IMG/VR virus record: IMGVR_UViG_3300044641_007115
Coordinates: 160,491-224,490 of that record
Length of the DNA: 64,000 bases
Reading direction: 5' to 3' (one strand)
DNA from: a virus
Positions 1-64,000 of the stretch are shown piece by piece. Below the pieces are notes generated by a model, which saw only the letters and a list, made by a program, of their open reading frames with translations, made no database searches and was not told where the DNA came from. Every line of letters starts with the position of its first letter. Within the stretch, counting starts at the first letter, position 1. The position numbers were made by a program, and so were the translations under genes.

Positions 1-743
1 CGGCAAAGACCCGCGCGCTGAAGGCAGAATACTCTGTCGAACTTGCGCAGGACTTGAAGGCTCTGCACGGTATGGACGCCGAAACGGAATTGGCCTCGAT
101 TCTCTCCACGGAAATCTTGGCTGAAATCAACCGTGAAGTCGTTCGCACCCTGTACTTCATCGCCAAGCCGGGCGCACAGAAGGGCACCGCTAACGCCGGT
201 GTGTTTGACCTTGACACTGACTCCAACGGTCGTTGGTTGGCTGAAAAGTTCAAGGGTTTGATGTTCCAAGTCGAGCGTGACGCGAACCAGATTGGTCGTG
301 ACACCCGTCGCGGCAAGGGTAACTTCATCGTGTGCTCTTCGGACGTTGCGTCCGCTCTGCACATGGCGGGTGTCCTGAACTACGCCCCGGCGCTGAACAC
401 CAACCTGACGGTTGACGACACTGGCAACACGTTTGCTGGCGTTATCAACGGTCGTTACAAGGTGTTCGTCGATCCGTACTTCGACAATACGGGTGACCTG
501 AATACGGAACTCTTGATGGTCGGCTACAAGGGCACCAATGCCTATGACGCTGGCTTCTTCTATTGCCCGTACATTCCGTTGCAGATGGTACGCGCGGTTG
601 GTGAAAACACCCTCCAGCCGAAGATCGCGTTCCGTACCCGCTACGGTTTGGTCAGCAACCCGTACTACACGAACGCTTCGGGCGACATCCTCTCCGCAAG
701 CAACCCGTACTACCGCTTGGTCAAGGTCATCAACCTCACCTAA
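1..743 (+). CDS. 23: Major capsid protein, gp23-like (5' truncated)
   Basis: The frame is open from base 3 and runs off the left edge, so only the C-terminal part (about 246 residues) is present. The segment ALKAEYSVELAQDLKALHG followed by DAETELASILSTEI is characteristic of the T4 gp23 family, the HK97-fold protein that forms the hexamers of the head. Downstream tracts such as NPYY repeated near the C-terminus also fit. A strong terminator follows 20 bases after the stop. A short copy of the DLKALHGxDAxTEL tract recurs at 50845-51096 in an unrelated small protein. Confidence 0.93.
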   Translation, partial: AKTRALKAEYSVELAQDLKALHGMDAETELASILSTEILAEINREVVRTLYFIAKPGAQKGTANAGVFDLDTDSNGRWLAEKFKGLMFQVERDANQIGRDTRRGKGNFIVCSSDVASALHMAGVLNYAPALNTNLTVDDTGNTFAGVINGRYKVFVDPYFDNTGDLNTELLMVGYKGTNAYDAGFFYCPYIPLQMVRAVGENTLQPKIAFRTRYGLVSNPYYTNASGDILSASNPYYRLVKVINLT

Positions 744-760
744 GCATAGTCCTAGCGACA

Positions 761-797
761 AAAAAGGCCCGGCAGAAATGCCGGGCCTTTTTCTTTT
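761..797 (+). terminator. Rho-independent terminator after the capsid gene
   Basis: Perfect 8-bp GC stem (766-773 with 780-787, GGCCCGGC/GCCGGGCC, 6-nt loop) followed by TTTTTCTTTTT. A-run on the 5' side means it can also serve the convergent minus-strand gene. Confidence 0.92.
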
Positions 798-801
798 TGG
801 G

Positions 802-1374
802 TTACGCACCAACGGTCATGATCTTCTCTTCAACCGCCGCGACGAAAGATTGTTGTTGCTGGTGTGCTTGTCGCTTCAGTTTGCGCCGTTGCTTCTTGGT
901 CAGCCCGTCATTCGGAATACCGTTCGCCACCGCCATTTCCCGCAACTTCTGCAATAAACGAGATTCTTCCTTCGCCTTTCCCCAATTGTGCCAGCAACAC
1001 ATCGTCCGCGTGTTCTCTAGTGAATCCGATCCACCGTGGCTACGCGCGCGTGTATGATCGTGCGTGAAGAGAACTTCCCGGCCATCTTCCGTGATGCCCC
1101 ACAAATTCAAGTGGTACGGTTTGGCAACCGGATCTTTCCCGGCATCTGTCATGTCCCTTTCAATAGCAAAGAACGATCCGACGTAGATGCATTCCGGGTG
1201 TGAACACTTCGGACCATAGGTCAGGAAAGTTAACAGCCGGGTGGATCGGCGACTGACCAACGCCCCGTCAATCATCACCCGCGTTTCCTCTACACCTTCA
1301 CGGATCAGTGCAAACCCTTCTTCGAGCGTGAGAGTTTTCAATCGGTCGTATTTTTTGATGTTGCTTTTCTTCAA
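802..1374 (-). CDS. HNH-type endonuclease-like protein
   Basis: A 190-residue protein if it starts at TTG 1374. That TTG overlaps the TGA of the upstream ADP-ribosylglycohydrolase gene and has GGAGAAG upstream; no ATG lies at a sensible place, and the in-frame ATG further upstream would sit inside the neighbour. The central part has a CSHPEC cysteine pair, then HDHTRARSHGG, an Asn, and CCWHNWGK, which reads as an HNH/zinc nuclease core. Free-standing HNH proteins are common homing or packaging-associated nucleases in phages. Lys/Arg- and Gln-rich C-terminus. Substrate unknown. Confidence 0.75.
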   Translation of the reverse strand: MKKSNIKKYDRLKTLTLEEGFALIREGVEETRVMIDGALVSRRSTRLLTFLTYGPKCSHPECIYVGSFFAIERDMTDAGKDPVAKPYHLNLWGITEDGREVLFTHDHTRARSHGGSDSLENTRTMCCWHNWGKAKEESRLLQKLREMAVANGIPNDGLTKKQRRKLKRQAHQQQQSFVAAVEEKIMTVGA

Positions 1375-2222
1375 AGCTCTTCTCCGATTTCTGCCAGTTT
1401 GATGGCCGTTTTTCGAATTTCTTCCGACCATGATAACCGATTCAACCACTCCGATGGAATGCCAGATTCGCCATAATACGCCCCGGCCAGTTGTCCATAG
1501 ATCGCCGCGATGGTGTCCGCATCGCCGCCGAAATTTGCCGCCATCAAACACCCATCCCGGAATGTATCGGTGTTGGCGAAACAGTACAGCGCCGCATGCA
1601 TGCTTTCCAGCACATACCCGGACGGTTCAACATCTTCCCTTCGCGACGGCACATGGACGCCGGATAGAATGTCTTGCTTGCTCTGTCCATGCAATGCCCG
1701 GTGGATCAACATTGCATAGGTCTGACAACACTCCAAACAGACCGGCGCGGCGTGGGTGAGTAGCGATTGAGCAATCGCATTCTCTTTGGTCTTGGTTAGA
1801 TCCTTCCAGAAGAGGATAGGAATCGGTGCCAGCCGCATCAGGGAGCCGTTTCCCGCGACTTCCGGGTCGGGGTTGCCCGCAAAGTACACCCCGGTCTTCT
1901 CGAAGCGCTGTAGGGCCGCTTTCGTGGCATTACCGATGTCAAAGCAATAGCCAAGGACGCTCATGTATCCTTGTCGCCACCACAAAAGGAATCGGTTCAT
2001 CACGTCCAGCCCATTGAACCCTTTGTAGGCTTTCAGGCTTTCGGCCAGACATAATGCCATCGAAGTGTCATCGGTCCATTCGCCCGCCGCCAGATGAAAT
2101 GGCCCACCGCCTACCATATCGTCAATGGGAGCGGGTGCCATTTCGAATTCATTCGTGGCACCCACCGCGTCACCGACAGCCAATCCTAGTAATGATCCAG
2201 TGGCCCGGTTCCGATCAATCAT
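1371..2222 (-). CDS. ADP-ribosylglycohydrolase (DraG/ARH family)
   Basis: The 283-residue length is typical of the family. N-terminal GSLLGLAVGDAVG, EWTDDTSMALCLAESL (metal-binding Thr-Asp-Asp) and C-terminal NFGGDADTIAAIYGQLAGA (second Asp-Asp-type metal site) are the hallmark di-Mg ADP-ribosylhydrolase motifs. It should remove ADP-ribose from proteins, nucleic acids or small molecules. In a phage this could undo host ADP-ribosylation defences or recycle ADP-ribose. Start ATG overlaps the upstream stop by 4 nt (ATGA), so it is translationally coupled to the YiaAB gene. Confidence 0.92.
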   Translation of the reverse strand: MIDRNRATGSLLGLAVGDAVGATNEFEMAPAPIDDMVGGGPFHLAAGEWTDDTSMALCLAESLKAYKGFNGLDVMNRFLLWWRQGYMSVLGYCFDIGNATKAALQRFEKTGVYFAGNPDPEVAGNGSLMRLAPIPILFWKDLTKTKENAIAQSLLTHAAPVCLECCQTYAMLIHRALHGQSKQDILSGVHVPSRREDVEPSGYVLESMHAALYCFANTDTFRDGCLMAANFGGDADTIAAIYGQLAGAYYGESGIPSEWLNRLSWSEEIRKTAIKLAEIGEEL

Positions 2223-2647
2223 TCCCGTTCCCTGATGCCCGCCATATCGCGCGTGTTCTTCTGAACGGCGATGGACCCGAACAACGACAGCAGATAACAG
2301 GCCCCGAAGAAGCCCTTCTCACTGAGCACGATTTCCGCGTTCCACAGCCCGGCCAGCAACAGCGTCAGGCACATCAGCACGGAAATCCAACACAGTCCGT
2401 AGTACAGGTTGCTCACGGGAATGTTCTCAGACCGGTCCCGCACCGACTTTTGAACCGACACGGCGGCGAACAGTCCGAACATCAGCAGGATGAAGTAGAA
2501 ACCCTTGCTGGCTAAGGGCATGGAAGCATTCCACAGCCCGACGTTGTAGCTGAGCGCCCCGGCCAGAAGCGCGATCCAACTGGTGCCAATGAAGGCAGCG
2601 GTAGGCGGTTGTACTGTGGGAAGTTGATTGGTTGGGTTAGTTGACAT
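2219..2647 (-). CDS. YiaA/YiaB-family inner membrane protein
   Basis: 142 residues from ATG 2647. Two similar halves, each with a helix pair: FIGTSWIALLAGALSYNVGL then KGFYFILLMFGLFAAVSVQK-RDR, and again LYYGLCWISVLMCLTLLLAG then KGFFGACYLLSLFGSIAVQK-RD. The repeated GLWNA, EKG/SKG and QKxxRD motifs match the YiaAB two-helix domain of enterobacterial inner-membrane proteins of unknown function. Four TM helices predicted by eye. The start lies directly behind a TATATG stretch, with no clear ribosome binding site. Confidence 0.85.
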   Translation of the reverse strand: MSTNPTNQLPTVQPPTAAFIGTSWIALLAGALSYNVGLWNASMPLASKGFYFILLMFGLFAAVSVQKSVRDRSENIPVSNLYYGLCWISVLMCLTLLLAGLWNAEIVLSEKGFFGACYLLSLFGSIAVQKNTRDMAGIRERE

Positions 2648-2672
2648 ATAAGAAAAGCATACCACAACTCGT

Positions 2673-2703
2673 TTTACATTTTGGAAATGATCTGAGGTAT
2701 AAT
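2673..2703 (+). promoter_or_regulatory. Possible promoter for 2787 gene
   Basis: TATAAT at 2698-2703 with a weak TTTACA 19 bases upstream. An operator-like TTGACATATAAG lies at 2641-2652 but has no good -10 at 17 bases. Confidence 0.35.
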
Positions 2704-2749
2704 TACAGGAGTGCGACGACCGCGCACACTATTTTCAATCACAGGAGGA

Positions 2750-2773
2750 ATGTCTATGACAGGTTTCAGGTAA
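2750..2773 (+). CDS. Seven-codon leader mini-ORF
   Basis: ATG at 2750 has a perfect AGGAGG 3 bases upstream and encodes MSMTGFR. Its TAA is the start of the next Shine-Dalgarno (TAAGGAGG) that serves the 2787 gene. The layout suggests translational coupling or a uORF; it may also be a chance duplication of the ribosome binding site. Confidence 0.3.
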   Translation: MSMTGFR

Positions 2774-2786
2774 GGAGGTAGTACCT

Positions 2787-3683
2787 ATGCGTCCTGACAT
2801 GGACAAGTTGATCTGTGAACGTCAACGTCGCGGTAGCCGCAATCTGTCGAAAAAGACCGGTGCCCGGTTGTCGGTGAAAGTTGACTATGATGATGATTAC
2901 GATTCCGGTCCTACGTTTTTGCCGAACGGTCGGCGGCGGATGTACGGATGGAAAGCGAAGGAACTGAACGAAAATCTCAGCCCGCTGTACCGGTATCTGG
3001 ATTCGTCCGCCGGTCGCCCGTGGGATGAGGTTTACAGCGAAATCCGTACCAATATCGACACCCGTAGCGCCATCGGTCTGCATGTCATGCAGCACCTTTA
3101 TCAGCACGTTGAGCGCGAAGTGGTCGTGACGGACGGTGTGCCCTACCGTTGTAGCTATGGTTGGGTGCGGGAAGTGGACGGACTCTACATTCACCCCGAT
3201 ACCGGGATGCTCGAACACCACACGTCTTCGACGGCGTGGCGGAAACGGGACAACCGGAAGACGGCGGACCCGGATCGGCTTCACTGGTACGGGAACACGT
3301 TCTTGATTCGGGAAAAGAGAATGAAGTCTGTGTGTCGTTGCAATCAGCCGAAGTGGGACGAACGTCCCCGGTGGGAGAAGTATCATCAGCCCGCCCCGTT
3401 GATTTGCCAGCACGGTAATCCGTTGACTGTCTTTTACGTTTGGACGGTGGTGGAATATGAGTATCGCCACCCGGAAGATGTGTACAAGGTCCACACGTAT
3501 GAGAACAGCGACGAATGGACCCGCCGCCGGTTCAATCTGGTCGAACCCGGTATGCGCCACGTGATTCGGTATCGCGACGTGCCGGACAAAATGGCGGAAC
3601 CGATTGTGGTTCGCCGGAAGACGGCCAATCGGAAGGAAATGAAAATCATTGCCCGGATGCTGGAAACGGCATCCGGCAAATAG
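2787..3683 (+). CDS. Conserved hypothetical protein (ELNENLxPLYR family)
   Basis: 298 residues; strong AAGGAGG 8 bases before ATG. The central tract ELNENLSPLYRYLDSSAGRP, WDEVYSEI and HVMQHLYQHV belongs to a hypothetical family that I recall from bacterial chromosomes, where members have the same arrangement after a short basic N-terminus. C-terminal part has a CRCNQP pair and several His/Cys residues. No enzymatic motif recognised. Ends 3 bases before its own terminator, so it is a monocistronic unit. Confidence 0.8.
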   Translation: MRPDMDKLICERQRRGSRNLSKKTGARLSVKVDYDDDYDSGPTFLPNGRRRMYGWKAKELNENLSPLYRYLDSSAGRPWDEVYSEIRTNIDTRSAIGLHVMQHLYQHVEREVVVTDGVPYRCSYGWVREVDGLYIHPDTGMLEHHTSSTAWRKRDNRKTADPDRLHWYGNTFLIREKRMKSVCRCNQPKWDERPRWEKYHQPAPLICQHGNPLTVFYVWTVVEYEYRHPEDVYKVHTYENSDEWTRRRFNLVEPGMRHVIRYRDVPDKMAEPIVVRRKTANRKEMKIIARMLETASGK

Positions 3684-3718
3684 AAAGGCCCGGCGGGAGT
3701 GCCGGGCCGTTTCTTTTC
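3684..3718 (+). terminator. Rho-independent terminator
   Basis: Perfect 8-bp stem GGCCCGGC/GCCGGGCC (3687-3694 with 3701-3708) then GTTTCTTTTCT. Nearly the same stem as the one after the capsid gene. Confidence 0.9.
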
Positions 3719-3908
3719 TGGTGTTCGTCTACATACTACGCAATTCGCACGCTCTTCCCAAATCTGGCACGCGCGCGCGGATGCATGCGGAATCGGGGCC
3801 GGAACGTTGGAAGGTTTTTTTCATGCAGCAAAACCGCAAGTATGTCCGATATGATAATACCCACCGAAAGGAAATCCATAAAATCATAGACCAGTTTTTC
3901 GGGCAACA

Positions 3909-4454
3909 TCACCGATTCAGTTCCTTTTCAATCGCGTGTCTCACAACACCGTGAAGGTTCCCCGGTGTCAGATGTTGGTGTAAGTCGTCGAACGCCTGTA
4001 GAGCGTTCTGGAAATGAATGCCGATGCCACCGGCGGCATTCCACCGGTCGATGTTGAGCCGGTAGTCGTCGATCAGGATGTCGCCGGGTTTGGCATGCTG
4101 TCCTTTGTTGGCGCGCGGCGGCGTGATGACCACCGGGTCCAGCCGTGGCAAAACGCCGTGGATTTCCAGCCACGTCAATTTATTTTCCCGGCATTGATCC
4201 GGCAGATGTTTCGACGTGCTGCTACAAATTCCAGTGCGGGTGATTCCCATGACGTATTCCAGCAAAAGCCGGGACCCTTTCATCCACGGAAGATCGCGGA
4301 AAAAGGTCCCGTGCTTTTCGTAGAACGCCTGTCTCTTCTCGTTCGGCCAAGGATTCGCATGGTCATAGACTTCACCGGTGAGCCGGAAGTATTCCCCTTC
4401 GGCGTCTGCCAGCACCATGTCCATGTCGAAGTAGACTAGCGGGCTTGTGGACAT
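3909..4454 (-). CDS. HAD-family 5'(3')-deoxyribonucleotidase-like
   Basis: 181 residues from ATG 4454. N-terminal LVYFDMDMVLADAEGEY gives the HAD DxD nucleophile motif (the second Asp-x-Asp reads DMDMV rather than DxDGT). C-terminal ILIDDYRLNIDRWNAAGG is the acidic motif of 5'-nucleotidase type C (NT5C) proteins, with TPPRANKGQHAK supplying the Lys. Such enzymes dephosphorylate (deoxy)nucleotides and balance phage dNTP pools. The start lies 19 nt inside the upstream gene. Confidence 0.82.
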   Translation of the reverse strand: MSTSPLVYFDMDMVLADAEGEYFRLTGEVYDHANPWPNEKRQAFYEKHGTFFRDLPWMKGSRLLLEYVMGITRTGICSSTSKHLPDQCRENKLTWLEIHGVLPRLDPVVITPPRANKGQHAKPGDILIDDYRLNIDRWNAAGGIGIHFQNALQAFDDLHQHLTPGNLHGVVRHAIEKELNR

Positions 4455-4849
4455 TTTTCCCGCCACTGGAACATCGCCCATTCCCAATCCGTGAAGTCGT
4501 CCGGCTTAACCAGACCGTTCAGCGTGCGATCATACAGCCGCTCCGGGAGCACGATACAAACCGCCGTCAGTGCGCCGTTGAGCGCTTCCATCGATTCGTT
4601 GAACGAACACCACGGGAACGGGTTGTCCGGCGACTGCAACAGCGCTTCGAGTTCCAGAAGCGAACTCTGATATCCGCCATTGAGCACGACCACCGTCTTG
4701 TGATTGTCTTCCCACTCACACAACGTTGCCGCTTGCCCGGATTCCGGGTCGCTGAAGTATCGCCGCCACATCGCCGAAGTTGCGTGAAGCGACTGGATTC
4801 CGGCGTGGATTCCCGCCGTGTACATGTTTGCGAAACAGTAAAGTCTCAT
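4436..4849 (-). CDS. Hypothetical protein
   Basis: 137 residues. ATG 4849 chosen because GGAGAAG lies just upstream; longer frames would run into the upstream gene. Starts MRLYCFANMYTAGIHAG. No recognisable motif; composition is that of a soluble cytosolic protein. Overlaps the nucleotidase by 19 nt. Confidence 0.75.
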   Translation of the reverse strand: MRLYCFANMYTAGIHAGIQSLHATSAMWRRYFSDPESGQAATLCEWEDNHKTVVVLNGGYQSSLLELEALLQSPDNPFPWCSFNESMEALNGALTAVCIVLPERLYDRTLNGLVKPDDFTDWEWAMFQWREKCPQAR

Positions 4850-4860
4850 TCTTCTCCATT

Positions 4861-5262
4861 CTAACTGATGTGACCAAGCGCGCGTGCCCACCGAAGAACG
4901 CCGTGTTGCTTGGTGATCGGCACACACGATACCACTATCCGTTCGACCAGCGCGTCCAGTTCCTTGCACCGGGCCTTTCGCTTCTCATACCGTTGCGGAT
5001 CTTTCATGTCATAGGACATGTCGAATTCCGCCGTGCAAGGCATGCACTGATGGGCGGGCTTTGGCGACACTTGGAATGCCACCATACGCCAGACGTAGGA
5101 CGCTTCGCCCGTGCGCGGGTCGTCTTTCTTGATGGTCGGTTTGCTCGAACGCAACCGATTCTTCCGGCCTTTGATGGCGTTGAACAGGAACTCTTCGATT
5201 TCATTGGCCGGGTTGAATCCGACCAGTGTGGGCATTTCGCGGGTGAAGGATGCAAAGTTCAT
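4861..5262 (-). CDS. Hypothetical protein
   Basis: 133 residues starting MNFASFTREMPTL; the ATG overlaps the end of the short upstream gene region (TACTAACATG). Middle part has KKDDPRTGEASYVWRMVAFQ and a CMPC pair. A basic stretch YEKRKARCKELDALVERI looks helical. Function unknown. Confidence 0.72.
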   Translation of the reverse strand: MNFASFTREMPTLVGFNPANEIEEFLFNAIKGRKNRLRSSKPTIKKDDPRTGEASYVWRMVAFQVSPKPAHQCMPCTAEFDMSYDMKDPQRYEKRKARCKELDALVERIVVSCVPITKQHGVLRWARALGHIS

Positions 5263-5263
5263 G

Positions 5264-5413
5264 TTAGTACCCAAGAACCCAACCGATCACGTTCAGGACG
5301 AAGCTCTCGAACTTCGTCTCTTCAGACTTCATCGGCAACGCAAGGGCATTGCGACGGGCTTGTTTGCGGAAGGCGTTCATTCTCTGAGTCGTGATGGCGG
5401 CGGCGTAAGTCAT
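5264..5413 (-). CDS. Small hypothetical protein (49 aa)
   Basis: A 49-residue gene starting MTYAAAITTQRMNAFRKQAR and ending IGWVLGY. It sits directly behind an early-type operator promoter with GGAGAGAG 7 bases before ATG, so it is expressed despite its size. First gene of the minus-strand run that ends at the nucleotidase. Confidence 0.75.
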   Translation of the reverse strand: MTYAAAITTQRMNAFRKQARRNALALPMKSEETKFESFVLNVIGWVLGY

Positions 5414-5433
5414 TTCGTTCTCTCTCCATATTC

Positions 5434-5462
5434 AGAGTAGCAAACGCTGACTTATATGTCAA
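5434..5462 (-). promoter_or_regulatory. Early-type operator promoter
   Basis: TTGACA (5457-5462), 17-nt spacer, TACTCT (5434-5439); palindrome-like GACATATAAGTC at 5449-5460 overlaps the -35. GGAGAG and ATG follow at once. Confidence 0.88.
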
Positions 5463-5472
5463 CACCTTTTTT

Positions 5473-5862
5473 TCAAATTTCGTCGCTGGCCTTGAGTTTT
5501 CCTTCGATGGCCTTATTCACGGTCGCGGTGGATGTTCGGAAGAACCGGGCGATGTCCGGGATCGTCCATTTTTCCTTCTTGTTGTAGTACAGATCCCGCA
5601 TGTGATCGATTTCTTCCCGCGTGTGCTTGGGCGGGCGTCCGCGCGTGTGCCCGCCCGCGCGGGTGTTTTTCTTGAGTAATGCGGTGTAGTGGTCAGCATC
5701 TTCCTTCGGCCCGTGTTTGCTATACACCTTCAGCATTGACATCCGAACGATGCGGCACTCCATTGGCGTTCGGAAGTCATGCATGCCGCCCCGTGGACAG
5801 TTGGCGTACTTGATGTCTTCGGTCGCCGAAATGTCGCACTTCGCACAGATGTGGCCGGTCAT
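5473..5862 (-). CDS. Zinc/HTH DNA-binding protein
   Basis: 129 residues from ATG 5862 (4-nt ATGA overlap with the gene upstream). N-terminus CAKC plus a later Cys and His suggests a metal site. The middle GGHTRGRPPKHT resembles an AT-hook. The C-terminus WTIPDIARFFRTSTATVNKA is a good helix-turn-helix. A sequence-specific DNA-binding role is likely; it is one candidate for the regulator of the palindromic promoters in this window, but nothing here proves that. Confidence 0.75.
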   Translation of the reverse strand: MTGHICAKCDISATEDIKYANCPRGGMHDFRTPMECRIVRMSMLKVYSKHGPKEDADHYTALLKKNTRAGGHTRGRPPKHTREEIDHMRDLYYNKKEKWTIPDIARFFRTSTATVNKAIEGKLKASDEI

Positions 5863-6383
5863 TCCTCTTCCGCCCCGATAGCGAATTTGAATTCGGCGGC
5901 GATAGCCCGGCCCGCATCGGTGATTCGCAACACCTTGGTTTCGTTGTCCCGGAGCAAACTGGATGCCATTTTCAGTCCCACAGACATTGACTTCCATGCT
6001 TCGGTTATCTCTTCCGTTTCACCCGGCGCGATCAACACCGGATCGTATGGCCCATGTTGTCGGGCCATTTCAAAAACCCCGTGAAAAATGGCATCCGCTG
6101 TCTGTGACCGCTTCGCCCGCGTCGCTTCGTCGTAGAGGAATTCCGACTGGATCAAGCCTTTGTTCTCAAGCGCGCTGAGAGTGTCCTGACGGACGTGGTA
6201 GGTGGGAACCTGACCGTCATGCAATTCCGGCATCGGACCCGGCGACCAGTTCTTGTATTTGCGCGCGGCTTCCCGGAGCACACCGATCTGTAATGCGGAC
6301 AAACCATGTTTCTTGGTGACCGCGATACCCAATTTGCCCGCCGAAGCGCGGCGCTGATCCAGTGTCATTTCGGTGGCGTTCAT
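5859..6383 (-). CDS. Hypothetical protein, possible winged-helix
   Basis: 174 residues from ATG 6383 (ATGA overlap upstream). LSALQIGVLREAARKY and TYHVRQDTLSALENKGLIQS, later VLRITDAGRAIA, together read like an MarR/PadR-type winged helix (helix, recognition helix, then the 'ItdaGrai' wing motif). Regulatory role inferred, weakly. Lies in a tight minus-strand operon with two other putative nucleic-acid-binding proteins. Confidence 0.7.
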   Translation of the reverse strand: MNATEMTLDQRRASAGKLGIAVTKKHGLSALQIGVLREAARKYKNWSPGPMPELHDGQVPTYHVRQDTLSALENKGLIQSEFLYDEATRAKRSQTADAIFHGVFEMARQHGPYDPVLIAPGETEEITEAWKSMSVGLKMASSLLRDNETKVLRITDAGRAIAAEFKFAIGAEEE

Positions 6384-6823
6384 TTCTTCCCTTTCGCTTG
6401 GCAGAGCCAGCACGGTGACGCCTTCTTCTCCGCTTCACCGGTGGCGATATCGGCGTCTGTTCCGTTGATGATGACTTCACAGGTATGGCCGCACGTATGA
6501 GTAACGGCGAATTTCACAGTTCGCGTGGTTCGACTGGCCGAACGATCCAAGAACGAACGGAGCGTTGCCGCGAAGCTGTTGGACTTGCGGAAAACACTCT
6601 GTAGCGTCGTCAGGGAGTTGCGGTCGGACGTATCGGCGTGAAGGGCTTTGATGCCTTCTTCCACAACGTCGTAGTATTTGTTGAAGGCGGCTTCAACGTC
6701 GGCTTGACATTGGACCGCATCCAATTCTTTGTCCAGCGTCACTTCCGCCGCGTCCATCGTCGGAAGGAAGGCTTTGACGTTTTCCCACGTCAGTTTACGG
6801 GTTAGGTCGTTCCATTCACTCAT
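6380..6823 (-). CDS. Zinc-ribbon hypothetical protein
   Basis: 147 residues. N-terminal 100 residues look helical (MSEWNDLTRKLTWENV onward); the C-terminus carries HTCGHTC and, 25 residues later, CWLCQAKGKK, a two-knuckle zinc site. ATG 6823 lies just inside the end of the preceding gene. Function unknown; nucleic-acid or protein binding possible. Confidence 0.72.
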   Translation of the reverse strand: MSEWNDLTRKLTWENVKAFLPTMDAAEVTLDKELDAVQCQADVEAAFNKYYDVVEEGIKALHADTSDRNSLTTLQSVFRKSNSFAATLRSFLDRSASRTTRTVKFAVTHTCGHTCEVIINGTDADIATGEAEKKASPCWLCQAKGKK

Positions 6824-7016
6824 GATCTTCACCAGCCAATCTGTTTCGTTCCTTGATCCAAAATTCTACATCATTTCCTAGCCGGGTTCCGTAGACTCCC
6901 GACGTATGCCATTCTGACGCCGCGCCGCCTTCAAAGTAGAAATACCCGCTTGCTCGAACCAATCGTTCCGGGATTCCACGCCGCTGAAATTCGGCATTGA
7001 CGGTCGCAACGGTCAT
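6816..7016 (-). CDS. Small conserved phage protein (66 aa)
   Basis: MTVATVNAEFQRRGIPERLV, then GYFYFEGG and a short C-terminus. This is a recurrent small protein in phages of Gram-negative bacteria (NAELxRRGxPExLVRxxGYYYF), function unknown. ATG 7016 preferred over GTG 7028 because of the spacing to the upstream stop at 7022. Confidence 0.75.
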   Translation of the reverse strand: MTVATVNAEFQRRGIPERLVRASGYFYFEGGAASEWHTSGVYGTRLGNDVEFWIKERNRLAGEDHE

Positions 7017-7021
7017 CTTCT

Positions 7022-7327
7022 TCACCACTTCTCAACCGGCTTGCTCAGCAAAGCATCGGCGTAGGCGTCGAACCCATCGGCAAGCTGGCGAAGGAAATTC
7101 ACTTCTTCTTTCAGAGTGAAGACGGTGGAAGTAATCGCGGAAGTGTCACCCGGCATGCCTTCGTTGTAGGCGGCTTCGAGGATCGCAGCGCGATTGACGT
7201 GCGCTTTCATGATCGCTTCGACGGCGGCGAACAATCGCTCATGCGTCTCAGCAACCTGACCAGTCTTCACGGCAAGGGCTTTGATGTCGGTCGGGGTTTT
7301 CGCGGTAACTTTCGGGGTCTTTGTCAT
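7022..7327 (-). CDS. Hypothetical early protein (101 aa)
   Basis: First gene after a perfect operator promoter (7345-7373). Thr/Lys-rich N-terminus MTKTPKVTAKTPTD, then mostly alpha-helical. No motif recognised. It heads a run of five or six overlapping minus-strand genes down to 5473. Confidence 0.78.
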   Translation of the reverse strand: MTKTPKVTAKTPTDIKALAVKTGQVAETHERLFAAVEAIMKAHVNRAAILEAAYNEGMPGDTSAITSTVFTLKEEVNFLRQLADGFDAYADALLSKPVEKW

Positions 7328-7344
7328 GTCGTCTCTCCATACTC

Positions 7345-7373
7345 AGAGTAACAAACCACGACATATATGTCAA
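7345..7373 (-). promoter_or_regulatory. Early-type operator promoter (perfect palindrome)
   Basis: TTGACA 7368-7373, 17-nt spacer, TACTCT 7345-7350. GACATATATGTC at 7360-7371 is a perfect 12-bp palindrome. GGAGAGACGAC-ATG follows. Confidence 0.92.
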
Positions 7374-7561
7374 GAGGTTACCGTAGAAATTTTCACCGGA
7401 CGATAGTCGTAGCACTTGTACTGGTCGTTGTAGGTCTTGGTGGCTTCGCCCCGGCGCACATGCATGTTCATGTGGGCGGCGAATCCGAATCCGTTGGCCG
7501 GAATTTCTTTCGGACAGCACATACACCGGCGCGGTTTCATTTTCGTGTGACGTTGTGGCAT
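7370..7561 (-). CDS. Small zinc-finger-like protein (63 aa)
   Basis: Starts at ATG 7561 overlapping the previous stop (TAATG). CMCCPKEIPANGFGFAAHMNMH forms a C2H2-like pattern. Likely nucleic-acid or protein binding. Its stop lies inside the -35 of the next promoter, so the two units are packed without spacer. Confidence 0.68.
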   Translation of the reverse strand: MPQRHTKMKPRRCMCCPKEIPANGFGFAAHMNMHVRRGEATKTYNDQYKCYDYRPVKISTVTS

Positions 7562-7911
7562 TACAATGTTCCCCGTAGTCCGAAATCGGAAAATTTGAAG
7601 TTCTCGATGCGCTCCGCTTCGGCGATGATCTGTTCCGCCGTCCCGGTCAGGTTGACGCCGATCCCCTTGATATCCAAGATCATAGAGAATTCGAAGGCCG
7701 GGAACCGTGTCTGAACGGCTTTCAGCGCCTCTTTCCAGTTGCCAGAGTCCGCACGGATGGTAATCTGATCGATGGTCCCTTCGGAAAACTGACGAATCAC
7801 TTCAGTTTCCTTCGTCGTCACGGAATGTTCACTGGCAGTGACGGATGGGTAGATGTTCCCGTGCCCGACTTTGTACCCGTCTATCGGAGGAATGTATCCT
7901 TTAGGTATCAT
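7561..7911 (-). CDS. Hypothetical protein (116 aa)
   Basis: ATG 7911 overlaps the upstream stop (TAATG). Begins MIPKGYIPPIDGYKVGHG; alternating strand/helix composition. No motif recognised. Confidence 0.7.
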   Translation of the reverse strand: MIPKGYIPPIDGYKVGHGNIYPSVTASEHSVTTKETEVIRQFSEGTIDQITIRADSGNWKEALKAVQTRFPAFEFSMILDIKGIGVNLTGTAEQIIAEAERIENFKFSDFGLRGTL

Positions 7912-8198
7912 TAGAGAAACGCTCCCGCTCCCAACTGGTCCATCGCGTTGGACAATCGCGCTTGCGCGCCCCGGCTGTGGCCTTCGATCACCCACGAATT
8001 GTAGCCGGTCTTCATGCCGTTCTTCCAGCCAAGAATCTCGAACACGCGGTTGGCAAGTTCTTCAGATTCAGTGTATTCGCAGTATTTGCCGCCTTCGGCC
8101 ATCACTCCGACTTCCACTTCATCTTTCTTGGCTTCGAGGATGTGTTTCGGGTCAATCCCGGCGTCGGTCAGCTTCTTGATGATTTGTTTTCCTGACAT
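7911..8198 (-). CDS. Hypothetical early protein (95 aa)
   Basis: MSGKQIIKKLTDAGIDPKHI onward; ATG 8198 is directly after an operator promoter and GGAGAG. C-terminus WVIEGHSRGAQARLSN. Small alpha/beta protein, function unknown. Confidence 0.76.
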   Translation of the reverse strand: MSGKQIIKKLTDAGIDPKHILEAKKDEVEVGVMAEGGKYCEYTESEELANRVFEILGWKNGMKTGYNSWVIEGHSRGAQARLSNAMDQLGAGAFL

Positions 8199-8215
8199 CG
8201 TTTCTCTCCAAAACC

Positions 8216-8244
8216 AGTATCGCACAGCGGCACATATATGTCAA
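8216..8244 (-). promoter_or_regulatory. Early-type operator promoter
   Basis: TTGACA 8239-8244, 17-nt spacer, GATACT 8216-8221. Here the palindrome is degenerate (GACATATATGTG). Confidence 0.85.
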
Positions 8245-8336
8245 GTCGGTTCTACTCGTTTCCCGCTGACCGGGTAAAAAAATTTGGTTTGTTCCGCAAA
8301 AAACTGGTCGAGACATAGAATCCAGAGTTTTCGAGA

Positions 8337-9368
8337 GTGCTAGATATTCACGTGCTCTACAATCCGACAAACCCACAATTCATGCGCCCGCATGGAACGC
8401 AACTGTCTGGTGAGGCTACCCTGCACGTTTGTACAGTGGTTAGCAACCCGGTGCGCTATGCCAGCCGCTACAAACTCTTTGAAGCATTCAAGTCACAGAC
8501 GGAAGGCCAGCATGTCAAGCTGTGGACCGTCGAAATGGCTTACGGAAACCGCCCGTTCGTAGTTACAGAACAGGACAACGACTATCATCTGCAATTGCGA
8601 ACTCCATATGAGATTTGGCACAAAGAAAATGCGCTGAATCTCCTGATGAACCACATTTGTTCCGAATATCCCGACGCGGAGTATTTCGCGTGGGTGGACG
8701 CGGACATTACGTTCGTCCGGTCTGATTGGGCTTACGAAACCATCCAAGTGTTGCAGCACTATGATTTCGTTCAGATGTTCAGTCACGCACAGGACGTTGG
8801 ACCGAAGTTTGAGCCGATTGGATCGCCGCACGTTGGTTTCCTGTATGCCTACTGCAACGATCTTCCGAACCAAGCGAAAAGCACGCGGTATGTGCCGTAT
8901 GGCTACGGAGCGGACTTTGCGCACCCCGGTTACGCATGGGCGGCGCGTCGGTCGGCACTAGACAAGACCGGTGGCCTGTTGGATGTGTGCATCCTTGGTT
9001 CCGCCGATCACAACATGGCAATGGGCCTTGTGGACCAGATGGAACGGTCGATTGACCAGCGTCTTGGTGAACCCTACAAGGAACAGATGCGCATTTGGGG
9101 CGACCGCTGCGTCAAGCACATCAAGCGCAATGTCGGCTACGTTCCGGGGATGATTATGCACCACTGGCATGGCCGCAAGGCTGATCGGCAATACCGGGAT
9201 CGCGGTAAGATTCTGGTGGAGAACAACTACAACCCGCATTACGATCTGAAGCGTGATACGCAAGGACTGTATCAGTTGACCGAACGGAGCACCAAACTCC
9301 GGGACGACATCCGCAGTTACTTCCGTGCGCGCAACGAAGACAGCATCGATTACGCGGAATCCAACTAA
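8337..9368 (+). CDS. Glycosyltransferase (GT-A type)
   Basis: 343 residues from GTG 8337 (an ATG at 8382 is the alternative). HVCTVVSNPVRYASRY early, EYFAWVDADITFVRSDWA with the DxD metal motif, then GYGADFAHPGYAWAARRSAL and HHWHGRKADRQYRDRGKIL, which is typical of phage and bacterial GT2-like enzymes. Likely transfers a sugar to DNA, a virion protein or a host glycan. It stands alone, ending in its own terminator, with a CATAGAAT -10-like sequence upstream. Confidence 0.85.
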   Translation: MLDIHVLYNPTNPQFMRPHGTQLSGEATLHVCTVVSNPVRYASRYKLFEAFKSQTEGQHVKLWTVEMAYGNRPFVVTEQDNDYHLQLRTPYEIWHKENALNLLMNHICSEYPDAEYFAWVDADITFVRSDWAYETIQVLQHYDFVQMFSHAQDVGPKFEPIGSPHVGFLYAYCNDLPNQAKSTRYVPYGYGADFAHPGYAWAARRSALDKTGGLLDVCILGSADHNMAMGLVDQMERSIDQRLGEPYKEQMRIWGDRCVKHIKRNVGYVPGMIMHHWHGRKADRQYRDRGKILVENNYNPHYDLKRDTQGLYQLTERSTKLRDDIRSYFRARNEDSIDYAESN

Positions 9369-9389
9369 TCGAAATCTTCGAACAGTTCA

Positions 9390-9420
9390 GGCCGGGCCTT
9401 CGGGTCCGGCCTTGTTTTTT
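9390..9420 (+). terminator. Rho-independent terminator
   Basis: GGCCGGGCC (9390-9398), TTCG tetraloop, GGTCCGGCC (9403-9411), then TTGTTTTTT. Confidence 0.93.
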
Positions 9421-9422
9421 GC

Positions 9423-9430
9423 CTAAATAC
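9423..9430 (+). promoter_or_regulatory. T4-like late promoter
   Basis: CTAAATAC, 8 bases before ATG 9439. No -35 is needed for T4 late promoters (sigma gp55). Confidence 0.65.
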
Positions 9431-9438
9431 CTTACACC

Positions 9439-10119
9439 ATGTTTGAAGCGTCTTGCCGCAAGGACTTCCGATCCTCTACTGAGTTTTCTGACAAGTTGTT
9501 AGTTGGGAATCTTCCTTCCAATCAAAAGGTCTTTGTGGCCGTCCACGGGTATCGCGCAGAGTACTCGAAGACGCTGATCGCCTACAAGACGATTGAAACT
9601 TCTCTACAGCGTAAGCGCCCGGAGTTTGGCGCAATGGTTGGTTTCTTCTGGCCCGGATCTTGGTCCTATGCGATTGGATACGTCGCCGCTGACCGGCGGG
9701 CGGCACAGGCGGCACCCTATCTGGTCCAGTTGGTCAAGATGCTTCAGGAACGCGGCAATACCGTCGTGCTGGAAGCGCACAGCCTTGGCAACAAAGTCAT
9801 GCTGGAAGCCTTGATGCATATTCCGCCGGGATCGATTGAGAAATACATTATGGCGGCACCGGCGGTTGACAATGGCGTGTTGACGGGGAAGTATGCCGTC
9901 CATATCGACGGACATGAAGGGAAACTGATGTACAGCCGCCGGGACAATGTTCTGAAGTGGTCCTATCGGATGGTGCCCTACAACTGGACAAGCCCGGCCC
10001 TTGGATATGATGGACCGGCGACGAAGCCGGTCCCGAATGTAGAATTGCTGGATATGACACCGTTCATCGACGGACATTCTGCATACCGCGACGCCGATGA
10101 GTTCTACAAACTGATCTAA
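9439..10119 (+). CDS. Alpha/beta hydrolase (DUF900-like)
   Basis: 226 residues. KVFVAVHGYRAEY is the oxyanion-hole strand, VVLEAHSLGNKVMLEAL contains the nucleophile elbow (AHSLG in place of GHSxG), and TPFIDGHSAYRDADEFY supplies the catalytic His, as in DUF900 hydrolases. No signal peptide. Behind a late promoter and a terminator, so a single late transcription unit. Substrate unknown; an esterase acting on a cell-surface or lipid substrate is possible. Confidence 0.85.
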   Translation: MFEASCRKDFRSSTEFSDKLLVGNLPSNQKVFVAVHGYRAEYSKTLIAYKTIETSLQRKRPEFGAMVGFFWPGSWSYAIGYVAADRRAAQAAPYLVQLVKMLQERGNTVVLEAHSLGNKVMLEALMHIPPGSIEKYIMAAPAVDNGVLTGKYAVHIDGHEGKLMYSRRDNVLKWSYRMVPYNWTSPALGYDGPATKPVPNVELLDMTPFIDGHSAYRDADEFYKLI

Positions 10120-10367
10120 AACATGTTGATGACGTAAGGGATGTCGTCCAGTTCGCTCAGCTTGACATCCACTTCTTCACGGGACATGATTTCTTCCAAG
10201 AACTCTTCGTCCGCCAGATCATCACAATCCACGGCCAAGTTCGTTTGGTCTTCCGTCAGTCCCGTGAGCCGCGTCCATTCGGCGATAGTTGCCGAATGGA
10301 CTTCTTCGAAGGCATCCTTGCCCGTGCGTGTGAGCCGGATCAGGATCTTGTCATCCGGTTTTAGCAT
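10116..10367 (-). CDS. Small acidic hypothetical protein (83 aa)
   Basis: MLKPDDKILIRLTRTGKDAF, then a very acidic C-terminus (DCDDLADEEFLEEI). Overlaps the hydrolase gene tail to tail by 4 nt, and its ATG overlaps the upstream stop by 7 nt. A DNA-mimic is conceivable from the charge only; function unknown. Confidence 0.7.
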   Translation of the reverse strand: MLKPDDKILIRLTRTGKDAFEEVHSATIAEWTRLTGLTEDQTNLAVDCDDLADEEFLEEIMSREEVDVKLSELDDIPYVINMF

Positions 10368-10888
10368 CGCGTGTTGTCCGTTTGCACCTGAAGTCCATCG
10401 GAGATTTCTTTGCACGTCGCGCGGCGCGGCGCAATGGGCATTTCTTCACCGACATGCCATTCCACTTCAACATGCCCAACGCGGTTGTAGATCCGGCACT
10501 GTGCCATCACGACTTCCGGGTATTGTTCCCGAACCGCCGCGATAATGCCGCCCGCCAGTTGTTCACAGGAAGCGACAAACACATCACCGGACCAACGATT
10601 GTAGATGCTGTCCGGGAACCGACTGTCGATACTGAATCCCTTTTCATTGACGCCAGCCGTCTTCACGATCAGATCATACTTGAAATGACCGTCCCGGCTG
10701 TCGTTGCCGCACACATTGGTCGCGGCAAGTTTCGCCAAGGCTTGTTGATTGCGCATGTTGACGGTGTAGGACGGTTGACGCACCTGTACGGGGACCTCAA
10801 ACCGGGGTTCGTTCTGAAGGATTTCTTCTAACAGCGTCGAAGATTCGACGACAGTTGTACTCGATACAGCTTTAGCCGTTGCAGCCAT
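10361..10888 (-). CDS. Hypothetical protein (175 aa)
   Basis: Ser/Thr/Val-rich first 30 residues, then QPSYTVNMRNQQALAKLAAT and a C-terminal alpha/beta part with RIYNRVGHVEVEWHVGEE. Single Cys-rich tail (ATCKEIS...NTRC). No family recognised. First gene of a short minus-strand pair. Confidence 0.7.
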   Translation of the reverse strand: MAATAKAVSSTTVVESSTLLEEILQNEPRFEVPVQVRQPSYTVNMRNQQALAKLAATNVCGNDSRDGHFKYDLIVKTAGVNEKGFSIDSRFPDSIYNRWSGDVFVASCEQLAGGIIAAVREQYPEVVMAQCRIYNRVGHVEVEWHVGEEMPIAPRRATCKEISDGLQVQTDNTRC

Positions 10889-10939
10889 TGATGGTCTATT
10901 CTTTCCGGGCTTGGCCCTTGAATGGTTGGTTTTTCTATT

Positions 10940-11539
10940 CTACTCCCAATACTTCCGGTAGTCGGTACCGTAAACTTCGTTCAACTTGGCGAAGAAAGCA
11001 TTGGTCTTGATCTTGCACATGAAATCGTCGCCCTTGGCGATCACGCCTTCCCACACCGGGTATTGTCCTTCCCGGACTGCCTTGGCGAATTCTTTGGTGA
11101 GTTCCCCTTCATAGATGACTTCCGCCACCCACGGTAGATCACCGAACATCTTGAGAAATTGGCGCGGTGGAATCAATCCCTTCTTGAACAGGTACACGTC
11201 AAACAGACGGAGTTCCATCGGATCGCCGGGCACGTGCTGACCGGCGAATGAGCCGGGGCCGAAATACTCGGTAAACGCAGTGATTCGTTGACACTTCGGG
11301 TCCTGATCCTTCACCCGGCGGACAATTTCGTCTCCCATCGTGTTCAAGAAAATGGGAATCGCCGGGGCATAGACTTCATCGGTGCGGTCGAAGAGACGCT
11401 TCCGGGTGCCGAATTTGTGCCAGCCCTGTTTGAGCGACCATTCCCACCGAAGATTCGAACCGTCATATTTGTAGAAGGCGATGCACTGTTTTCCATACGG
11501 TGCGCCCGCGCTTCCTTCGATGCTAGGATATTGTTCCAA
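10940..11539 (-). CDS. RNA ligase (nucleotidyltransferase, Rnl2-like core)
   Basis: 199 residues. FYKYDGSNLRWEW holds the ligase motif I lysine (KxDGS) near residue 24; motif III ITAFTEYFGPGSF, motif IV VWEGVIAKG and motif V CKIKT are all in order. The size fits a bare adenylation domain without the extra C-terminal domain of T4 Rnl1/Rnl2. It should seal RNA nicks or ends. It lies in the same minus-strand cluster as the CCA-adding enzyme, with a P-loop kinase at 46064 and a tRNA array, which suggests tRNA repair. Confidence 0.88.
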   Translation of the reverse strand: MEQYPSIEGSAGAPYGKQCIAFYKYDGSNLRWEWSLKQGWHKFGTRKRLFDRTDEVYAPAIPIFLNTMGDEIVRRVKDQDPKCQRITAFTEYFGPGSFAGQHVPGDPMELRLFDVYLFKKGLIPPRQFLKMFGDLPWVAEVIYEGELTKEFAKAVREGQYPVWEGVIAKGDDFMCKIKTNAFFAKLNEVYGTDYRKYWE

Positions 11540-11960
11540 ACGCCAAACCTTTCTGTGCGGTGTCGAGCCTGAACAATACGTTCAGATCGTACTCACCCAC
11601 TTTGTTGATTTTTTCGGGCGGGATGATTTCGGTGATGATGATCGCCGGTGTTCTCTCATGATACACCCACGACCCTAGTTTACCGTCGTGTTGAATTTCG
11701 ACCGGCTGGCCGTCACGAAAAAGCAGAGAACCACTGTCATATTCGACAGACAGTTGAACTACCTGTGTGGTGTTCTTGGTCATCGTTTGCCACAGGATCG
11801 ATCCGACGTGTTCGTCTCCGACTAAAGGCCGGGACCACACCCACACACCGAAGAGCGGGCCTAGTGTCGCTAGGTCCGGTTTCTCTATGGTGTATGGGCG
11901 TAGCCCTTCGGAACGGATGTGTCGATAGTTTTCCAGACTGGTGTAGTGGTATCCGATCAT
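11523..11960 (-). CDS. Hypothetical protein, HYT-type N-terminus
   Basis: 145 residues from ATG 11960. The first 25 residues, GYHYTSLENYRHIRSEGLRP, resemble the His-Tyr-Thr opening of several ADP-ribosyltransferase-fold families, and WSRPLVGDEHVGS could be the second strand. This is a weak fold guess; no catalytic Glu motif is evident. Sits between the CCA enzyme and the RNA ligase, overlapping the latter by 17 nt. Confidence 0.6.
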   Translation of the reverse strand: MIGYHYTSLENYRHIRSEGLRPYTIEKPDLATLGPLFGVWVWSRPLVGDEHVGSILWQTMTKNTTQVVQLSVEYDSGSLLFRDGQPVEIQHDGKLGSWVYHERTPAIIITEIIPPEKINKVGEYDLNVLFRLDTAQKGLAFGTIS

Positions 11961-11962
11961 GC

Positions 11963-13384
11963 CTACTTCTTTCCAGCGGCATCGCGAATCATGCTCTGTG
12001 CCAACAGCGTGGCATCCTTCTTCGAGAAAGAGGGAGTCTCCAGAACCTTGTCGAGAATGCGGCCTTTGATCTTGCCGATCAGCGGTCCCTTTGCGCCCAA
12101 GGCGGCGATTTCGTTGCCGTCCAGAACACTGGTGGTGTTCAGGATGGATTCGATGTCCCAATCCTTGATGCGTTGGCGAATCCGATCAATCTGATTCGGC
12201 ATGTTGGCATGTTCCGCGTGGCTGATGTTGTCGGCATGCATCAGACTCAACAGCGGGTCCAGTTTGTCGGCTACACGGAAGATCAGCTTCCGAAGACTCT
12301 TGTCCTTCAGCGTTGCCAGATCATCACCGGCGAACTTCATGTCCATGTGGTGAAAAACGATCTTGCGGATCTTCTCCGTGTCATCGTTCGAATACTTCAG
12401 CCGTTTCATGACTTCCACGGCAATGTCAGCACCGACATTAGCGTGACCAAGGAAACGTACCTTACCACCATCGTCGGTGCGGGTCGCGGCCTTGCCGATG
12501 TCATGGAACAACGCGGCCAGCCGGACAGTCAAATCCGGCGGGGCATTGTCCAGCACATCAAGTGTGTGGTCGAATGCGTCATGCTTGTGATAGGCGTTCT
12601 GAGTGACGCCGGACAGCGATTGCAATTCCGGCATGAACTCTTTCAGCAACCCGGTGATCTTGAACAGCCGGATAGCGCGCGACGGCTTCTTCAGCACAAG
12701 GATCTTGTTCAGTTCGTCTTGAATGCGTTCCTTGCTGATCGTCTGCAACCGCCGGGCATTGACCTTGATGGCTTTGATGAGAGCCAATGGCAATTCGAAG
12801 TCGTACTTGATCGCGAAACGGACGGCGCGCAACATCCGCAACGGATCTTCGCTGAAGATGTATGTCGCGTCGCTGGTCGTCTGGATAGTCTTTCGCTTCA
12901 GATCGGCCAAACCGCGTCCGGTCAAATCCCGGAGTTCGGAGTTCGACAGGCGCATGAAAAGCGAATTGATCGTGAAGTCCCGGCGGAACGCATCATCTTC
13001 GAGCGTACCAGCCGACACCACCGGCTTGCGGCTGTTCGCGTCGTACTTCTCTTTCCGGGGCGCGACGAACTCCACGTCAAAGCCGCTTTTCAGAGTCAGC
13101 TTGGCCGTGCCGAAGCGCGGGAAGATGACCGGGTTGGAATCCGGTCGATAGACGCCAAGTGCCTTCGCCAAGAACGTGGCGCATTCGATGCCGCCTTCGA
13201 GTCCGTGGTTGTCCACCACCAAATCCAAGTCCTTGACTGGTAAACCCATTTGCATGTCGCGCACCGCGCCGCCAACAAGGTACACGTCTTGCTCATACTT
13301 CGAACCGATGAGCGCATTGCGCACCGCGTTCAAGGCGTCTTCGGCCTTTGCGCTTTCAAATAGGAATTGTCTGAACGACATCAT
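11963..13384 (-). CDS. cca: CCA-adding tRNA nucleotidyltransferase with HD domain
   Basis: 473 residues. After a 15-residue N-terminal tract (MMSFRQFLFESAKAEDAL) come DVYLVGGAVRDMQMGLPVKD and DLDLVV (class II nucleotidyltransferase G-S/G and DxD), RRDFTINSLFMRL, LRMLRAVRFA and ERIQDELNKIL (CCA-enzyme motifs B-E), then HTLDVLDNAP and LAALFHDIGKAATR (HD phosphohydrolase). It adds or repairs the 3' CCA of tRNA. The phage tRNAs already encode CCA, so repair seems the likelier job. The N-terminus resembles a T4 capsid-targeting sequence. The start has -10 TATACT only 4-7 nt away. Confidence 0.93.
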   Translation of the reverse strand: MMSFRQFLFESAKAEDALNAVRNALIGSKYEQDVYLVGGAVRDMQMGLPVKDLDLVVDNHGLEGGIECATFLAKALGVYRPDSNPVIFPRFGTAKLTLKSGFDVEFVAPRKEKYDANSRKPVVSAGTLEDDAFRRDFTINSLFMRLSNSELRDLTGRGLADLKRKTIQTTSDATYIFSEDPLRMLRAVRFAIKYDFELPLALIKAIKVNARRLQTISKERIQDELNKILVLKKPSRAIRLFKITGLLKEFMPELQSLSGVTQNAYHKHDAFDHTLDVLDNAPPDLTVRLAALFHDIGKAATRTDDGGKVRFLGHANVGADIAVEVMKRLKYSNDDTEKIRKIVFHHMDMKFAGDDLATLKDKSLRKLIFRVADKLDPLLSLMHADNISHAEHANMPNQIDRIRQRIKDWDIESILNTTSVLDGNEIAALGAKGPLIGKIKGRILDKVLETPSFSKKDATLLAQSMIRDAAGKK

Positions 13385-13388
13385 ATTG

Positions 13389-13412
13389 AGTATACCACAG
13401 GACATCTATGTC
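13389..13412 (-). promoter_or_regulatory. Operator promoter for cca, palindrome in spacer
   Basis: -10 TATACT at 13389-13394; operator-like GACATAGATGTC at 13401-13412 lies between it and a weak TTGTCT -35. The start codon is 4-7 nt after the -10, so the mRNA may be leaderless. Confidence 0.65.
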
Positions 13413-13779
13413 AGACAAGCAAGTCTGATGGAATATCCCCTTCCTTTTTTCGATTTGGTGTAGAGACTTTGATCGACATCCCTTTCGCCGCCGCATTCGC
13501 GATTCGATGTCGTCCATCCAACACATCCACCCGCCCGGCCCAATCCATGAACACTTGCGGGTAGGCATCGACGGATTGCAAGTCCTTCAGCCGGTCGGAA
13601 CGGCCCGCATTCCAGTCCAGTTTTTGCCCTTGCTCCGCTTCGAACCGGGCTTTGAATTTGGCGGCGTCAATGCGGACGATCTTCTTGTAACCACGGCTCA
13701 GCCGGATCTGTTTTTGATGCGGGGTTTCCTTCACCGGGAATTCCGCCATCTCCCGGATGAACTGGCCGAACGTGTACAT
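13411..13779 (-). CDS. ParB/sulfiredoxin-like fold protein with capsid-targeting-like N-terminus
   Basis: 122 residues. Starts MYTFGQFIREMAEFPVK, a T4 internal-protein-like leader with an I-R-E site. C-terminal part VFMDWAGRVDVLDGRHRIANAAAKGM matches the DGRHRixAA signature of ParB/Srx-fold nucleotide-binding proteins. A late promoter (GTAAATAG) is directly upstream, consistent with packaging into heads. Nuclease or CTPase activity cannot be read from this alone. Confidence 0.75.
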   Translation of the reverse strand: MYTFGQFIREMAEFPVKETPHQKQIRLSRGYKKIVRIDAAKFKARFEAEQGQKLDWNAGRSDRLKDLQSVDAYPQVFMDWAGRVDVLDGRHRIANAAAKGMSIKVSTPNRKKEGDIPSDLLV

Positions 13780-13784
13780 ACCGA

Positions 13785-13792
13785 CTATTTAC
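13785..13792 (-). promoter_or_regulatory. T4-like late promoter
   Basis: GTAAATAG on the minus strand, 5 bases before ATG 13779. A divergent late promoter lies 22 bases away. Confidence 0.6.
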
Positions 13793-13813
13793 CGTTTCTT
13801 GCCGGGATACCGA

Positions 13814-13820
13814 ATAAATA
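13814..13820 (+). promoter_or_regulatory. T4-like late promoter
   Basis: ATAAATA 7 bases before ATG 13828. Confidence 0.65.
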
Positions 13821-13827
13821 GAAACAC

Positions 13828-14859
13828 ATGGCGAACCCGAACAACCCGAACGACATCACGCAACTTGGACCGCGACCGTCCGATGGTCCCTTGGCGGGAT
13901 TGGAAGGTAGCAGCTACAAGTACAACAGTTTCATCTATCCACTCAATCTTGGACAGCCGGGAGCCGGGTTGGATCACTACGTCATCTTCTACATCAACGA
14001 AACCGCCACCACACAGTTTGGCACCCGATCCACCGCCGCTGGCCCGCCACCACAACAGCCGACTTTATATCGCAACAGTCAAACAGACGTAATCCAAGGC
14101 ACACGGGATGCTCCGGTGGCCGCGCCCACGGGTAACCAGCAAGGACAAGGCGGGACCACCCCGTCGCCCGCACAGCGCGGAAATGGCACGTATGTCCCGA
14201 TCCGTCGTGTGAGCACAGCGATTGTCCTGTACATGCCAGAAGACATCGTGGTCAACTACGATGCCGAATGGGAAGATACGGAAATGGGCAACACGAAGGT
14301 CATTCTTGACGCCATCGGCGGCGAAGGCAGCATGACAGACGTGTTCAGGAGTCTTGGAATTTCGGGCGGTATTCATGCTACGGATGCGATGTCAGCCGTG
14401 ACCGGTTTGTCATTGAAAGACGCTCTGAGTACACGTGGACGACTGGCTATCAACCCGCACTTGGAAGCTATCTTTCGTGGTATTCGGTTCCGTGAGTTCA
14501 GCTTCAAATTCAAGTTCACTCCGCAAACCGAGAAAGAAGCGGAGAATGTTTCGAACATCATCAGCGCGTTCAAATTTTACAGCGCGCCTGAAATCGCAGC
14601 CGGTACAGCGGGTCGGTTTTGGATCTATCCGGCGGAATTCGACATCAAGTTCATCAGCCACGGGCAAGAGAATCCATTCATCCACAAAATCAGCACGTGT
14701 GCTTTGAAACGAATGACGGTGAACTATACTCCGCTAGGCGCGTGGGTAGCTCATCGTGAGCACCCGTGGGGCGGCGCGCCGCCCGTTGCGACGACGATTG
14801 ATCTGGAGTTCATGGAACTCGAAATCATGCAGAAGCAACGCATCTTGGAAGGATACTAA
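13828..14859 (+). CDS. Baseplate/tail-tube initiator protein (gp48/gp54-like)
   Basis: 343 residues. A Pro/Gln/Gly-rich loop (about residues 65-120) precedes the conserved C-terminal half INPHLEAIFRGIRFREFSF, KFKFTPQTEKEAENV, IISAFKF, which fits the tube-like domain shared by T4 gp48/gp54 and other tube initiators. It would sit at the centre of the baseplate and start tube assembly. Late promoter upstream. The family is clear; which of gp48 or gp54 it replaces is not. Confidence 0.8.
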   Translation: MANPNNPNDITQLGPRPSDGPLAGLEGSSYKYNSFIYPLNLGQPGAGLDHYVIFYINETATTQFGTRSTAAGPPPQQPTLYRNSQTDVIQGTRDAPVAAPTGNQQGQGGTTPSPAQRGNGTYVPIRRVSTAIVLYMPEDIVVNYDAEWEDTEMGNTKVILDAIGGEGSMTDVFRSLGISGGIHATDAMSAVTGLSLKDALSTRGRLAINPHLEAIFRGIRFREFSFKFKFTPQTEKEAENVSNIISAFKFYSAPEIAAGTAGRFWIYPAEFDIKFISHGQENPFIHKISTCALKRMTVNYTPLGAWVAHREHPWGGAPPVATTIDLEFMELEIMQKQRILEGY

Positions 14860-14862
14860 TCG

Positions 14863-14870
14863 GTAAATAC
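14863..14870 (+). promoter_or_regulatory. T4-like late promoter
   Basis: GTAAATAC, 4 bases before GTG 14875. Confidence 0.55.
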
Positions 14871-14874
14871 AAAG

Positions 14875-15252
14875 GTGCTTCAACATAAACACCTGATCTT
14901 CCGCATTGAGACGAAGACGCCACCGAAAGATGTAGATGTTATCACCAATTGGCTTGCCGATCTGGTGAAGAGATTGGGAATGGAATTGTACGCGGGTCCG
15001 TTCGTCAAGTATCTTGATGAGCCGGGCAATCGCGGCGCAACCGGTGTCTGTATCATCAAGACATCGCATATTGCCTTGCACGTTTGGGACGAAACCGATC
15101 CCGGCATCATGCAACTGGACGTTTACACGTGTGGATGCATGGAACTCAACGATGTCGTGAGTGCGTTAGAAGTGTTCCAACCGACCAAGGTTGAATACAA
15201 ATTCTTGGACCGGGAACACGATCTGACTTTGTTGGCCGAAGGTCACGTTTAG
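14875..15252 (+). CDS. speD: S-adenosylmethionine decarboxylase proenzyme-like
   Basis: 125 residues from GTG 14875. IIKTSHIALHVWDE contains the Ser-His pair at which bacterial SpeD/SpeH self-cleaves to form the pyruvoyl group, and QLDVYTCGCMELNDV carries the proton-donor Cys. The length matches the small bacterial type. Role in polyamine synthesis (dcSAM), possibly for DNA packaging charge balance; speD genes are known in T4-like cyanophages. Ends 4 nt into the convergent phosphatase. Confidence 0.82.
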   Translation: MLQHKHLIFRIETKTPPKDVDVITNWLADLVKRLGMELYAGPFVKYLDEPGNRGATGVCIIKTSHIALHVWDETDPGIMQLDVYTCGCMELNDVVSALEVFQPTKVEYKFLDREHDLTLLAEGHV

Positions 15253-15743
15253 CGGATTCTTGGATCACCGATCCGGGCCAAAATTCCCATGAGGGAGTTT
15301 TCCGGCCACCGGTTCATCATGTCGTAAAACTCCGGTAAGTTGGCTGGAATGATGCCGTCTCTTTTCATGCGGGCGTACAAAGTCGAGTAACGCCCGCCGT
15401 ACTTCGATTCGACTTCTTCCGGCGGCATGCCGTGCGACATCGTGTATCCAAAAACCATCAGAGGCGAACGGCATGCACCGGCGGCGCAATGGATCAGAAC
15501 CTTGGCGTCCGGGTGGGCGTCGATGATGCGTTTCACGAAGAAGAATGGCGCATATCCCCACGGGGCGACTTCGTTGATCGGGAACCAAAACTGTGAACTC
15601 TCTTCGGTGTAGGCATCATTCACGTTGATGACCAAATCGAATTCGGATCTCAACATCACACCGGCTTCGAGATTGCCAGCGCTAACCCGTCCGACTGTCC
15701 ACGTAACTCTTGGTTCATCCCAACCGGAGCGATCAATGCTCAT
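15249..15743 (-). CDS. Dual-specificity/tyrosine phosphatase-like protein
   Basis: 164 residues. AKVLIHCAAGACRSPLMVFG contains the HCx5R(S) P-loop of cysteine phosphatases, with a WxF-P-INEVAPWGYAPFF region upstream that could hold the general acid. Known of the family: protein, RNA-5'-triphosphate or phosphoinositide substrates. Overlaps the upstream gene by 11 nt. Confidence 0.85.
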   Translation of the reverse strand: MSIDRSGWDEPRVTWTVGRVSAGNLEAGVMLRSEFDLVINVNDAYTEESSQFWFPINEVAPWGYAPFFFVKRIIDAHPDAKVLIHCAAGACRSPLMVFGYTMSHGMPPEEVESKYGGRYSTLYARMKRDGIIPANLPEFYDMMNRWPENSLMGILARIGDPRIR

Positions 15744-15969
15744 TGTTCTCTCCTACGACCATGACAGCCTGATCTGCCTTACGTGCCTGTTTCTCTTCGT
15801 ATCGCGGGCGGTAGGTTTCTAGCTCTTGCCGCAACAAAGGCTCATGGTCATTTACATCCGGGTCGTATGCAGGGTACATCGTTTGCTCAAAGAGGATGTC
15901 CAACAAACCACGGCGATTTTCTTGAGGGTAGTATTCTTGGGCGATTTGAAGTGCGGTATCCCGATCCAT
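15733..15969 (-). CDS. Hypothetical protein (78 aa)
   Basis: MDRDTALQIAQEYYPQENRR onward, acidic and helical. TATACT lies at 15978-15983, only 8 bases before ATG, next to an 11-bp palindrome CCGATCATCGG; a leaderless or nearly leaderless transcript is suggested. Confidence 0.7.
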   Translation of the reverse strand: MDRDTALQIAQEYYPQENRRGLLDILFEQTMYPAYDPDVNDHEPLLRQELETYRPRYEEKQARKADQAVMVVGENNEH

Positions 15970-15997
15970 AGGATTCTAGTATATTCCGATGATCGGA

Positions 15998-16975
15998 CTA
16001 TGCAGAAACCGTTTGCTTCTTGCTTGGGAACAGAGAACTGATTGAATCTCCGTTGTGTGTTGCCATGATCGCTTGCGCCATGAGTGGTGCAATGCTAACC
16101 CGGCGAATTTGCCCGCGTCCCCACACACGATGCGCCCGCTGTTGGTCAATTGAATCGGTGACAATCACATCCATTTCGCTGTCCAAGATCCGATCCAGCG
16201 CGGGGCCGGACAATACGCCATGAGTTGCCGCGAACGTGACTGATAGTGCCCCGGCGTCCAGAAGAGCTTTGCGCCCTTCGCATGCTGTACCGGCGGTATC
16301 AATCAAGTCATCCAACATGAAGCAATGACGGCCCTTCACATCGCCGATGATGTGCATGACTTCCGCGACGTTGTGTTGTTCGCGGCGTTTGTCGATGATC
16401 GCCATCGGAGCACCGTTGAGGATTTCGGCCATCCGCCGGGCACGGGCAACGCCACCTACATCGGGTGAAACAACCGTCAACAGTGCCGGGTCGTACTTGA
16501 AATTCCGAAGGAAGGAATCCGCAATCACCGGCCCGCCATACAGGTTATCCACCGGGATGTTGAAAAACCCTTGAATCGGCGCGGCATGAAGATCGACGGC
16601 GATGATACGGTCGGCACCGGCGGATTCAATCGCGTTGGCGATAACGCGCGCGGAGATTGCCACACGGGACATTTCCTTACGGTCCTGTCGAGCATACCCG
16701 TAGTAAGGAATGACACACGTGATACGTTCAGCAGACGCACGCCGGGCGGCATCAATCAACAGCAACAATTCGACCACCCGATCATTGGTTGGCGAACTGG
16801 TGGACTGGACGATGAACACGTCGCCGTTACGGATGTTTTGCGTGATCTGAACGAAAATTTCTCCGTCAGAGAACTTCTTGGAAATGACCGGATTGTCTTC
16901 CGGGATGCCCATCACTTGCTGAATTGTCGGCAACAGATGTTCACCACCTGAACCGGCAATGATGTGTGGTTTCAT
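15998..16975 (-). CDS. prs: Ribose-phosphate pyrophosphokinase (PRPP synthetase)
   Basis: 325 residues, full bacterial length. KKFSDGEIFVQITQNIRNGD, VIPYYGYARQDRK (flexible ATP loop), IIAVDLHAAPIQGFF, VVSPDVGGVARAR and MLDDLIDTAGTACEG (PRPP-binding loop) are all present and intact. It makes PRPP from ribose-5-P and ATP for nucleotide and NAD synthesis. Known: a phage Prs-like enzyme (Adps) of the NARP1 pathway makes ADP-ribose pyrophosphate instead; which reaction this one does cannot be told by eye. Other NAD-linked genes are in the window (38441, 41339, 1371). Confidence 0.94.
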   Translation of the reverse strand: MKPHIIAGSGGEHLLPTIQQVMGIPEDNPVISKKFSDGEIFVQITQNIRNGDVFIVQSTSSPTNDRVVELLLLIDAARRASAERITCVIPYYGYARQDRKEMSRVAISARVIANAIESAGADRIIAVDLHAAPIQGFFNIPVDNLYGGPVIADSFLRNFKYDPALLTVVSPDVGGVARARRMAEILNGAPMAIIDKRREQHNVAEVMHIIGDVKGRHCFMLDDLIDTAGTACEGRKALLDAGALSVTFAATHGVLSGPALDRILDSEMDVIVTDSIDQQRAHRVWGRGQIRRVSIAPLMAQAIMATHNGDSISSLFPSKKQTVSA

Positions 16976-16984
16976 TGGAATCCT

Positions 16985-17320
16985 TTAACAGAGAGCGGGG
17001 TTGTTCTTGCGGTTCATGAGCAAGATGTACTCCTGAATTTTATCACGGATCGCAAGTAAACGTGGGTCTTGCGCTTTGAGGCCGGGCACGCTGATGTGAA
17101 TTCCCGTGATAAGGTCTTTGTCAAACTGGAACATCTTGGCGTTGAACCGGCGCAAATCCGACCACACATGCATGCCTAGATCCACGATGTCACCTGTGTA
17201 CTCTAATGAACTCTGTGGTTTCATCGTTTCGACGGTAAACCCGCACATGTAATGCACAACAAGAGGCAGTTCTTTGTTTTGCAAAACGGTTTGAGGATCA
17301 GTAGGAATGTACAGTGTCAT
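16985..17320 (-). CDS. Hypothetical protein (111 aa)
   Basis: MTLYIPTDPQTVLQNKELPL onward, 10 bases upstream of prs and so probably co-transcribed with it. Contains HYMCGFTVETMKP; no motif recognised. Confidence 0.72.
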   Translation of the reverse strand: MTLYIPTDPQTVLQNKELPLVVHYMCGFTVETMKPQSSLEYTGDIVDLGMHVWSDLRRFNAKMFQFDKDLITGIHISVPGLKAQDPRLLAIRDKIQEYILLMNRKNNPALC

Positions 17321-17349
17321 GGCTCTTTTCTAAACGGTACCGTGGGATG

Positions 17350-17757
17350 CTATTCGAGAAAACCTGTTTGCATGAACTTCTTGATGCGGGATACGGATTC
17401 ATCCAGCGACCGTTGCGTGTACCCAATAATCGGCACACTGAAGTCGGGCACTTGCCATTCTTCTAACAGTTCATGCTCTTTGCTGGACGCGCAAGCGTAC
17501 ACGTTCACATCATTGGTGCATTCAATGTCGGCATACCGATCTTGATTGACAGGATGCACCCATACCAGCGCAATCCCGCCATTGGTGCTAGGAACACAGT
17601 CGGTGGGATTGAACTGGAAACGAGAAACAGACAGCTTGGCGATTTTCCATGCGGTTTCAATGGCTACGGTGTTTGGCGGTGTAGCCTTCTGTTGATCCCA
17701 ATTGGCTGGCAATGCCGCGAAAGTGTATAGCCGCTCTTGGATCTCAAGTAACGTCAC
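17350..17757 (-). CDS. Conserved hypothetical (PANWD...GGIxLxW family)
   Basis: 135 residues if GTG 17757 is the start. LPANWDQQKATPPNTVAIE followed by PSTNGGIALVWVH matches a widespread bacterial family of unknown function (LPxNWDGxGAxxP...PxxxGGxxLEW), often found beside toxin-like genes. TATACT at 17762-17767 ends 4 bases before GTG, which would make the mRNA leaderless. Its stop is 19 bases from the next gene. Confidence 0.65.
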   Translation of the reverse strand: MTLLEIQERLYTFAALPANWDQQKATPPNTVAIETAWKIAKLSVSRFQFNPTDCVPSTNGGIALVWVHPVNQDRYADIECTNDVNVYACASSKEHELLEEWQVPDFSVPIIGYTQRSLDESVSRIKKFMQTGFLE

Positions 17758-17776
17758 GCTGAGTATATAGGGCAGT

Positions 17777-18079
17777 CTATGTGACGGTAAGTCCTGTCTC
17801 TTCAACCTGTTTCGAGATACAGACTTTGTGGATCATCATCGTGCCGGTTTCAAACAGCGGAATGGTTTGAAGGATGTCGCTCTTGGAATCGGCATACTTT
17901 TGCCGCCGGGCGATCATTTGTTCAAGGACGGGGCGAAGGTGCTCCGGGGATGGATACATCTTAGCCTCATGCCATTCTGTCACCCAATGACAGAACAATT
18001 CTGATGCGATGCCGCCGCCGAAAAACCGGTTGGTTCGCATGTCCCGAAGGATGTAGGCTTCAGAAAGAAAGGGTTCCAT
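17777..18079 (-). CDS. Hypothetical protein (100 aa)
   Basis: MEPFLSEAYILRDMRTNRFF onward. TATAAA lies 8 bases before ATG 18079 inside an inverted repeat (TGCCA...TGGCA). Function unknown. Confidence 0.68.
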   Translation of the reverse strand: MEPFLSEAYILRDMRTNRFFGGGIASELFCHWVTEWHEAKMYPSPEHLRPVLEQMIARRQKYADSKSDILQTIPLFETGTMMIHKVCISKQVEETGLTVT

Positions 18080-18141
18080 GCCAACTGTTTATAGTGGCAC
18101 GGAACCCGTGATGAAAGCACAAGTTGCAAAGGAGAGAAATA

Positions 18142-19581
18142 CTAGGCAGCTTCTTCCGCCCGGTCATCGCGCAACCGGACGAAGACAGGGAAACGAAGTG
18201 CTCCGTCGATGTCAGGCTCTTGATACCGAACTTCAACGATCCGGCCAACCAACTCACCGGCCTTGTGCAAGTCCCACAGTTTTTGTCGTAGAACATCGGT
18301 GAAACCGCTACCGACTTCGGTACGAACCTTGTGTGGGCGATTGTTGAAGGTAACAGAGCCTTCTACGATCAGTGCTCCCAAAGAGCCTACCAGACGATGA
18401 TTTCCTTCGATAGCATCGACGATGGTGATGTCGGTGTCATGCGATGGTTTCATCTTCATCCATGTCTTCGTGCGCTTGTACTCATAGTGACAGTTGTGCT
18501 CTTTCAGGATGATGCCTTCGAAACCAGCGGCGACGCATTCACGATAGAAGGCTTCCGCCGCCGCATTCGATCCGATCAACTTAGCGGGGACATATTGCAC
18601 GGGCCAAGACGGATCATCTTTCGGCTCTTCCAAAGGAGGCGGAATCGCGACTCCACGAATGCCGCCCTTCTTGGCGATCTCTTCAAGTTTCGCCTTCACT
18701 TCTTCCACGGTCGGTTTTGGCGGACGCTCAAACTCATTGATGTCGTCCACCACCGCCCGAAGTACTTCTTTGCGCCGGAACAGTGGCAGAGAAGACGTTT
18801 GTGCGTTCCAGTCTTCCAGTGGGATGGCGTCGAACGCGAACAATTGCAGGTTCACGGCCAGCGGGTGTTCCGACTGAGTACTGACGATGCTCTGTGTAGT
18901 GTGGAAGTCCTTGTAGAATACTTCGCCATCGACCACGATTTTGTTATTGTCTGATTTGGCGATCAGGTCACACAGCCGTTCGGTGTTGAACAGCCGTTTT
19001 CCTTCGCGGCTGAACGCGATGACCGTGCCGTTTTCTTGAGGCACGAAGACCGCGCGGATGCCGTCGTATTTCGGTTCCACGTACATGGGTTCCACGATGG
19101 TGCGGTTGTCGAATTTGTCGCACAGTTGTGGATTGACGTTGGTTGTCAGGCCGGGAATGTATTTGGCCCATGTGCTTGCGGCGACGCCGGAAATGCGAAG
19201 ATTCCGGTTGATGATACCGACCCACCACTTGCGGTATGGGGCCGGGGTCATCCTGATGATCTCTTCGATGGCGTACTGAGCCGCATTGCCGGTAAGGGAT
19301 CGCGCGGCCAGTTTCGAGAGAACTTCTTTGGTGGTAGTCCAGTGTTCCAGCAGACCGTCTTCTTCAACGGCTTGTATTAGGGATGTGCTGGCAGTTGGCA
19401 TCGTAGCGGTGACGCCAAAGGTTATGTAAGGATCGTATGTGTGCTGAAGGATTTCCGTCAGGTATGAATTGAGTTCGGTTTCCGCGATCAGTTCTTCGAT
19501 GATCGCTACTTTGAGGTTCCGGCCCTTCGCCGCGTGGATGCGCTCGAAGAACTCGAAAATTCTCTTGATTGGATTCGTCAT
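18142..19581 (-). CDS. ATP-dependent DNA ligase (T4 gp30-like)
   Basis: 479 residues from ATG 19581 (ATGA overlap). VEPKYDGIRAVFV is motif I with the adenylated Lys near residue 168; IVVDGEVF is motif III, GFEGIILKE motif IV, YKRTKTWMKMKP motif V. The helical N-terminal domain (IKRIFEFFERIHAAKGRN) resembles T4 ligase. Motifs IIIa-IV are separated by a Pro/Lys-rich insertion around residues 270-330. Joins Okazaki fragments during phage replication. Confidence 0.94.
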   Translation of the reverse strand: MTNPIKRIFEFFERIHAAKGRNLKVAIIEELIAETELNSYLTEILQHTYDPYITFGVTATMPTASTSLIQAVEEDGLLEHWTTTKEVLSKLAARSLTGNAAQYAIEEIIRMTPAPYRKWWVGIINRNLRISGVAASTWAKYIPGLTTNVNPQLCDKFDNRTIVEPMYVEPKYDGIRAVFVPQENGTVIAFSREGKRLFNTERLCDLIAKSDNNKIVVDGEVFYKDFHTTQSIVSTQSEHPLAVNLQLFAFDAIPLEDWNAQTSSLPLFRRKEVLRAVVDDINEFERPPKPTVEEVKAKLEEIAKKGGIRGVAIPPPLEEPKDDPSWPVQYVPAKLIGSNAAAEAFYRECVAAGFEGIILKEHNCHYEYKRTKTWMKMKPSHDTDITIVDAIEGNHRLVGSLGALIVEGSVTFNNRPHKVRTEVGSGFTDVLRQKLWDLHKAGELVGRIVEVRYQEPDIDGALRFPVFVRLRDDRAEEAA

Positions 19582-19946
19582 GCGACTTGTTCTCCGTCGA
19601 TTTTGATGTTGTTGTCGGTACAGATCCTTTCCAGACGCGCGACTTGTTGGCGCATCTTTTCTAATTGCGACCGCATGATCCGCAACCGGGTGATATACCA
19701 TTGTGGATCTGAACTGGCCGGGTTCTTGCCGTCGATCTCACGGTGGAGGTCGTCCAGTTCTTTCTTGGTCGCAATCAGCGTCTTGTTCTCATTCCGGGCG
19801 TTTGCCAGCATCCTGTCAACGGTGTCTTTCAGGTCTTCCTGCACTTCGTCGAGTTCCGCTTTCAAACGGGCGTTGTCTTTCGCTAGCGCCGTGACCACAG
19901 CATTCAACTGACTGGTGGTCGGGGGCAGTGCTTTCTTCCTTGGCAT
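19578..19946 (-). CDS. Coiled-coil protein (122 aa)
   Basis: After MPRKKALPPTTSQLNAVV the protein is one long heptad pattern (LAKDNARLKAELDEVQEDL and later ITRLRIMRSQLEKM). Coupled to the DNA ligase by a 4-nt overlap, so perhaps a partner or an independent structural factor. Confidence 0.75.
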   Translation of the reverse strand: MPRKKALPPTTSQLNAVVTALAKDNARLKAELDEVQEDLKDTVDRMLANARNENKTLIATKKELDDLHREIDGKNPASSDPQWYITRLRIMRSQLEKMRQQVARLERICTDNNIKIDGEQVA

Positions 19947-20161
19947 GTATGAAACCCCTCATCGATGTCAATCATAGGCGGATGTGTGTTTTTCTGCGAC
20001 AACATCAACATGGTACCTACATAAGCGACGGTTCCTTTCGTTTGGACTCCGGTCGTTTGGCCGCAACGAAGTCCGTGTATATTCCCGTACAACGACTGAG
20101 AATAGCCAAGTATAGCAAACGCCAAGAGGCGCTGAAACACTTTAGATGCCATATCGGAGTA

Positions 20162-20205
20162 CTGTTCTTCAATTTTTCATAGAACTGTGAAAAATTGAAG
20201 AACAG
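20162..20205. repeat. Perfect 18-bp inverted repeat
   Basis: CTGTTCTTCAATTTTTCA (20162-20179) and its exact complement (20188-20205) with an 8-nt spacer. No T-run follows on either strand as in a usual terminator. It fills the 269-bp gap between the coiled-coil gene and the 20216 gene, which otherwise holds no supportable gene. Confidence 0.9.
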
Positions 20206-20207
20206 GA

Positions 20208-20221
20208 CCTTAGTACTAAGG
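20208..20221. repeat. 14-bp palindrome
   Basis: CCTTAGTACTAAGG, two bases beyond the large inverted repeat and overlapping the stop codon of the 20216 gene. Confidence 0.85.
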
Positions 20222-20671
20222 TGTTTGTGTGGTTTCAACGTTCATTTTTGCTTCAGCTTCGTCCGCCGGGGCCAGCTTCGTCAACATGCGGGCAATCAAA
20301 GTCCGCACCAATTCTTGACATTCCGTCGTCGGTTCTGTTGAATCCGCTTCGTCGAACAGTTTGGCTTCTTCGACCAGCCGGTCGCAAATTTCATAGGCCA
20401 AACGCGCTTGAGTCCCACTGACGAATCCTGAAACGACTTCGTTTTCGGTGGCTTCCTTCGCCCGTTCCGCGATTTCCGAAATCATGCGCACGTGCAACTG
20501 GTGCTTCGGATCGTTCAGTTTGTCCAATGCAGATTCACAGGTGCGAACGACTCCCATCAATGCATCCCGCTGGAACAGAACCATATTCATCATCTGTACG
20601 TGGTACAGGCGGGCGGCGGCGTCGTCTTGTTGGCCTAGAGGCTTTCCATCAATTCCGTAGAGCATACCCAT
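20216..20671 (-). CDS. Hypothetical protein (151 aa)
   Basis: MGMLYGIDGKPLGQQDDAAA, then largely helical with acidic tail. The N-terminal 'MYGIDGKPL' style is common in phage structural or scaffold-like small proteins but no family is certain. Two bases from the upstream gene. Confidence 0.72.
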   Translation of the reverse strand: MGMLYGIDGKPLGQQDDAAARLYHVQMMNMVLFQRDALMGVVRTCESALDKLNDPKHQLHVRMISEIAERAKEATENEVVSGFVSGTQARLAYEICDRLVEEAKLFDEADSTEPTTECQELVRTLIARMLTKLAPADEAEAKMNVETTQTP

Positions 20672-20673
20672 GT

Positions 20674-21111
20674 TTAGATGTTCTCATTCCGGCGGCGTGC
20701 GTGGCTTTCCTCAACCCGACGATGAATCGCGACCATCTTCTTATCGTGCTCACTGCCATGAATTGACAGGTGGTCCCAAACGGCCATCCTCATCCTCTTT
20801 TCCCATCGCTCATAGTCCACCCTGACGTTTTCGGAGCGGGTTTCGCCATCCAAAGGGATCACCGCGCCCGGTTCAACTTCCAAAAGAGGAAGGAAGTAGT
20901 CGAAGTGGTTGTCGTGCGCATCTTCCGGGTGCTGAATTTTTTCAACGAAGAAGGCGTTGAATTTTGTGCGCCAGTGAAGGAAGACACCAAGACTCGAATC
21001 CCACCGCGCTACGAAGGCGTTGCGGCACTTCCCGGCGTAGTAGTGTCCATGTGTCAATGTTTTCTTAGGGATAGCAATTGTCAAATCGAATTCGAGTTTC
21101 GGGTCGCTCAT
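20674..21111 (-). CDS. Hypothetical protein (145 aa)
   Basis: MSDPKLEFDLTIAIPKKTLT, then GHYYAGKCRNAFVARWDSS and a C-terminal helix RMAVWDHLSIHGSEHDKKM. Function unknown. TATAAT lies 13 bases before ATG. Divergent from the ABC/OmpA operon. Confidence 0.72.
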   Translation of the reverse strand: MSDPKLEFDLTIAIPKKTLTHGHYYAGKCRNAFVARWDSSLGVFLHWRTKFNAFFVEKIQHPEDAHDNHFDYFLPLLEVEPGAVIPLDGETRSENVRVDYERWEKRMRMAVWDHLSIHGSEHDKKMVAIHRRVEESHARRRNENI

Positions 21112-21228
21112 AGGCTATGGTACGATTATATGTCACCGGGGAGATGTTCAAGACAGGATGAAGCCCTATGGCGAAGGCGTGGTGAAACGAGTCGGGTGAA
21201 ATGATCTGTATGTCCGATGCGTTTGGTG

Positions 21229-21258
21229 TTGACAGGACATACTATGTCAGGCTATACT
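21229..21258 (+). promoter_or_regulatory. Operator promoter of the ABC/OmpA operon
   Basis: TTGACA 21229-21234, 18-nt spacer, TATACT 21253-21258. The spacer contains GACATACTATGTC (21236-21248), the same palindrome as elsewhere but moved downstream of the -35. ATG of the first gene is 45 bases away behind GGGAG. Confidence 0.88.
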
Positions 21259-21302
21259 GATTTTGGACACACTTTTATGTCAAACCACACGGGAGTTTCC
21301 CC

Positions 21303-21728
21303 ATGAGCAACATCAAGCCACAGAAGACCGATGCCGCCTTGCTGAAGCGTGTTTCCACGCTCGAAGCACTGGTCGGTAAACTCAGCAACGAAGTCGTGAA
21401 GCTGCATGAAATCATCAAGTTGATTGCGCCCACGATCAACGTGAGCCTGTCGAAATCGATGAAGACGACGGTGATCCAAGTGATCCAGTGGTCGATGCGT
21501 CGCGATGCTCCGCAACAGGAAGCCATCAAGAACGCCTTCGACCGCCTGAAAGAACGCGGGTTCGTCGAAAAAGACTTCACGCCCGAACTGACGAAGTACA
21601 TCCGGGAAAACGCGGCGCGCATCTACGCCGAAGCCGCCGGTGAAGGTTGGCCCGCGTCCGAAGAAGTGCCGGGCACCGAATCGGAACCGGAAAATCAGAC
21701 CAAGACGGCGGGAGACGGAACCGAATGA
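21303..21728 (+). CDS. ABC/OmpA operon gene 1: small coiled-coil protein
   Basis: 141 residues. Residues 12-45 (LLKRVSTLEALVGKLSNEVV) form a heptad repeat; the middle is a helical domain (VIQWSMRRDAPQQEAI) and the last 30 residues are acidic and Pro/Glu/Thr rich. No TM segment or signal peptide, so cytosolic. Overlaps gene 2 by 4 nt (ATGA). Could be an adaptor for the coiled coils of genes 2 and 3. Confidence 0.85.
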   Translation: MSNIKPQKTDAALLKRVSTLEALVGKLSNEVVKLHEIIKLIAPTINVSLSKSMKTTVIQVIQWSMRRDAPQQEAIKNAFDRLKERGFVEKDFTPELTKYIRENAARIYAEAAGEGWPASEEVPGTESEPENQTKTAGDGTE

Positions 21729-22408
21729 GTATTTTCGACAGCCTCAAAAAACTGGCCTTTGAAGAAGAAACGACGCCACCGGCGACCACACAATCCCCGG
21801 CGACTCCACCGGCCCGGACGACCTTCGTGCCGACTGGCACGGGCATTCCGGCATACCAAGCACCGGCAAACATTTTTCCGACCACGGCGGCGATTGCGTT
21901 CGACCCGGAGAAACTGAAGGAACTGCGTGAGAAGGTCCATCCGACCGCCGGGCCGCTGATCCTGTTCATCCAGACCCTTCAAGGATTGCAACAGTTCATC
22001 CCGGATGAAATCACCCGCTTCCGCGCCGCCGCGAATACGCTGGCCGGGCAAGGAATCACGGTGAATCAGATCATTGCGGAACTCAACGCCGTGATGACGC
22101 GGATCGAAGAGAATCGGACGGCGGCGGAAACGGCGAAGAATCGCAAGTTCGACACCGAAGTCACGGCCCGCGAAAACCGAGTTGCGGAAATCGGCAAGGT
22201 GATCGAAGGCAAACAGGCTGAAATCGCCGCGTTGATGCAGGAACGCGATCAGGTGTTTGGCGAAGCTCAAGTCGCCAAGGCCAAGATCGAAGAGAAGTGG
22301 GCCGGATGGGAAGCTGTCCGCCAAACCCTTGTCGCGGAGTATAACGACAGCATCCGCAAGCTGCAATCGTATTTCGCCAACACCACCACAACCACAGGAG
22401 CACAATAA
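21725..22408 (+). CDS. ABC/OmpA operon gene 2: amphipathic-helix/coiled-coil protein
   Basis: 227 residues. N-terminus MSIFDSLKKLAFEEE is a short amphipathic helix like those by which PspA-type proteins touch membranes; a Thr/Pro linker (about 17-50) follows, then a helical domain with GPLILFIQTLQGLQQFIP and a long coiled coil (about 130-215). No TM helix. Likely a peripheral inner-membrane or scaffold protein. Resemblance to PspA is in design only; sequence homology is not claimed. Confidence 0.85.
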   Translation: MSIFDSLKKLAFEEETTPPATTQSPATPPARTTFVPTGTGIPAYQAPANIFPTTAAIAFDPEKLKELREKVHPTAGPLILFIQTLQGLQQFIPDEITRFRAAANTLAGQGITVNQIIAELNAVMTRIEENRTAAETAKNRKFDTEVTARENRVAEIGKVIEGKQAEIAALMQERDQVFGEAQVAKAKIEEKWAGWEAVRQTLVAEYNDSIRKLQSYFANTTTTTGAQ

Positions 22409-22415
22409 CAACGCC

Positions 22416-23510
22416 ATGAGCACCATGCCAACTCTACCGGGCGGAACCGGCGACAATCTGAGCGGTAAGAAATCTTTCTGGTCGAAGCCTGAAGGCAAAA
22501 CCGGACTGATCGTCAACGCCGTTCTGATCGCCGCTTTGATCTACTTTTGGGGGAGCATCGTCCCGTTCCTCTTGTCTACCGCCGAAAACACCCTACATTT
22601 GCTGGTCGTCTGTATCGCCATCGGCGCGATCTTGTACATCGCCTTCGACAGCAATTTCCGCCGGTTCCTGTGGTACGGATACCGGGCGATGATGCGATGG
22701 ATCACACAATGGTTCGTCGATCTCAACCCGATCAGTGTCCTCAAGACCTACATGGAGAAGCTGAGCGAAAAGAAGAGCGAACTGGACACCGCTGTCGGTG
22801 AAATCAAAGGACAGCGCCAGAAACTTTCCCGCGACATCGAAAAGAATGCCGGGACATTCGAAGCGTCGCTGGCGAAGCTGAATGCCGCGAAGTCTCAACA
22901 GAACGACTCCGATCCGAACAAACGCCATCAGGCCGGGCGAATCGTCGGCATCGAATCCAAACAAGTCACGCGGCTGGAAGCGTTGCTGAACATGCAGCGG
23001 AAGCACATGCAGAAGTTCGACTTCATCGTCACGGTGTTGACCCGATACGGTGAGGTTTGCGAAGATTCCATCACGGACATGGGCCACGAAATCAAGTTCC
23101 GTGAACAGGAACGCGATCAGGCCAAGTCGTTCCACAAGGGAATGTCCGCCGCGTTTGGCATCCTCAAAGGAATGCCGGACGATCAGGAAATGTACGATAT
23201 GGCTCTGGAGTCGTTGGAACGCGACTACACGACCAAGATGGGCGAAGTCGAGAATGCGCTTGACCTGACGAAGAACATCATCATGCAAGCCGATTTCAGC
23301 GACGAAGCCGCGATGCAGAAGGCCGATGCTTTGCTGAACAAATGGCGGAATGACAACGCCGATGCTCAGTTGGGCAAAGGTGGAGTCACCAAACAGCAAT
23401 TGCTCAGCGCCGCCGAAACCGGCATCCCGATGAGCATGAGCACTAATCAAGGCATCCCTGTCTACCGTCCGGTTGGGCAATCGGGCGACTACGACAAGAT
23501 GTTCGACTAA
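22416..23510 (+). CDS. ABC/OmpA operon gene 3: two-TM protein with long coiled coil
   Basis: 364 residues from ATG 22416. Two adjacent TM helices (GLIVNAVLIAALIYFWGSIV and LHLLVVCIAIGAILYIAF, about 33-80), then a long cytosolic helical region with heptads (LSEKKSELDTAVGEIKGQRQ; later LESLERDYTTKMGEVENAL) and a disordered tail ending YDKMFD. Likely the inner-membrane organiser of the system. Eight bases after gene 2. Confidence 0.88.
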   Translation: MSTMPTLPGGTGDNLSGKKSFWSKPEGKTGLIVNAVLIAALIYFWGSIVPFLLSTAENTLHLLVVCIAIGAILYIAFDSNFRRFLWYGYRAMMRWITQWFVDLNPISVLKTYMEKLSEKKSELDTAVGEIKGQRQKLSRDIEKNAGTFEASLAKLNAAKSQQNDSDPNKRHQAGRIVGIESKQVTRLEALLNMQRKHMQKFDFIVTVLTRYGEVCEDSITDMGHEIKFREQERDQAKSFHKGMSAAFGILKGMPDDQEMYDMALESLERDYTTKMGEVENALDLTKNIIMQADFSDEAAMQKADALLNKWRNDNADAQLGKGGVTKQQLLSAAETGIPMSMSTNQGIPVYRPVGQSGDYDKMFD

Positions 23511-23549
23511 TAACCACAAACTGACTGATCTGAAAGGACACACACGAAA

Positions 23550-25331
23550 ATGGGAAAATTGAAACCCGGAGCAAAACTGATTATCTTCGCCATTCTGGTG
23601 GGCACGCTGTACTTCGGCGTCACCAAGGCGATGTACTATGGCTGGATTCCGCGTCCGAACGCGCTGAAGTCGATGGTCCCGGCGAAGACCGACATCATCG
23701 AAGCGGAAGTTCTGGAGCACAACACCAACGTCAAACCCGTCGCTTTGCCGTCGAAGACGGCGACGACACAGGGCGGCACGCCGATCCGCTTCCTTCTGTG
23801 GGCATGGAACTCTCAGCTTGGCGCGATGTTCGCCAATGGCGGGCCGGTGACCACGCAAGGTTCGCTGGTGGAGAAACAAGGCGTGAAAGTCGCCTTCACC
23901 CGTCAGGATGCGCCTGACCAGATGCAAAACGAACTGGTCGCTTTCGCCACGGAACTGGAAAAGGGCAACCCGCAACCGTCCGCTGGTGCTCACTTTGTTG
24001 CGATCATGGGCGACGGTGCCGCCGCGTTCTTGCAAGCGATCAATCCGCGTCTTCAGAAGTTGGGCGACGAATACATCGCCGAAGTGGTCGGGTCCGCCGG
24101 ATACAGCCGGGGCGAAGATCAATTCATGGGCCTTCCCGAATGGAAGACCAACCCCAATGCCGCGCGCGGTGCTGTGATCGCTGGCGTTCTTCGGGACGGT
24201 GACTGGAACATCGCGATGCGGTGGGCACAGATCAACGACATCCCGAACAACCCCGACACGACGACCTACGATCCGAACGCTCTGAATTGGGTGGGCACCG
24301 ACAGCTATATCGACGCCAGCCAAAAATACATCACGGGCTACTGTGAAGAGCGTCCGATCAAGGACAAGCGGAGTGAACGGAAGAAGGTCTGTGTCAATGC
24401 CGTTGTGACGTGGACGCCGGGCGATGTGATGATTGCCGAACAGAAGGGCGGACTGGTCACACTTCTGTCCACGAAGACGGCGATCTTCCAGATGCCCAAC
24501 ACCATCATCGGCATCAAGAAATGGAATGCCGCGAACGCTGACAAGGTGGCTGGTATGCTGGCCGCGTTTGGTCAGGGTGCCGATCAGGTGCGTACCAATG
24601 CCGACGCCTTCATGAAGGGTGCGGAAGTCAGTGCCGCCGTCTACAAAGAACAGGACGCCGCGTATTGGGCGAAGTACTACCGGGGCGTGACGAAGAAAGA
24701 CATCACGGGCAACCAAGTCGATCTTGGCGGTTCCTATGTCTCGAACATCGCCGACACGATGCAACTCTTCGGAATGTCCGGTGGTCCGAATCTCTTCAAG
24801 GCGACCTACGAAACGTGGGGCAACGTCGTCATCCAGCAGTATCCGAATGTGATGAAGGAATATCCGCCCACGGATCAAATCCTGAACACCCGGTACGTCC
24901 AGATGGCTTCAAGCCGCATCAACGTGAACGAACAAGCCCCGGCGGAAAAGATCACCTATAGTCCCAACAAGGGCATTAGTGAAGTCATCGGCAAACGCAA
25001 CTACAGCATCACCTTCGCATTGGGATCAGCGACCATTCTTCCGGCCAGCTATCCGACACTCGAAGGTATCGTGAATGATCTGGTCACGTCCAATACGTCG
25101 GTCATCATCCACGGGCACACTGACAACACCGGCACGCCGCAAGGCAACATCATGCTGAGCGAATCGCGGGCGAACTCTGTCCGGCGCTATCTCATGGAGA
25201 AGGGCGGCACCGCCATTCCCGGAAGCCGTATCCGCGTCGTGGCGCACGGTCAGGAAGAGCCGCTGGCAGACAACAGCACCGACGTTGGCCGCGCGAAAAA
25301 CCGCCGTGTTGAAGTTGTGATCGGTCGCTAA
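23550..25331 (+). CDS. ABC/OmpA operon gene 4: solute-binding protein fused to OmpA-like domain
   Basis: 593 residues. Residues 7-28 are a single uncleaved signal anchor (KLIIFAILVGTLYFGVTKAM, no lipobox). About 55-450 reads as a periplasmic substrate-binding protein of the nitrate/sulfonate/phosphate type (PIRFLLWAWNSQLGAMFANG; ELEKGNPQPSAGAHFVAIMG; two-domain alpha/beta pattern). The last 110 residues are an OmpA-like peptidoglycan-binding domain: ITFALGSATILPASYPTLEG, VIIHGHTDNTGTPQGN, LSESRANSVRRYLMEKGG, GRAKNRRVEVVI with the conserved Asp and Arg. The product should link the inner membrane, a transporter and the cell wall. Uncommon in a phage. Confidence 0.9.
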   Translation: MGKLKPGAKLIIFAILVGTLYFGVTKAMYYGWIPRPNALKSMVPAKTDIIEAEVLEHNTNVKPVALPSKTATTQGGTPIRFLLWAWNSQLGAMFANGGPVTTQGSLVEKQGVKVAFTRQDAPDQMQNELVAFATELEKGNPQPSAGAHFVAIMGDGAAAFLQAINPRLQKLGDEYIAEVVGSAGYSRGEDQFMGLPEWKTNPNAARGAVIAGVLRDGDWNIAMRWAQINDIPNNPDTTTYDPNALNWVGTDSYIDASQKYITGYCEERPIKDKRSERKKVCVNAVVTWTPGDVMIAEQKGGLVTLLSTKTAIFQMPNTIIGIKKWNAANADKVAGMLAAFGQGADQVRTNADAFMKGAEVSAAVYKEQDAAYWAKYYRGVTKKDITGNQVDLGGSYVSNIADTMQLFGMSGGPNLFKATYETWGNVVIQQYPNVMKEYPPTDQILNTRYVQMASSRINVNEQAPAEKITYSPNKGISEVIGKRNYSITFALGSATILPASYPTLEGIVNDLVTSNTSVIIHGHTDNTGTPQGNIMLSESRANSVRRYLMEKGGTAIPGSRIRVVAHGQEEPLADNSTDVGRAKNRRVEVVIGR

Positions 25332-25350
25332 GGAAAGGACGGGAACCAAC

Positions 25351-26199
25351 ATGGCTACGACCGCTAACGCGCCAGTGTCCATGCCCGCCCCTGTGAAGCC
25401 CGGCACGAAGGTCCAGAAGGATCTTCGTGCCGCCTTCGCGGTTAACGGCAAGGCCAACAACAACCTTCAACGATCTATCTTCATCGGCTACGTTATCGCC
25501 GGGGTCATCTTTTGGCTGGCGTCGCCTTCGAAGGTCTTGCCTTCTCCGATTGATGTTCTCTACGCCTTCCCGCATCTGTGGAATGAAGGTCTAGGCGTCG
25601 AACTCATGACCAGTCTGGAACTGAATTTGCACGCCATCGCCTTAACCGTGCTCATCAGCCTTCTGGTCGCCTACAGTACCGCGATCCCGGCTTTGCGACC
25701 GGTCGCAACTTTCTTCTCCACCTTTCGCTTCAACGGATTTGTCGGATTGCCGTTGTTGCTCACCTTCCTGATCGGCGACCAGCATTGGATCAAAGTCTCT
25801 TTGTTGGTGATCGCCATGTCGGTCTTCACCATCCCGGCAATCGTCGCTGCTATCGAAGCCATCCCACAAGAAGCCTACGACCACGGGCGGGTTCTCCGCA
25901 TGAGTGAATGGCGGGTCCTGTGGGAAGTCGTCATTGTCGGGCGGTTCCACGAAGTCATCGACATCATCTTGACAAACATCGCGATTGGTTGGACCATGTT
26001 GCCGATGGTGGAAGGAATTTTCCGTGCCGAAGGCGGCATCGGGGTCATGATCCTGACAGAGAACAAGTACTTCAAACTGGAGTCGGTCTATGCGATCATC
26101 ATCACCATGATGTTGGTCGGTATGACCATTGATTACATCGGGCGAACCATCAAGCGTATTCTCTGCCCATACGCATTCATCAACACGGAGCGGAAATGA
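25351..26199 (+). CDS. ABC/OmpA operon gene 5: ABC transporter permease (SsuC/NrtB/TauC-like)
   Basis: 282 residues. A first TM (FIGYVIAGVIFWLASPSKVL) then LPSPIDVLYAFPHLW, typical of the nitrate/sulfonate/taurine permease family, and at least five more TM helices. The EAA loop for ATPase docking is AIPQEAYDHGRVLRMSEWRV. The start has GGAAAGGAC upstream. Overlaps the ATPase gene by 4 nt. All key parts are present, so it may be an active transporter rather than a relic. Confidence 0.92.
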   Translation: MATTANAPVSMPAPVKPGTKVQKDLRAAFAVNGKANNNLQRSIFIGYVIAGVIFWLASPSKVLPSPIDVLYAFPHLWNEGLGVELMTSLELNLHAIALTVLISLLVAYSTAIPALRPVATFFSTFRFNGFVGLPLLLTFLIGDQHWIKVSLLVIAMSVFTIPAIVAAIEAIPQEAYDHGRVLRMSEWRVLWEVVIVGRFHEVIDIILTNIAIGWTMLPMVEGIFRAEGGIGVMILTENKYFKLESVYAIIITMMLVGMTIDYIGRTIKRILCPYAFINTERK

Positions 26200-27056
26200 G
26201 CGTCCACGGTCAACGATACGAAAGAAACGAAGTCCTACTGGACATCCGCAACGTGTCGATGCGGTACGGTGACAACACCGTTCTCGAAAACATCAACGCT
26301 CAAGTGCGGAATCTGCAATGCACCAGCGACACCAATGTCACCGGGCAAGTCATCGCCTTCCTTGGGCCATCCGGGTGCGGCAAGACACAACTTCTCCGCA
26401 TCATCGCGGGACTGCAAGAGCCGACTGAAGGTGGCGTGTTCATCGACCCGGATGGCAAACCGGCGAAGAAGGGCATGTCCGGCGTCGTATTTCAGAAATA
26501 CCCGCTCTTCGGCCACCGCACCGTTTTGGGAAATCTGATGTTGGCCGGGACGATGGCGGGCATGAAAGAAGACCAAGCCAAACATCACGCGATGGAACTG
26601 ATGACATTGTTCGAACTCGAACCGGCCATCAACAAGTATCCAGCGGAACTGTCCGGCGGCATGCAACAGCGCGTGGCGATCTCACAGCAACTCATGAACA
26701 TGGACGGGCCGAACAACACGTACACCCGGCTCATGCTCATGGATGAACCGTTCGCCGCACTGGACCCGCGCAATACCCGCACCACCTGTACCCGGATTCG
26801 GAAAGTCGCTGACATGCACGATACGAACACCATCATCGTCGTCACGCATGATCTCCGCGCCGCGCTGATGATCGGTGACATCGTTTGGGTGATGGGCCGG
26901 GATCGTGATGCGCAAGGGAAAGTTTGTTCCGGCGGCAAGATCGTGCGCCAGTTGGATTTGATCGATGAGGGATTGACGTGGCATCCCGACATCGAACAGC
27001 AACCCAACTTCATCCGCATCGAACGCGAACTGGCCGCGATGTTCCACACCCTCTAA
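26196..27056 (+). CDS. ABC/OmpA operon gene 6: ABC transporter ATPase (SsuB/NrtD/TauB-like)
   Basis: 286 residues. Walker A GPSGCGKTQLLRIIAGLQ, Q-loop VVFQKYPLFGHRTV, signature LSGGMQQRVAISQQL, Walker B LMLMDEPFAALD, H-loop VVTHDLRAAL: complete and in order. An extra loop (LQCTSDTNVTGQVIAF) precedes the Walker A motif. Would energise the gene 5 permease as a dimer. Confidence 0.94.
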   Translation: MSVHGQRYERNEVLLDIRNVSMRYGDNTVLENINAQVRNLQCTSDTNVTGQVIAFLGPSGCGKTQLLRIIAGLQEPTEGGVFIDPDGKPAKKGMSGVVFQKYPLFGHRTVLGNLMLAGTMAGMKEDQAKHHAMELMTLFELEPAINKYPAELSGGMQQRVAISQQLMNMDGPNNTYTRLMLMDEPFAALDPRNTRTTCTRIRKVADMHDTNTIIVVTHDLRAALMIGDIVWVMGRDRDAQGKVCSGGKIVRQLDLIDEGLTWHPDIEQQPNFIRIERELAAMFHTL

Positions 27057-27074
27057 CCGATTGGAGTTTGGGCT

Positions 27075-27713
27075 ATGGCTCTTGATCGTTTTATCCATTT
27101 CGAAGACGGAGAGTGTCCGTCATTCGAGCAAGTCCGCGATGTGTGTGTCCACTACATCGGCGGGTCTGGAACAATCACTTCTGATCCGCCGCGTGTATTC
27201 GCGGAAGTTCCGGGCGTGTCCCATAGCCCATTGGCGCGCCCGGAACGTTTCATTGAAGTCTATGTCGCAGACGATAACGTCGATGTGATGACCCGTCAGG
27301 CCGATGAATTCACCAACGCACTGGCAGAAGGTCTAGCATCGTTGATCGCCCGGAAGTTCAAAGGGAAACGAGAATTCAATGGATCATTCCCGGATAGGTA
27401 TGCTTCCGATATGGATGAGTTCGCCCGGTTCCGGTGGAAAGAGCGGTATGACAGTCGCTATCCCGGCGGGCCAATGGCGGCATTTGACACCATGCTTGCC
27501 ATCGCCGAAGCATTCCCGAACGCTATCGATTTCATGGTGGAAACGGCACCGGGAAAAGAAATCACCATTGCCCGCCGGTCGGACGGAAAAGTCTGGATTG
27601 CTTGTGATGAATGGGCCGGGAGTGGCGACACTTTGCACGAAGCCATTCGCAACACCCGCGACCAATTGGCGGGATCTCCTTTTCTCCGATGGTTTCCGAA
27701 AAATAGTGCTTGA
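27075..27713 (+). CDS. Hypothetical protein (212 aa)
   Basis: MALDRFIHFEDGECPSFEQV then FIEVYVADDNVDVM and a C-terminal WIACDEWAGSGDTLHEAIRN. Nineteen bases after the ATPase gene, so possibly the last gene of that operon, though nothing in the sequence ties it to transport. Its end overlaps the next early promoter. Confidence 0.75.
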   Translation: MALDRFIHFEDGECPSFEQVRDVCVHYIGGSGTITSDPPRVFAEVPGVSHSPLARPERFIEVYVADDNVDVMTRQADEFTNALAEGLASLIARKFKGKREFNGSFPDRYASDMDEFARFRWKERYDSRYPGGPMAAFDTMLAIAEAFPNAIDFMVETAPGKEITIARRSDGKVWIACDEWAGSGDTLHEAIRNTRDQLAGSPFLRWFPKNSA

Positions 27714-27738
27714 CATATAGGTCACTCTGTCGTACTCT
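27710..27738 (+). promoter_or_regulatory. Early-type operator promoter
   Basis: TTGACA 27710-27715, 17-nt spacer, TACTCT 27733-27738; GACATATAGGTC 27712-27723. GGAGAGACGAC-ATG follows. Confidence 0.9.
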
Positions 27739-27755
27739 GGTTATGGAGAGACGAC

Positions 27756-28457
27756 ATGAACAACAACAAATTCCCCGAACTTCTGATGCTGAACAATCAG
27801 CCGGTGCGTACCGCTGAATTGCTCGAAAACAACGCCGAAGACGCTGAAATCGTGAATGCGATCAACAGCATGCAACCCGGTCAGACCCTTCAGTTCGGTG
27901 GCGGTGCCGCGCCGATCATGACGATTGTCCGCCCGAACGAAGTCCACGGTAACCTTTTCATCTTCCTCTATCAGAACGAACGCGGGTTCATCCTGAAAGC
28001 CTACCGTGGCCGGGCGACCAAGCCGATGGCCTTCTACCGGTTCCGCACTGAGCACGAACGCGCGGGCTACTTGCTCCGCATCAAGAACGAAGAAACTTCC
28101 CGCGTCAATCGCGTCGAAGAGCGCAAAGCTGAACGCAAAGCGGTCACTTGTGAACTGAAGGTCGGTGATGTGCTCCACTACTCTTGGGGCTACGATCAGA
28201 CCAACTGCGAATTCTATCAGGTGGTTGCGCTGACCGCGAAGGGCGTCAAGATTCGCGAAATCGACGGTCGTCAGGTCCCTTCCGCATCCGATGGCATGAG
28301 CAGCATGTCCTGTCAGATGGAAGCGGTTCCGAATGCCTTCATCGCAGCCGCCCCGGTCATGACCAAGCGGATGACCACCAACACCAGCGTGGGAATGAGC
28401 TACGGAGTCGCTTCGAAGTGGGACGGTAAGCCGAAGTACTCTTCGTGGTACGCCTAA
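27756..28457 (+). CDS. Conserved phage protein (GDVLHYSWGYDQTN family)
   Basis: 233 residues. Residues 145-200 contain LKVGDVLHYSWGYDQTNCEF and YQVVALTAKGVKIREI, and the C-terminus ends KWDGKPKYSSWYA. This C-terminal domain recurs in phage and mobile-element proteins of unknown function. Directly behind an operator promoter; first gene of a three-gene unit. Confidence 0.8.
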   Translation: MNNNKFPELLMLNNQPVRTAELLENNAEDAEIVNAINSMQPGQTLQFGGGAAPIMTIVRPNEVHGNLFIFLYQNERGFILKAYRGRATKPMAFYRFRTEHERAGYLLRIKNEETSRVNRVEERKAERKAVTCELKVGDVLHYSWGYDQTNCEFYQVVALTAKGVKIREIDGRQVPSASDGMSSMSCQMEAVPNAFIAAAPVMTKRMTTNTSVGMSYGVASKWDGKPKYSSWYA

Positions 28458-28477
28458 GAGAGAGAGAAAGAATCAAA

Positions 28478-28699
28478 ATGTCCAAACCGACCGAACAAAT
28501 TTATGATGGGATGGGCAATCGTTTCGCCCCGTCCAAAGATCAACAGAAGCTCCACAAAGCCGGATGGCGGGTCCAATCCCGCCGGAAGGTTGGTTGTATG
28601 TGGCGCATCGAATGGATCAGTCCGAATGGTGGCGTCTACAGTCAGGGTGTCGCTTTGGAGTTTCTGAGACAAGATCGAAAGGCACAGGCACAGAAATGA
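28478..28699 (+). CDS. Hypothetical protein (73 aa)
   Basis: MSKPTEQIYDGMGNRFAPSK, basic, with CMWRIEWISPNGG. Preceded by AGAGAGAGAAAG. Function unknown. Confidence 0.75.
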   Translation: MSKPTEQIYDGMGNRFAPSKDQQKLHKAGWRVQSRRKVGCMWRIEWISPNGGVYSQGVALEFLRQDRKAQAQK

Positions 28700-29019
28700 A
28701 ATCAACTACCATCACGGATGTGGTGACTCTTCTCAAACAGGCCCAATCCCAAGCCGCCCAACAAGTCGCGGAAGCTAAGTCCGCACTCAAGGACGGACAG
28801 GCGGAATTGAAAGCCATCAACAAAGCTCTGCGATCTTTCGGCGTCAAGGTTTCGTCAAAAGCCGACACGCCGCCGAAGATTCCGAACGCCATCGCCGAAC
28901 GCCTGACCAGCGAAGGCCGCGCGAAACTCTCCAAGGCGATGAAAGCCCGGCACCGTGAAGCCCGGCGGAAAGGATACTCTAGCCTGAAGGAAATGCTGAA
29001 GGCTGAACGCGAACAGTAA
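28696..29019 (+). CDS. Helical basic protein (107 aa)
   Basis: ATG 28696 overlaps the previous stop (ATGA). Long Ala/Gln/Lys helix (LLKQAQSQAAQQVAEAKSAL), a Pro hinge, then LSKAMKARHREARRKGYSSL. Nucleic-acid binding possible from charge. Overlaps the convergent 28979 gene by 41 nt. Confidence 0.72.
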   Translation: MKSTTITDVVTLLKQAQSQAAQQVAEAKSALKDGQAELKAINKALRSFGVKVSSKADTPPKIPNAIAERLTSEGRAKLSKAMKARHREARRKGYSSLKEMLKAEREQ

Positions 29020-29215
29020 ACACCGGCGAATTCAAAGTCTCTCCAAGAAGCGGTTGCGGCGGCAAAATCTGATGATGTAGTAGATCGGGCAACAACACCC
29101 GAATCTGAGACATCAACGGATCTAGCCGCCGCTCTGCTTTTGCGCGGTTCTCCCGGTCAACTTCACGGAACAGATGAGGACACCAGCCGCGCTCAATGGC
29201 GTCCTGTAGCGTCAT
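28979..29215 (-). CDS. Hypothetical protein (78 aa)
   Basis: MTLQDAIERGWCPHLFREVD onward; ATG overlaps the upstream stop by 4 nt. Its C-terminal 14 codons overlap the convergent gene, so the true product may depend on that end. Confidence 0.55.
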   Translation of the reverse strand: MTLQDAIERGWCPHLFREVDRENRAKAERRLDPLMSQIRVLLPDLLHHQILPPQPLLGETLNSPVFTVRVQPSAFPSG

Positions 29216-29421
29216 GCCGTCGTGCTCTTGGCTTCCGCCTGTCGTGCTTGCTTGGGAACCCGGACCAGCATGAATTCATCATTCAGCCGAATGGCTTCAT
29301 AGGCATCTTTCGGGAAACGGACGTTCTGCCGGTTCCCTTTGTCCCACGCAAAACTCCACACTTGATCCGGCACCTGAACGGAGCCTTCGAGAATGTCTTT
29401 CAATAGGTTTTTGATCTTCAT
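29212..29421 (-). CDS. Hypothetical protein (69 aa)
   Basis: MKIKNLLKDILEGSVQVPDQ, WSFAWDKGNRQNVRFPKDAY. TACAAT lies about 20 bases upstream of ATG. Divergent from the phosphoesterase gene. Confidence 0.7.
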   Translation of the reverse strand: MKIKNLLKDILEGSVQVPDQVWSFAWDKGNRQNVRFPKDAYEAIRLNDEFMLVRVPKQARQAEAKSTTA

Positions 29422-29465
29422 ATTAGAAGCTGATCTATTGTACCATCAAAACGCTAAATCAATAG

Positions 29466-30203
29466 GTGCAGAAACAGCGATATCGCTCCGTCTTCATATC
29501 TGATGCTCATCTAGGTTTCCGGGGAGCACAGTCCATGAAGCTATTAACATTTCTGAAACACATCGACTGCGATCATCTGTATTTTGTTGGTGACACGTTC
29601 GATTTGTGGAGTCTTCAGCGGCGTTTTCATTGGACCGATGAAATCAACGACATCATCCGGCGCGTCATCAAGATGGCAAAGAATGGCGTGAATGTCACCA
29701 TCATCGCGGGAAACCACGATGAGCCGCTTCGTCAGTTCATACCGTGCGAATTCGGTAAGATCCACGTCCGGGACACAGCTATTCACACTACCGCCAAAAA
29801 CGAAAAGTTCATGGTGATACATGGGGACCAATTTGATTTTGTTACCAACCATTTGAAGTGGCTAGCGAAATTCGGCACTTGGATCTACGATTGGTTGTTG
29901 GCATTCAATCACTACTTGGCTATCGTCCGCGACCGCTTCGGGATGTCTTACTGGAGTTTCGCGGCATGGGCCAAATCGAAAGCAAAGAAGGCCGTTGCTG
30001 TTATCAAAGACTTCGAAGAAGCTGCGATGAATCACGCCGCCCGGAACAACTGTGTTGGTGTCATTTGTGGGCACATCCACACACCCAAGATGTACGACCA
30101 CGAAGGAATCACCTATGCCAATTGCGGTGATTGGGTAGAATCCTGTTCGGTGCTTGTTGAACATGATTCAGGCGAATTTGAACTCTTGAAACAAGTATTT
30201 TGA
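29466..30203 (+). CDS. LpxH-like metallophosphoesterase
   Basis: 245 residues from GTG 29466. FISDAHLGFRG (D-x-H), LYFVGDTFDLW (GD), IIAGNHDEPL (GNHD), MVIHGDQFDFV and VICGHIHTPKM (GHxH) are the full metallophosphatase set, and the overall pattern matches UDP-2,3-diacylglucosamine diphosphatase (lipid A synthesis) relatives. A C-terminal GD-W part is intact. Could modify lipid A or act on nucleotides. CTAAATC lies just upstream, perhaps a weak late promoter. Confidence 0.85.
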   Translation: MQKQRYRSVFISDAHLGFRGAQSMKLLTFLKHIDCDHLYFVGDTFDLWSLQRRFHWTDEINDIIRRVIKMAKNGVNVTIIAGNHDEPLRQFIPCEFGKIHVRDTAIHTTAKNEKFMVIHGDQFDFVTNHLKWLAKFGTWIYDWLLAFNHYLAIVRDRFGMSYWSFAAWAKSKAKKAVAVIKDFEEAAMNHAARNNCVGVICGHIHTPKMYDHEGITYANCGDWVESCSVLVEHDSGEFELLKQVF

Positions 30204-30233
30204 AGCTGGCCTAACTACTTGATAATGGTGAAT

Positions 30234-30617
30234 ATGCAACTGCCTGATTTCAGCTTGGTCGAAGAAGTCCATTTTCAACCCCGCTTGTTGCGGTTCGTGA
30301 CTCTTGACGGAAAGGTTTACCCGCCCGAAATCGTTTTGGAGATGCTGAGCATTCTCCCGGCACCCCGATGGTCTATGACCAATGTGCCGGTGTGGGATTA
30401 TCTCGTTTCCAACAACGTCATCGTTCTCACCGAAGACACCGTTCAACCCGGCCCGGCGTTCGATGAGTTCACGGCCAAACTGAAAGAGTTCCACCAACAG
30501 AACCCGGCAAAGCCGCTCAAGTGGAAGAGTATGCCCGTGGATGCATATCGCGTCAAGTTCCCGGAGAAAACCACCGCGATACCTTCCAACGGGGATCAGA
30601 TGGGGTTGTTCGACTAA
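30234..30617 (+). CDS. Hypothetical protein with clamp-binding-like C-terminus
   Basis: 127 residues from ATG 30234 (ATG 30225 also possible; GATAAT at 30221-30226 lies 7 bases before 30234). Starts MQLPDFSLVEEVHFQPRLLR. The last residues are SNGDQMGLFD, which fits the QxxLF sliding-clamp-binding peptide at the extreme C-terminus. It may therefore be a replication or late-transcription accessory protein. Confidence 0.7.
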   Translation: MQLPDFSLVEEVHFQPRLLRFVTLDGKVYPPEIVLEMLSILPAPRWSMTNVPVWDYLVSNNVIVLTEDTVQPGPAFDEFTAKLKEFHQQNPAKPLKWKSMPVDAYRVKFPEKTTAIPSNGDQMGLFD

Positions 30618-30729
30618 ATACATCGTGGTACAATCAGAGAAGTAGTTCATGGTGAGCCGAAGATTGTTGGTTACCTACTTGACATAGACCAGCCGACAGT
30701 CACCCACTTGCTCACCCGAATGATAAAAC

Positions 30730-30762
30730 AAAGCCCGGCGGAAACGTCGGGCTTTCGTTATT
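30730..30762 (+). terminator. Rho-independent terminator-like hairpin
   Basis: AAAGCCCGGCG (30730-30740), GAAA loop, CGTCGGGCTTT (30745-30755), then CGTTATTT. Lies in the 166-bp gap before the HNH gene; the rest of that gap holds no supportable gene. Confidence 0.8.
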
Positions 30763-30783
30763 TGGTCTGCCCTAAACAGGTGT

Positions 30784-31173
30784 GTGCTCTACTGTCCCAT
30801 CTGTGGCAAAGACGTAAAGCCCGGCAACACTACATGCTCCCGGTCTTGTGCGAACCGGCTCTTCCGCACCAAACAGCGCAATCCCAATTGGTCCGAAGAT
30901 GCTTACCGGTCAACGTGTTTTGCCTACCATGAGAAAAAATGTGTCGTATGCGGCGAAACCAAAATTGTGGCCGTTCATCATTTCAATGGCAATCACGGGG
31001 ACAACAGACCAGAAAATCTTATCCCGATCTGTCCGACACACCACAGCTACGTTCACAGCCGGTACGCGGCGGAAGTTCTCCCGATCATCGAAGAGTATCG
31101 GGAACAATGGCTGATCGAACACAGTGGACAATTGTTGGTAGAGGTTTTTGATGTCGAAACAGAACACTATTGA
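30784..31173 (+). CDS. HNH endonuclease
   Basis: 129 residues from GTG 30784. MLYCPICGKDVKPGNTTCSR opens with a zinc ribbon (CPIC...CSRSC), then CVVCGETKIVAVHHFNGNHG, NRPENLIPICPTHHSYVHSR gives the H-N-H catalytic core. Typical free-standing phage HNH nuclease, possibly homing. Confidence 0.88.
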   Translation: MLYCPICGKDVKPGNTTCSRSCANRLFRTKQRNPNWSEDAYRSTCFAYHEKKCVVCGETKIVAVHHFNGNHGDNRPENLIPICPTHHSYVHSRYAAEVLPIIEEYREQWLIEHSGQLLVEVFDVETEHY

Positions 31174-31432
31174 AATTGAATGCCCGTCTTGCCAAGGAAC
31201 TGGCGTTTATCGCGGTTTTGCGGAGCCACAAGGCGTCGCTGTGGTGTGTTTGCACTGTGAGGGCACCGGGAAAGAAACGATCACGTATAAGCCGTTTACG
31301 GGCCGAAAACGACGGGATGGTATTCACACCGTCCGTCTGTCCGCTGGAACCTTGCTGGTAACCGGCGTCGGGCCGCGCGGCGGGAGTGTGACATACGAAG
31401 AGTTCCTTGCGGGAAAAGTTCCCCGGCGGTAG
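31151..31432 (+). CDS. DnaJ-type zinc-finger small protein
   Basis: 93 residues; ATG 31151 lies inside the HNH gene end. CPSCQGTGVY and CLHCEGTGKE are two CxxCxGxG knuckles as in the DnaJ zinc domain, without a J domain. C-terminus GGSVTYEEFLAGKVPRR. Likely a chaperone-like or RNA/protein-binding accessory factor. Confidence 0.75.
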   Translation: MSKQNTIEIECPSCQGTGVYRGFAEPQGVAVVCLHCEGTGKETITYKPFTGRKRRDGIHTVRLSAGTLLVTGVGPRGGSVTYEEFLAGKVPRR

Positions 31433-31441
31433 AATAATGTC

Positions 31442-31663
31442 ATGACCCGCCGAACCTTTGTCCAGCTTTTCTCCCTGTCTACTCTGAGTGGACAAGGTAG
31501 GCCGCGCCGGGGCGTCCAAGCCTTCTACATCGTGCGCACGCGCGTGCGCGGGAGGATCGTTCAGGAACGGGTTTCGGTCGTTGTATATAATCGTGATGAC
31601 ATCCGAAACATCGAACGAATTCAAGGTTTTGTCCGGTGGGTCACCCGACCCGTCGTCCGATAA
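31442..31663 (+). CDS. Small basic hypothetical protein (73 aa)
   Basis: MTRRTFVQLFSLSTLSGQGR, then strongly Arg/Val-rich (FYIVRTRVRGRIVQERVS). TAGAAT ends 6 bases before ATG. It overlaps the following gene by 68 nt, so one of the two starts may be wrong. Confidence 0.45.
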   Translation: MTRRTFVQLFSLSTLSGQGRPRRGVQAFYIVRTRVRGRIVQERVSVVVYNRDDIRNIERIQGFVRWVTRPVVR

Positions 31664-32036
31664 ACTTTACTTCCCTGACATGCTGACACTAGGAGACGAA
31701 AACAATAGCTTCGTCGTCCAGTACTGCGATCTCCCGGCGGGCATGCAAATGACCATGCAGCCGCCCAACATTCTCCAAATCAACAAAGACACCACCCCGA
31801 CACAGCGCTCTTTGCTAATGATGCGATTCATCGTCAACATGACCTATCGCATCGGCAAGGTATCCGGGGCCGTCCAGAATGAATTGACGGAAGCTGAGAT
31901 TGACGGCATGACGGTGGGGATCTGGCAGTGGTTGGGAACGTCTGGTATGCTCTCCACCGTTACCCCGCCTATGTTGGTCGAATGGCTGGCGAAGACCCGC
32001 ATGGAAATCGCCGCAATGCAAGCACCGCCTCAGTAA
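31596..32036 (+). CDS. Hypothetical protein (146 aa)
   Basis: MTSETSNEFKVLSGGSPDPS; the middle and C-terminal parts (LLMMRFIVNMTYRIGKVSGA; IDGMTVGIWQWLGTSGM) look structural. TATATAATCGTG stands directly before ATG with no ribosome binding site. The C-terminus overlaps the convergent secreted-protein gene by 7 nt. Function unknown. Confidence 0.65.
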   Translation: MTSETSNEFKVLSGGSPDPSSDKLYFPDMLTLGDENNSFVVQYCDLPAGMQMTMQPPNILQINKDTTPTQRSLLMMRFIVNMTYRIGKVSGAVQNELTEAEIDGMTVGIWQWLGTSGMLSTVTPPMLVEWLAKTRMEIAAMQAPPQ

Positions 32037-32626
32037 TAGAACACGTCCGCTACGATCAGATCGGGCTTCTGTGGATTCTGGACATCCGTCCTCAAGATCG
32101 ACCACGGATAGTTTGGAGCGGGCGTGAGCGTCAAGAAATTGGGACTGGAACTGTAGTCAGCCACATAGTTCGGCGACGACACCCGACTCTGCCGAATTCC
32201 GTTCCGATACACCACAATATCAGTAATCGTCCCTTCCGTGAATGGAATCACCCACGAAGATCCATCCACATTCGGAATACAGTGGACGTTGGTCTTCACC
32301 TTCAATTGTGGTGGCACCGGCGGCTGGTTGACTACTAGGACCGGCTTGCTGTTGACTAGGGCGATCTGTGCGCCTTGCAACGGCACAGCGACACCCTTGC
32401 CGTCCGTTCCGTTGACCCACACCGTCAGCGGTGTTCCTTGAATCCCGGCGTTGCGGAGCGTGCGAAGCGTACCAGTCGCAGCATCAACGAACAAACCATC
32501 CGTCGCCCGCAATTCGATGATTTGATTGTCGGTCGTCCGGCGGACTTGAAACCGGAAGTTGGCATTCTGAGCATACAGACCGAAGAGCGTACCTAGAAAC
32601 ACGAAGAGAAGGGATAGTCTTTTCAT
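32030..32626 (-). CDS. Secreted protein with Sec signal peptide
   Basis: 198 residues from ATG 32626. Signal peptide MKRLSLLFVFLGTLFGLYAQ with predicted cleavage before or after the A-Q. Mature part is beta-rich (FRFQVRRTTDNQIIELRATD; GTITDIVVYRNGIRQSRV), without a known domain. TATAAT lies 8 bases before ATG. One of three signal-peptide proteins in the window that share a cleavage region ending in AQ. Confidence 0.75.
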   Translation of the reverse strand: MKRLSLLFVFLGTLFGLYAQNANFRFQVRRTTDNQIIELRATDGLFVDAATGTLRTLRNAGIQGTPLTVWVNGTDGKGVAVPLQGAQIALVNSKPVLVVNQPPVPPQLKVKTNVHCIPNVDGSSWVIPFTEGTITDIVVYRNGIRQSRVSSPNYVADYSSSPNFLTLTPAPNYPWSILRTDVQNPQKPDLIVADVFYY

Positions 32627-32656
32627 ACCCATACATTATACTCCATCCTTCGCCGT

Positions 32657-32664
32657 GTAAATAG
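32657..32664 (+). promoter_or_regulatory. T4-like late promoter
   Basis: GTAAATAG, 7 bases before ATG 32672. Confidence 0.6.
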
Positions 32665-32671
32665 CTATCAA

Positions 32672-33082
32672 ATGGCTTTGACAGATTTCAACATCCCGCG
32701 TAACGACTGGTTCTCTGATGGTCCGTGGAACCACGAAGACGACCGCGAAGAGTTTGAAGCATCCGGGCTTGAATGCTTGGTGCAACGCGACCGCCTTGGA
32801 CATTGGTGCGGATACGTGAAACTTCCGTCCGGCCATCCGTGGTCGAACAAAAACCCGGACCAGATCCGCGCTCAAGTGTATGGCGGCGTTAAATCGGTCG
32901 GGGAAGCGCCCGGCAAGGAAGGCAAGTGGGTCGGGTTTGCTTGCAATGAACCCGGTGATTTGCTGCCGGGTATGATGAAGTGGAAACGGGAAACGTTGTT
33001 GAGTGGCGTCTATCGCAACTTCAATTTCGCTGTCGGGGAAACCAACAAGCTGGCCGCATCTGTCAAAAATTCGAGCAAGTAA
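32672..33082 (+). CDS. Hypothetical late protein (136 aa)
   Basis: MALTDFNIPRNDWFSDGPWN, then GHWCGYVKLPSGHPWSNKNP and WVGFACNEPGDLLPGM. Behind a late promoter, with the oxygenase gene following after one base. No family recognised; many T4-like phages have a similarly sized Trp/Gly-rich protein of unknown role. Confidence 0.75.
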   Translation: MALTDFNIPRNDWFSDGPWNHEDDREEFEASGLECLVQRDRLGHWCGYVKLPSGHPWSNKNPDQIRAQVYGGVKSVGEAPGKEGKWVGFACNEPGDLLPGMMKWKRETLLSGVYRNFNFAVGETNKLAASVKNSSK

Positions 33083-33083
33083 A

Positions 33084-33629
33084 ATGCCGATCATCATCCC
33101 GGAATTCATCACCCCGGAAGAACAGACCACACTCATTGAGTGGGAGAAAACAATTCGACCGGATCTTTCCCGCAACGGAACAGGGTCCGGTTGTTTATTT
33201 CAGCTTGTCGAAGAACTGAGAGATGTCCCGGAATGTTTCCACGACATTCGGCGTCGCATTCAAGCGATGTTGAATTTCACTGATGACCAGAAAGAACGAA
33301 ACTACGGATGGTATCTAAGCAGCACCGCATGCGGTGGAGAAGTCAAACCCCATTGCGACCAGATCGAAACGAACGTGCATCATGTCCGATGCAATGTCTT
33401 CGTCCAAACGGTTGAGCATGGCGGCGTTCCTGTGATCGACGACATTCCTTATCCCGTCACTGACCGATCCCTTTTGTGCTTCTTTGCATCCGAACAGATG
33501 CATTCTTGCACGAAAGTGGAAACACCCGGAGTGCAACGCATCCTGTGTTCTTACGGATACGAAGTAGACGGGGATTTCTTACGGGCTTTCTTTCCTGTGT
33601 GGGGCACGCCACTAGTTCACGAAAGATAG
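33084..33629 (+). CDS. 2-oxoglutarate/Fe(II) oxygenase-like protein
   Basis: 181 residues. MPIIIPEFITPEEQTTLIEW is the usual N-terminal helix of phage prolyl-4-hydroxylase-type proteins; EVKPHCDQIE gives the H-x-D iron ligands; PYPVTDRSLLCFFASEQMHS gives the distal His and RILCSYGYE the 2OG-binding Arg. It would hydroxylate a protein or nucleobase. Such genes are frequent in T4-like environmental phages. Co-transcribed with the gene before it. Confidence 0.82.
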   Translation: MPIIIPEFITPEEQTTLIEWEKTIRPDLSRNGTGSGCLFQLVEELRDVPECFHDIRRRIQAMLNFTDDQKERNYGWYLSSTACGGEVKPHCDQIETNVHHVRCNVFVQTVEHGGVPVIDDIPYPVTDRSLLCFFASEQMHSCTKVETPGVQRILCSYGYEVDGDFLRAFFPVWGTPLVHER

Positions 33630-33869
33630 TCCCGCAATGACATGCTTGAACGTTTTCCACGAATCATGCCGGGGACCAATGATCGCTCCCGTTAACGGGT
33701 TGAAACTCGAATAGTGATAGCTCACCATCGGTTCGCCGGTCCCGCTGATGGTCACGCTGGACACTGATACTTGCCGGTTCCCACCACTTCGGAACTCTCT
33801 GAACAGTGTCTTACCGACATAAGACCGTGCCTCTTTTTCAAGCGCTTGTTGCTCTGTCAACTTCTTCAC
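33612..33869 (-). CDS. Hypothetical protein (85 aa)
   Basis: Start GTG 33869 chosen because GGAAGAG precedes it and GTGA overlaps the stop of the small ORF upstream. VKKLTEQQALEKEARSYVGK, then a beta-rich part (RQVSVSSVTISGTGEPMVSY). Overlaps the oxygenase tail to tail by 18 nt. Confidence 0.65.
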   Translation of the reverse strand: MKKLTEQQALEKEARSYVGKTLFREFRSGGNRQVSVSSVTISGTGEPMVSYHYSSFNPLTGAIIGPRHDSWKTFKHVIAGLSFVN

Positions 33870-33985
33870 AGTCTCTTCCACTTCCAGATCGTCAAGAACG
33901 GCAGACCGATAATCCAAAACCCTTTGCGGTTGCTGAACCCGAAGTTCAGAAACACCCACGTAAACTGTACGTTCATCATTCTCAT
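33866..33985 (-). CDS. Small hydrophobic protein (39 aa)
   Basis: MRMMNVQFTWVFLNFGFSNR then FWIIGLPFLTIWKWKRL. ATG overlaps the upstream stop (ATGA) and its own stop overlaps the next start (GTGA), so it fits the operon exactly. Aromatic and hydrophobic; possibly a tiny membrane peptide. Confidence 0.55.
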   Translation of the reverse strand: MRMMNVQFTWVFLNFGFSNRKGFWIIGLPFLTIWKWKRL

Positions 33986-34221
33986 TTCTGTCCCTTCTTC
34001 GCGGCGGCGCGCGCGGCACGCTTCTCTTTCATCACCCGTTCCGCCTCTTTGCGGGCGGCGAAAATGAACACCGCCTCAATCGGCACGTCGTAGCTGTATT
34101 TCTTCCCCTTCGGTCGCATCTTGATGAAGTGTGAGTTCATCGTCACAATAATGTTTCGACCCTGTACCGTCGTCAGGGTTTCGCGGACGACACGCTTACT
34201 ACCGGTCAATTTCGTAGGCAT
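33982..34221 (-). CDS. Small basic early protein (79 aa)
   Basis: MPTKLTGSKRVVRETLTTVQ, then YDVPIEAVFIFAARKEAERV and a Lys/Arg/Ala tail (EKRAARAAAKKGQK) suited to nucleic-acid binding. First gene after an operator promoter with a perfect TATAAT. Confidence 0.76.
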   Translation of the reverse strand: MPTKLTGSKRVVRETLTTVQGRNIIVTMNSHFIKMRPKGKKYSYDVPIEAVFIFAARKEAERVMKEKRAARAAAKKGQK

Positions 34222-34241
34222 AACAAGTTCTATCTGAAACC

Positions 34242-34270
34242 ATTATACCACACCCCGACTTATATGTCAA
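34242..34270 (-). promoter_or_regulatory. Early-type operator promoter
   Basis: TTGACA 34265-34270, 17-nt spacer, TATAAT 34242-34247; GACATATAAGTC overlaps the -35. Leader here is longer (about 15 nt) and lacks the GGAGAG block. Confidence 0.88.
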
Positions 34271-34527
34271 GTGGCTTGATCTTCGTCGGTGCCGAAGAGT
34301 CCCCGGTGGAATCCTTCGGAAATGGCCTTGATGCTGGCGGAATCTCGTTTTGCGATGATGGTACGAAGGAACCGGCCAATCGTGTATCCGATCTCATCTT
34401 CCGGTGTGACTTGCCGGTCGCACGCTTCATCCAACTTGACGAATGCGTCTAGCAAATTGTTAATTTTGCCGAACACATCACGCCACAATGGATGGCCCAA
34501 ATCGATGTTCGCTACAGGTTTTGACAT
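34267..34527 (-). CDS. Hypothetical protein (86 aa)
   Basis: MSKPVANIDLGHPLWRDVFG, helical (KINNLLDAFVKLDEACDRQV). Ends inside the next promoter. Function unknown. Confidence 0.72.
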   Translation of the reverse strand: MSKPVANIDLGHPLWRDVFGKINNLLDAFVKLDEACDRQVTPEDEIGYTIGRFLRTIIAKRDSASIKAISEGFHRGLFGTDEDQAT

Positions 34528-34529
34528 GT

Positions 34530-34925
34530 CTACCTTTTCTTTGCGTGAGATTCGCCAAGGCTGTTGAACCACAGATCCCCTGCCTGAAAGCCGTGACGAT
34601 GTTCGGGGACTTCGTATTCCTTGCCCGCTTCTTTGACCTTCGGACCAGTGTATCCACCAGTCAACCCCATCGCGACACCCGCACCGTGACGCTTCTGTGC
34701 CGCGTTGAACCGCGCGGACATGTAAGGATCATCGACAACCGTGATTTCGACGGTATGCTTGCCAGACCACGCTACACATGCTGTTTTGAGTTCAGGTTCG
34801 ACCACGCCATCACCACGCATCTTGTCTTGGCATTCGTCTTCGAGACAAACGGTAATCAAACCCGGATGATTGTGAGCGGGCGTGAAATCTTCTCCACAGT
34901 ATTTGCAAGTGCGTTGGCGTGACAT
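34530..34925 (-). CDS. Zinc-binding hypothetical protein (131 aa)
   Basis: MSRQRTCKYCGEDFTPAHNH then CLEDECQDK forms a treble-clef-like zinc site. The rest has HTVEITVVDDPYMSARFNAA. Behind an operator promoter whose -10 is 7 bases before ATG. Confidence 0.72.
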   Translation of the reverse strand: MSRQRTCKYCGEDFTPAHNHPGLITVCLEDECQDKMRGDGVVEPELKTACVAWSGKHTVEITVVDDPYMSARFNAAQKRHGAGVAMGLTGGYTGPKVKEAGKEYEVPEHRHGFQAGDLWFNSLGESHAKKR

Positions 34926-34932
34926 CAACTAC

Positions 34933-34962
34933 ATGATAGCATCGACTTCACATATATGTCAA
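34933..34962 (-). promoter_or_regulatory. Early-type operator promoter
   Basis: TTGACA 34957-34962, 18-nt spacer, TATCAT 34933-34938; half-site GACATATATGTG. ATG is 7 nt after the -10. Confidence 0.8.
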
Positions 34963-34968
34963 CGTGTT

Positions 34969-35262
34969 TCAGAATTCGATATACTCTTTAGTCTTGTCAC
35001 CACCGGGGCGGCGTCGCCCGGACATGGCATGACGGAACCACCCTTCCGGCTCTTTCTCTGTGAACGGGTCCCATGCGTCCGCTGCGGTGAGTGCCTGTTC
35101 AAGAGTTTCATAACACCAGTGCGAATCATACGACATCGATCCGACCGTGCCGATAATGATGATACTGTTGAACATCCGTTCGTTGACCCATATGGCCCGC
35201 CCGTCGCCAAGGTGCCGTTCGTAGGGATATTCGGAAGTAGCCGAAGCTGAAGATAGGTTCAT
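34969..35262 (-). CDS. Hypothetical protein (97 aa)
   Basis: MNLSSASATSEYPYERHLGD then IIIIGTVGSMSYDSHWCYET and LEQALTAADAWDPFTEKEPE. The last part resembles short WxxR-type phage proteins but no family is firm. Confidence 0.7.
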   Translation of the reverse strand: MNLSSASATSEYPYERHLGDGRAIWVNERMFNSIIIIGTVGSMSYDSHWCYETLEQALTAADAWDPFTEKEPEGWFRHAMSGRRRPGGDKTKEYIEF

Positions 35263-35326
35263 GATGAAACTCTTTGGGCGCGAACGTTGCCGCCCGCGCC
35301 CTTGTTGTTGAAGTTGGTCCCGGTTC

Positions 35327-36148
35327 TTACGGAGTCGTGACAGATTCGTGATAGATGACCATCATCGACGCCATGTTGTCGCCGGTGCCGCGCAAGGCGT
35401 AGCCGAAGAAGCCGCCCGGATTCAGGTTCACGAAGTCAGCGGCGGGAACCGCATTGATGGTGAGCCACGGGCCGTCCTTCGAATGGCTGACCGCAACCGT
35501 GCGCGTGGTGCCGTCGCTCTTCAACCGGACGTACTGCGGTAGCACCCCGCCGGTCGTGATCGCGTTGTTGTAGTTGAAGTAGGCAGACCCGGCGTAGGAA
35601 GTATAACTGTTCATCTTCCACGAAGCGATTGCCGCCGCGCCGGAATCCGAAGAGCCGGGAATCGAGTTCACCACAAACTTGCCCGTGGTCGTGTCATAAA
35701 GAACCGTCGCCAGTGACGATGCCCTACCGAACAGGTGCCCACGATACCCCATGATGATCGTATACTGAGCGGACGCGGGCATGGGCTTCACCAGAACGCA
35801 CCAGTTGAAGGTCAATCCCGGCGCGCCGGGGTGGAACAGAGTGATCGTACCGTCCGGGTTGGTGTTGGCGACACAACTTCCCTGATTTCCCCAATAGAAA
35901 TCCGTCAGCACGGGCGGCGTGTCACCGACGCTGTAGATCGCCGAACGGGTGCCGTTGTCCTTCTTGGGAGCCGCGAACGGAGCCGGGGAGAAATCGACGC
36001 CGGGGATCGGTTCGTTATGCGCCGGACGCAAATCGCCCTTCGCAATAGCGGCCAGTGCCGTTTCGGGAACATCGGGAAGGTCCTGTGCCGTCAGAAGCGT
36101 GGCGGAAGCCATCAGACTCAAAATGAGACTGCGATGCAAAAGATTCAT
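35327..36148 (-). CDS. Secreted protein with Sec signal peptide (273 aa)
   Basis: Signal peptide MNLLHRSLILSLMASATLLT, cleavage near TAQ-DLP. Mature protein is a beta-rich domain with Ser/Gly/Thr and Tyr (YTIIMGYRGHLFGRASSLAT; LKSDGTTRTVAVSHSKDGPW) that looks like a lectin or jelly-roll, similar in feel to phage adhesins. A phage protein exported by Sec could sit on the host surface or in the periplasm. Good AAGGAATTT upstream. Confidence 0.78.
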   Translation of the reverse strand: MNLLHRSLILSLMASATLLTAQDLPDVPETALAAIAKGDLRPAHNEPIPGVDFSPAPFAAPKKDNGTRSAIYSVGDTPPVLTDFYWGNQGSCVANTNPDGTITLFHPGAPGLTFNWCVLVKPMPASAQYTIIMGYRGHLFGRASSLATVLYDTTTGKFVVNSIPGSSDSGAAAIASWKMNSYTSYAGSAYFNYNNAITTGGVLPQYVRLKSDGTTRTVAVSHSKDGPWLTINAVPAADFVNLNPGGFFGYALRGTGDNMASMMVIYHESVTTP

Positions 36149-36197
36149 GGTTTGAAATTCCTTTCAAGGTTTAGGGTTGAGTTTACAGAGAACAGGA

Positions 36198-36683
36198 TTA
36201 TTCCTCTTCCCCATTGATCTTCCGCCCGCCGTCTTCCGGGAAGCGGATGTAGTCGCGGCGGCTGATGACAGACCACCGATTCTGAAGCGCTTCGAGCCAG
36301 TCGATATCGTTCCAAGCGCAATAATTGATGAGGCCGATCAGCACGTCGCCAATCTCTTTGGCCTTCTCTTGATGCCAGTATTCGAAAGACCCACGAATCC
36401 CGCCAGACTGTTTGATTTGAGCGCGGTTCACTTCGCCAAGCTCTTCACCTACCCCTAGCAAGGCATCACGGGCGTCATCGTCGGGAAAATTGAGCCGGTG
36501 CCATGCGTGGATTGCCCACTGCAAATTCGAGTCTTCCGGCGCACCGATCAACGCCCGATATTTCGTTTCCAGTTCGGTTTTGACCTTGCCGATCTCCCGG
36601 CGGTGAAAGTACCGCAACACGCTCCATACGATCATCGTGTTGATCGCCAGTGCCAATATCAATATCGATGCCAGTAAGCCCAT
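36198..36683 (-). CDS. MazG-like protein with N-terminal membrane anchor
   Basis: 161 residues. The first 30 (GLLASILILALAINTMIVWS) are a TM helix. The rest has LLGVGEELGEVNRAQIKQSG, KAKEIGDVLIGLINYCAWND, the E-x-x-E ... E-x-x-D helices of all-alpha NTP pyrophosphohydrolases (MazG/dUTPase-like). Would cleave (d)NTPs or (p)ppGpp-related nucleotides, but at the membrane. The anchor is unusual for this family. Confidence 0.78.
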   Translation of the reverse strand: MGLLASILILALAINTMIVWSVLRYFHRREIGKVKTELETKYRALIGAPEDSNLQWAIHAWHRLNFPDDDARDALLGVGEELGEVNRAQIKQSGGIRGSFEYWHQEKAKEIGDVLIGLINYCAWNDIDWLEALQNRWSVISRRDYIRFPEDGGRKINGEEE

Positions 36684-36684
36684 G

Positions 36685-37101
36685 TTATTTCCCTTCCCGA
36701 ATGCGTTTGTCAATCGCCGCGTTGAACAGTTCACCCATCGTCACATGGCCGGGCGCGGTGAATTCATCGTCTTCGAATCCCAACGTATGCTGAACATGAA
36801 ACCAAAAAATGCCATTGTTGGCAGTCAAGAGCGCTTCTTGAAGCCACCGAAGACGGTCTTCTGCCGTGATCGGTTTTTCCACAGTTTCCACAGGATTTTC
36901 CACAATCTTCCTTCCACATCCCTCCACGGGACAGTCTGAGAATTTGAACTTCGCGTGTTCCGGGAACCGCCGAACGACGGTATGCCCACAATCAAGAACC
37001 AGTGTGTGATCGTAGCTTCGAGAGAAGCCGGATCGCTGGACCGGCGCGGGAACGCTGGTCCAACTCACAACCCGGCGCGATGCTCCCTTGGTACGTGCCA
37101 C
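36685..37101 (-). CDS. Zinc-binding hypothetical protein (138 aa)
   Basis: MARTKGASRRVVSWTSVPAP then LDCGHTVVRRF and CPVEGCGRK give a zinc ribbon; the C-terminal half is helical. Function unknown. Confidence 0.72.
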   Translation of the reverse strand: MARTKGASRRVVSWTSVPAPVQRSGFSRSYDHTLVLDCGHTVVRRFPEHAKFKFSDCPVEGCGRKIVENPVETVEKPITAEDRLRWLQEALLTANNGIFWFHVQHTLGFEDDEFTAPGHVTMGELFNAAIDKRIREGK

Positions 37102-37103
37102 TT

Positions 37104-37775
37104 CTACGCCTTCACCAAATCATTCCCGAAGTAATCGATGCCGTACTTCTCTTCGACACCGGGCGGTAAAAAAGGATTGTAGACACGGGGATTAACGCCG
37201 CGTTTCCAGCACATTTTGAGCCATTCGCGGAGCGACGGGCCGGGGCGACGGATCAACATTTCCCACCCGACTTCAGTGGTGTTGACGAACAACCCGTAGT
37301 CCTGATAGTGGCACCCGTCATTGGTCCGGTGTCCCGATCCGACCGGCTTCACTTCAGCGTGGAATCCGTAGAACCGGGCGATGTCGGCTTTCGATTCCGC
37401 CGCTTTTTCTGCGTAGTTGCTGGCACCAAACCCCTGTGAGCGGTAGGTCGAAGAGTACGACGTGTAGACCTGACCCAAGATTGTCGTTGCCGGAATGTCT
37501 TCCAGTGCTTCGTCCATCAGCTTGGCGTCAAATTCTTCTTCCGCCTTTTTGTGGTCAGCATACAACTCATCGGCCTTGACCTTCCAGCGGTCGAAGATTG
37601 CCTTGAACGCATCGTCGTCTTTGACCAGATCGAAGTCGATCTTCTTGCGTTTGGGGAACTTCGACTTGAAGTAGAGTTCCTGATCCGCACGAAGACCGGC
37701 GTTGAATTCATCGGCGGTCTTCCAGAATGTCGTGTGTTCGGCTTTTTTCCCGGCCAGCGTTTCAGCGAAGGGCAT
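37104..37775 (-). CDS. Hypothetical protein (223 aa)
   Basis: MPFAETLAGKKAEHTTFWKT; charged helical first half (FPKRKKIDFDLVKDDDAFKA), then a globular C-terminus with GFHAEVKPVGSGHRTNDGCH. No motif recognised. Overlaps the upstream stop by one base. Confidence 0.75.
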   Translation of the reverse strand: MPFAETLAGKKAEHTTFWKTADEFNAGLRADQELYFKSKFPKRKKIDFDLVKDDDAFKAIFDRWKVKADELYADHKKAEEEFDAKLMDEALEDIPATTILGQVYTSYSSTYRSQGFGASNYAEKAAESKADIARFYGFHAEVKPVGSGHRTNDGCHYQDYGLFVNTTEVGWEMLIRRPGPSLREWLKMCWKRGVNPRVYNPFLPPGVEEKYGIDYFGNDLVKA

Positions 37776-38116
37776 TAGAACGACAACCTCCGGTAATGTT
37801 CCACCGTTTCAGAGCGGTCGTGAATCGGCAATGCGCCGAACTTCCAGCGGCTATCGGTCGTGAAAGCAAAGTTGCCGCCGAACATGTATCCAACCTGATC
37901 GGACGGGCAATCTTCCACCGGGCGCAAGAACTTGTAACCCATGCGCTCATCGACCATCACCGCCGGACGTTCCGGCTTCTCTTCAAAGATTTCAGGGATT
38001 CCCGGCCCGACAACCACCACATCAACGAAGCGGCTGGAAATTCCGCCATTGGTGCAGTCACTACCGTTAGCGTGTCTCAGGACCGACAGGATCATACCTT
38101 TGCGAATGTTGTTCAT
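37775..38116 (-). CDS. Hypothetical early protein (113 aa)
   Basis: MNNIRKGMILSVLRHANGSD onward. Directly behind an operator promoter, leading the transcript that includes the 37104, 36685 and MazG-like genes. Confidence 0.78.
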   Translation of the reverse strand: MNNIRKGMILSVLRHANGSDCTNGGISSRFVDVVVVGPGIPEIFEEKPERPAVMVDERMGYKFLRPVEDCPSDQVGYMFGGNFAFTTDSRWKFGALPIHDRSETVEHYRRLSF

Positions 38117-38133
38117 TTCGTCTCTCCATAGTC

Positions 38134-38163
38134 AGGATATCAAAGGTATGACCTATATGTCAA
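38134..38163 (-). promoter_or_regulatory. Early-type operator promoter
   Basis: TTGACA 38158-38163, 18-nt spacer, TATCCT 38134-38139; GACATATAGGTC-like half-site. TGGAGAGACG before ATG. Confidence 0.85.
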
Positions 38164-38180
38164 GTGGGTTCTCGTTTTTC

Positions 38181-38441
38181 TTACTGAAAACCTTCGCCAT
38201 AGTGCCCGTCGCAAATGATCCGCCCACAGATGTCACATTCAGTCGGGGCGGGCAACGGGTAGAGCCGGGACAGCAGTTCTTCGAACTCCGAATAGAGCAT
38301 TCCATCGCCTTGTTTGAAAGCGTCGATGGTGGCGTAGACCGCGCGGCGAAGGTCATCTTTGTCCACCTTCGCCGCCAGCGGTTTCAGTGAGTCGAAAAGA
38401 ACTTCCGGGCGGGTTGCTTGTTTCTGTTTCCGTTTCGACAT
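38181..38441 (-). CDS. Small zinc-site protein (86 aa)
   Basis: MSKRKQKQATRPEVLFDSLK, helical, ending CDICGRIICDGHYGEG (zinc knuckle). Start overlaps the upstream stop (TGATG). Confidence 0.7.
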   Translation of the reverse strand: MSKRKQKQATRPEVLFDSLKPLAAKVDKDDLRRAVYATIDAFKQGDGMLYSEFEELLSRLYPLPAPTECDICGRIICDGHYGEGFQ

Positions 38442-39607
38442 CACGCAACCTGTTTTCGGATCAACGTGGACGACAGGTCGTTGCGGAAGCCATCGACCAG
38501 CGTGCAGAGCGCGGCAAACTCATCCGGCAACCCGTTCAGGTCGTTTTCGAAGATGCCGCCGTCAACACGCGGGAACACCATGAACCGCGTGCGGTACTCC
38601 CGGAACCCGGCGACGACTTGAGCCAGCGCAACACCATAGCGCGGGTCCACGATGCGTTTGGCGGTGTCCATCCCGATGGCGAACGTGGTGCCGGGGAACA
38701 GTTCCGCCTTCTTCAGAAACGTCGGTTCAGTCGTCACCCACACATAGGTCGGAGTAGTCGGGACTTTCCTTGCGATGCCGATCAACCGTTCTTCGAGCGA
38801 CAGAAGATCAACCCACGGCTTGTCGGCATTGGCGATGGAAAGTTCCAGATGACAGTTCCCGGCCTTGTTGTGCATTTCAATATGTCCTTCATGAATCGGA
38901 CGATATGAACCGGGCATCATCACCGGGCCGGGCATAACCGATGCCGGGATGACTCCATCCATGCTACAGGCGAAACACATCGCGGGCACCCGGCCAGTCA
39001 ACAGCCACGGGATCAGGTAGTGATTCAGCGTCGATTCCCGGCGGTCAATCAGGTCGTCCAACCCGTGCGGAAGTTCGACGCGGGCATCCAGTTCACACGC
39101 TTCGGCGATGAGATTGAGCATCACCAGCGCATTGACGTTCTCTTCCGTCGCACGGATTTCATACGGGTCGTCGGACTGGCGCGCGGCATGTTCCGGCGGG
39201 ATGTCCAGCGTCACCGAAATCGTCTTCGCCGGGGTCTGGATCGCGGCATAGATCACGTGTTTGCGTCCGGGCCGTTCGTCCGGCGTCCGCTGAAGGATGG
39301 ACGTTCCACCCACGCCGAAAATCGGGTCCGCTTTGCTGTCGCGATGTTCGAGCGCCATTTGATAGGCGGACATCGCAAGGATGCGCCCGACAGGTTCATC
39401 GACCAGCTTATCCGGTGTGCCGCCCATCGTTTTCTTCGTGATGGAACCGCTGTACGGAACATTGCCGCCAATGAAAGTGGCTGATCCGCCACCGCGCGCC
39501 AGAAGGATCGGGAAGATTTCAGTCCCGCCGCCAGTCGTGGAGAGAACGCATTTGACCGGCGTGTCGTGGATGGCGCGAACCAAACTGATTTGATCGATAA
39601 ATCTCAT
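38441..39607 (-). CDS. CinA/PncC-like amidase fused to HxGH nucleotidyltransferase
   Basis: 388 residues. The N-terminal 110 residues (CVLSTTGGGTEIFPILLARG, GGSATFIGGNVPYSG, FGVGGTSILQRTPDERPG) match the CinA C-terminal domain, an NMN deamidase. The C-terminal half has GSYRPIHEGHIEMHNKA, an HxGH adenylyl/cytidylyltransferase motif, and later TFAIGMDTAKRIVDPRYG. The combination suggests NMN to NaMN to NaAD chemistry in NAD synthesis. The reaction is inferred, and the fusion is the unusual point. GGAG precedes ATG. Confidence 0.82.
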   Translation of the reverse strand: MRFIDQISLVRAIHDTPVKCVLSTTGGGTEIFPILLARGGGSATFIGGNVPYSGSITKKTMGGTPDKLVDEPVGRILAMSAYQMALEHRDSKADPIFGVGGTSILQRTPDERPGRKHVIYAAIQTPAKTISVTLDIPPEHAARQSDDPYEIRATEENVNALVMLNLIAEACELDARVELPHGLDDLIDRRESTLNHYLIPWLLTGRVPAMCFACSMDGVIPASVMPGPVMMPGSYRPIHEGHIEMHNKAGNCHLELSIANADKPWVDLLSLEERLIGIARKVPTTPTYVWVTTEPTFLKKAELFPGTTFAIGMDTAKRIVDPRYGVALAQVVAGFREYRTRFMVFPRVDGGIFENDLNGLPDEFAALCTLVDGFRNDLSSTLIRKQVA

Positions 39608-39623
39608 AGGACTCCATTATATG

Positions 39624-39803
39624 TCAATTGAGGCTGCGACATTTGGAACACACCATGCCGCGTGATGTCTCATGGATATCTTCAAACGTCTGCCACGGCC
39701 ATTTACCGCACACACCACACCGTTTGAATATGCTGAAACGATGGCGATAGATGAGAACTACCGCCACCGCGATGAGAATTGGGAAGAGAATTGCGGCGAC
39801 CAT
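39624..39803 (-). CDS. Small membrane-anchored zinc-ribbon protein (59 aa)
   Basis: ATG 39803 is 3 bases after the upstream stop. Residues 2-20 (VAAILFPILIAVAVVLIY) form a TM helix; RCGVCGK and VCSKCRS form a zinc ribbon. Its last codons run into a TTGACATATAATG stretch just before the CinA-fusion gene. Confidence 0.72.
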   Translation of the reverse strand: MVAAILFPILIAVAVVLIYRHRFSIFKRCGVCGKWPWQTFEDIHETSRGMVCSKCRSLN

Positions 39804-39806
39804 ATG

Positions 39807-40157
39807 TCAGATCGCCGAATCGACCGAACCGCATCCACGCCGCCGGGAGAGAGCGGCGGCGCGGATTTCCGCGATAGGGGTCACCGGGTTGTCGAAGACA
39901 TGATATCCGACACGGGTAACCTTATCGATGATGGTGGCCGGAAATTTGGCCGTTGCCCGGCGCACGATGCGCTGATCGGGAGTGCGCTCCCGGCGGGCTT
40001 CATACAGGTTGGCAACCTGTTTGGTGGTCGTCCAGAAGAACTCCCACGCCGATTCCGGGATGTCCGAAACCTTCTGAGTTTTCGGATCGAACCCGTTGGC
40101 GCGGATGTAATCGCCACTGATACGGGTCATCAGGGTTTGGATTTCGGTCTTCGGCAT
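39807..40157 (-). CDS. Hypothetical protein (116 aa)
   Basis: MPKTEIQTLMTRISGDYIRA, helical, with WEFFWTTTKQVANLYEARRE and a basic region. GGAATTTTCC precedes ATG. Function unknown. Confidence 0.72.
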   Translation of the reverse strand: MPKTEIQTLMTRISGDYIRANGFDPKTQKVSDIPESAWEFFWTTTKQVANLYEARRERTPDQRIVRRATAKFPATIIDKVTRVGYHVFDNPVTPIAEIRAAALSRRRGCGSVDSAI

Positions 40158-40173
40158 GGAGGAAAATTCCTTT

Positions 40174-40464
40174 CTAGTTTTTGTAGTGAGTCGTCAACGC
40201 TTCGACCGAACTGACCACGCGGCCAGCTTTGCCATACGCCTTCGAAGCGAAGACGGTCAGGCTGTTGCGGTCGATCAGGAAGACTCCCGACCGTTGGCCG
40301 TTGGTCAACACGGAGTTGAGCATGAAATACTTGCGACGCGCTTCGGTCACTTCATAACCGACGTAGGGCGTGTGATTCACCGTCGCATTGTTCGCGTTCA
40401 TCGCGGCAAGCAAAGCGATGATGGCGGCGGGCAAGTTGGGAATGTTGGTCAAAGTCGTGTTCAT
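40174..40464 (-). CDS. Hypothetical protein (96 aa)
   Basis: MNTTLTNIPNLPAAIIALLA; Asn/Ala-rich first 30 residues then an alpha/beta C-terminus (FMLNSVLTNGQRSGVFLIDR). ATG 40464 has AGAGAAACGAC upstream, a reduced form of the early leader. Confidence 0.74.
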   Translation of the reverse strand: MNTTLTNIPNLPAAIIALLAAMNANNATVNHTPYVGYEVTEARRKYFMLNSVLTNGQRSGVFLIDRNSLTVFASKAYGKAGRVVSSVEALTTHYKN

Positions 40465-40474
40465 GTCGTTTCTC

Positions 40475-40723
40475 TTAGGCAACTTTCTTCAGGCGTTCGG
40501 TCAGATCGATGCAGCGGGCGGCGCTGGTCACGTCGTTCAAGAAGCAAGAGGCGGTCAGCACTTCGTTACCACCGAACCAGTACAGCGAATAAACAAAACC
40601 ACCGGTCTTACCGTAGGAATACGTTCTCTTGATCGTGAACATGGGCAACGCACCGACAAAACCGTCCCACGTATCACCGTAGGTCGAACGCTTTTTGAAG
40701 TTGATCTTGATTTCTTTTTTCAT
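40475..40723 (-). CDS. Small early protein (82 aa)
   Basis: MKKEIKINFKKRSTYGDTWD, basic and beta-rich with several Tyr. Directly behind an operator promoter and the GGAGAGACGAC leader. Confidence 0.78.
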   Translation of the reverse strand: MKKEIKINFKKRSTYGDTWDGFVGALPMFTIKRTYSYGKTGGFVYSLYWFGGNEVLTASCFLNDVTSAARCIDLTERLKKVA

Positions 40724-40741
40724 GTCGTCTCTCCATACTCA

Positions 40742-40770
40742 GAATAGCAAACGACGACTTATATGTCAAG
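40742..40770 (-). promoter_or_regulatory. Early-type operator promoter
   Basis: TTGACA 40765-40770, 17-nt spacer, TATTCT 40742-40747; GACATATAAGTC. Confidence 0.9.
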
Positions 40771-40987
40771 CGGCTGTTACTCGTTTTTCGTCGAATTCTT
40801 TGAACTCGAACCCATTTTTCTTGGCGGTTTCGGCGGTGCCGATGTAGGTCCGGTTCAACTGGTACAATCCGGCGCAAAGTCGTTTCGGTCGATCCTTGGT
40901 GTCGTGAGTGCATTGCGCCCAAAACGCGGCGTCCGCATAGGACTCATGCGCGCGTTCATATTGGTCGAGAGTGAAGGTGTGCCACAT
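40766..40987 (-). CDS. Small hypothetical protein (73 aa)
   Basis: MWHTFTLDQYERAHESYADA, helical. Start overlaps the previous stop (TAATG), stop overlaps the next promoter. Confidence 0.72.
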   Translation of the reverse strand: MWHTFTLDQYERAHESYADAAFWAQCTHDTKDRPKRLCAGLYQLNRTYIGTAETAKKNGFEFKEFDEKRVTAA

Positions 40988-41256
40988 TATGCGGCGACCG
41001 TTTTCAGGAATTCGATGGCGGCGGGCTGACCACCTTCGTGGCGGTAGAAGCACTTGAAGGCGATCTCACCGGCGTACTGGAAACCGCCAGTCGCGGGGTT
41101 GAACTTCGCGGCGAACGCTTTCCACGGATGCGTTTCGGTGCGGGTGTCGCGGTACTTGTCGAGGAAACCGATCACACGACCGGCCATCTTCACCATGTAA
41201 CCGGCGGGCTGGCCCTTGCTGGCCTTGCGAATCTGAATCAGTTCGATGTTGTTCAT
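40987..41256 (-). CDS. Small early protein (89 aa)
   Basis: MNNIELIQIRKASKGQPAGY then VKMAGRVIGFLDKYRDTRTE and a C-terminal EGGQPAAIEFLKTV. Behind an operator promoter; function unknown. Confidence 0.76.
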   Translation of the reverse strand: MNNIELIQIRKASKGQPAGYMVKMAGRVIGFLDKYRDTRTETHPWKAFAAKFNPATGGFQYAGEIAFKCFYRHEGGQPAAIEFLKTVAA

Positions 41257-41273
41257 GTCGTCTCTCCATAGTC

Positions 41274-41302
41274 AGAATAGCAAACAACGACCTATATGTC
41301 AA
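41274..41302 (-). promoter_or_regulatory. Early-type operator promoter
   Basis: TTGACA 41297-41302, 17-nt spacer, TATTCT 41274-41279; GACATATAGGTC. Confidence 0.9.
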
Positions 41303-41326
41303 GAGGTTTGTTGAATCGGCTGGTCA

Positions 41327-41334
41327 ATAAATAC
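41327..41334 (+). promoter_or_regulatory. T4-like late promoter
   Basis: ATAAATAC, 4 bases before ATG 41339. Confidence 0.62.
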
Positions 41335-41338
41335 GGTT

Positions 41339-41983
41339 ATGCTGTCGTTCCGTGAATTCGTCGAACCCAAAAAGAAAACCATCGTGATCTCTTTCGGGCG
41401 GTTCAACCCGCCGCACCGTGGTCACGTGTTGCTATTCAACAAGATGAAGGATGAGGCCCGGAAGCGTCACGGCGACGCGGTTCTCTACGTCAACTTCAAA
41501 CAGAGCGTGCCTAAGAACCCGCTGGACCCGGATGAGAAGATCAAGTACATCAAGATGATGGCACCGGGGCTAGACGTGAAGTACAATCGCTCCATGCCGG
41601 ACCCGCCGGACGTACTGAAGAGCTATTCTGACAAGGGATACACGGATCTAGTCGTCGTGCTTGGTGGCGACCGTACAGACAAGTTCGTGAACGAAATCAA
41701 GGCGGCGATTGCAGACGGCACTTACAAGTATCGGAACTTCGATGTCGTGAGTGCTGGCGACCGTGGCGCGACGGAAATGTGGAGTGCGACCCAACAGCGT
41801 GATGCTGTAGTGTCTGATGACTTCCGGGCCTTCCAGAAAGGACTTCCACCGAACTTCCCGGAGAAAGCGGCCCGGAAGATGTTCGATGAAGTAAAAGCTG
41901 GTCTAGGCATCCATGAGGACGACTTTGACCAGCTTGAAGAGTCGGACGATGATTGGGATCTGTTAGGGAAGATGGACCGTTAG
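41339..41983 (+). CDS. HxGH nucleotidyltransferase with capsid-targeting-like N-terminus
   Basis: 214 residues. After MLSFREFVEPKKK comes VISFGRFNPPHRGHVLLFNK, the N-terminal strand and HxGH of NMN/nicotinate or cytidylyl transferases, and later VVVLGGDRTDKF and VVSAGDRGATEMWSAT (the ISxTxxR-like site in modified form). C-terminus is acidic (HEDDFDQLEESDDDWDLL). Behind a late promoter, so probably made late and perhaps packaged. May act in NAD metabolism, like phage NMNATs, but the substrate is not proven. Confidence 0.85.
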   Translation: MLSFREFVEPKKKTIVISFGRFNPPHRGHVLLFNKMKDEARKRHGDAVLYVNFKQSVPKNPLDPDEKIKYIKMMAPGLDVKYNRSMPDPPDVLKSYSDKGYTDLVVVLGGDRTDKFVNEIKAAIADGTYKYRNFDVVSAGDRGATEMWSATQQRDAVVSDDFRAFQKGLPPNFPEKAARKMFDEVKAGLGIHEDDFDQLEESDDDWDLLGKMDR

Positions 41984-42171
41984 GTCTTGGCTAGTCCGTG
42001 GATCGTATCCATCATTGCCAATGCTTCCCAACGAACGACCGGTTTTTTCGCGGCCTGACGTTCGTTCAGAAACTCTTCCCATGCGGTTTGGGCGGCGGCT
42101 TTGCCGTTTTCGCGTAGGATTGTGGCGATCTTTTCGCACAGTGGATAGGCCGGGGATTCGGGTTTCAGCAT
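41980..42171 (-). CDS. Small hypothetical protein (63 aa)
   Basis: MLKPESPAYPLCEKIATILR, helical; overlaps the convergent gene by 4 nt. Twelve bases from the upstream gene with GGAAAACATC. Confidence 0.68.
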   Translation of the reverse strand: MLKPESPAYPLCEKIATILRENGKAAAQTAWEEFLNERQAAKKPVVRWEALAMMDTIHGLAKT

Positions 42172-42182
42172 GATGTTTTCCT

Positions 42183-42752
42183 TTATGCGGCCACCGGCAA
42201 CCCGGCGGCTTCCTGATAGCGGTGAGCGTAGTAGAGGCGGTTGGAGCGGTTCTTAGCGGTCCACTCTTCACGCTGGCTCACCAGCGATTCGATCTGGCGG
42301 CGGCTGAAGGGCATGTTGTACTGGCGGTCTTCAACCGGCGTTTCGATCCAGTTCACAAGCTGGTCACGCAAGGACTTGCGGAAGTTGGAGCGGAAGTTCT
42401 TGGTGCTCAGAAGCGCAACCATCGCTTCACGCAACCCGCCGCTGAAATTCAGAAGCGCGCGCTGGAAGTTTTCGGGCAACTCCATCGTGCGGGCATCGGC
42501 CCACAAGTAGGACCACGAAATGTTGGAGCGCAACCACTCTTCGAGCGACAACCATTCGGGCAAGGTCACGGGGCGGACTTCGTAGCGGGTGGCTTGCACC
42601 AGCATGTCGTTGTCCCACGATACGCACTGGACAACGGTTTCATCGAGGTTCACAGAACCGGGAACGTATTCGCACACGGGCGACTTCGCGGAATTGGCAT
42701 TCTCATTCGACTTGCCGTCGAAAAGCACGTTGTAAGTTTTTGTGTTGTTCAT
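42183..42752 (-). CDS. Hypothetical early protein (189 aa)
   Basis: MNNTKTYNVLFDGKSNENAN then WLSLEEWLRSNISWSYLWAD and a helical C-terminus (RRQIESLVSQREEWTAKNRS). Behind an operator promoter. Confidence 0.78.
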   Translation of the reverse strand: MNNTKTYNVLFDGKSNENANSAKSPVCEYVPGSVNLDETVVQCVSWDNDMLVQATRYEVRPVTLPEWLSLEEWLRSNISWSYLWADARTMELPENFQRALLNFSGGLREAMVALLSTKNFRSNFRKSLRDQLVNWIETPVEDRQYNMPFSRRQIESLVSQREEWTAKNRSNRLYYAHRYQEAAGLPVAA

Positions 42753-42769
42753 GTCGTCTCTCCATAGTC

Positions 42770-42798
42770 AGAATAGCAAGGTCTGACTTATATGTCAA
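42770..42798 (-). promoter_or_regulatory. Early-type operator promoter
   Basis: TTGACA 42793-42798, 17-nt spacer, TATTCT 42770-42775; GACATATAAGTC. Confidence 0.9.
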
Positions 42799-42801
42799 GC
42801 A

Positions 42802-43071
42802 CTATCTTGAAATTTTTCCGCCGTCCAACGTATATCGTTCGCCGAAGATTTTGATGGAGTCGCCGCCCGCTTTCCATGACCCGGTGGCGGCATCCCGGAA
42901 ACTGAATTCGGCGGTCTTCTCCGCATTGAGTCCACCCTGTTCCGTGATGACGCCATAAATGCCGTCCGGCTTCATTTCGAACGACACCGGAGTTCCGTGC
43001 CACGCTGACCGCCGTTGCGCGTAGATGGCCTTCAGGCCGTTCAGAACGCGGGAATAGAGTGATTGGTCCAT
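42802..43071 (-). CDS. Hypothetical protein (89 aa)
   Basis: MDQSLYSRVLNGLKAIYAQR then a small beta domain (GVITEQGGLNAEKTAEFSF). GGATAAC before ATG 43071. Function unknown. Confidence 0.7.
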   Translation of the reverse strand: MDQSLYSRVLNGLKAIYAQRRSAWHGTPVSFEMKPDGIYGVITEQGGLNAEKTAEFSFRDAATGSWKAGGDSIKIFGERYTLDGGKISR

Positions 43072-43098
43072 GTTATCCTTTCGAGGCAAGGAACGCGC

Positions 43099-43734
43099 TT
43101 ACTTCGCGTTCCCCTTGATGCTCAGGTTGGCACCGGTGGCGATACCGTTGATGATGACCAGAAGACCAAGGGCCGCGTAGCTCAGCATCGGAAGACCGCT
43201 CAGCGTCATAACGCCTTCGATCAGAACCACGAAGCCAAGAGCCTTGATCGCGTTACCGAAGGCCAGCTTCGCCCAACCGAAGACCGTGAGCGCGGAGTAG
43301 ATCAGACCACCGATCACCAGCGTCCACAGCACGTATTCGTTGAGCGTCTTGTCAAGGTGGCTGACACTGAAGGTCGCGACCGGAACGAAACCACCAAGGA
43401 TGAAACCGGCGAACGCGGCCAGCGGATTCTTCATCGCGACGCGGATCTGTTCGATCACACCCATCGTCTCTTCTTCAGGGACAGCGTAGGCACCACCAAA
43501 CATGATCGGGGCGGCTTCAACCACCGGGGCGGGCTTCTTCGCAGTCTTGCGACGCTTGGTCGTCTTGCGCGGCTTCTTCACCGGCTCAGCGACAGGAGTC
43601 ACAATCGCTTCGACAACCGGAGCGGTTTCGATCAGCGTCTCAGGCTCACCGTTCACAGTGGCAATCGCGGTGTTCAGGTTCACAAGAACTTCGGCGGTCG
43701 GAATCATGGTCGGGGTCATTTCGTTTGTGTTCAT
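43099..43734 (-). CDS. Membrane protein with basic cytosolic linker (211 aa)
   Basis: Residues 1-75 are Thr/Val/Glu-rich with a stretch KKPRKTTKRRKTAKKP; residues 105-210 carry about four TM helices (LAAFAGFILGGFVPVATF; YVLWTLVIGGLIYSALTVFG; LGFVVLIEGVMTLSG; YAALGLLVIINGIATG). The basic cluster may contact DNA or phospholipid. Early promoter with a GGAGAG-free but AGAGAGACAAC leader. Confidence 0.8.
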   Translation of the reverse strand: MNTNEMTPTMIPTAEVLVNLNTAIATVNGEPETLIETAPVVEAIVTPVAEPVKKPRKTTKRRKTAKKPAPVVEAAPIMFGGAYAVPEEETMGVIEQIRVAMKNPLAAFAGFILGGFVPVATFSVSHLDKTLNEYVLWTLVIGGLIYSALTVFGWAKLAFGNAIKALGFVVLIEGVMTLSGLPMLSYAALGLLVIINGIATGANLSIKGNAK

Positions 43735-43753
43735 GTTGTCTCTCTCTGAACCT

Positions 43754-43782
43754 AGAATCTCATAGCCTGACATATATGTCAA
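43754..43782 (-). promoter_or_regulatory. Early-type operator promoter (perfect palindrome)
   Basis: TTGACA 43777-43782, 17-nt spacer, GATTCT 43754-43759; GACATATATGTC perfect. Confidence 0.9.
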
Positions 43783-43866
43783 GCCCTTCTTCAAAAAAGT
43801 TCGAGAAAAATTTTGCCGGGCCGCTCAGATTGGCTTCGATCCGTACATTCACTAGTAGAGGGAACA

Positions 43867-44079
43867 ATGACGAACACACAACGATTGCTTACCGCCGCCG
43901 CGTTGATCGCGGAAGTGCGGGCCGGGAAAAACAACAAAGCCCGCCAGTGCGAATGCTGTGGCGGGTGGGTGAAAGAGGATCGCGGGGAATATCAGGACGC
44001 GGTAGAACTGGAAGCGATGGAAGCCAAATTGCTTCGGTGGGCGAAGGGATGGGATCGACGCGGTAGACTGGAAAAATGA
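43867..44079 (+). CDS. Small zinc-knuckle protein (70 aa)
   Basis: MTNTQRLLTAAALIAEVRAG then CECCGGWVKED. GAGGGAACA lies before ATG. Overlaps the next ORF by 4 nt. Confidence 0.7.
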   Translation: MTNTQRLLTAAALIAEVRAGKNNKARQCECCGGWVKEDRGEYQDAVELEAMEAKLLRWAKGWDRRGRLEK

Positions 44080-44252
44080 TTCCACCGTGTCCGTACTGTG
44101 GTAGATGCTATTGTGATTGCAAACCGGGCGGGGTGACGTGGCGCGATATCCGGCCTATACTTCAGGCATTGGATCGCGCCAACCACCAAGATCCTCAGTC
44201 GGTTCCACAAAGTAGCGCCAACCCTGAAAGCCCTTCATCGGAAGGGGTTTGA
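44076..44252 (+). CDS. Cys-rich small protein (58 aa)
   Basis: ATG 44076 overlaps the previous stop (ATGA). MIPPCPYCGRCYCDCKPGG, a dense cysteine cluster, then TWRDIRPILQALDRANHQ and a Ser/Pro tail. The last 98 nt overlap the convergent 44155 gene, so it could be partly spurious. Confidence 0.5.
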   Translation: MIPPCPYCGRCYCDCKPGGVTWRDIRPILQALDRANHQDPQSVPQSSANPESPSSEGV

Positions 44253-44535
44253 TCCAAGTCCACGAATCAGCGGGGATGATGGCGTGATAGCCGTCTCCCC
44301 AATCTTTGCCGGTCGTGCTGCACGCCATGCCACCAACGACGATTTCCGACACGACACCATATCCGCGCACGTATCCATCCTGAACGTAGTAGATGCGGCT
44401 TCCTTCGCCAAGTCCGGCGGGCCGGGAACGGAAGGTCCGAAAATAGGAACCGCCACCGGCCTTGAGACATTGCTGTGCCTCTTCAGCGGCGGTGGCGATC
44501 TGGTTCTTCGGTGTGGTGACGATGATGTTTCGCAT
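44155..44535 (-). CDS. Hypothetical protein (126 aa)
   Basis: MRNIIVTTPKNQIATAAEEA, then SRIYYVQDGYVRGYGVVSEI and DSWTWIKPLPMKGFQGWRYF, a small beta-barrel-like pattern. Start overlaps the BI-1 stop (TGATG), so the two are co-translated. Confidence 0.74.
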   Translation of the reverse strand: MRNIIVTTPKNQIATAAEEAQQCLKAGGGSYFRTFRSRPAGLGEGSRIYYVQDGYVRGYGVVSEIVVGGMACSTTGKDWGDGYHAIIPADSWTWIKPLPMKGFQGWRYFVEPTEDLGGWRDPMPEV

Positions 44536-45203
44536 CAATCGTCCTTGTCACCCAACAGGCTCAACAGCGACAGGAAGATATTGATGATGTCCAGAAAGAC
44601 GTGGACGCTCATATCAATCGCATCGTCGGCAGTCCGGGCTTCTGTATCCAGCAGCATCATGTCGTAGGCGATGTAGATGCTGAACAGTACCACCGCGAAG
44701 CAATCGAGGAAAGTGACCGCCGGGGCGACGTTGAATCCCATCATCGCCATGAACAGCGCGACGAAATCGCTGAATACCAGCATAGTCAATGCGCCGAAGA
44801 GTGCCCCGCCAATACCGGCCAGAGCATTACGGAAGACAGACGCCGCCACCGTCATACAGAGCGTGATACCAGCGGTATACGCCGCCACATTGACGATACT
44901 ACCGATCTTGTAGGAAGCAATGTACGGCCCGCTGTAGAGGCCAAGACCAACGGCACAGGCTACGCCGCCGATCAGGGACAGAACCGGCGAATCCGCCTTG
45001 GACAAAAACACGCCGCCGAACGCCGGGATGAGACAGAGCAACATCCACCAGCCGGGCGCAACGGACGATGTGAGGTATCCTCCCATCCCGAACGTGAATA
45101 GCTCGAAGAGCAACGCCGCGCCGAATATGGCATAGATGGCGCTCTTGTTGAGAGCACCGGAGTAATAGTCAGCGGTACGACCGCTATTGAGTGAGTCGAA
45201 CAT
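44535..45203 (-). CDS. Bax inhibitor-1/YccA-family membrane protein
   Basis: 222 residues, about seven TM helices. IYIAYDMMLLDTEARTADDA then IDMSVHVFLDIINIFLSLLS with a final DD is the BI-1 C-terminal signature, including the Asp residues of the pH-sensitive calcium leak. Bacterial YccA inhibits FtsH; a phage copy may protect phage membrane proteins or lysis timing. Confidence 0.88.
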   Translation of the reverse strand: MFDSLNSGRTADYYSGALNKSAIYAIFGAALLFELFTFGMGGYLTSSVAPGWWMLLCLIPAFGGVFLSKADSPVLSLIGGVACAVGLGLYSGPYIASYKIGSIVNVAAYTAGITLCMTVAASVFRNALAGIGGALFGALTMLVFSDFVALFMAMMGFNVAPAVTFLDCFAVVLFSIYIAYDMMLLDTEARTADDAIDMSVHVFLDIINIFLSLLSLLGDKDD

Positions 45204-45215
45204 GTGTGTGTGTGA

Positions 45216-45407
45216 TTAGCGGGATTCCCCGCGCCAGTCCTTTCCGTCGTAATAAACTCGAACTTTCATTCCTACTTTACCGCCCTGAACACGAAGCGTA
45301 CCGTGCAAAACAACATATGCGCGCGGTTCTTCGGTTCGAACAGTCTGTGAGAAGTCATCGCTGATGCGAATGATCTCCCCGTGCCGAATTTCTTTCCATT
45401 TGTCCAC
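45216..45407 (-). CDS. Small beta-rich protein (63 aa)
   Basis: GTG 45407: VDKWKEIRHGEIIRISDDFS, then AYVVLHGTLRVQGGKVGMKV. ATAAATTC lies 5-12 bases upstream, a weak late-like motif. Function unknown. Confidence 0.62.
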   Translation of the reverse strand: MDKWKEIRHGEIIRISDDFSQTVRTEEPRAYVVLHGTLRVQGGKVGMKVRVYYDGKDWRGESR

Positions 45408-45415
45408 GCCTGAAT

Positions 45416-45643
45416 TTATGATGCGGGGAACTCAAACTTGTCGGGGTTGAGGTCATTGGGATTGCCCGCGTTGAGGGTGACTTCAGCGTGGAAGCGGAAG
45501 TTGGTTTCGACGGTTCGACCGCCGAACATTGCGGAGTCGATCAAGACGGCTGTCCGGGATTCCCATGCGGGAAACACGCACCACACGCCTTCGTCCGTCG
45601 CCACCAAAACTCGAACAAGTGTTCGCCAACGATGTGCGTTCAC
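45416..45643 (-). CDS. Hypothetical protein (75 aa)
   Basis: GTG 45643 with AAGGAAAA upstream, preceded by in-frame stops TGATAA. VNAHRWRTLVRVLVATDEGV onward. It overlaps the 45483 gene by 161 nt in another frame, which is odd for this compact but orderly genome. Confidence 0.58.
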   Translation of the reverse strand: MNAHRWRTLVRVLVATDEGVWCVFPAWESRTAVLIDSAMFGGRTVETNFRFHAEVTLNAGNPNDLNPDKFEFPAS

Positions 45644-45842
45644 GATTTTTCCTTATCAGCCGCAAACACGTGCGGCACTCCACGTAGTTTTCATACAAAC
45701 CGCGCGCGCACCATTGAAACTCATAGCTCTTGTGCGCCCGGTAGCCGCAAATCCCAACTCGGTTCTCATCGACTGCATGAACAACCGTAGATCGAAACGT
45801 GCCCGGTACGCCAAAATATCCCGTCATAGCAATAGTTTTCAT
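45483..45842 (-). CDS. Zinc-type small protein with frame question at 3' end
   Basis: ATG 45842 overlaps the upstream stop (ATGA). The first 65 residues (MKTIAMTGYFGVPGTFRSTV ... NYVECRTCLRLI) resemble short phage proteins that end soon after a TCxxC motif. The remaining 50 residues overlap the next gene and are Arg-rich and low in order. A +1 shift after CLR would reach TGATAA just before the next ribosome binding site, so the tail may be an artefact of an indel. Confidence 0.55.
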   Translation of the reverse strand: MKTIAMTGYFGVPGTFRSTVVHAVDENRVGICGYRAHKSYEFQWCARGLYENYVECRTCLRLIRKNRERTSLANTCSSFGGDGRRRVVRVSRMGIPDSRLDRLRNVRRSNRRNQLPLPR

Positions 45843-46033
45843 AAGTACGCCAACGCGCAAATGGAACTGAACAAAACCATATACCATCGCTCAATTTTTG
45901 GTGCCTTCACCATAACAGCGATGCCCGCGATCTGGCACAACACAACGGCCAGCATCACAAAGATGGTCAGATGGCACGCCTGTAGCTGTGTCGAAACAGC
46001 CTTGAACAAAATGAAACTGAACAGGTATGCCAC
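45839..46033 (-). CDS. Small two-TM membrane protein (64 aa)
   Basis: GTG 46033: VAYLFSFILFKAVSTQLQAC then IFVMLAVVLCQIAGIAVMV and WYMVLFSSICALAYL. TATAAT ends 6 bases before the GTG, so the mRNA is probably leaderless. Other starts within the frame are possible. Confidence 0.55.
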   Translation of the reverse strand: MAYLFSFILFKAVSTQLQACHLTIFVMLAVVLCQIAGIAVMVKAPKIERWYMVLFSSICALAYL

Positions 46034-46039
46034 GCTTTG

Positions 46040-46067
46040 ATTATAGCACACCTGATCTATATGTCAA
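46040..46067 (-). promoter_or_regulatory. Early-type operator promoter
   Basis: TTGACA 46062-46067, 16-nt spacer, TATAAT 46040-46045; GACATATAGATC. No GGAGAG leader. Confidence 0.8.
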
Positions 46068-46543
46068 GTCGTGCGAACCAGTTTTTCACCCGGCCACGCT
46101 TCAAAGCGCGCCGCCATTTTTGCGACAGCATCCGCCGGGACCTGATGCACATTGCGGGAAGCCGCCTTCGCCGGGTCGCAGACCAACCGGATGACATCGA
46201 CGGCATACCCGGCTTCAATCGCCGTGTCGTAGTAGCGTTGCATTTCCCATTTGCGGGTATTGGTGTTGTCGATGACGATCAGCGGTTCACCCTTCATCAA
46301 TCCCTGTTGGAATTTGCGAAAGCAATCGTCGTGCGCGGCCTTGAGTTTGGATGGATCGAACTGATATGTGCCGTTCCGTTCGAAGTAGTGATCGGCACTA
46401 TACACCTTCGCGCCGGGGAAGTGTTGCCGTGTGTACGTGCTCTTACCACACCCGGAGATTCCGCGCATGATGACCACCCGCCGTTGGTTGTTGTATTCCG
46501 TCAACGACATCAAGTTTGCGTATTCTGATTCGACCCAAGTCAT
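46064..46543 (-). CDS. P-loop kinase (polynucleotide kinase-like)
   Basis: 159 residues. VVIMRGISGCGKSTYTRQHF is Walker A; VYSADHYFERNGTYQFDPS and LIVIDNTNTRKWEMQRYYDT match the AAA_33 / NEDD4BP2-type kinases, which include 5'-OH nucleic acid kinases. With the RNA ligase (10940) and Cca it could make up a tRNA repair set. A late-like motif is 19 bases upstream. Confidence 0.82.
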   Translation of the reverse strand: MTWVESEYANLMSLTEYNNQRRVVIMRGISGCGKSTYTRQHFPGAKVYSADHYFERNGTYQFDPSKLKAAHDDCFRKFQQGLMKGEPLIVIDNTNTRKWEMQRYYDTAIEAGYAVDVIRLVCDPAKAASRNVHQVPADAVAKMAARFEAWPGEKLVRTT

Positions 46544-46561
46544 GATTTTTTCCAGTCTAAG

Positions 46562-46569
46562 CTATTTAC
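46562..46569 (-). promoter_or_regulatory. Possible T4-like late promoter
   Basis: GTAAATAG on the minus strand, 18 bases before ATG 46543, with GGAAAAAA between. Confidence 0.5.
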
Positions 46570-46860
46570 GTGAGTCCACAAAAGATCAATCTGTATGGGT
46601 CGTTCCTGACCGGCGTCGCCAAACTCCTTCTCTTTCTGATGTCGGTGGCGGCACTATCGTTTTTCCCGTGGTACGTGGCGGCGCTGATTTTCGTCATCGC
46701 GTTGGGATTGGATTGGCGTGATGATGGCCGGTGGTTTCCTTGGTCACCCGAAGCAAAGATTCCGTGCCGCAAATGCCACGGAAGCGGCTTCAGTGGATAC
46801 GGGACAGGCTACGACGACGTGTGCGATCACTGTGGCGGGTATCGCGAAGAACTATACTGA
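46570..46860 (+). CDS. Membrane protein with DnaJ-type zinc motif (96 aa)
   Basis: GTG 46570. Two TM helices (GVAKLLLFLMSVAALSFF; YVAALIFVIALGLDW), then CRKCHGSGFSGYGTG and CDHCGGY zinc knuckles on the cytosolic side. Overlaps the convergent gene by 9 nt. Confidence 0.72.
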   Translation: MSPQKINLYGSFLTGVAKLLLFLMSVAALSFFPWYVAALIFVIALGLDWRDDGRWFPWSPEAKIPCRKCHGSGFSGYGTGYDDVCDHCGGYREELY

Positions 46861-47124
46861 CATCACCTTGCCGATGATGTGTTGCACTTCGTCCTGAAGT
46901 TGATCCGGGATCGATTGCACCACCGCATCCACATCAACGGTGCCCGATGACAAATCCTTGATGATGCGAATCGCCATGCCGACCGATTGAAGCCGGGATG
47001 CCAACTGACGATTCATCGGACTGGTCGGAGTTTCGCTGGCGATCCGAAGAAGCACGGAAGACAGGTTGAGTTCCCGGCTCAGATGATGCAAAACATCTTG
47101 CCGATGTGTGGCGTTGAAGAGCAT
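46852..47124 (-). CDS. Helical hypothetical protein (90 aa)
   Basis: MLFNATHRQDVLHHLSRELN onward, amphipathic helices. A 15-nt palindrome GTTCTATTATAGAAC containing TATTAT stands directly before ATG. Confidence 0.7.
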   Translation of the reverse strand: MLFNATHRQDVLHHLSRELNLSSVLLRIASETPTSPMNRQLASRLQSVGMAIRIIKDLSSGTVDVDAVVQSIPDQLQDEVQHIIGKVMSV

Positions 47125-47142
47125 GTTCTATAATAGAACAAC

Positions 47143-47178
47143 AAAAAAGGGGGGCGACAGCATGTACTGTCACCCCCT
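47143..47178 (-). terminator. Rho-independent terminator (minus strand)
   Basis: 11-bp stem with one mismatch (47167-47177 with 47150-47160), 6-nt loop, then TTTTTT on the minus strand. Ends the secreted-protein transcript. Confidence 0.9.
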
Positions 47179-47198
47179 TGCAATGGTTTGGAGGATGG

Positions 47199-48179
47199 TT
47201 AGAAGTTGAAGTAGTTGAGTGAAATCACATCCACCCAATAACTATAATCCGCCTCCGGGATCACGCCGCTGGCATTCCAACGAAAGGCACCATATCCAAT
47301 GACGTGGCCGAAAGTTGGATTGTTGAATTGAGTTCCGATTCCCATGACACCAAACCGAACCTCAAATGCCTCTCCATTCTCCCACGTAATTCCATTTGTC
47401 GAATACTGCCACTTCGCACGGAACCCTTCACCAAGCGAAGGATTCAACCCCATCGCTCCCGGATTGTAGTATCCCTCATATCGCAAATAGAGATCCTTAC
47501 CGGGATAGGCAAGTTTCGTCTTGGTGCGGGATACGTGAACAAGATTTCCTTGTGAAGTTGCGATGAAGTAAACATGGCCGTCGTTGCCAAAAAACATACC
47601 ATTCTGATAAATGGCATATCCATCCAAAAGACCACCGCTCAGTTGTGATGTGTAGATCCCAACCATGCGGATGTCGCCATCTTGAATGGATTGACGAACA
47701 CTGGTGTTCAAACGAACGCTGAAGTGCAAATCGCTGAAATCAGATTGATTCAGCCCCGTGAGAAGATTGCGTCCAACAATAGTGTTCGCCGGAATCTGAC
47801 CGGGGTTGAATCGTGTACTACCACCATTCCGGGCAAATGTGTTGTTGAAAGTCGAAGAAGGAATGTTTGGTGTACCATTCCACGGAGCACCGACGCTATC
47901 AAAACCGATCCATGCCAGCCGTCCTTCAAAGTAGTCAGTCCAAGATGAACCATCACACTCAGAACGATATTGCGGCTCTGAAGGATTTGTTCCCGTGGAA
48001 TAGACCGACCAGTACGATGGAGAATACGTGCGGCCATTCAACGCGCCGGTACAATTTGGACGATTCACCATCCTGTTCCTGTCGTTGCCAGTATTGGCGG
48101 ACACAAAAGAACCGGATGATGGTGTGGATTGAGCAGACACAAGCATAGTCAGCCCCAAAAGAGCAATCAAAAATTTCAT
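47199..48179 (-). CDS. Secreted protein with Sec signal peptide (326 aa)
   Basis: Signal peptide MKFLIALLGLTMLVSAQ at ATG 48179 (AAGGAAATT upstream). Mature part starts STPSSGSFVSANTGNDRNRM and is rich in Asn/Gly/Tyr/Trp with beta strands (FSVRLNTSVRQSIQDGDIRM; YAIYQNGMFFGNDGHVYFI), like a laminin-G/concanavalin-type carbohydrate-binding domain. GATAAATA near 48290 may be its late promoter. Confidence 0.8.
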   Translation of the reverse strand: MKFLIALLGLTMLVSAQSTPSSGSFVSANTGNDRNRMVNRPNCTGALNGRTYSPSYWSVYSTGTNPSEPQYRSECDGSSWTDYFEGRLAWIGFDSVGAPWNGTPNIPSSTFNNTFARNGGSTRFNPGQIPANTIVGRNLLTGLNQSDFSDLHFSVRLNTSVRQSIQDGDIRMVGIYTSQLSGGLLDGYAIYQNGMFFGNDGHVYFIATSQGNLVHVSRTKTKLAYPGKDLYLRYEGYYNPGAMGLNPSLGEGFRAKWQYSTNGITWENGEAFEVRFGVMGIGTQFNNPTFGHVIGYGAFRWNASGVIPEADYSYWVDVISLNYFNF

Positions 48180-48303
48180 TGTCAAATTTCCTTGAAAGGG
48201 AGGGAGTCTATCGAGGGACCGACGAACAGAGCCATTCGTCGGCATCGTGGAGAGTTGGTAGACAGCGCCGCCAACCGAATTTTATTTATCATAGCAGAAA
48301 AAG

Positions 48304-48332
48304 TTGACATCGATGGTGAATCGGTGTATAAA
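48304..48332 (+). promoter_or_regulatory. Promoter of the tRNA array
   Basis: TTGACA 48304-48309, 17-nt spacer, TATAAA 48327-48332. No palindromic operator. The only good promoter found ahead of the tRNA genes. Confidence 0.8.
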
Positions 48333-48399
48333 TAGAATCGTAGGCGGTTGTGAGCCGGACGTACCTGTTACCCGGTCGCCACCTACAAAGGCAACGAAC

Positions 48400-48507
48400 A
48401 TGCGCAACGTCAACTACAACACGGCGAACATCCTCAGCGCGATATCCCTACCATCGTTGCCACTCCCCGCTACCCTTAGCGGGTTACGATTGCCGCCCTT
48501 GCGGTAA
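48400..48507 (+). CDS. Leu/Pro-rich leader peptide (35 aa), candidate attenuator sensor
   Basis: AAAGG 8 bases before ATG 48400. The peptide begins MRNVNYNTANILSAIS; the last 19 residues, LPSLPLPATLSGLRLPPLR, hold seven Leu and five Pro. Codons used are CTC, CTA, TTG, CTT, TTA, CCA, CCC and CCG, each with a cognate tRNA gene in the array downstream. The 3' end overlaps two mutually exclusive hairpins. A regulatory rather than structural role is inferred. Confidence 0.6.
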   Translation: MRNVNYNTANILSAISLPSLPLPATLSGLRLPPLR

Positions 48508-48570
48508 CCGTAACTGTTTCATTCCCCAAACACATTCGTAGTGTATTCCCGGTATTGTACCGATTTTTTT
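48466..48570 (+). promoter_or_regulatory. Candidate attenuator region before the tRNA array
   Basis: Hairpin A: CCCGCT/AGCGGG (48466-48471 with 48478-48483). Hairpin B: GGTTA/TAACC (48482-48486 with 48505-48509) around CCGC/GCGG; it shares bases 48482-48483 with A, so they compete. Hairpin C: CGGTA-TTG-TACCG (48550-48562) then A and seven T ending at the first base of tRNA-Pro. CGGTA also occurs at 48502-48506, an alternative partner for TACCG. Confidence 0.5.
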
Positions 48571-48647
48571 CGGGCATTGGCTCAGCTTGGTAGAGCGCAC
48601 CGTTCGGGACGGTGAAGTCGTAGGTTCAAATCCTACATGCCCGACCA
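48571..48647 (+). tRNA. tRNA-Pro (CGG)
   Basis: Acceptor CGGGCAT/ATGCCCG, D-arm, anticodon stem CACCG-TTCGGGA-CGGTG, T-arm GTAGG-TTCAAAT-CCTAC, encoded CCA. Confidence 0.93.
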
Positions 48648-48653
48648 ATCTTT

Positions 48654-48731
48654 CGGGGATTTGGCTAATTGGCAAGCCGCCTGTTTTGGGTACAGGACAT
48701 AATGCGGGTTCGAGTCCCGTGTCCCCGACCA
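48654..48731 (+). tRNA. tRNA-Pro (TGG)
   Basis: Acceptor CGGGGAT/GTCCCCG, anticodon arm CCTGT-TTTGGGT-ACAGG, T-arm TTCGAGT loop, encoded CCA. Confidence 0.9.
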
Positions 48732-48820
48732 AGCCGACGCCGGTCACCCGGCGGGAGCAACTGGTATTTGACAACTGAATGAGAGAAACGAGTTTCGCGG
48801 GCGAAGTTTGCCCGCATAAT

Positions 48821-48897
48821 CGGGAAGTGGGCTAAAGGTCAGCCACCTGCATGGGGTGCAGGGCATCAAGCGGGTTCGATTCCCGCCTTCCCGACCA
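48821..48897 (+). tRNA. tRNA-Pro (GGG)
   Basis: Acceptor CGGGAAG/CTTCCCG, anticodon arm CCTGC-ATGGGGT-GCAGG, encoded CCA. The D-arm GGCTAAAGGTCAGCC is identical to that of the tRNA at 49034, so the two are recent copies. Confidence 0.92.
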
Positions 48898-48921
48898 AAT
48901 CGTTGACACAGCCGGACGGAT

Positions 48922-49010
48922 AACGGTTATCGTGAAATGGTAAACACAACTGTCCAAAAACAGTCGGCCTAAAAAGCCACTGCGGGTTCAAATCCCGCTA
49001 CCCGTTGCCA
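48922..49010 (+). tRNA. tRNA-Leu (CAA)-like, six-base anticodon loop
   Basis: Type II tRNA with variable arm GGC-CTAAAAA-GCC, good T-arm (GCGGG-TTCAAAT-CCCGC) and encoded CCA. The acceptor has one mismatch, the discriminator is G, and the anticodon loop is CCAAAA, one base short of the TTCAAAA of Leu(CAA). Function doubtful. Confidence 0.5.
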
Positions 49011-49033
49011 CTATTTGCTGTGTTACGATTCAT

Positions 49034-49111
49034 CTAGGTGTGGGCTAAAGGTCAGCCGCCTGTTTCGGGAACAGGACATTCAAGTGGGTTCGATTCCCAC
49101 CACCTAGACCA
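49034..49111 (+). tRNA. tRNA-Pro (CGG), second copy
   Basis: Acceptor CTAGGTG/CACCTAG, anticodon arm CCTGT-TTCGGGA-ACAGG, encoded CCA. Confidence 0.91.
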
Positions 49112-49130
49112 AGCTGTAAGCCGAACTGGT

Positions 49131-49240
49131 CATGGTTATCTTTCAATTGGTGAAAACACAACCCGTGGCCTACTCAATTTGCTTACGGTTTTAACGGGTC
49201 TTAGCGACAAGCGGTCGCGGTGTCCAAATCGGGGACACAT
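49131..49240 (+). pseudogene. tRNA-like remnant between tRNA-Pro and tRNA-Leu
   Basis: GGTTATC then a D-arm-like TTTC/GAAA, a long arm ACCCGT/ACGGGT with a 27-base loop, a variable-arm-like GCGAC/GTCGC, and a damaged T-arm. It starts like the 48922 gene but has no acceptor pairing or CCA. Could be a decayed type II tRNA. Confidence 0.3.
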
Positions 49241-49274
49241 GGGAGATGGGGTAGCGTCCATCAGATCCGACCAC

Positions 49275-49358
49275 GGGCGCGTGGTGGAACTAGGCAGACA
49301 CGCTAGTCTTAGGAACTAGTGCTTCGGCGTGAGGGTTCGAATCCCTCCGTGCCCACCA
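49275..49358 (+). tRNA. tRNA-Leu (TAG)
   Basis: Acceptor GGGCGCG/CGTGCCC, anticodon arm CTAGT-CTTAGGA-ACTAG, variable arm, T-arm GAGGG-TTCGAAT-CCCTC, encoded CCA. Confidence 0.92.
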
Positions 49359-49372
49359 ATTACAATGGTGTC

Positions 49373-49606
49373 ATGGCCGCACGAACGGAACTGACACCAG
49401 AAGGACGGGAACAGAAGTTAGTCGATATCTGTTTCCAGATCATGATGCTTGTAACCAGCAAAGAGCACTCGAAACATTTCAGCCGGATGAGCAACGAACA
49501 GAAAGCTGAATGGGTTCGGGATCAATTGCAAGGGTGCGGTTTCCCTACTTCACCTTGCGGAGCATCATGGGGTGTGATAGATCGCAACAATGGCGGGATG
49601 GTGTAA
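49373..49606 (+). CDS. Small protein inside the tRNA array (77 aa)
   Basis: MAARTELTPEGREQKLVDIC onward, helical, with KEHSKHFSRMSNEQKAEWVR. TACAAT ends 6 bases before ATG (leaderless-like). The final codons overlap the 5' end of the next tRNA by 15 nt. Confidence 0.7.
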   Translation: MAARTELTPEGREQKLVDICFQIMMLVTSKEHSKHFSRMSNEQKAEWVRDQLQGCGFPTSPCGASWGVIDRNNGGMV

Positions 49607-49679
49607 TTTGGTAGCCACGCCAGTTTCAAAAACTGGTGGTAGAAATGCCGTGTGGGTTCGAGTCCCACTCCCGCTACCA
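49592..49679 (+). tRNA. tRNA-Leu (CAA)
   Basis: Acceptor GGCGGGA/TCCCGCT, anticodon arm CCAGT-TTCAAAA-ACTGG, long variable arm, encoded CCA. Confidence 0.91.
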
Positions 49680-49776
49680 AGGTCGAAAGACCGACGAAGA
49701 TAGAGACGCATTGACGGTAGGCACCTGTAACTTATCAACCGAATGGTGACGTGACTGTGTGGACAATCGTCGTATT

Positions 49777-49861
49777 GGCCGAATGGCGGAATTGGCAGAC
49801 GCCCCGGATTCAAAACCCGGTGCCTTCGGGTGTGAGAGTTCAAGTCTCTCTTCGGCCACCA
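49777..49861 (+). tRNA. tRNA-Leu (CAA), second copy
   Basis: Acceptor GGCCGAA/TTCGGCC; anticodon arm CCGGA-TTCAAAA-CCCGG with one A-C mismatch; variable arm and encoded CCA. Confidence 0.87.
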
Positions 49862-49957
49862 AAGGATCAGTTCGCTTGGTTTAATTCCAAGGCCCAAAGT
49901 CATAGATGGCGGGCAAAGCCGCTTGACGGTCGATGATGAAAGTTCTGATCCTTCCTT

Positions 49958-50044
49958 CGCGGGATGGTGTAATTGGTAGCCACGCATGTCTCAGAAGCAT
50001 GTGGTAGAAATATCGTGTGGGTTCGAGTCCCACTCCCGCGACCA
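49958..50044 (+). tRNA. tRNA-Leu (CAG)
   Basis: Acceptor CGCGGGA/TCCCGCG, anticodon arm CATGT-CTCAGAA-GCATG, long variable arm, encoded CCA. Confidence 0.91.
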
Positions 50045-50051
50045 ACACTTT

Positions 50052-50140
50052 GGCGGAATGGCGTAATCTTGGTAGCCGCGCATGAATGAGAGTCATGTGG
50101 TAGCAATACCGTAGGGGTTCGAGTCCCCTTTCCGCCACCA
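50052..50140 (+). tRNA. tRNA-Leu (GAG)
   Basis: Acceptor GGCGGAA/TTCCGCC, anticodon arm CATGA-ATGAGAG-TCATG, long variable arm, encoded CCA. Confidence 0.91.
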
Positions 50141-50148
50141 AAGAATTT

Positions 50149-50338
50149 GGGATAGTAGCTCAACGGACAGAGCGCACGAAAAACGGAGCGTGGGCGCGAT
50201 GTAAGGTTCCAGAAGCACCAACCGGCTCTGAGTAAGGGTCGCTAGGGAAGCGGGTAGGGATCGGCCAAACCGATCCAATGTATCCTGAAGTCGCAATGCT
50301 AAAACATGGTCCGGGTTCGATTCCCGGCTATCCCACCA
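50149..50338 (+). tRNA. tRNA gene with large insertion in the anticodon region
   Basis: 5' GGGATAG pairs exactly with 3' CTATCCC; D-arm GCTC/GAGC (50158-50173), T-arm CCGGG-TTCGATT-CCCGG (50311-50327) and CCA are perfect. Between D- and T-arm are 137 bases instead of about 22. The insert has its own stems (GGATCGG/CCGATCC at 50258-50276; CACG/CGTG near 50175). The anticodon cannot be assigned. Confidence 0.6.
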
Positions 50339-50358
50339 GTTCGTCGTAGAATGGATCA

Positions 50359-50709
50359 ATGGAACTACCACTGAAAGACAAGTTGGGACAGCCGATTGAA
50401 CCCGGCGCGATCATCGTGTATGGTCACGCATTAGGCCGGTGCGCCGCTCTTCGAATCGGTAAGGTAGTCCGTGTGGCGATCAAGCAAAACGCTTACCGCA
50501 AGGATGAAGCCAGAATCACGGTGCAAGGCGTGGATGACGATTGGGACGGTTTCCATCTTGATGACCCGGAATGGGCGAAGAAACATCCGATCACGTTGAC
50601 AGCCCGCAAAGGCACGCTGATGTTTTCCAACCGGACCATCGTTCTCAACCCCGCCACAGTGCCGCAAAAGTACTTGGACCTGTTGGCTGATGTGAAGGTC
50701 GAAAGCTAA
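50359..50709 (+). CDS. Hypothetical protein (116 aa)
   Basis: MELPLKDKLGQPIEPGAIIV then YGHALGRCAALRIGKVVRVA; a small beta-barrel-like domain. TAGAAT ends 6 bases before ATG. Lies within the tRNA array. Function unknown. Confidence 0.75.
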   Translation: MELPLKDKLGQPIEPGAIIVYGHALGRCAALRIGKVVRVAIKQNAYRKDEARITVQGVDDDWDGFHLDDPEWAKKHPITLTARKGTLMFSNRTIVLNPATVPQKYLDLLADVKVES

Positions 50710-50725
50710 ACGGTTTCTCTCATTC

Positions 50726-50845
50726 ATGGATTGGATCAGTTTCATTTGTGGAGTTATAGCGACGCTGGTAAGCGTCCCGGTTCTGATTGTTGTGTATCTG
50801 ATCGTCCAACTTTTTCGAGGCAAATGGGGAATAGGAATACTTTAA
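50726..50845 (+). CDS. Small single-TM protein (39 aa)
   Basis: MDWISFICGVIATLVSVPVL then IVVYLIVQLFRGKWGIGIL; one TM helix. Its TAA overlaps the ATG of the next gene (TAATG). Confidence 0.55.
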   Translation: MDWISFICGVIATLVSVPVLIVVYLIVQLFRGKWGIGIL

Positions 50846-51096
50846 TGAAATTCACACGACGCGGACTATTCGGCCTGATTGCCGGTGCTGTGACAGGAAC
50901 CACCACAGCAAAAGCAAAGCCGTTGATACACACGTTGCCCGGCGGCGCAGCACTCAAGTATCCGGTGACGATCACAAAGGTGATGGTCAAACCGCGTGCG
51001 CGCAAGCTAATGGGAACGTGGACGATGGAGTGTTCGAAGGATTTGAAGGCATTACACGGCATCGACGCTGACACAGAACTAACATTGCCAGCGTAG
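50845..51096 (+). CDS. Tat-signal mini-protein carrying a capsid-protein segment
   Basis: 83 residues. MKFTRRGLFGLIAGAVTG is a twin-arginine-type signal, followed by TTTAKA and a short basic part. The C-terminus ARKLMGTWTMECSKDLKALH then GIDADTELTLPA aligns with the capsid protein (ALKAEYSVELAQDLKALHG, MDAETELA), ending just where the match ends. A duplicated and re-addressed piece of gp23, or an old domain shared by both; role unknown. Confidence 0.72.
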   Translation: MKFTRRGLFGLIAGAVTGTTTAKAKPLIHTLPGGAALKYPVTITKVMVKPRARKLMGTWTMECSKDLKALHGIDADTELTLPA

Positions 51097-51104
51097 ATCA
51101 ATGT

Positions 51105-51182
51105 GGGCGCGTGACGGGAACAGGCAGACCTACCGTCCTTAAAATTCGGTGTTTGGGAGTTCGAGTCTCCCCGCGCCTACCA
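51105..51182 (+). tRNA. tRNA-Leu (TAA), degenerate
   Basis: Acceptor GGGCGCG/CGCGCCT, D-arm, T-arm GGGAG-TTCGAGT-CTCCC and CCA are good. Anticodon loop CTTAAAA reads TAA, but the stem CCGTC/TTCGG has two mismatches and the variable arm is only 5 nt. Confidence 0.7.
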
Positions 51183-51641
51183 CTTCGGTTCTGGTAGATC
51201 CGGCAAGAACGGAACCAGATCAGGACGCAAAACCTTCACACACATCAACAGCCGCAACCCATATGCAAATGCGCCTTGAGCGTCGAAAGCCAGCATTTCG
51301 ACGCCCGATGGGAGTTTGGTTTCAATCAACTCCTTCTCCCGATTGAGTGTTACTTCTATCCCGCCGGGCAACGGATTGGACGCATCTACATCCCCGTATG
51401 CCGCAAGACCAAGCTGGTCAAAATTGATGTTTCCGTTGCTCAGCTTGATTGCCAACTGACCAAGGCGAATGCCGACCGGGAGCATATGTTCCGGCCCACC
51501 GGCAAGCCAGTCTAGTTGGGTGCCGAACTCCATCAGGATGTATTTGTCAACGATACCGACTGCCACATTCAGTCCGCCCCGATCTTTTTCATTGAGGGGT
51601 GCGCCAAGACGGTAGTCGCCGGTCGGTCCAATCTGTTCCAT
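51177..51641 (-). CDS. Hypothetical protein (154 aa)
   Basis: MEQIGPTGDYRLGAPLNEKD then GGLNVAVGIVDKYILMEFG; beta-rich. TATACT ends 6 bases before ATG. Its 3' end overlaps the tRNA at 51105 by 6 nt. It is the only minus-strand gene in the array. Confidence 0.72.
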   Translation of the reverse strand: MEQIGPTGDYRLGAPLNEKDRGGLNVAVGIVDKYILMEFGTQLDWLAGGPEHMLPVGIRLGQLAIKLSNGNINFDQLGLAAYGDVDASNPLPGGIEVTLNREKELIETKLPSGVEMLAFDAQGAFAYGLRLLMCVKVLRPDLVPFLPDLPEPKW

Positions 51642-51657
51642 ATGTCGAGTATATCAC

Positions 51658-51749
51658 GGTGGGATAGTTTAACGGCAAAACGACCGCCTTATAAGCGGGA
51701 AGCGCCAGATTAGCGCATGATCCGGGTTCGAATCCCGGTCCCACTACCA
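51658..51749 (+). tRNA. tRNA with TAT anticodon (Ile?), type II variable arm
   Basis: Acceptor GGTGGGA/TCCCACT, D-arm GTTT/AAAC, anticodon arm CCGC-CTTATAA-GCGG, variable arm GCGC-CAGATTA-GCGC, T-arm CCGGG-TTCGAAT-CCCGG, CCA. The long arm is odd for Ile; identity open. Confidence 0.75.
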
Positions 51750-51753
51750 AACC

Positions 51754-51761
51754 CTAAATAC
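51754..51761 (+). promoter_or_regulatory. T4-like late promoter
   Basis: CTAAATAC, 8 bases before ATG 51770 and 4 bases after the last tRNA. Confidence 0.65.
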
Positions 51762-51769
51762 GAAGCGTC

Positions 51770-52618
51770 ATGGCAAATTTCCTTCAGTTCCTCCGGGAGT
51801 CCATCCAACCCGCGCCGCTTCACGAAGACTTTTACGATGTTCGCGTTGGCGGCAACTCATACGAAAAGAAAGATGAACTCAAAAAGTTGGGAGCGAAATT
51901 CGACTCCATGTCGAAGGCATGGTTCATCGGGTTGAGCAAAGCCCCACTTGTGAAGAAAATGGGTCTGACTCCGCTCTACCCGGTCACCGGCAGTGACACC
52001 TACGGTAAGAAGGATGTCATCAAGAGAGCGGGCGGAACGTGGGACTTGGGGAAGAAAAGATGGTATGCCCCGGAAGAGTCTGCCGACGCCTTGGCGAACG
52101 CTGATCTGGTATTGCAAATGCATGGTGGAAGCGATGCCGACCGCAAAGAACTCGAAAAGATGGGCGCATTCGCAGATCACATTGAATTGAAGACGCCAGT
52201 CAGCGGTGACCCGAATCACAAGTACTTCACCAACTACTTCCGCGCTCAATTGAAGAAATTGCGCGTTGTGTCTGTTGGCAACAACTACATGGTGCCGAAG
52301 GCCAACGCCGCGAAAGCACAAAAGGCCCTTGACGATTTCATCGCAGACAACAAGCGGATCGCTGAGCTTGGCCGCAAATTGCGCCGGGGTGCTGAGGTGA
52401 CTGGAACGTACCACAGTGTTCCCTATGAAGGTGTGATCGACTCCGGGAAAATGCTGGACGATCATGGTTTCTTTGCCGGACTGGAGATGCACGTCAAAAT
52501 CTCCAAACCGATTGTTGTCTACGGTCACGAACGGCCCGCTGGATCGGTGTTGACTGTTTCCATCGTACCGAACGATCTGAACGGTCGTAACGACGACGAC
52601 ACCATCGAACTGGCCTAA
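51770..52618 (+). CDS. DUF5710-repeat protein with capsid-targeting-like N-terminus
   Basis: 282 residues. MANFLQFLRESIQPAPLHED resembles T4 internal-protein leaders (L-R-E site). Then two copies of a DUF5710-like motif: SYEKKDELKKLGAKFDSMSK...W and TYGKKDVIKRAGGTWDLGKK-RWYAP, known from primase and helicase-associated proteins. C-terminal part has YFTNYFRAQLKKLRVVSVGN. Late promoter upstream, so probably packaged or head-associated. Confidence 0.78.
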   Translation: MANFLQFLRESIQPAPLHEDFYDVRVGGNSYEKKDELKKLGAKFDSMSKAWFIGLSKAPLVKKMGLTPLYPVTGSDTYGKKDVIKRAGGTWDLGKKRWYAPEESADALANADLVLQMHGGSDADRKELEKMGAFADHIELKTPVSGDPNHKYFTNYFRAQLKKLRVVSVGNNYMVPKANAAKAQKALDDFIADNKRIAELGRKLRRGAEVTGTYHSVPYEGVIDSGKMLDDHGFFAGLEMHVKISKPIVVYGHERPAGSVLTVSIVPNDLNGRNDDDTIELA

Positions 52619-52646
52619 AAACTGTCCATCGTGCGATAATGAGGTC

Positions 52647-53486
52647 ATGTGCCTTCAATGTGTCGCTGAATCACAAGAAGTGATCCGGGAAGTCGTGCCC
52701 GGATATGCCTTACACCGGGGAACACATGATGTCCCCGATGAATGGCCGGTTGGACATTACGGGGTCGTCAAAATGAACGATCCCTTGTTCACATTCTCCT
52801 TACCCGAAGAGGCTACCGAAGACGATATTCTGAGCATCGCCCTTGAGTTGGGCGACATCGGATTTCGGTTGTGGGAAGGCTACGACTTCACATCAGCATG
52901 CATTGCAGCGGGCTATGCGCCGGAAACAGACGGATACAATGTCTTAGCGTGGTTCTTGGAACATACCGCCCGGCAATTGAAAGATCAACCGGCAGAACGC
53001 AAGATTGTCGTCAGCAACAACATCATTCATGCATCGCTGAAGTTCATCGCCGGTGAGTTGTTGTCAACCATCACCGGTGAGTTGTTGTCAACCATCGTTG
53101 AGAAAAAGACGGTCCTGTTGTTCGAACCGGAGATTTCCAAGCATGCAGATCGGATTGAAGTCCAAAGGTTTCATCGCACTGTCGAACTGAGCATGGTATC
53201 GGCAGACTTCTTCGTGCCCAACGTCGAACACATGCTTCGGGTGCCAGAACTGTTGTCGGTTCACATGCAACCGGCTGTCCAATCCATTGTGAAGAGAATC
53301 GACCAAATGGTCGCGGCGGGCGGTGATCCAGCCATTGTTGTCGGGCGGCGGGTCCAACAACACCAAGACGGGGAAGTCTCCGAATACGCGGAGTACGGCA
53401 TGTTCGGCATCAAGGTCAGCACTGATCCCGACCCGTACTATTTGCGCCAACGATATTTCGTTGAACTGTTGATCGGCGCGGCCTAA
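52647..53486 (+). CDS. Hypothetical protein with tandem repeat (279 aa)
   Basis: Starts MCLQCVAESQEVIREVVPGY. An exact in-frame duplication of about 23 nt (53050-53072 and 53074-53096) gives GELLSTIT-GELLSTIV. GATAAT ends 6 bases before ATG. No family recognised. Confidence 0.76.
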   Translation: MCLQCVAESQEVIREVVPGYALHRGTHDVPDEWPVGHYGVVKMNDPLFTFSLPEEATEDDILSIALELGDIGFRLWEGYDFTSACIAAGYAPETDGYNVLAWFLEHTARQLKDQPAERKIVVSNNIIHASLKFIAGELLSTITGELLSTIVEKKTVLLFEPEISKHADRIEVQRFHRTVELSMVSADFFVPNVEHMLRVPELLSVHMQPAVQSIVKRIDQMVAAGGDPAIVVGRRVQQHQDGEVSEYAEYGMFGIKVSTDPDPYYLRQRYFVELLIGAA

Positions 53487-53499
53487 ACAGAAAACGAGA

Positions 53500-53691
53500 A
53501 TGGGCATCGGAACATCAACCACCCGCCAGATCACGATCCGTTTTTGCAAGGCATGCAACGCCGTCATCGGCGACACCGGGATGTGCAGCTACGAATGCCC
53601 GGAAGACTGCCAAGTCAAACGAAAACCGGGAACCGTCATTGCGCGCACGTACACGCGCGTGGACACACTGGTCGCTGAAAAAGAGATTTGA
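53500..53691 (+). CDS. Small zinc-finger protein (63 aa)
   Basis: RFCKACNAVIGDTGMCSYEC forms a four-Cys zinc site, basic tail. A recurring small phage protein type. Ends at the next early promoter. Confidence 0.72.
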   Translation: MGIGTSTTRQITIRFCKACNAVIGDTGMCSYECPEDCQVKRKPGTVIARTYTRVDTLVAEKEI

Positions 53692-53716
53692 CATACAAGT
53701 CGCGTCGCGATACACT
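53688..53716 (+). promoter_or_regulatory. Early-type operator promoter
   Basis: TTGACA 53688-53693, 17-nt spacer, TACACT 53711-53716; half-site GACATACAAGTC. ATG 7 bases on. Confidence 0.82.
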
Positions 53717-53723
53717 AGTGCTC

Positions 53724-53999
53724 ATGAAGGCACAACTGATTCGCGTCAACGAAGAGCCGAAGGAAATTACGCCGGAAAACGGCACTGACTTCGGTCTGCA
53801 AGAACTCTACCGCACATTGGAATGCGACCTGATCCAAACCATCATGCTGGACGAAAACACCATCATGATTATGGATGAGGAAGGCAAGTTCCGGGGCGAA
53901 CCGAACTTGACCGCGACGACCATTGCACAAGGCCGGATTTTCGCCGGTGATTGGGTGGCGGGGCATGTGATTGTGTGCCCGTCCAATATGCTCCGATAG
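53724..53999 (+). CDS. DUF3846-like protein (91 aa)
   Basis: MKAQLIRVNEEPKEITPENG, LQELYRTLECDLIQTIML, IMIMDEEGKFRGEPNLTATT and GDWVAGHVIVC follow the DUF3846 pattern (LIxxxxxPxxIxI, EEGK, GxxVxVxxxD). Found in many phages, often anti-restriction neighbours; function unknown. Confidence 0.8.
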   Translation: MKAQLIRVNEEPKEITPENGTDFGLQELYRTLECDLIQTIMLDENTIMIMDEEGKFRGEPNLTATTIAQGRIFAGDWVAGHVIVCPSNMLR

Positions 54000-54019
54000 G
54001 TCACAGAAACCCACGGTAT

Positions 54020-54044
54020 GATGAGGAAGAAAGATTTCCTCATC
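54020..54044 (+). promoter_or_regulatory. Hairpin directly before the protease start codon
   Basis: GATGAGGAA (54020-54028) and TTCCTCATC (54036-54044) pair perfectly over 9 bp with a 7-nt loop, ending at the base before ATG 54045. The GAGGAA ribosome binding site is in the 5' arm. Confidence 0.6.
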
Positions 54045-54620
54045 ATGCCAATTCGTTCTTCTTCGTTCTCTTTCGATCCAGCCGGAACACAAGAATATAC
54101 CGGCAATCAAAATTTGATCTATCAATGCGAAACTGAAATCCGGGTCGCTTTGCCCGGCATTCAGACATTTGAAGATTGGGCGGGCATTGTCGATCATGTG
54201 TGGGAAAAAGTGCGACATCGCGCCGAAAATGGTCCGACAACGTGCCGGGGCCGGATCAAATATGTGCCAATGGATGACGATGAGAAGGGACGCCCACGGT
54301 CAAAAAAGACCCTCTTGTCGATGTCCGAAATTCCGGCATGGATCGAAAAAGCAAACCCTGAATGGAATCCCAAATGGTCGGCATTGTGGGCAGAGCCAAA
54401 CATCATTGTGGCCGGGTTAAAACCGCTCCACACCATTTGGGCCGTCCACGAAGTTGCTCACCAGTTGGTCTACTACAAGCACGGGTGGGAATTGAACGAA
54501 GAGGACAACGGTCATGGCTCCATCTGGAAGCAAACCTATCTCGATTTGCTTGGAGAATTCTACCCTGTTCACGCCAAGCTGTTGGAAAAAACGTTCGTGA
54601 GGAACGGAGTTGACATATAG
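54045..54620 (+). CDS. SprT-like zinc metalloprotease
   Basis: 191 residues from ATG 54045 (ATG 54018 also possible). WAVHEVAHQLVYYKHGWELN contains HExxH-type HEVAH; NGHGSIWKQTYLDLLG matches the third zinc ligand and downstream Trp of SprT/WSS1-like families. Likely a cytosolic or DNA-associated peptidase. TATGAT upstream and a start-site hairpin suggest translational control. Confidence 0.78.
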   Translation: MPIRSSSFSFDPAGTQEYTGNQNLIYQCETEIRVALPGIQTFEDWAGIVDHVWEKVRHRAENGPTTCRGRIKYVPMDDDEKGRPRSKKTLLSMSEIPAWIEKANPEWNPKWSALWAEPNIIVAGLKPLHTIWAVHEVAHQLVYYKHGWELNEEDNGHGSIWKQTYLDLLGEFYPVHAKLLEKTFVRNGVDI

Positions 54621-54638
54621 ATCAATTCGTGCGACAAT
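54610..54638 (+). promoter_or_regulatory. Early-type operator promoter
   Basis: TTGACA 54610-54615, 17-nt spacer, GACAAT 54633-54638; GACATATAGATC. Confidence 0.78.
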
Positions 54639-54655
54639 TGGTAGTGGAAAGAACG

Positions 54656-54877
54656 ATGCTCCGACTTCTGAACTGGTATCTCAGCTACTACCCAATGGAC
54701 GGCACCAATCGAAATTTCGTGTTGTTCTACCGAAACCGAATGGGATGGCCGGAATGTTGCTTCGCTGATGTAATTGACCACATTCGCCAGTTCGTCGTCG
54801 ATAAAGCCGCACACGGCGGCACGGAAATGCTGGCGTGCCAGTTAACGGATGGTAGTGTCATTCCGGTGATCCCATGA
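54656..54877 (+). CDS. Small hypothetical protein (73 aa)
   Basis: MLRLLNWYLSYYPMDGTNRN then FADVIDHIRQFVVDKAAHGG. Overlaps the next gene by 4 nt. Confidence 0.72.
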   Translation: MLRLLNWYLSYYPMDGTNRNFVLFYRNRMGWPECCFADVIDHIRQFVVDKAAHGGTEMLACQLTDGSVIPVIP

Positions 54878-55305
54878 GAGAACAAGTCAACGCACTGATA
54901 CGCGAACACAACGGTGTTCTCAAACGAAACAAGAAACACGAAGTCTGGAAGTTTCCCGGCGGGCAAGTCTTTGTCCGCTCAAAAACTCCATCTGACAATC
55001 GCGCGGACGCGAACAACTTTGCGGACCTTCGGAAGCTCCTTGGACTAGAACGGGAAGCGAAACCTGTCCGCGAAAAAACCATCACTCCGAAACCAAAACG
55101 GCACGTCTCAGTCCCGGCGACGGTCATTGACAATTATCAGCCGCCCGTCAAAAGAAAGCCTACTGTGCCCCTTGGCACCTTTGCTGTGTCGTTTTCGCGC
55201 CGGGCGCAAACCACGACCGACCCAAATGAACGGGAAGCCTTACAGGGCAACCTAGACCGATTGATGTGGGAATCGGCGACCGGCGGAATCAGGAGAATGA
55301 AATGA
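54874..55305 (+). CDS. HicA-like dsRBD-fold protein
   Basis: 143 residues. The first 55 residues, IREHNGVLKRNKKHEVWKFP, FVRSKTPSDNRADANNFADL, RKLLG, match the small HicA-type mRNA interferase fold (His in KKHEVW, PSD, N-L-RxLLG). Known HicA toxins cleave mRNA, paired with HicB. The C-terminal half is basic and Pro-rich. No HicB is adjacent; the next gene is not an obvious antitoxin. Confidence 0.7.
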   Translation: MREQVNALIREHNGVLKRNKKHEVWKFPGGQVFVRSKTPSDNRADANNFADLRKLLGLEREAKPVREKTITPKPKRHVSVPATVIDNYQPPVKRKPTVPLGTFAVSFSRRAQTTTDPNEREALQGNLDRLMWESATGGIRRMK

Positions 55306-55556
55306 TCGCGCCCCAAGTCAGCCGGGTACTCAAACAGAACGGCTTCATGATTGTCTCTACACGGAAACGTGAGGGCGTGATGGTCACGAACGCATCGGCG
55401 ACCGGCGGGGCCACGGTTTTCATCCAGATCGACCACGAACCAAAAGCCAACAAGATCGCCGATGAAGCCGCCGAAGTACTCCGGGAGAAAGGCTACTTTG
55501 TCAACCGGGATGGAACTCTTCTCTTCGTTCAGAAAGAAAAAGCAAAGACCGCTTGA
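55302..55556 (+). CDS. Hypothetical protein (84 aa)
   Basis: MIAPQVSRVLKQNGFMIVST then IQIDHEPKANKIADEAAEVL, a small alpha/beta (two-domain half) fold. Overlaps the HicA-like gene by 4 nt. Confidence 0.73.
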   Translation: MIAPQVSRVLKQNGFMIVSTRKREGVMVTNASATGGATVFIQIDHEPKANKIADEAAEVLREKGYFVNRDGTLLFVQKEKAKTA

Positions 55557-55581
55557 CATATAAGTGAAAAGACTACATACT
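55553..55581 (+). promoter_or_regulatory. Early-type operator promoter
   Basis: TTGACA 55553-55558, 17-nt spacer, CATACT 55576-55581; half-site GACATATAAGTG. ATG 6 bases on. Confidence 0.78.
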
Positions 55582-55587
55582 TAAGGC

Positions 55588-56673
55588 ATGAAGTCCTTCG
55601 CTGAATTCGTCATAGAAAGTGTCAGCCCACTTTCGATTTCTCAATTTCCGATTCTTGCGTCCACCACGACGGGTTCGAAACGTTTGGAGCGAATTATCAT
55701 CGCGATCAACGCGGCACTGGCCGATAACGCTATTCCCAACGCCCGGTTCCTTGAACTCAAATCTGATGTCGGAAGACTGATCGATGAAATCCGATGGGAT
55801 CGCAACAAACACTGGATCAGCGACATTCTGTCATGGGCCTACAAAGCGGACGTTGACTTCTTCCAACCAAATCACGCGCCGGGCAAGCTGAAGCTGGTTC
55901 AGAAGATCATCAAGAACGAACCGGACAACGAACAAGCCAAGAAATACGCGGAGTACGTCATGGAAGTCGCCACGTTGCACGCGGCGATGGAAAAGGTCAA
56001 GACGCTGGCGGTGAAGCGTCAGGCCGCGCCGGTGATCGATCCCCGCAAGCAATACATCGCACCGATGGCTTCAAAAGAAGCGGGACGGAAAGTGATCGCG
56101 GTTCTTACCGAACTGACCGACCAGATCAAAGTCGAGTACATCAAGATGGTGTACGAACGAATCGAAAACACGATCAAGCAATACTTCTCCCTGAAGGACG
56201 ATCCGAAGGGAATGCGCGAATTCACCCGATACAACCCGGAACTTCACCGCTGGTCGTGGTACGTCTTCGAGAAGAAACCGAACGGCGATCCGATTGCGAT
56301 GTTGCCCGGATGGGAAAAGTACGTGCAGAAGCAAGCCGATGAAGCCGGGGATTTCATGCAGCAAGAATTCCTTTACAAGAACGCCAGAAAGCTGGCGAAG
56401 ATCGTGGAACTCAAGAACAACCTTCAGGACTGCAAAATCATCGGACGCGCTCACGTCATGCAACAGGGAATCGGTGGTGAAATCGCTTTCACCTTCACCG
56501 ATGGTTCTAAGTTCGTCGTGCGCAACAGCGTGAAGGACAATCGGTCCAGCGCCGGGAAGTGGTTCTCTCAGTTCCCCACGACCTTCCACAACGTCGTGAT
56601 GCCGGACGGAAAGTCGATGCCCACTCCATCCGAACAGCGCATGATTGAAGTCTTTGCCGTCGCGACGGCCTAG
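55588..56673 (+). CDS. Large hypothetical protein with capsid-targeting-like N-terminus (361 aa)
   Basis: MKSFAEFVIESVSPLSISQF: FxxF leader and V-I-E site as in T4 internal proteins. Residues 25-130 are helical; 190-330 contain NTIKQYFSLKDDPKGMREFT and KIIGRAHVMQQGIGGEIAFT, a possible alpha/beta domain. Expressed from an early-type promoter, unlike most capsid-targeted candidates here. Function unknown. Confidence 0.75.
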   Translation: MKSFAEFVIESVSPLSISQFPILASTTTGSKRLERIIIAINAALADNAIPNARFLELKSDVGRLIDEIRWDRNKHWISDILSWAYKADVDFFQPNHAPGKLKLVQKIIKNEPDNEQAKKYAEYVMEVATLHAAMEKVKTLAVKRQAAPVIDPRKQYIAPMASKEAGRKVIAVLTELTDQIKVEYIKMVYERIENTIKQYFSLKDDPKGMREFTRYNPELHRWSWYVFEKKPNGDPIAMLPGWEKYVQKQADEAGDFMQQEFLYKNARKLAKIVELKNNLQDCKIIGRAHVMQQGIGGEIAFTFTDGSKFVVRNSVKDNRSSAGKWFSQFPTTFHNVVMPDGKSMPTPSEQRMIEVFAVATA

Positions 56674-57023
56674 CCTTCTTCTTCGTCTGCGTATTCTTCG
56701 ATTCGATAGGTCGGACGTTCATAACGGTGAACGATCCGGCCTTTCAGTTTTCGCGGCTCAAATGTCGCCGGTGGTTCCGGGACATAGATTTCCGGCACCG
56801 GCTCCACCCATTCATGGATATCTTTCAGCGCAAAGGAACGCATCGCTTGTTTGTCCAGATCGAAGGCGTCCAAGAGCCAGCACGCATCAGGATGATAGTC
56901 CGTGGTACCAAACCGAATCCCGCGCGGCGTAATGCGCCGCCAAGATCGATCACCTTTCCAATTCGTGTAATCGATATGAACTTCGTCGGGCCAATTAGTG
57001 ACGGCGTTTAGTGGTGATGGCAT
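56670..57023 (-). CDS. WYL-domain-like protein
   Basis: 117 residues. VHIDYTNWKGDRSWRRITPR, GIRFGTTDYHPDACWLLDAF and DLDKQAMRSFALKDI match the WYL ligand/nucleic-acid-sensing domain, without the usual N-terminal HTH. WYL proteins regulate defence and DNA-repair operons. A candidate regulator or anti-defence factor. Overlaps the 55588 gene tail to tail by 4 nt. Confidence 0.8.
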   Translation of the reverse strand: MPSPLNAVTNWPDEVHIDYTNWKGDRSWRRITPRGIRFGTTDYHPDACWLLDAFDLDKQAMRSFALKDIHEWVEPVPEIYVPEPPATFEPRKLKGRIVHRYERPTYRIEEYADEEEG

Positions 57024-57048
57024 ACTCGGTTTCCATTTAGCGGCGGGA

Positions 57049-57056
57049 CTAAATTC
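57049..57056 (+). promoter_or_regulatory. T4-like late promoter (weak)
   Basis: CTAAATTC, 5 bases before ATG 57062. Confidence 0.5.
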
Positions 57057-57061
57057 TCATC

Positions 57062-57352
57062 ATGCCAGCCGCAACCCGCCTTGGTGATGTCTCTACTGGA
57101 CATCTTCCATGCTTTCCTTCCCGACCGAACGACACTGCCAGCCCGAATGTCTTTGTGAACAACATCCCGTGGCACCGGCAAGGCGACCATTGGGTCACCC
57201 ACTGTTGTGGACCCGCCTGTCACGATGGCGTGTTGGCAAGCGGATCTCCTAACGTTTTCGTCAACAACAAACAAGCCGGGCGCATCACAGATCCCATCAC
57301 ATGTGGTGATAATGTCGCCACCGGATCACCCAACGTATTTGCCAACGGTTAA
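57062..57352 (+). CDS. PAAR-repeat spike tip protein
   Basis: 96 residues. Three SPNVFVNN/GSPNVFANG PAAR repeats with His and Cys zinc ligands (HWVTHCCGPACHDG). It caps the central gp5-like spike (59953) that pierces the outer membrane. Behind a late promoter. Confidence 0.9.
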   Translation: MPAATRLGDVSTGHLPCFPSRPNDTASPNVFVNNIPWHRQGDHWVTHCCGPACHDGVLASGSPNVFVNNKQAGRITDPITCGDNVATGSPNVFANG

Positions 57353-58074
57353 AACGGAATTACTGTAATTCGTCGATTGGAAATATCGACGTTCAAGGAC
57401 GAACCACCATCATAGTATTGCGCTTTGATAGTATGGCTGCTAGCCGACATTGAAGCAATATACCAATGATAATTGATTGTCCAAATTCTTCCGCCGTCCG
57501 GCCCGCCGTTGCGCGTCATCCTAAACATCGTATCCGTGGGCGTACCATCAATCACTAGACGACTGTGGATAAATTCCCAATTTCCGCTGGTCGGAGTCAC
57601 CGTCATCGTCACCAAAACGAGAACGTTGGTTGTAACAGACGGAATGAATGTAACTGACATTCCGCTAATGTCTTCCCATGTATTGTCAGTTGTGTGGGTA
57701 GACGTTGATGTCAGATACACACTTTGAGTAGCAAATGGTGGTGTGCTTGGATCGCCTTTTGCGGCAAACACTTGCCATCTGGTCGGATCAGTTCCCGGCG
57801 TCGTTGCGGTGTTGGCTAGGATCGCAACATAGCTAGAACCGTCATATGTCACGGCATCATTTACGATGTATGACGTTCCGTTATTCCATGTACCGCGCCA
57901 AACAATACCCGTCCCCATCGGACCTGTTGGACCCGCTGGTCCCGTTGGGCCGGGAATTCCTCCCAACCCTGAAATGGTGACCAACTCATTATTGATATTC
58001 GTGAAGTTGGTGTTGATAACCGCACGGCTATCGCGTAGGGAATCTGTCCCTTGAATTGTCGTGATCGATGCCAT
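57349..58074 (-). CDS. Collagen-like tail fibre/adhesin
   Basis: 241 residues. GLGGIPGPTGPAGPTGPMGT is a collagen-like GXY run, then IVWRGTWNNGTSYIVNDAVT and YDGSSYVAILANTATTPGTD-PTRW, a carbohydrate-binding module (CBM5/12-like) pattern. C-terminus beta-rich. Trimeric host-binding appendage is likely. CTAAGTAG stands 5 bases before ATG. Confidence 0.85.
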   Translation of the reverse strand: MASITTIQGTDSLRDSRAVINTNFTNINNELVTISGLGGIPGPTGPAGPTGPMGTGIVWRGTWNNGTSYIVNDAVTYDGSSYVAILANTATTPGTDPTRWQVFAAKGDPSTPPFATQSVYLTSTSTHTTDNTWEDISGMSVTFIPSVTTNVLVLVTMTVTPTSGNWEFIHSRLVIDGTPTDTMFRMTRNGGPDGGRIWTINYHWYIASMSASSHTIKAQYYDGGSSLNVDISNRRITVIPF

Positions 58075-58079
58075 GAAAA

Positions 58080-58087
58080 CTACTTAG
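58080..58087 (-). promoter_or_regulatory. T4-like late promoter (variant)
   Basis: CTAAGTAG, 5 bases before ATG 58074. Confidence 0.5.
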
Positions 58088-58554
58088 ATCACAACACATT
58101 CGTCCAGAAATGCTGTTGGGTCCATCAAGTCTGAACGACGCTGGAATCCGCCTTCCGTCCGCACCGTGAGTTGTCCAGTAGCGGTTCCGGCGAACAACTC
58201 AAAATGGAGCATAGCGACCGGCAAACCTTGAAGCTGACCAACGAAGCCAAGAACTTCCCCGGCGGTCACCTTGTCCCCGGCCTTCCATAGTTTTGGAGTG
58301 TTCTTCTGGATTTCGCCATACCGCACAACAATGCCGGAAGCGTGCTTCACTTCGAGCGCATAGGTGCCAAGGTAGAAGAAATAGACTGGCTGGATGATCT
58401 CACCGTCTTCCACAGCCAATACTTCGGTTCCGATTGATGCATACAGATCACAACCGGCGTGCTTCCGCCTTCCTTTGTCGCGGGCGCAACCAAAAGAACG
58501 GGGCGGTGTCTTGTAGTCGAGTTTCGGGCGCTGACGCAAAGGAAAAAGTGCCAT
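58084..58554 (-). CDS. M23/LytM-like virion protein with altered active site
   Basis: 156 residues. RRKHAGCDLYASIGTEVLAV gives HxxxD of M23 zinc endopeptidases and the beta core follows (VRYGEI, LWKAGDKVTAGEVLGFV). The HxH motif, however, reads MLHFE, with Met for the first His, so catalysis may be lost or impaired. Likely a baseplate or tail protein. ATAAATA 6 bases before ATG. Confidence 0.8.
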   Translation of the reverse strand: MALFPLRQRPKLDYKTPPRSFGCARDKGRRKHAGCDLYASIGTEVLAVEDGEIIQPVYFFYLGTYALEVKHASGIVVRYGEIQKNTPKLWKAGDKVTAGEVLGFVGQLQGLPVAMLHFELFAGTATGQLTVRTEGGFQRRSDLMDPTAFLDECVVI

Positions 58555-58560
58555 GAAGCA

Positions 58561-58567
58561 TATTTAT
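58561..58567 (-). promoter_or_regulatory. T4-like late promoter
   Basis: ATAAATA on the minus strand, 6 bases before ATG 58554. A divergent early-type promoter starts 3 bases away. Confidence 0.62.
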
Positions 58568-58570
58568 CCC

Positions 58571-58599
58571 TTGACATATAAGTCAGTGTTTGCTACTCT
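58571..58599 (+). promoter_or_regulatory. Early-type operator promoter
   Basis: TTGACA 58571-58576, 17-nt spacer, TACTCT 58594-58599; GACATATAAGTC. GGAGAGACGAT-ATG follows. Confidence 0.92.
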
Positions 58600-58616
58600 G
58601 ACTATGGAGAGACGAT

Positions 58617-58913
58617 ATGACACTTCAAGAGACTTTCGACGCCACGCTGAAAAATGTCGCCGGGTTGTACACGCGCATGAGCGCCGGTGAGCCGGTGATG
58701 GCTGAATTCGAAGCCGCTTCTTTGCCTTACAACGACGTGTGTTCCTTGATGGGTGCCACTGACCGCGACGAAGCCAACTACCGTGGTGAAAATATCGACG
58801 GTGAAGTCTGGACCGTGGTTCGCTACAACGGCGGCACCTACAAGTTGCGCGGAGTGTTTGGTCGTGAAGCCGCCAAACTCGAAGCCGCGAAGATGGCAGA
58901 ATTTGTCAACTAG
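58617..58913 (+). CDS. Small early protein (98 aa)
   Basis: MTLQETFDATLKNVAGLYTR then DGEVWTVVRYNGGTYKLRGV. Alpha/beta, function unknown. Heads a four-gene plus-strand unit. Confidence 0.78.
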   Translation: MTLQETFDATLKNVAGLYTRMSAGEPVMAEFEAASLPYNDVCSLMGATDRDEANYRGENIDGEVWTVVRYNGGTYKLRGVFGREAAKLEAAKMAEFVN

Positions 58914-58936
58914 AGAACCGCGATAAAGTGGTTAAT

Positions 58937-59140
58937 ATGAATCAAGAACTTTCAAGAAGGCTGGTGTGGTTGAAAAATGCCAAACCCGGCACATCATTGG
59001 AAGTATGGTTTCATCCACTCTGCGGACGACAGTATCACGTAGTTGCTATCACCAAAGATGGAGAAATCCGGCAAGACTTTCCCGCCGAAACATTTGCGCG
59101 GGAAACTTTCGAGCGCCTAGCTGAAGAGATGGCGGAATGA
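58937..59140 (+). CDS. Small hypothetical protein (67 aa)
   Basis: ATG 58937: MNQELSRRLVWLKNAKPGTS. Overlaps the next gene by 4 nt. Other starts (GTG 58928) are possible. Confidence 0.68.
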   Translation: MNQELSRRLVWLKNAKPGTSLEVWFHPLCGRQYHVVAITKDGEIRQDFPAETFARETFERLAEEMAE

Positions 59141-59367
59141 CGGGACGAACCATACATGCGGTGTTGCTGTACATGGTGAGTCTTTTCGTCGTCGCGGCGG
59201 GTGGATACGTGTTCGGTTTGAATGTGGTTGTCGGCAATTACGGTGTTTCTGTGATCGGTTTGTTGTCGATGTTGGTGGCCGGGCAGATCGTCAAAGTATC
59301 CCGAAAAGAAATGCAAAACTCTCTTGACAAACCATTCGGAAAACGAGATAATGAAATTGAAAGGTAG
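59137..59367 (+). CDS. Small two-TM protein (76 aa)
   Basis: AVLLYMVSLFVVAAGGYVFG and VIGLLSMLVAGQIVKV are TM helices, basic C-terminus. Possible holin- or membrane-effector-like; no other lysis gene is adjacent. Confidence 0.7.
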   Translation: MTGRTIHAVLLYMVSLFVVAAGGYVFGLNVVVGNYGVSVIGLLSMLVAGQIVKVSRKEMQNSLDKPFGKRDNEIER

Positions 59368-59373
59368 GGCACA

Positions 59374-59565
59374 ATGATTGAGAAAGCCGTGTTGATCGCA
59401 TTCGTCGCTTGTGTTCTTGGTTTGGTTTCCGCGCCGTTTGTTGCGCATATGAAGAGTGTCGGCAACAAAATCGTCGCCGTGACAAATCACGCCGCGAACC
59501 CCATCAACATCGTCCCCTGCAAAAGTTCTGGTAGTGACCGCTGCTACGACCCAACGTCGAAGTAG
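59374..59565 (+). CDS. Small membrane/secreted protein (63 aa)
   Basis: MIEKAVLIAFVACVLGLVSA as signal anchor, two Cys in PCKSSGSDRCYDPTSK outside. Ends before a terminator; resembles a spanin-like or periplasmic peptide in layout only. Confidence 0.65.
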   Translation: MIEKAVLIAFVACVLGLVSAPFVAHMKSVGNKIVAVTNHAANPINIVPCKSSGSDRCYDPTSK

Positions 59566-59607
59566 CCGTCGTCTCTCTCCAAGTCACAACAAAGTCACTA
59601 CCGTCAA

Positions 59608-59640
59608 CGCCCCGGCAACCCGCCGGGGCGTTTGATTTTT
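59608..59640 (+). terminator. Rho-independent terminator
   Basis: CGCCCCGGC (59608-59616) / GCCGGGGCG (59622-59630), then TTTGATTTTT. Confidence 0.92.
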
Positions 59641-59664
59641 ATTCGGAGAAATTTCAGTTTCCTC

Positions 59665-59694
59665 TTGACTAGTGCCTGACATATATGTCATTCT
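59665..59694 (+). promoter_or_regulatory. Operator promoter, palindrome in spacer
   Basis: TTGACT 59665-59670, 18-nt spacer, CATTCT 59689-59694; perfect GACATATATGTC at 59678-59689 lies between and touches the -10. GGAGAGAGAAACGAA-ATG follows. Confidence 0.75.
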
Positions 59695-59715
59695 ATTGAT
59701 GGAGAGAGAAACGAA

Positions 59716-59931
59716 ATGACCCAACTGATGAACTTCTTCGCCGCCCTGTTCGCCGCGCCGGTCGCTGAGCCGGTACAAGAAGCCGCCCCGCAAAAGTGCC
59801 ATGTGTGCCGATGCCAGTGGTCCGCCGCACAATGCACGTCCGCTTGGACGCGCGCTGAGTGGGAGCAAGGTACGACCTGTGAGCCGTGCGTGACCAAGTT
59901 CTTTGCCGGTCTGGAAGGACAGACCGCTTAA
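59716..59931 (+). CDS. Small zinc protein (71 aa)
   Basis: MTQLMNFFAALFAAPVAEPV then KCHVCRCQWSAAQC and CEPCVTKFF, a four-Cys metal site. The hydrophobic N-terminus could be a short anchor. Confidence 0.72.
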   Translation: MTQLMNFFAALFAAPVAEPVQEAAPQKCHVCRCQWSAAQCTSAWTRAEWEQGTTCEPCVTKFFAGLEGQTA

Positions 59932-59939
59932 CGCCTAGC

Positions 59940-59947
59940 CTAAGTAC
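59940..59947 (+). promoter_or_regulatory. T4-like late promoter (variant)
   Basis: CTAAGTAC, 5 bases before GTG 59953. Confidence 0.5.
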
Positions 59948-59952
59948 TGATC

Positions 59953-61362
59953 GTGAAAGTACACGATCAGCATTTGATGGGCTTTGAGGGTTTCGTGTGG
60001 TGGGTCGGTGTTGTAGAAGACCGGCGGGACCCGATGAAATTAGGACGACTTCGCGTGCGCGTCCTTGGCATGCACACCGAAGACAAGCAACTCATCCCGA
60101 CGTGCGAACTTCATTGGGCATACGTGTATCAGCCCGCCCCGTGGAACGCCGCTATGAACGGCCTTGGGCATAGCCCGATGGGACCGGTCGAAGGAACATG
60201 GGTTTACGGCTTCATGCGTGACTCACACGCGGCGCAAGACCTAACTGTGTTCGGAACTATCCACGGCATCCCGGAAGAAGCTCCACAGCCTTGTATTGGC
60301 TTCTTTGACCCATCCTTACCATTCCACGAACTACCACAGGCTCCCCGGAAGATTCGGTATCGCTACTACCCGAACGACGGCACCGGCGCACAATTGAAGC
60401 AGGAGTCCACCCCGGACCTGTATCCGCGCCAGAAGCACCCGTGGGGCGCGGTTGTTGGGGAGAACGACATCAACAGGCTAGCCATCGTAGAGAAGGTCGA
60501 AGATACCATCATGGGAGTCCGCAAGCGTCAACGTGACGTAGGGCGTCCCAAAGAATTCGGCGGTATCCCCATCGCCTTTGTTCATCCGACGCCGGGCCGG
60601 AAGTGGGTTGAACCTGAACCAACCTACGCCGCCCGGTATCCGTACAATCACGTGTTCGAATCTGAATCGGGCCATATCGTTGAGTTCGACGATACGCCCA
60701 ATGCGGAGCGCATCCACATCTATCACAAGTCAGGAAGCTACGCCGAAATCACGAACGCTCCGGGAAAAGAAGGCGACATGCAACTGAAGATCGTCGGGAA
60801 GGTCTTCATCACGGTCATGGAGAACGCCTATGTACACTTCCAGAACGCTACGAACATCACCAGCGACGGCGAAGTGAACTTGTATTGCCGGGACGACCTG
60901 AACATTCAGGTAGACGGAAACATGAACGTTCACGTGAAAGGGGACTACACAGAAAAGATCCACGGAAACCGGTACATCGACATCGACGGCAATCAAACTG
61001 AGAAGATTGGCGGCTTCGACAAGATCGAAGTCGGTAGCAATCACAGTATGCATGCTGGCGGAATCAGCGACCGGCACTCCGGTGGAGCGATGTTTGACAT
61101 CGCGGGCGGACAGATCAAACAATCCGCCGGTGGTACATTCATCATGGCATCCGGCGGAACACTGTCAGGTGATGCCCCGGCAATTCACTGGAATTCTGGC
61201 AAGGGATCGACATCAAGTCCGAAAGCGCCAGAATCCCCGTCTGTTCCTCCATTCCCGAACCCGTTGGGACTGAAAGAAGGCCGCAATGAATCCGGGCCGG
61301 ACCCGGAACCGGAAGAGAAGCCCGATCCGACACCACCAGAGTGTGAACAGAAGGATTGTTAG
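59953..61362 (+). CDS. Baseplate central spike/hub protein (gp5-like, no lysozyme)
   Basis: 469 residues from GTG 59953. FVWWVGVVEDRRDPMKLGRL and RVRVLGMHTED are the gp5 OB-fold; residues about 220-420 form a beta-prism with repeats (VFESESGHIVEFDDTPNAER; VHFQNATNITSDGEVNLYCR; FMASGG-type). The T4 lysozyme domain between OB and prism is absent, as in many T4-like environmental phages. It trimerises as the membrane-piercing spike under the PAAR tip. Confidence 0.88.
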   Translation: MKVHDQHLMGFEGFVWWVGVVEDRRDPMKLGRLRVRVLGMHTEDKQLIPTCELHWAYVYQPAPWNAAMNGLGHSPMGPVEGTWVYGFMRDSHAAQDLTVFGTIHGIPEEAPQPCIGFFDPSLPFHELPQAPRKIRYRYYPNDGTGAQLKQESTPDLYPRQKHPWGAVVGENDINRLAIVEKVEDTIMGVRKRQRDVGRPKEFGGIPIAFVHPTPGRKWVEPEPTYAARYPYNHVFESESGHIVEFDDTPNAERIHIYHKSGSYAEITNAPGKEGDMQLKIVGKVFITVMENAYVHFQNATNITSDGEVNLYCRDDLNIQVDGNMNVHVKGDYTEKIHGNRYIDIDGNQTEKIGGFDKIEVGSNHSMHAGGISDRHSGGAMFDIAGGQIKQSAGGTFIMASGGTLSGDAPAIHWNSGKGSTSSPKAPESPSVPPFPNPLGLKEGRNESGPDPEPEEKPDPTPPECEQKDC

Positions 61363-61813
61363 GTTGTTTGAAGCGGACTAGCCTTTTGAGCCGGACATCA
61401 TATCCGACATAGAAAGCTAGTTCGTCCACATGAACACGCAAGTATTCGATTCCTTTGTTGCGCCATATGACCATCATCCGGCGGGATATGATCTCTTGCA
61501 AGATCCGATGGTCATACTGTCGTAATACCGTGCCGGTCCAAGGAATCGGATGACTCAACAGTGCATCGGGTGGATATACCGTCACGATCCGCTGAGTCTT
61601 CTTATCATAGATGAGGATTCGGAAGTGGTCGTCGAACTTCAACAACCACTTCTCCCGGACTCCCCGGATTTCTAATCGAACACCATCACCAGCACGAATC
61701 CGCCCTTCGATCTTCCGAAGGGCGGATTGATTCATTTCGAGTTCGAACCTTTCGCGAAATCGTTGGCGCGCGTGTTCGCGCTGTCGTTCGCGAATAACCG
61801 ACAGCCGCCGCAT
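61142..61813 (-). CDS. Hypothetical protein, C-terminus overlaps spike gene
   Basis: 223 residues. MRRLSVIRERQREHARQRFR (basic helix), then KFDDHFRILIYDKKTQRIVT and EYLRVHVDELAFYVGYDVRL. The last 75 codons lie antisense to the end of the spike gene, an unusually long convergent overlap (221 nt), so the real end may be earlier. Function unknown. Confidence 0.6.
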   Translation of the reverse strand: MRRLSVIRERQREHARQRFRERFELEMNQSALRKIEGRIRAGDGVRLEIRGVREKWLLKFDDHFRILIYDKKTQRIVTVYPPDALLSHPIPWTGTVLRQYDHRILQEIISRRMMVIWRNKGIEYLRVHVDELAFYVGYDVRLKRLVRFKQPNNPSVHTLVVSDRASLPVPGPARIHCGLLSVPTGSGMEEQTGILALSDLMSIPCQNSSELPGHHLTVFRRMP

Positions 61814-61817
61814 ATCA

Positions 61818-62831
61818 TCAGGCTCCGACCACCATCACTTCCGTGCCGGTCAACAACTTCCGGTTCACACTGGTGGACTGAACGAAGATGTCCCAATCTC
61901 CGTGGTCACCGGGCGTGACACGGATTTCGTAGTCGGGCAAACCAAGCACTTGCCGCGCCGCCGATCCGCTGTAGACCTTGCCGGTCTTGCGATTACGAAC
62001 TGCGATTCCCTTGCTGGCTTGTACCGTTTCCGGCTTGTCAAGACGGTAGTAGGCCGAACCCTTGACGTAGACCTGACCGCTTTCGTTTTCGATAAACGTC
62101 CGAATTTCGCTGGTCGATCCGACGCTGTAGATCGCGTACTTGTCCTTCTTGAGTTCTTGTAGCTTGCTGGCGATGTCTTTGACGCTGACGCCAGCCATGT
62201 CCATCTTGAACAGATTGCGCGTGGAGCGGATGCCCTTCGCGCGATTGGTCATGAAGGTGTCGGTCGCCGTGGTCATCGTCTTTCCGGCGGTTTCGATACC
62301 AATGGCGGTCGTGGACCAGATTTCGATATTGCCTTCCGGGAACCCGGCCTTCTTCGCTTCGAACTTGCCTTTGGAGTCCGGCACCAGTGCGGCGACGGTC
62401 CAGTTGTCCGGCAGTCCACTGATGAGTGTGCTCAATTTGGCGGGCGTGAATTTCCGGGACTGGTTCTCTTCGCCGTCCGTGAGAGCATAGAGAAGAAAAG
62501 CGTGATCGCTGTGTAACTCCGGGATCTGACGCATTTCGGTGATCGCTTGCCCGGACGCATCCATAAGGGCCGTTGAGCCGCGCACCTTGTAGAGTTGGGA
62601 CAAACTGATGGGGCGCATCACGTCCATGTCAAAAACGACGCATTCCACCATGTCGTCGAAGAGATAGACGGAAACGCGGGTTTCCTGATTGAGTTCGATT
62701 GACCGGCGGCGCAAGTGAGTGATCTGTGCGTCGAATACTTCAACGACGCGCTTGGATAGATGACCCATTGAACCACTACGATCAACGACAAACCCGATGT
62801 GATTTGTGTACTGCTGGATAAGGGTTGCCAT
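61818..62831 (-). CDS. VWA (von Willebrand A) domain protein
   Basis: 337 residues from ATG 62831. HIGFVVDRSGSMGHLSKRVV has the MIDAS DxSxS; RGSTALMDASGQAI the Thr and YALTDGEENQS the second Asp. Residues 200-337 contain an extra beta domain (IYSVGSTSEIRTFIENESGQ). VWA proteins scaffold metal-dependent complexes, for example TerY/TelA-like or chelatase-type AAA+ partners. No MoxR partner in the window. Confidence 0.87.
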   Translation of the reverse strand: MATLIQQYTNHIGFVVDRSGSMGHLSKRVVEVFDAQITHLRRRSIELNQETRVSVYLFDDMVECVVFDMDVMRPISLSQLYKVRGSTALMDASGQAITEMRQIPELHSDHAFLLYALTDGEENQSRKFTPAKLSTLISGLPDNWTVAALVPDSKGKFEAKKAGFPEGNIEIWSTTAIGIETAGKTMTTATDTFMTNRAKGIRSTRNLFKMDMAGVSVKDIASKLQELKKDKYAIYSVGSTSEIRTFIENESGQVYVKGSAYYRLDKPETVQASKGIAVRNRKTGKVYSGSAARQVLGLPDYEIRVTPGDHGDWDIFVQSTSVNRKLLTGTEVMVVGA

Positions 62832-62850
62832 ATCCACAGGATACGGTATG

Positions 62851-63351
62851 TTATTGAGACGAAAAATCCGCGATGACCTGATCCAGTAGCATCGGAGTGT
62901 AACCGATTACTTCGACCGACATATTACGCGCCCACTTGGGTTGGTTGTCCGGGGTCTTGTCGTGAACGTGACCATACAGATGGAAGTCCGCCTTCTTCTC
63001 ACCGAACTCCGGGAAGTGGTTCAAGTAGAGGGATACCCCGTTATGAAGATGAACTCGGTTCTCCCATACTTCATCGATACCAATGGACAGCATGAATGCC
63101 GCATCCTTGTCATGGTTGCCGCGATGCAGAACGATCCGGCCATTCAAACGGGCGCGAACTTCGCTCCACCGTTCTTTCGGACCCATCGCAAAATCACCAA
63201 CGTGGAGAACAATGTCATCAGGATTGACAACGCTGTTCCAGTTGGCGATGAGGGCTTCGTTCATCATGTATTGATCGGCAAAGGGCCGTCCACAGTACTG
63301 GATGATGTTCTTGTGGAAAAAGTGAGTGTCTGAGATTACGAACTTTCGCAT
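62851..63351 (-). CDS. Metallophosphoesterase
   Basis: 166 residues. FVISDTHFFHKNIIQYCGRP (D-x-H), VLHVGDFAMG, VLHRGNHDKDA and HLYGHVHDKTP give the full calcineurin-like set in the small YfcE/phage-type protein. Acts on phosphodiesters, exact substrate open. Overlaps the gene upstream by 16 nt. Confidence 0.88.
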   Translation of the reverse strand: MRKFVISDTHFFHKNIIQYCGRPFADQYMMNEALIANWNSVVNPDDIVLHVGDFAMGPKERWSEVRARLNGRIVLHRGNHDKDAAFMLSIGIDEVWENRVHLHNGVSLYLNHFPEFGEKKADFHLYGHVHDKTPDNQPKWARNMSVEVIGYTPMLLDQVIADFSSQ

Positions 63352-63686
63352 GAGGTTTCGGGCACCAACCCATTTTCGCGCTGGTATTTGGCCCACATGT
63401 CTTGATTATACGGCTGAACTTCGTGGATGATGTTCCCGGTTGGTTCGTCCCGGATTTCCGTCTTGATGTTCCAGCCGGACAAGGCCCGCGCGTGCGCGAC
63501 GGCTTTCTCGAATTTCTCATAGCGTGCATCGTCCGTTACCAGTCTGGTCGTCCCGGCGATGTGAACAGTGTAGGGACCCGTAGCTTCCATAAAGGCCCGA
63601 AAGCGCGGAGAGATGACCGTGATGTCACCTTCATCTTCCGCCGCCGCCATCCTTTCCAGCCATTCTTTGCTTTGCGTGAATTGCAT
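63336..63686 (-). CDS. Hypothetical protein (116 aa)
   Basis: MQFTQSKEWLERMAAAEDEG then FMEATGPYTVHIAGTTRLVT and KFEKAVAHARALSGWNIKTE. TATAAT ends 9 bases before ATG 63686. Divergent from the last gene, sharing overlapping -10 sequences. Confidence 0.72.
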   Translation of the reverse strand: MQFTQSKEWLERMAAAEDEGDITVISPRFRAFMEATGPYTVHIAGTTRLVTDDARYEKFEKAVAHARALSGWNIKTEIRDEPTGNIIHEVQPYNQDMWAKYQRENGLVPETSCESS

Positions 63687-63707
63687 GTCAGTGCTATTAT
63701 AACAGGT

Positions 63708-64000
63708 ATGCAGCTTGCCAGCTACCGATTCGAATACGGGTCGTTCTATTTCGGCACAGAAAAAAACCCTAGATTCATGTGCCAACAGGTCAGCCTGATG
63801 TTCGACGACACCGGCACAGTGCTCAAACATGGACCGGCGGAATACATCGAACAGTTCATGAAGTCGGATCAAGTCCGCAAGATGCAAGAGTACTTCACCA
63901 TTCAAACCATCACGTTCGATGCCAGTGCGGAAGCGGCGGAATGGATCAACACTACTTTGGCTTCTTCTGGCTCTTTGCTGCCCCGCCTGAAGGTTTTGAT
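63708..64000 (+). CDS. Hypothetical protein (3' truncated by the window)
   Basis: Open to the right edge. MQLASYRFEYGSFYFGTEKN then FMCQQVSLMFDDTGTVLKHG. TATTAT is 7 bases before ATG with no ribosome binding site. Function unknown. Confidence 0.68.
   Translation, partial: MQLASYRFEYGSFYFGTEKNPRFMCQQVSLMFDDTGTVLKHGPAEYIEQFMKSDQVRKMQEYFTIQTITFDASAEAAEWINTTLASSGSLLPRLKVL

Follow-up and report, generated by a model that had tools for sequence, protein, structure and literature searches.

The attenuators of amino-acid operons (trp, his, leu, thr, ilv, phe) are ribosome-mediated and rely on a short leader ORF with regulatory codons. In attenuators of the pheST type, the leader peptide senses tRNA charging, and the operons under control encode aminoacyl-tRNA synthetases. 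Leader-peptide control is Rho-dependent in other cases, such as mgtL, mgtCBR and tnaC, while T-boxes dispense with an ORF and bind uncharged tRNA themselves. What the tRNA genes of phages are for has been debated for decades, with codon compensation on one side and the replacement of degraded or cut host tRNAs on the other. At the locus described here, a short leader ORF precedes a viral tRNA array. The proposal of an earlier, sequence-only reading, that translation of this leader governs the array, is strongly supported by sequence comparisons: a match between peptide and array is found in all arrays of the phage group and in unrelated phages, most of which have terminator/antiterminator pairs.

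The window, by which we mean the whole stretch of DNA analysed, is 64,000 nucleotides long and represents bases 160491-224490, up to the record end, of a 224,490-base virus record. It comes from a T4-like phage whose baseplate hub has its nearest counterparts (33-43%) in T4-like phages of Vibrio and Aeromonas. The 224-kb record has 41 tRNA matches grouped in three clusters, and a fourth array is known from a near-identical relative of 184.6 kb. Contig L003 (IMGVR_UViG_3300045911_000155), ~85-89% identical to the window around the array, is the sole diverged relative found for the locus; protein baits at 44535 and 55588 retrieved no relatives, or just distant contigs without tRNAs. An intergenic element of ~50-70 bp per copy is repeated in the window at 5409, 7322, 27700, 38113, 40720, 41253, 42749 and 58569, many copies being common to the window and L003. 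It may be a phage promoter together with a conserved 5' leader, placed upstream of many genes.

Leader ORF, hairpins and tRNA array of the window

The TTGACA-N17-TATAAA promoter noted in the earlier reading is present at 48304-48332 (48304..48334 with the following TA; plus strand, as are the leader parts and the tRNA array) and is common to all four arrays of the phage group. Each of the three tRNA clusters in the 224-kb record has one copy of the pattern TTGACATN{15,16}TATAAATA ahead of it, and the record contains no others. A ribosome binding site, AAAGG (48387..48391), identical in L003, sits 8 nt upstream of the ATG of a 35-codon leader ORF (48400..48507; MRNVNYNTANILSAISLPSLPLPATLSGLRLPPLR, then the stop codon), which is open over an equal length in L003. 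The existence of a leader ORF with a ribosome binding site thus agrees with the first description, whose TTG-started version of 67 amino acids is rejected; it overlaps the promoter, and the ATG at 48400 is preferred for that reason.

The ORF is rich in Leu, Pro, Ser and Ile and includes the rare codons AUA, CUA and UUA. These four amino acids make up 19 of its 34 residues, against 8.5 expected (p 1.1e-4), all four isotypes of the array are represented, and own-set enrichment is absent from the other two reading frames. AUA is rare in the window phage (8/7,316 codons), is present in the leaders of both the window and L003, and is decoded by the tRNA-Ile(UAU) of the array (51658..51749; ARAGORN, Rfam). 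The sensed set had been read as Leu and Pro, both of which belong to it, and was incomplete, as it also comprises Ser and the rare Ile codon AUA. The locus has the order found in attenuators, with a promoter, a short ORF with its ribosome binding site and stop codon, and then the tRNA genes to which the codons of the ORF relate.

The Leu/Pro tRNA array announced behind the leader was recovered by ARAGORN and Rfam at 48571..50140. It starts with tRNA-Pro(CGG) at 48571, straight after a run of seven T, and continues with Pro UGG and GGG, a tRNA with an odd anticodon loop, Pro CGG, and Leu UAG, CAA, CAA, CAG and GAG, that is, four Pro and five Leu tRNAs in addition to the odd one. The latter (48922-49010), also present in L003, has an anticodon stem around a 6-nt loop (CCAAAA) and no ARAGORN assignment; it is possibly a Leu tRNA, and its small loop might resist anticodon nucleases. 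In the later part of the array, the gene at 51105..51179 is probably tRNA-Ser(UGA) (Rfam, 34.6 bits; called Ser(tga) only if an intron is allowed). A tRNA-like gene at 50149-50338 is split by ~100 nt and is called His only with an intron allowed, and similar interrupted tRNA genes occur in the second array (L007:4866-5129). A structured element, roughly GTAAGCCG...GGTTATC...GCTTAC, was seen by eye to recur between tRNA genes (window 49116-49240; L007:3275-3360 and 4430-5120; several places in L008). Pieces of it (TTGCTGGCAACAGCCG...GGTTATC) also interrupt tRNA genes as what look like insertions, in an arrangement reminiscent of circular permutation, and the element was not identified by Rfam.

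L003 keeps the promoter, the ribosome binding site, the ORF length, the stop codon, the Leu/Pro-rich half (ILLPSLPLPASLSGLRSPRLR) and both hairpins described below. In the second half of its leader, the majority of substitutions stay inside the array set (S to L, T to S, L to S), a P to R change being the exception. Relatives that keep the array and lose the ORF or its Leu/Pro codons had been named as evidence against leader control; L003 retains the ORF length, the stop codon and the Leu/Pro codons.

Folding of the leader RNA bears on how this control might operate. A 5' stem (48341..48385) folds no better than shuffled sequences (z -0.26) and is largely missing in L003; it was rejected as a switch component for this lack of conservation and probably lies outside the switch. 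Hairpin A (48467..48482) lies within the ORF, with all but one of its pairs kept in L003, and hairpin B (48483..48514), which has a one-base deletion in L003, holds the stop codon in its 3' arm. They had been thought to share two bases and to compete. In the folds, however, they form together as adjacent, compatible helices with no bases in common (-26.1 kcal/mol, z -5.15), and they were rejected as alternative structures. A terminator-like hairpin (48550-48562) followed by T7 (48550..48570) does stand directly before the first tRNA base, as had been described, but it is weak (-4.8 kcal/mol), it folds irrespective of ribosome position (stalled or at the stop codon), and L003 has CGTAGTGTGACCGA-T5 in its place. 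Its role is doubtful, and it is unsupported as a conserved terminator. The folds accommodate hairpins A and B and the T-run hairpin at the same time, and a mutually exclusive antiterminator set by ribosome position was not found at the window locus. The local terminator/antiterminator mechanism first put forward fails here: A and B are compatible, and the T-run hairpin shows no switching in silico and is not conserved in L003.

The four arrays of the phage group and the proposed control

All four arrays of the phage group have the same promoter, and the short ORF behind it abounds in amino acids that the tRNAs of that array carry: Pro/Leu/Ser/Ile in leader 1, Arg/Gly/Val/Asn/Lys/Cys/Trp/Phe in leader 2, Ala/Thr/Asp in leader 3 and Tyr/Ile/Met/Glu/Gln/His in leader 4. 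The leader of cluster 2 (MTNVANKRNGNTARCARGNRFVTFNWCGSRFNGRVKRG) precedes Arg, Gly, Val, Asn, Lys, Cys, Met, His, Trp and Phe tRNAs, that of cluster 3 (MKATFTTRTHTATTMSVRATAFAGGIDIVIDTIAATAAAA) Ala, Asp, Thr and Cys tRNAs, and that of array 4, in the 184.6-kb relative (MIRSMYQYRQEHIG), Tyr, Ile, Met, Glu, His, Phe and Gln tRNAs. Own-set residues number 19/34, 30/37, 23/39 and 9/13 in leaders 1-4, with 8.5, 15.7, 8.2 and 3.7 expected, and the true pairing of leaders and arrays is the best of the 24 possible. The other reading frames of leaders 1-4 show no such enrichment. Isotypes missing from their own leader are His and Met (leader 2), Cys (leader 3) and Phe (leader 4), and together the four isotype sets comprise all 20 amino acids. 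In arrays 2 and 3, an inverted repeat (CCGCTCAGCGG, CCGCCCGGCGG), possibly an operator, lies between the -35 and -10 elements of the promoter (L007:2986-3016 and L008:7412-7382, minus strand); the window promoter has CGATGGTGAATCG at this place.

Each leader ORF is likely, to judge from these sequences, to be a ribosome-mediated attenuator that samples the tRNAs of its own array. From the arrangement we infer translation, stalling, the direction of control and the triggering signal. One promoter and one short leader ORF would serve each array, the codons sampling its amino acids and, in part, its isoacceptors. With plentiful charged tRNAs, the ribosome would reach the stop codon at the hairpin of the ORF end, transcription would end before the array, and array expression would be low. 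If any sampled tRNA became scarce, through starvation or through degradation or cutting of host tRNAs, the ribosome would stall in the ORF. A segment of the ORF, left unoccupied, could then pair with the 5' arm of the terminator further on, and the very tRNAs being tested would be made.

In the phage group of the window, the same leader and the same sensing might act through Rho: stalling or release of the ribosome would alter the end hairpins and the access of Rho to a C-rich stretch. Canonical terminators are absent before arrays 1-4, and a C-rich TCCCC tract follows all four ORFs. The C excess is unusual for array 4 and marginally so for array 3, since 0.0016 and 0.04 of random windows, respectively, have an equal excess, but it is ordinary for arrays 1 and 2 (0.12 and 0.17), and the related scheme of other phages uses intrinsic terminators. 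A Rho-dependent switch is advanced tentatively for this group. The terminating element of the window phage may be the weak hairpin, Rho, or something else.

Recurrence in unrelated phages and the proposed RNA switch

Scanning the promoter pattern over 2.9 million viral contigs also retrieved unrelated phages, namely L053 and the L042/L068/L070/L074/L082 group. The 25-residue leader of L053 contains 19 different amino acids (P 2.5e-4), and the leaders of the latter group contain 18-19 (P 0.015-0.08 each). A canonical terminator stands before the array in L053 and in the L068 group. When these leaders were folded co-transcriptionally with a ribosome in the middle of the ORF, an ORF segment occupied the 5' arm of the terminator (P 0.75-0.81), and the arm became free once the ribosome was placed at the stop codon (0.00-0.18). 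As this pairing is by itself modestly better than in shuffled leaders (0.08-0.19), the argument rests on its dependence on ribosome position and on its recurrence. Blast searches with the L068 and L053 leaders found no match among isolated phages, and a pattern scan for the L068-type antiterminator yielded no new members. In yet another phage (contig G002), a second copy of the promoter (L100:9502, minus strand) precedes a further tRNA array for which no leader ORF longer than three codons was found.

Isolated phages provide further cases. The acidobacterial phage Tunturi_5 (309 kb) carries three arrays, and a leader and a canonical terminator stand before every one of them; residues in set amount to 16/31, 25/36 and 37/48, and the isotypes represented to 4/4, 8/8 and 9/9 (21/21 in total). 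In Bacillus phage G, gp86 (58381-58515) precedes a Cys/Asp/Phe/Tyr/Glu/Thr/Ser array with a terminator, and has 27 of its 42 residues in the set and 7/7 isotypes. The Caulobacter phages phiCbK and CcrColossus have two leaders apiece, and in the phage collection leader A of this group is present in 26 records and leader B in 43. Array A of CcrSC has Thr, His and Trp tRNAs additional to those of phiCbK, and its leader A contains Thr, His and one Trp (33/38 in set, 8/8 isotypes, p 1.7e-8), Trp being absent from leader A of phiCbK. CcrRogue has kept a Ser-rich leader, yet no Ser tRNA is annotated in its array. A tRNA-Tyr-like gene without annotation, with GTA in its anticodon loop, seems to open array B in phiCbK (L138:5057 region) and CcrColossus (L124:12370 region), and is an annotated tRNA-Tyr in Brevundimonas phage Kikimora; Tyr tRNAs were stated to be absent from phiCbK (PMC3556154).

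Weaker or single cases are Atu_ph07, Myrna and XacN1. The candidate leader of Atu_ph07 has 9/9 isotypes (p 0.065), and that of the Mycobacterium phage Myrna (MFALLSLSSSLRLS, then stop; L141:899-943) precedes Ser, Leu, Leu and Leu tRNAs (p 3.6e-7); both phages probably belong to the scheme. The Myrna leader, 23 nt ahead of tRNA-Ser, has neither a ribosome binding site nor a terminator. Leaderless mRNAs are common in mycobacteria, and it may be one of them. In XacN1, the candidate leader MNKPYYKRYYAKA precedes Lys, Lys and Tyr tRNAs. Such a leader is absent from the isolates T4, T5, Aeh1, KVP40, FelixO1, D479, Moby, Luma and GAP32, the first five of which are rich in tRNA genes.

The leader-B sequences of the Caulobacter phages show how the terminator could be captured. 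The terminators of phiCbK lie at 49745-49769 and 51465-51502 of NC_019405. In phiCbK, the ORF segment GGCGGGCC can base-pair with the terminator's 5' arm, GGCCCGCC. In CcrSC, all three elements (ORF segment, 5' arm and 3' arm) have diverged together (ATCGGACGGGCCT vs AGGCCCGTCCGAT), the peptide going from RAG to RTG, and in CcrColossus a different position of the same triple is altered. The terminator and antiterminator thus covary in this group, with CcrPW, in which two antiterminator pairs are broken, as the exception. A region-1 segment further upstream (e.g. CGTCCGG...CCGGGCG) can, as read by eye, pair with the ORF segment, which gives the 1:2 / 2:3 / 3:4 order of classical attenuators. 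Compared with synonymous recoding, a duplex scan gave P 0.000-0.09 for most terminator-bearing leaders and was not significant for L042 (0.23), Tunturi_5 A (0.26) and phage G (0.44). L053, the L068 group, Tunturi_5 and the phiCbK group all have an intrinsic terminator between ORF and array, and in the same phages an ORF segment can capture the 5' arm of the terminator, with dependence on ribosome position in the folds of L053 and the L068 group and covariation in the phiCbK group; the complementarity is weak for Tunturi_5 A, as also for phage G. For several phages, the switch is hence shown in silico.

These terminators and matching antiterminator segments in Tunturi_5, the phiCbK group, L053 and the L068 group weigh against a post-transcriptional role for the leaders, in which a ribosome paused on the leader would protect the tRNA precursor from processing nucleases or expose it to them, so that the match would tune processing and not termination. 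Short distances are what such a role would find favorable: the window ORF ends 63 nt from the first tRNA, with strong hairpins between, and the Myrna leader is closer still and terminator-free. We consider control of processing improbable.

The match between peptides and arrays might in principle be a by-product of composition, or chance, with the ORFs left untranslated. Short ORFs are common, and single p-values vary with the choice of ORF and with the background composition; the latter was taken from the proteins of the window phage, so that single p-values are approximate for GC-rich phages. A swap test is less dependent on this choice. It covered 47 arrays, some from related phages, with negative phages included and ORFs picked blindly, and the mean log10 of the best p was -1.91 with the arrays' own sets vs -1.12 (sd 0.13) with swapped sets, a score equalled by 0/20,000 swaps. 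Together with the best-of-24 and best-of-6 pairings, the negative results in other frames and the independent recurrence in phages of several host phyla, this makes a chance origin very hard to maintain. Least credible of all is that the ORFs encode peptides with functions of their own, e.g. host-takeover proteins, located before arrays by coincidence: phiCbK gp335, phage G gp86 and Tunturi_5 gp308 are indeed annotated as small hypothetical proteins, but the peptides differ wholly between arrays and phages while tracking tRNA content, and an array follows every one of these ORFs closely, in most cases behind a terminator. Attenuation by leader translation remains the reading that we prefer.

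Significance and relation to described systems

The leaders probably represent a widespread class of viral regulation, in which large phages of unrelated lineages and host phyla would split their tRNA genes into arrays, each with a leader-peptide attenuator that takes a census of its own tRNAs, and thereby obtain replacement tRNAs on demand when those of the host are short or destroyed by defence nucleases. If the leader senses the tRNAs under its own control, the tRNA genes would be switched on when needed, an argument for the view that they serve to make good a shortage of, or damage to, host tRNAs. This view becomes testable in phiCbK with Caulobacter, Tunturi_5 with Tunturiibacter, and Bacillus phage G. 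The orphan small genes gp335 of phiCbK, gp86 of G and gp308 of Tunturi_5 would become regulatory elements with a predicted function, and the phage leaders would be natural multi-amino-acid sensors.

No earlier description of leader control of phage tRNAs was found in the openly licensed literature. The papers on Tunturi_5 (PMC11924767) and phiCbK (PMC3556154) report tRNAs, the latter having used terminator prediction, and leaders and attenuation are absent from their texts. Leader peptides and attenuation are likewise not mentioned in a paper on phage tRNAs (PMC13015707), nor are leader peptides, attenuation, terminators or operons in PMC10264068. PMC10264068 and PMC11555353 present phage tRNAs as replacing host tRNAs cut by defence nucleases, and a sensor of shortage would fit this role in the evasion of tRNA-cutting defence.

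T-box riboswitches resemble the phage scheme in that tRNA-related genes are controlled by tRNA charging, but the phage scheme uses an ORF and has no T-box match: searches with Rfam leader and T-box families gave gathering-score matches to tRNA only, and no relevant weak match in the window leader. With mgtL, mgtCBR and tnaC, the phage leaders would have in common that translation of a short ORF decides transcription without an intrinsic terminator, which makes these systems a possible model for the window arrays; their signals and targets are different, however, and Rho is suggested in the window phage by composition alone. In the pheST-type attenuators, too, a leader peptide senses tRNA charging and controls part of the charging machinery, although they respond to a single amino acid and act on cellular synthetase genes, whereas the phage leaders would be multi-isotype and control the tRNA genes themselves. 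The amino-acid operon attenuators share the promoter and the leader ORF rich in regulatory codons; several of the phages also have in common with them a terminator that can lose its 5' arm to a leader segment. Unlike them, the phage leaders belong to viruses and would control tRNA genes rather than biosynthesis, and between 4 and 19 amino acids are sampled by a single leader, in agreement with the tRNA genes downstream. The mechanism itself is known; what would be new are its targets, viral tRNA arrays, and the sensing of multiple isotypes.
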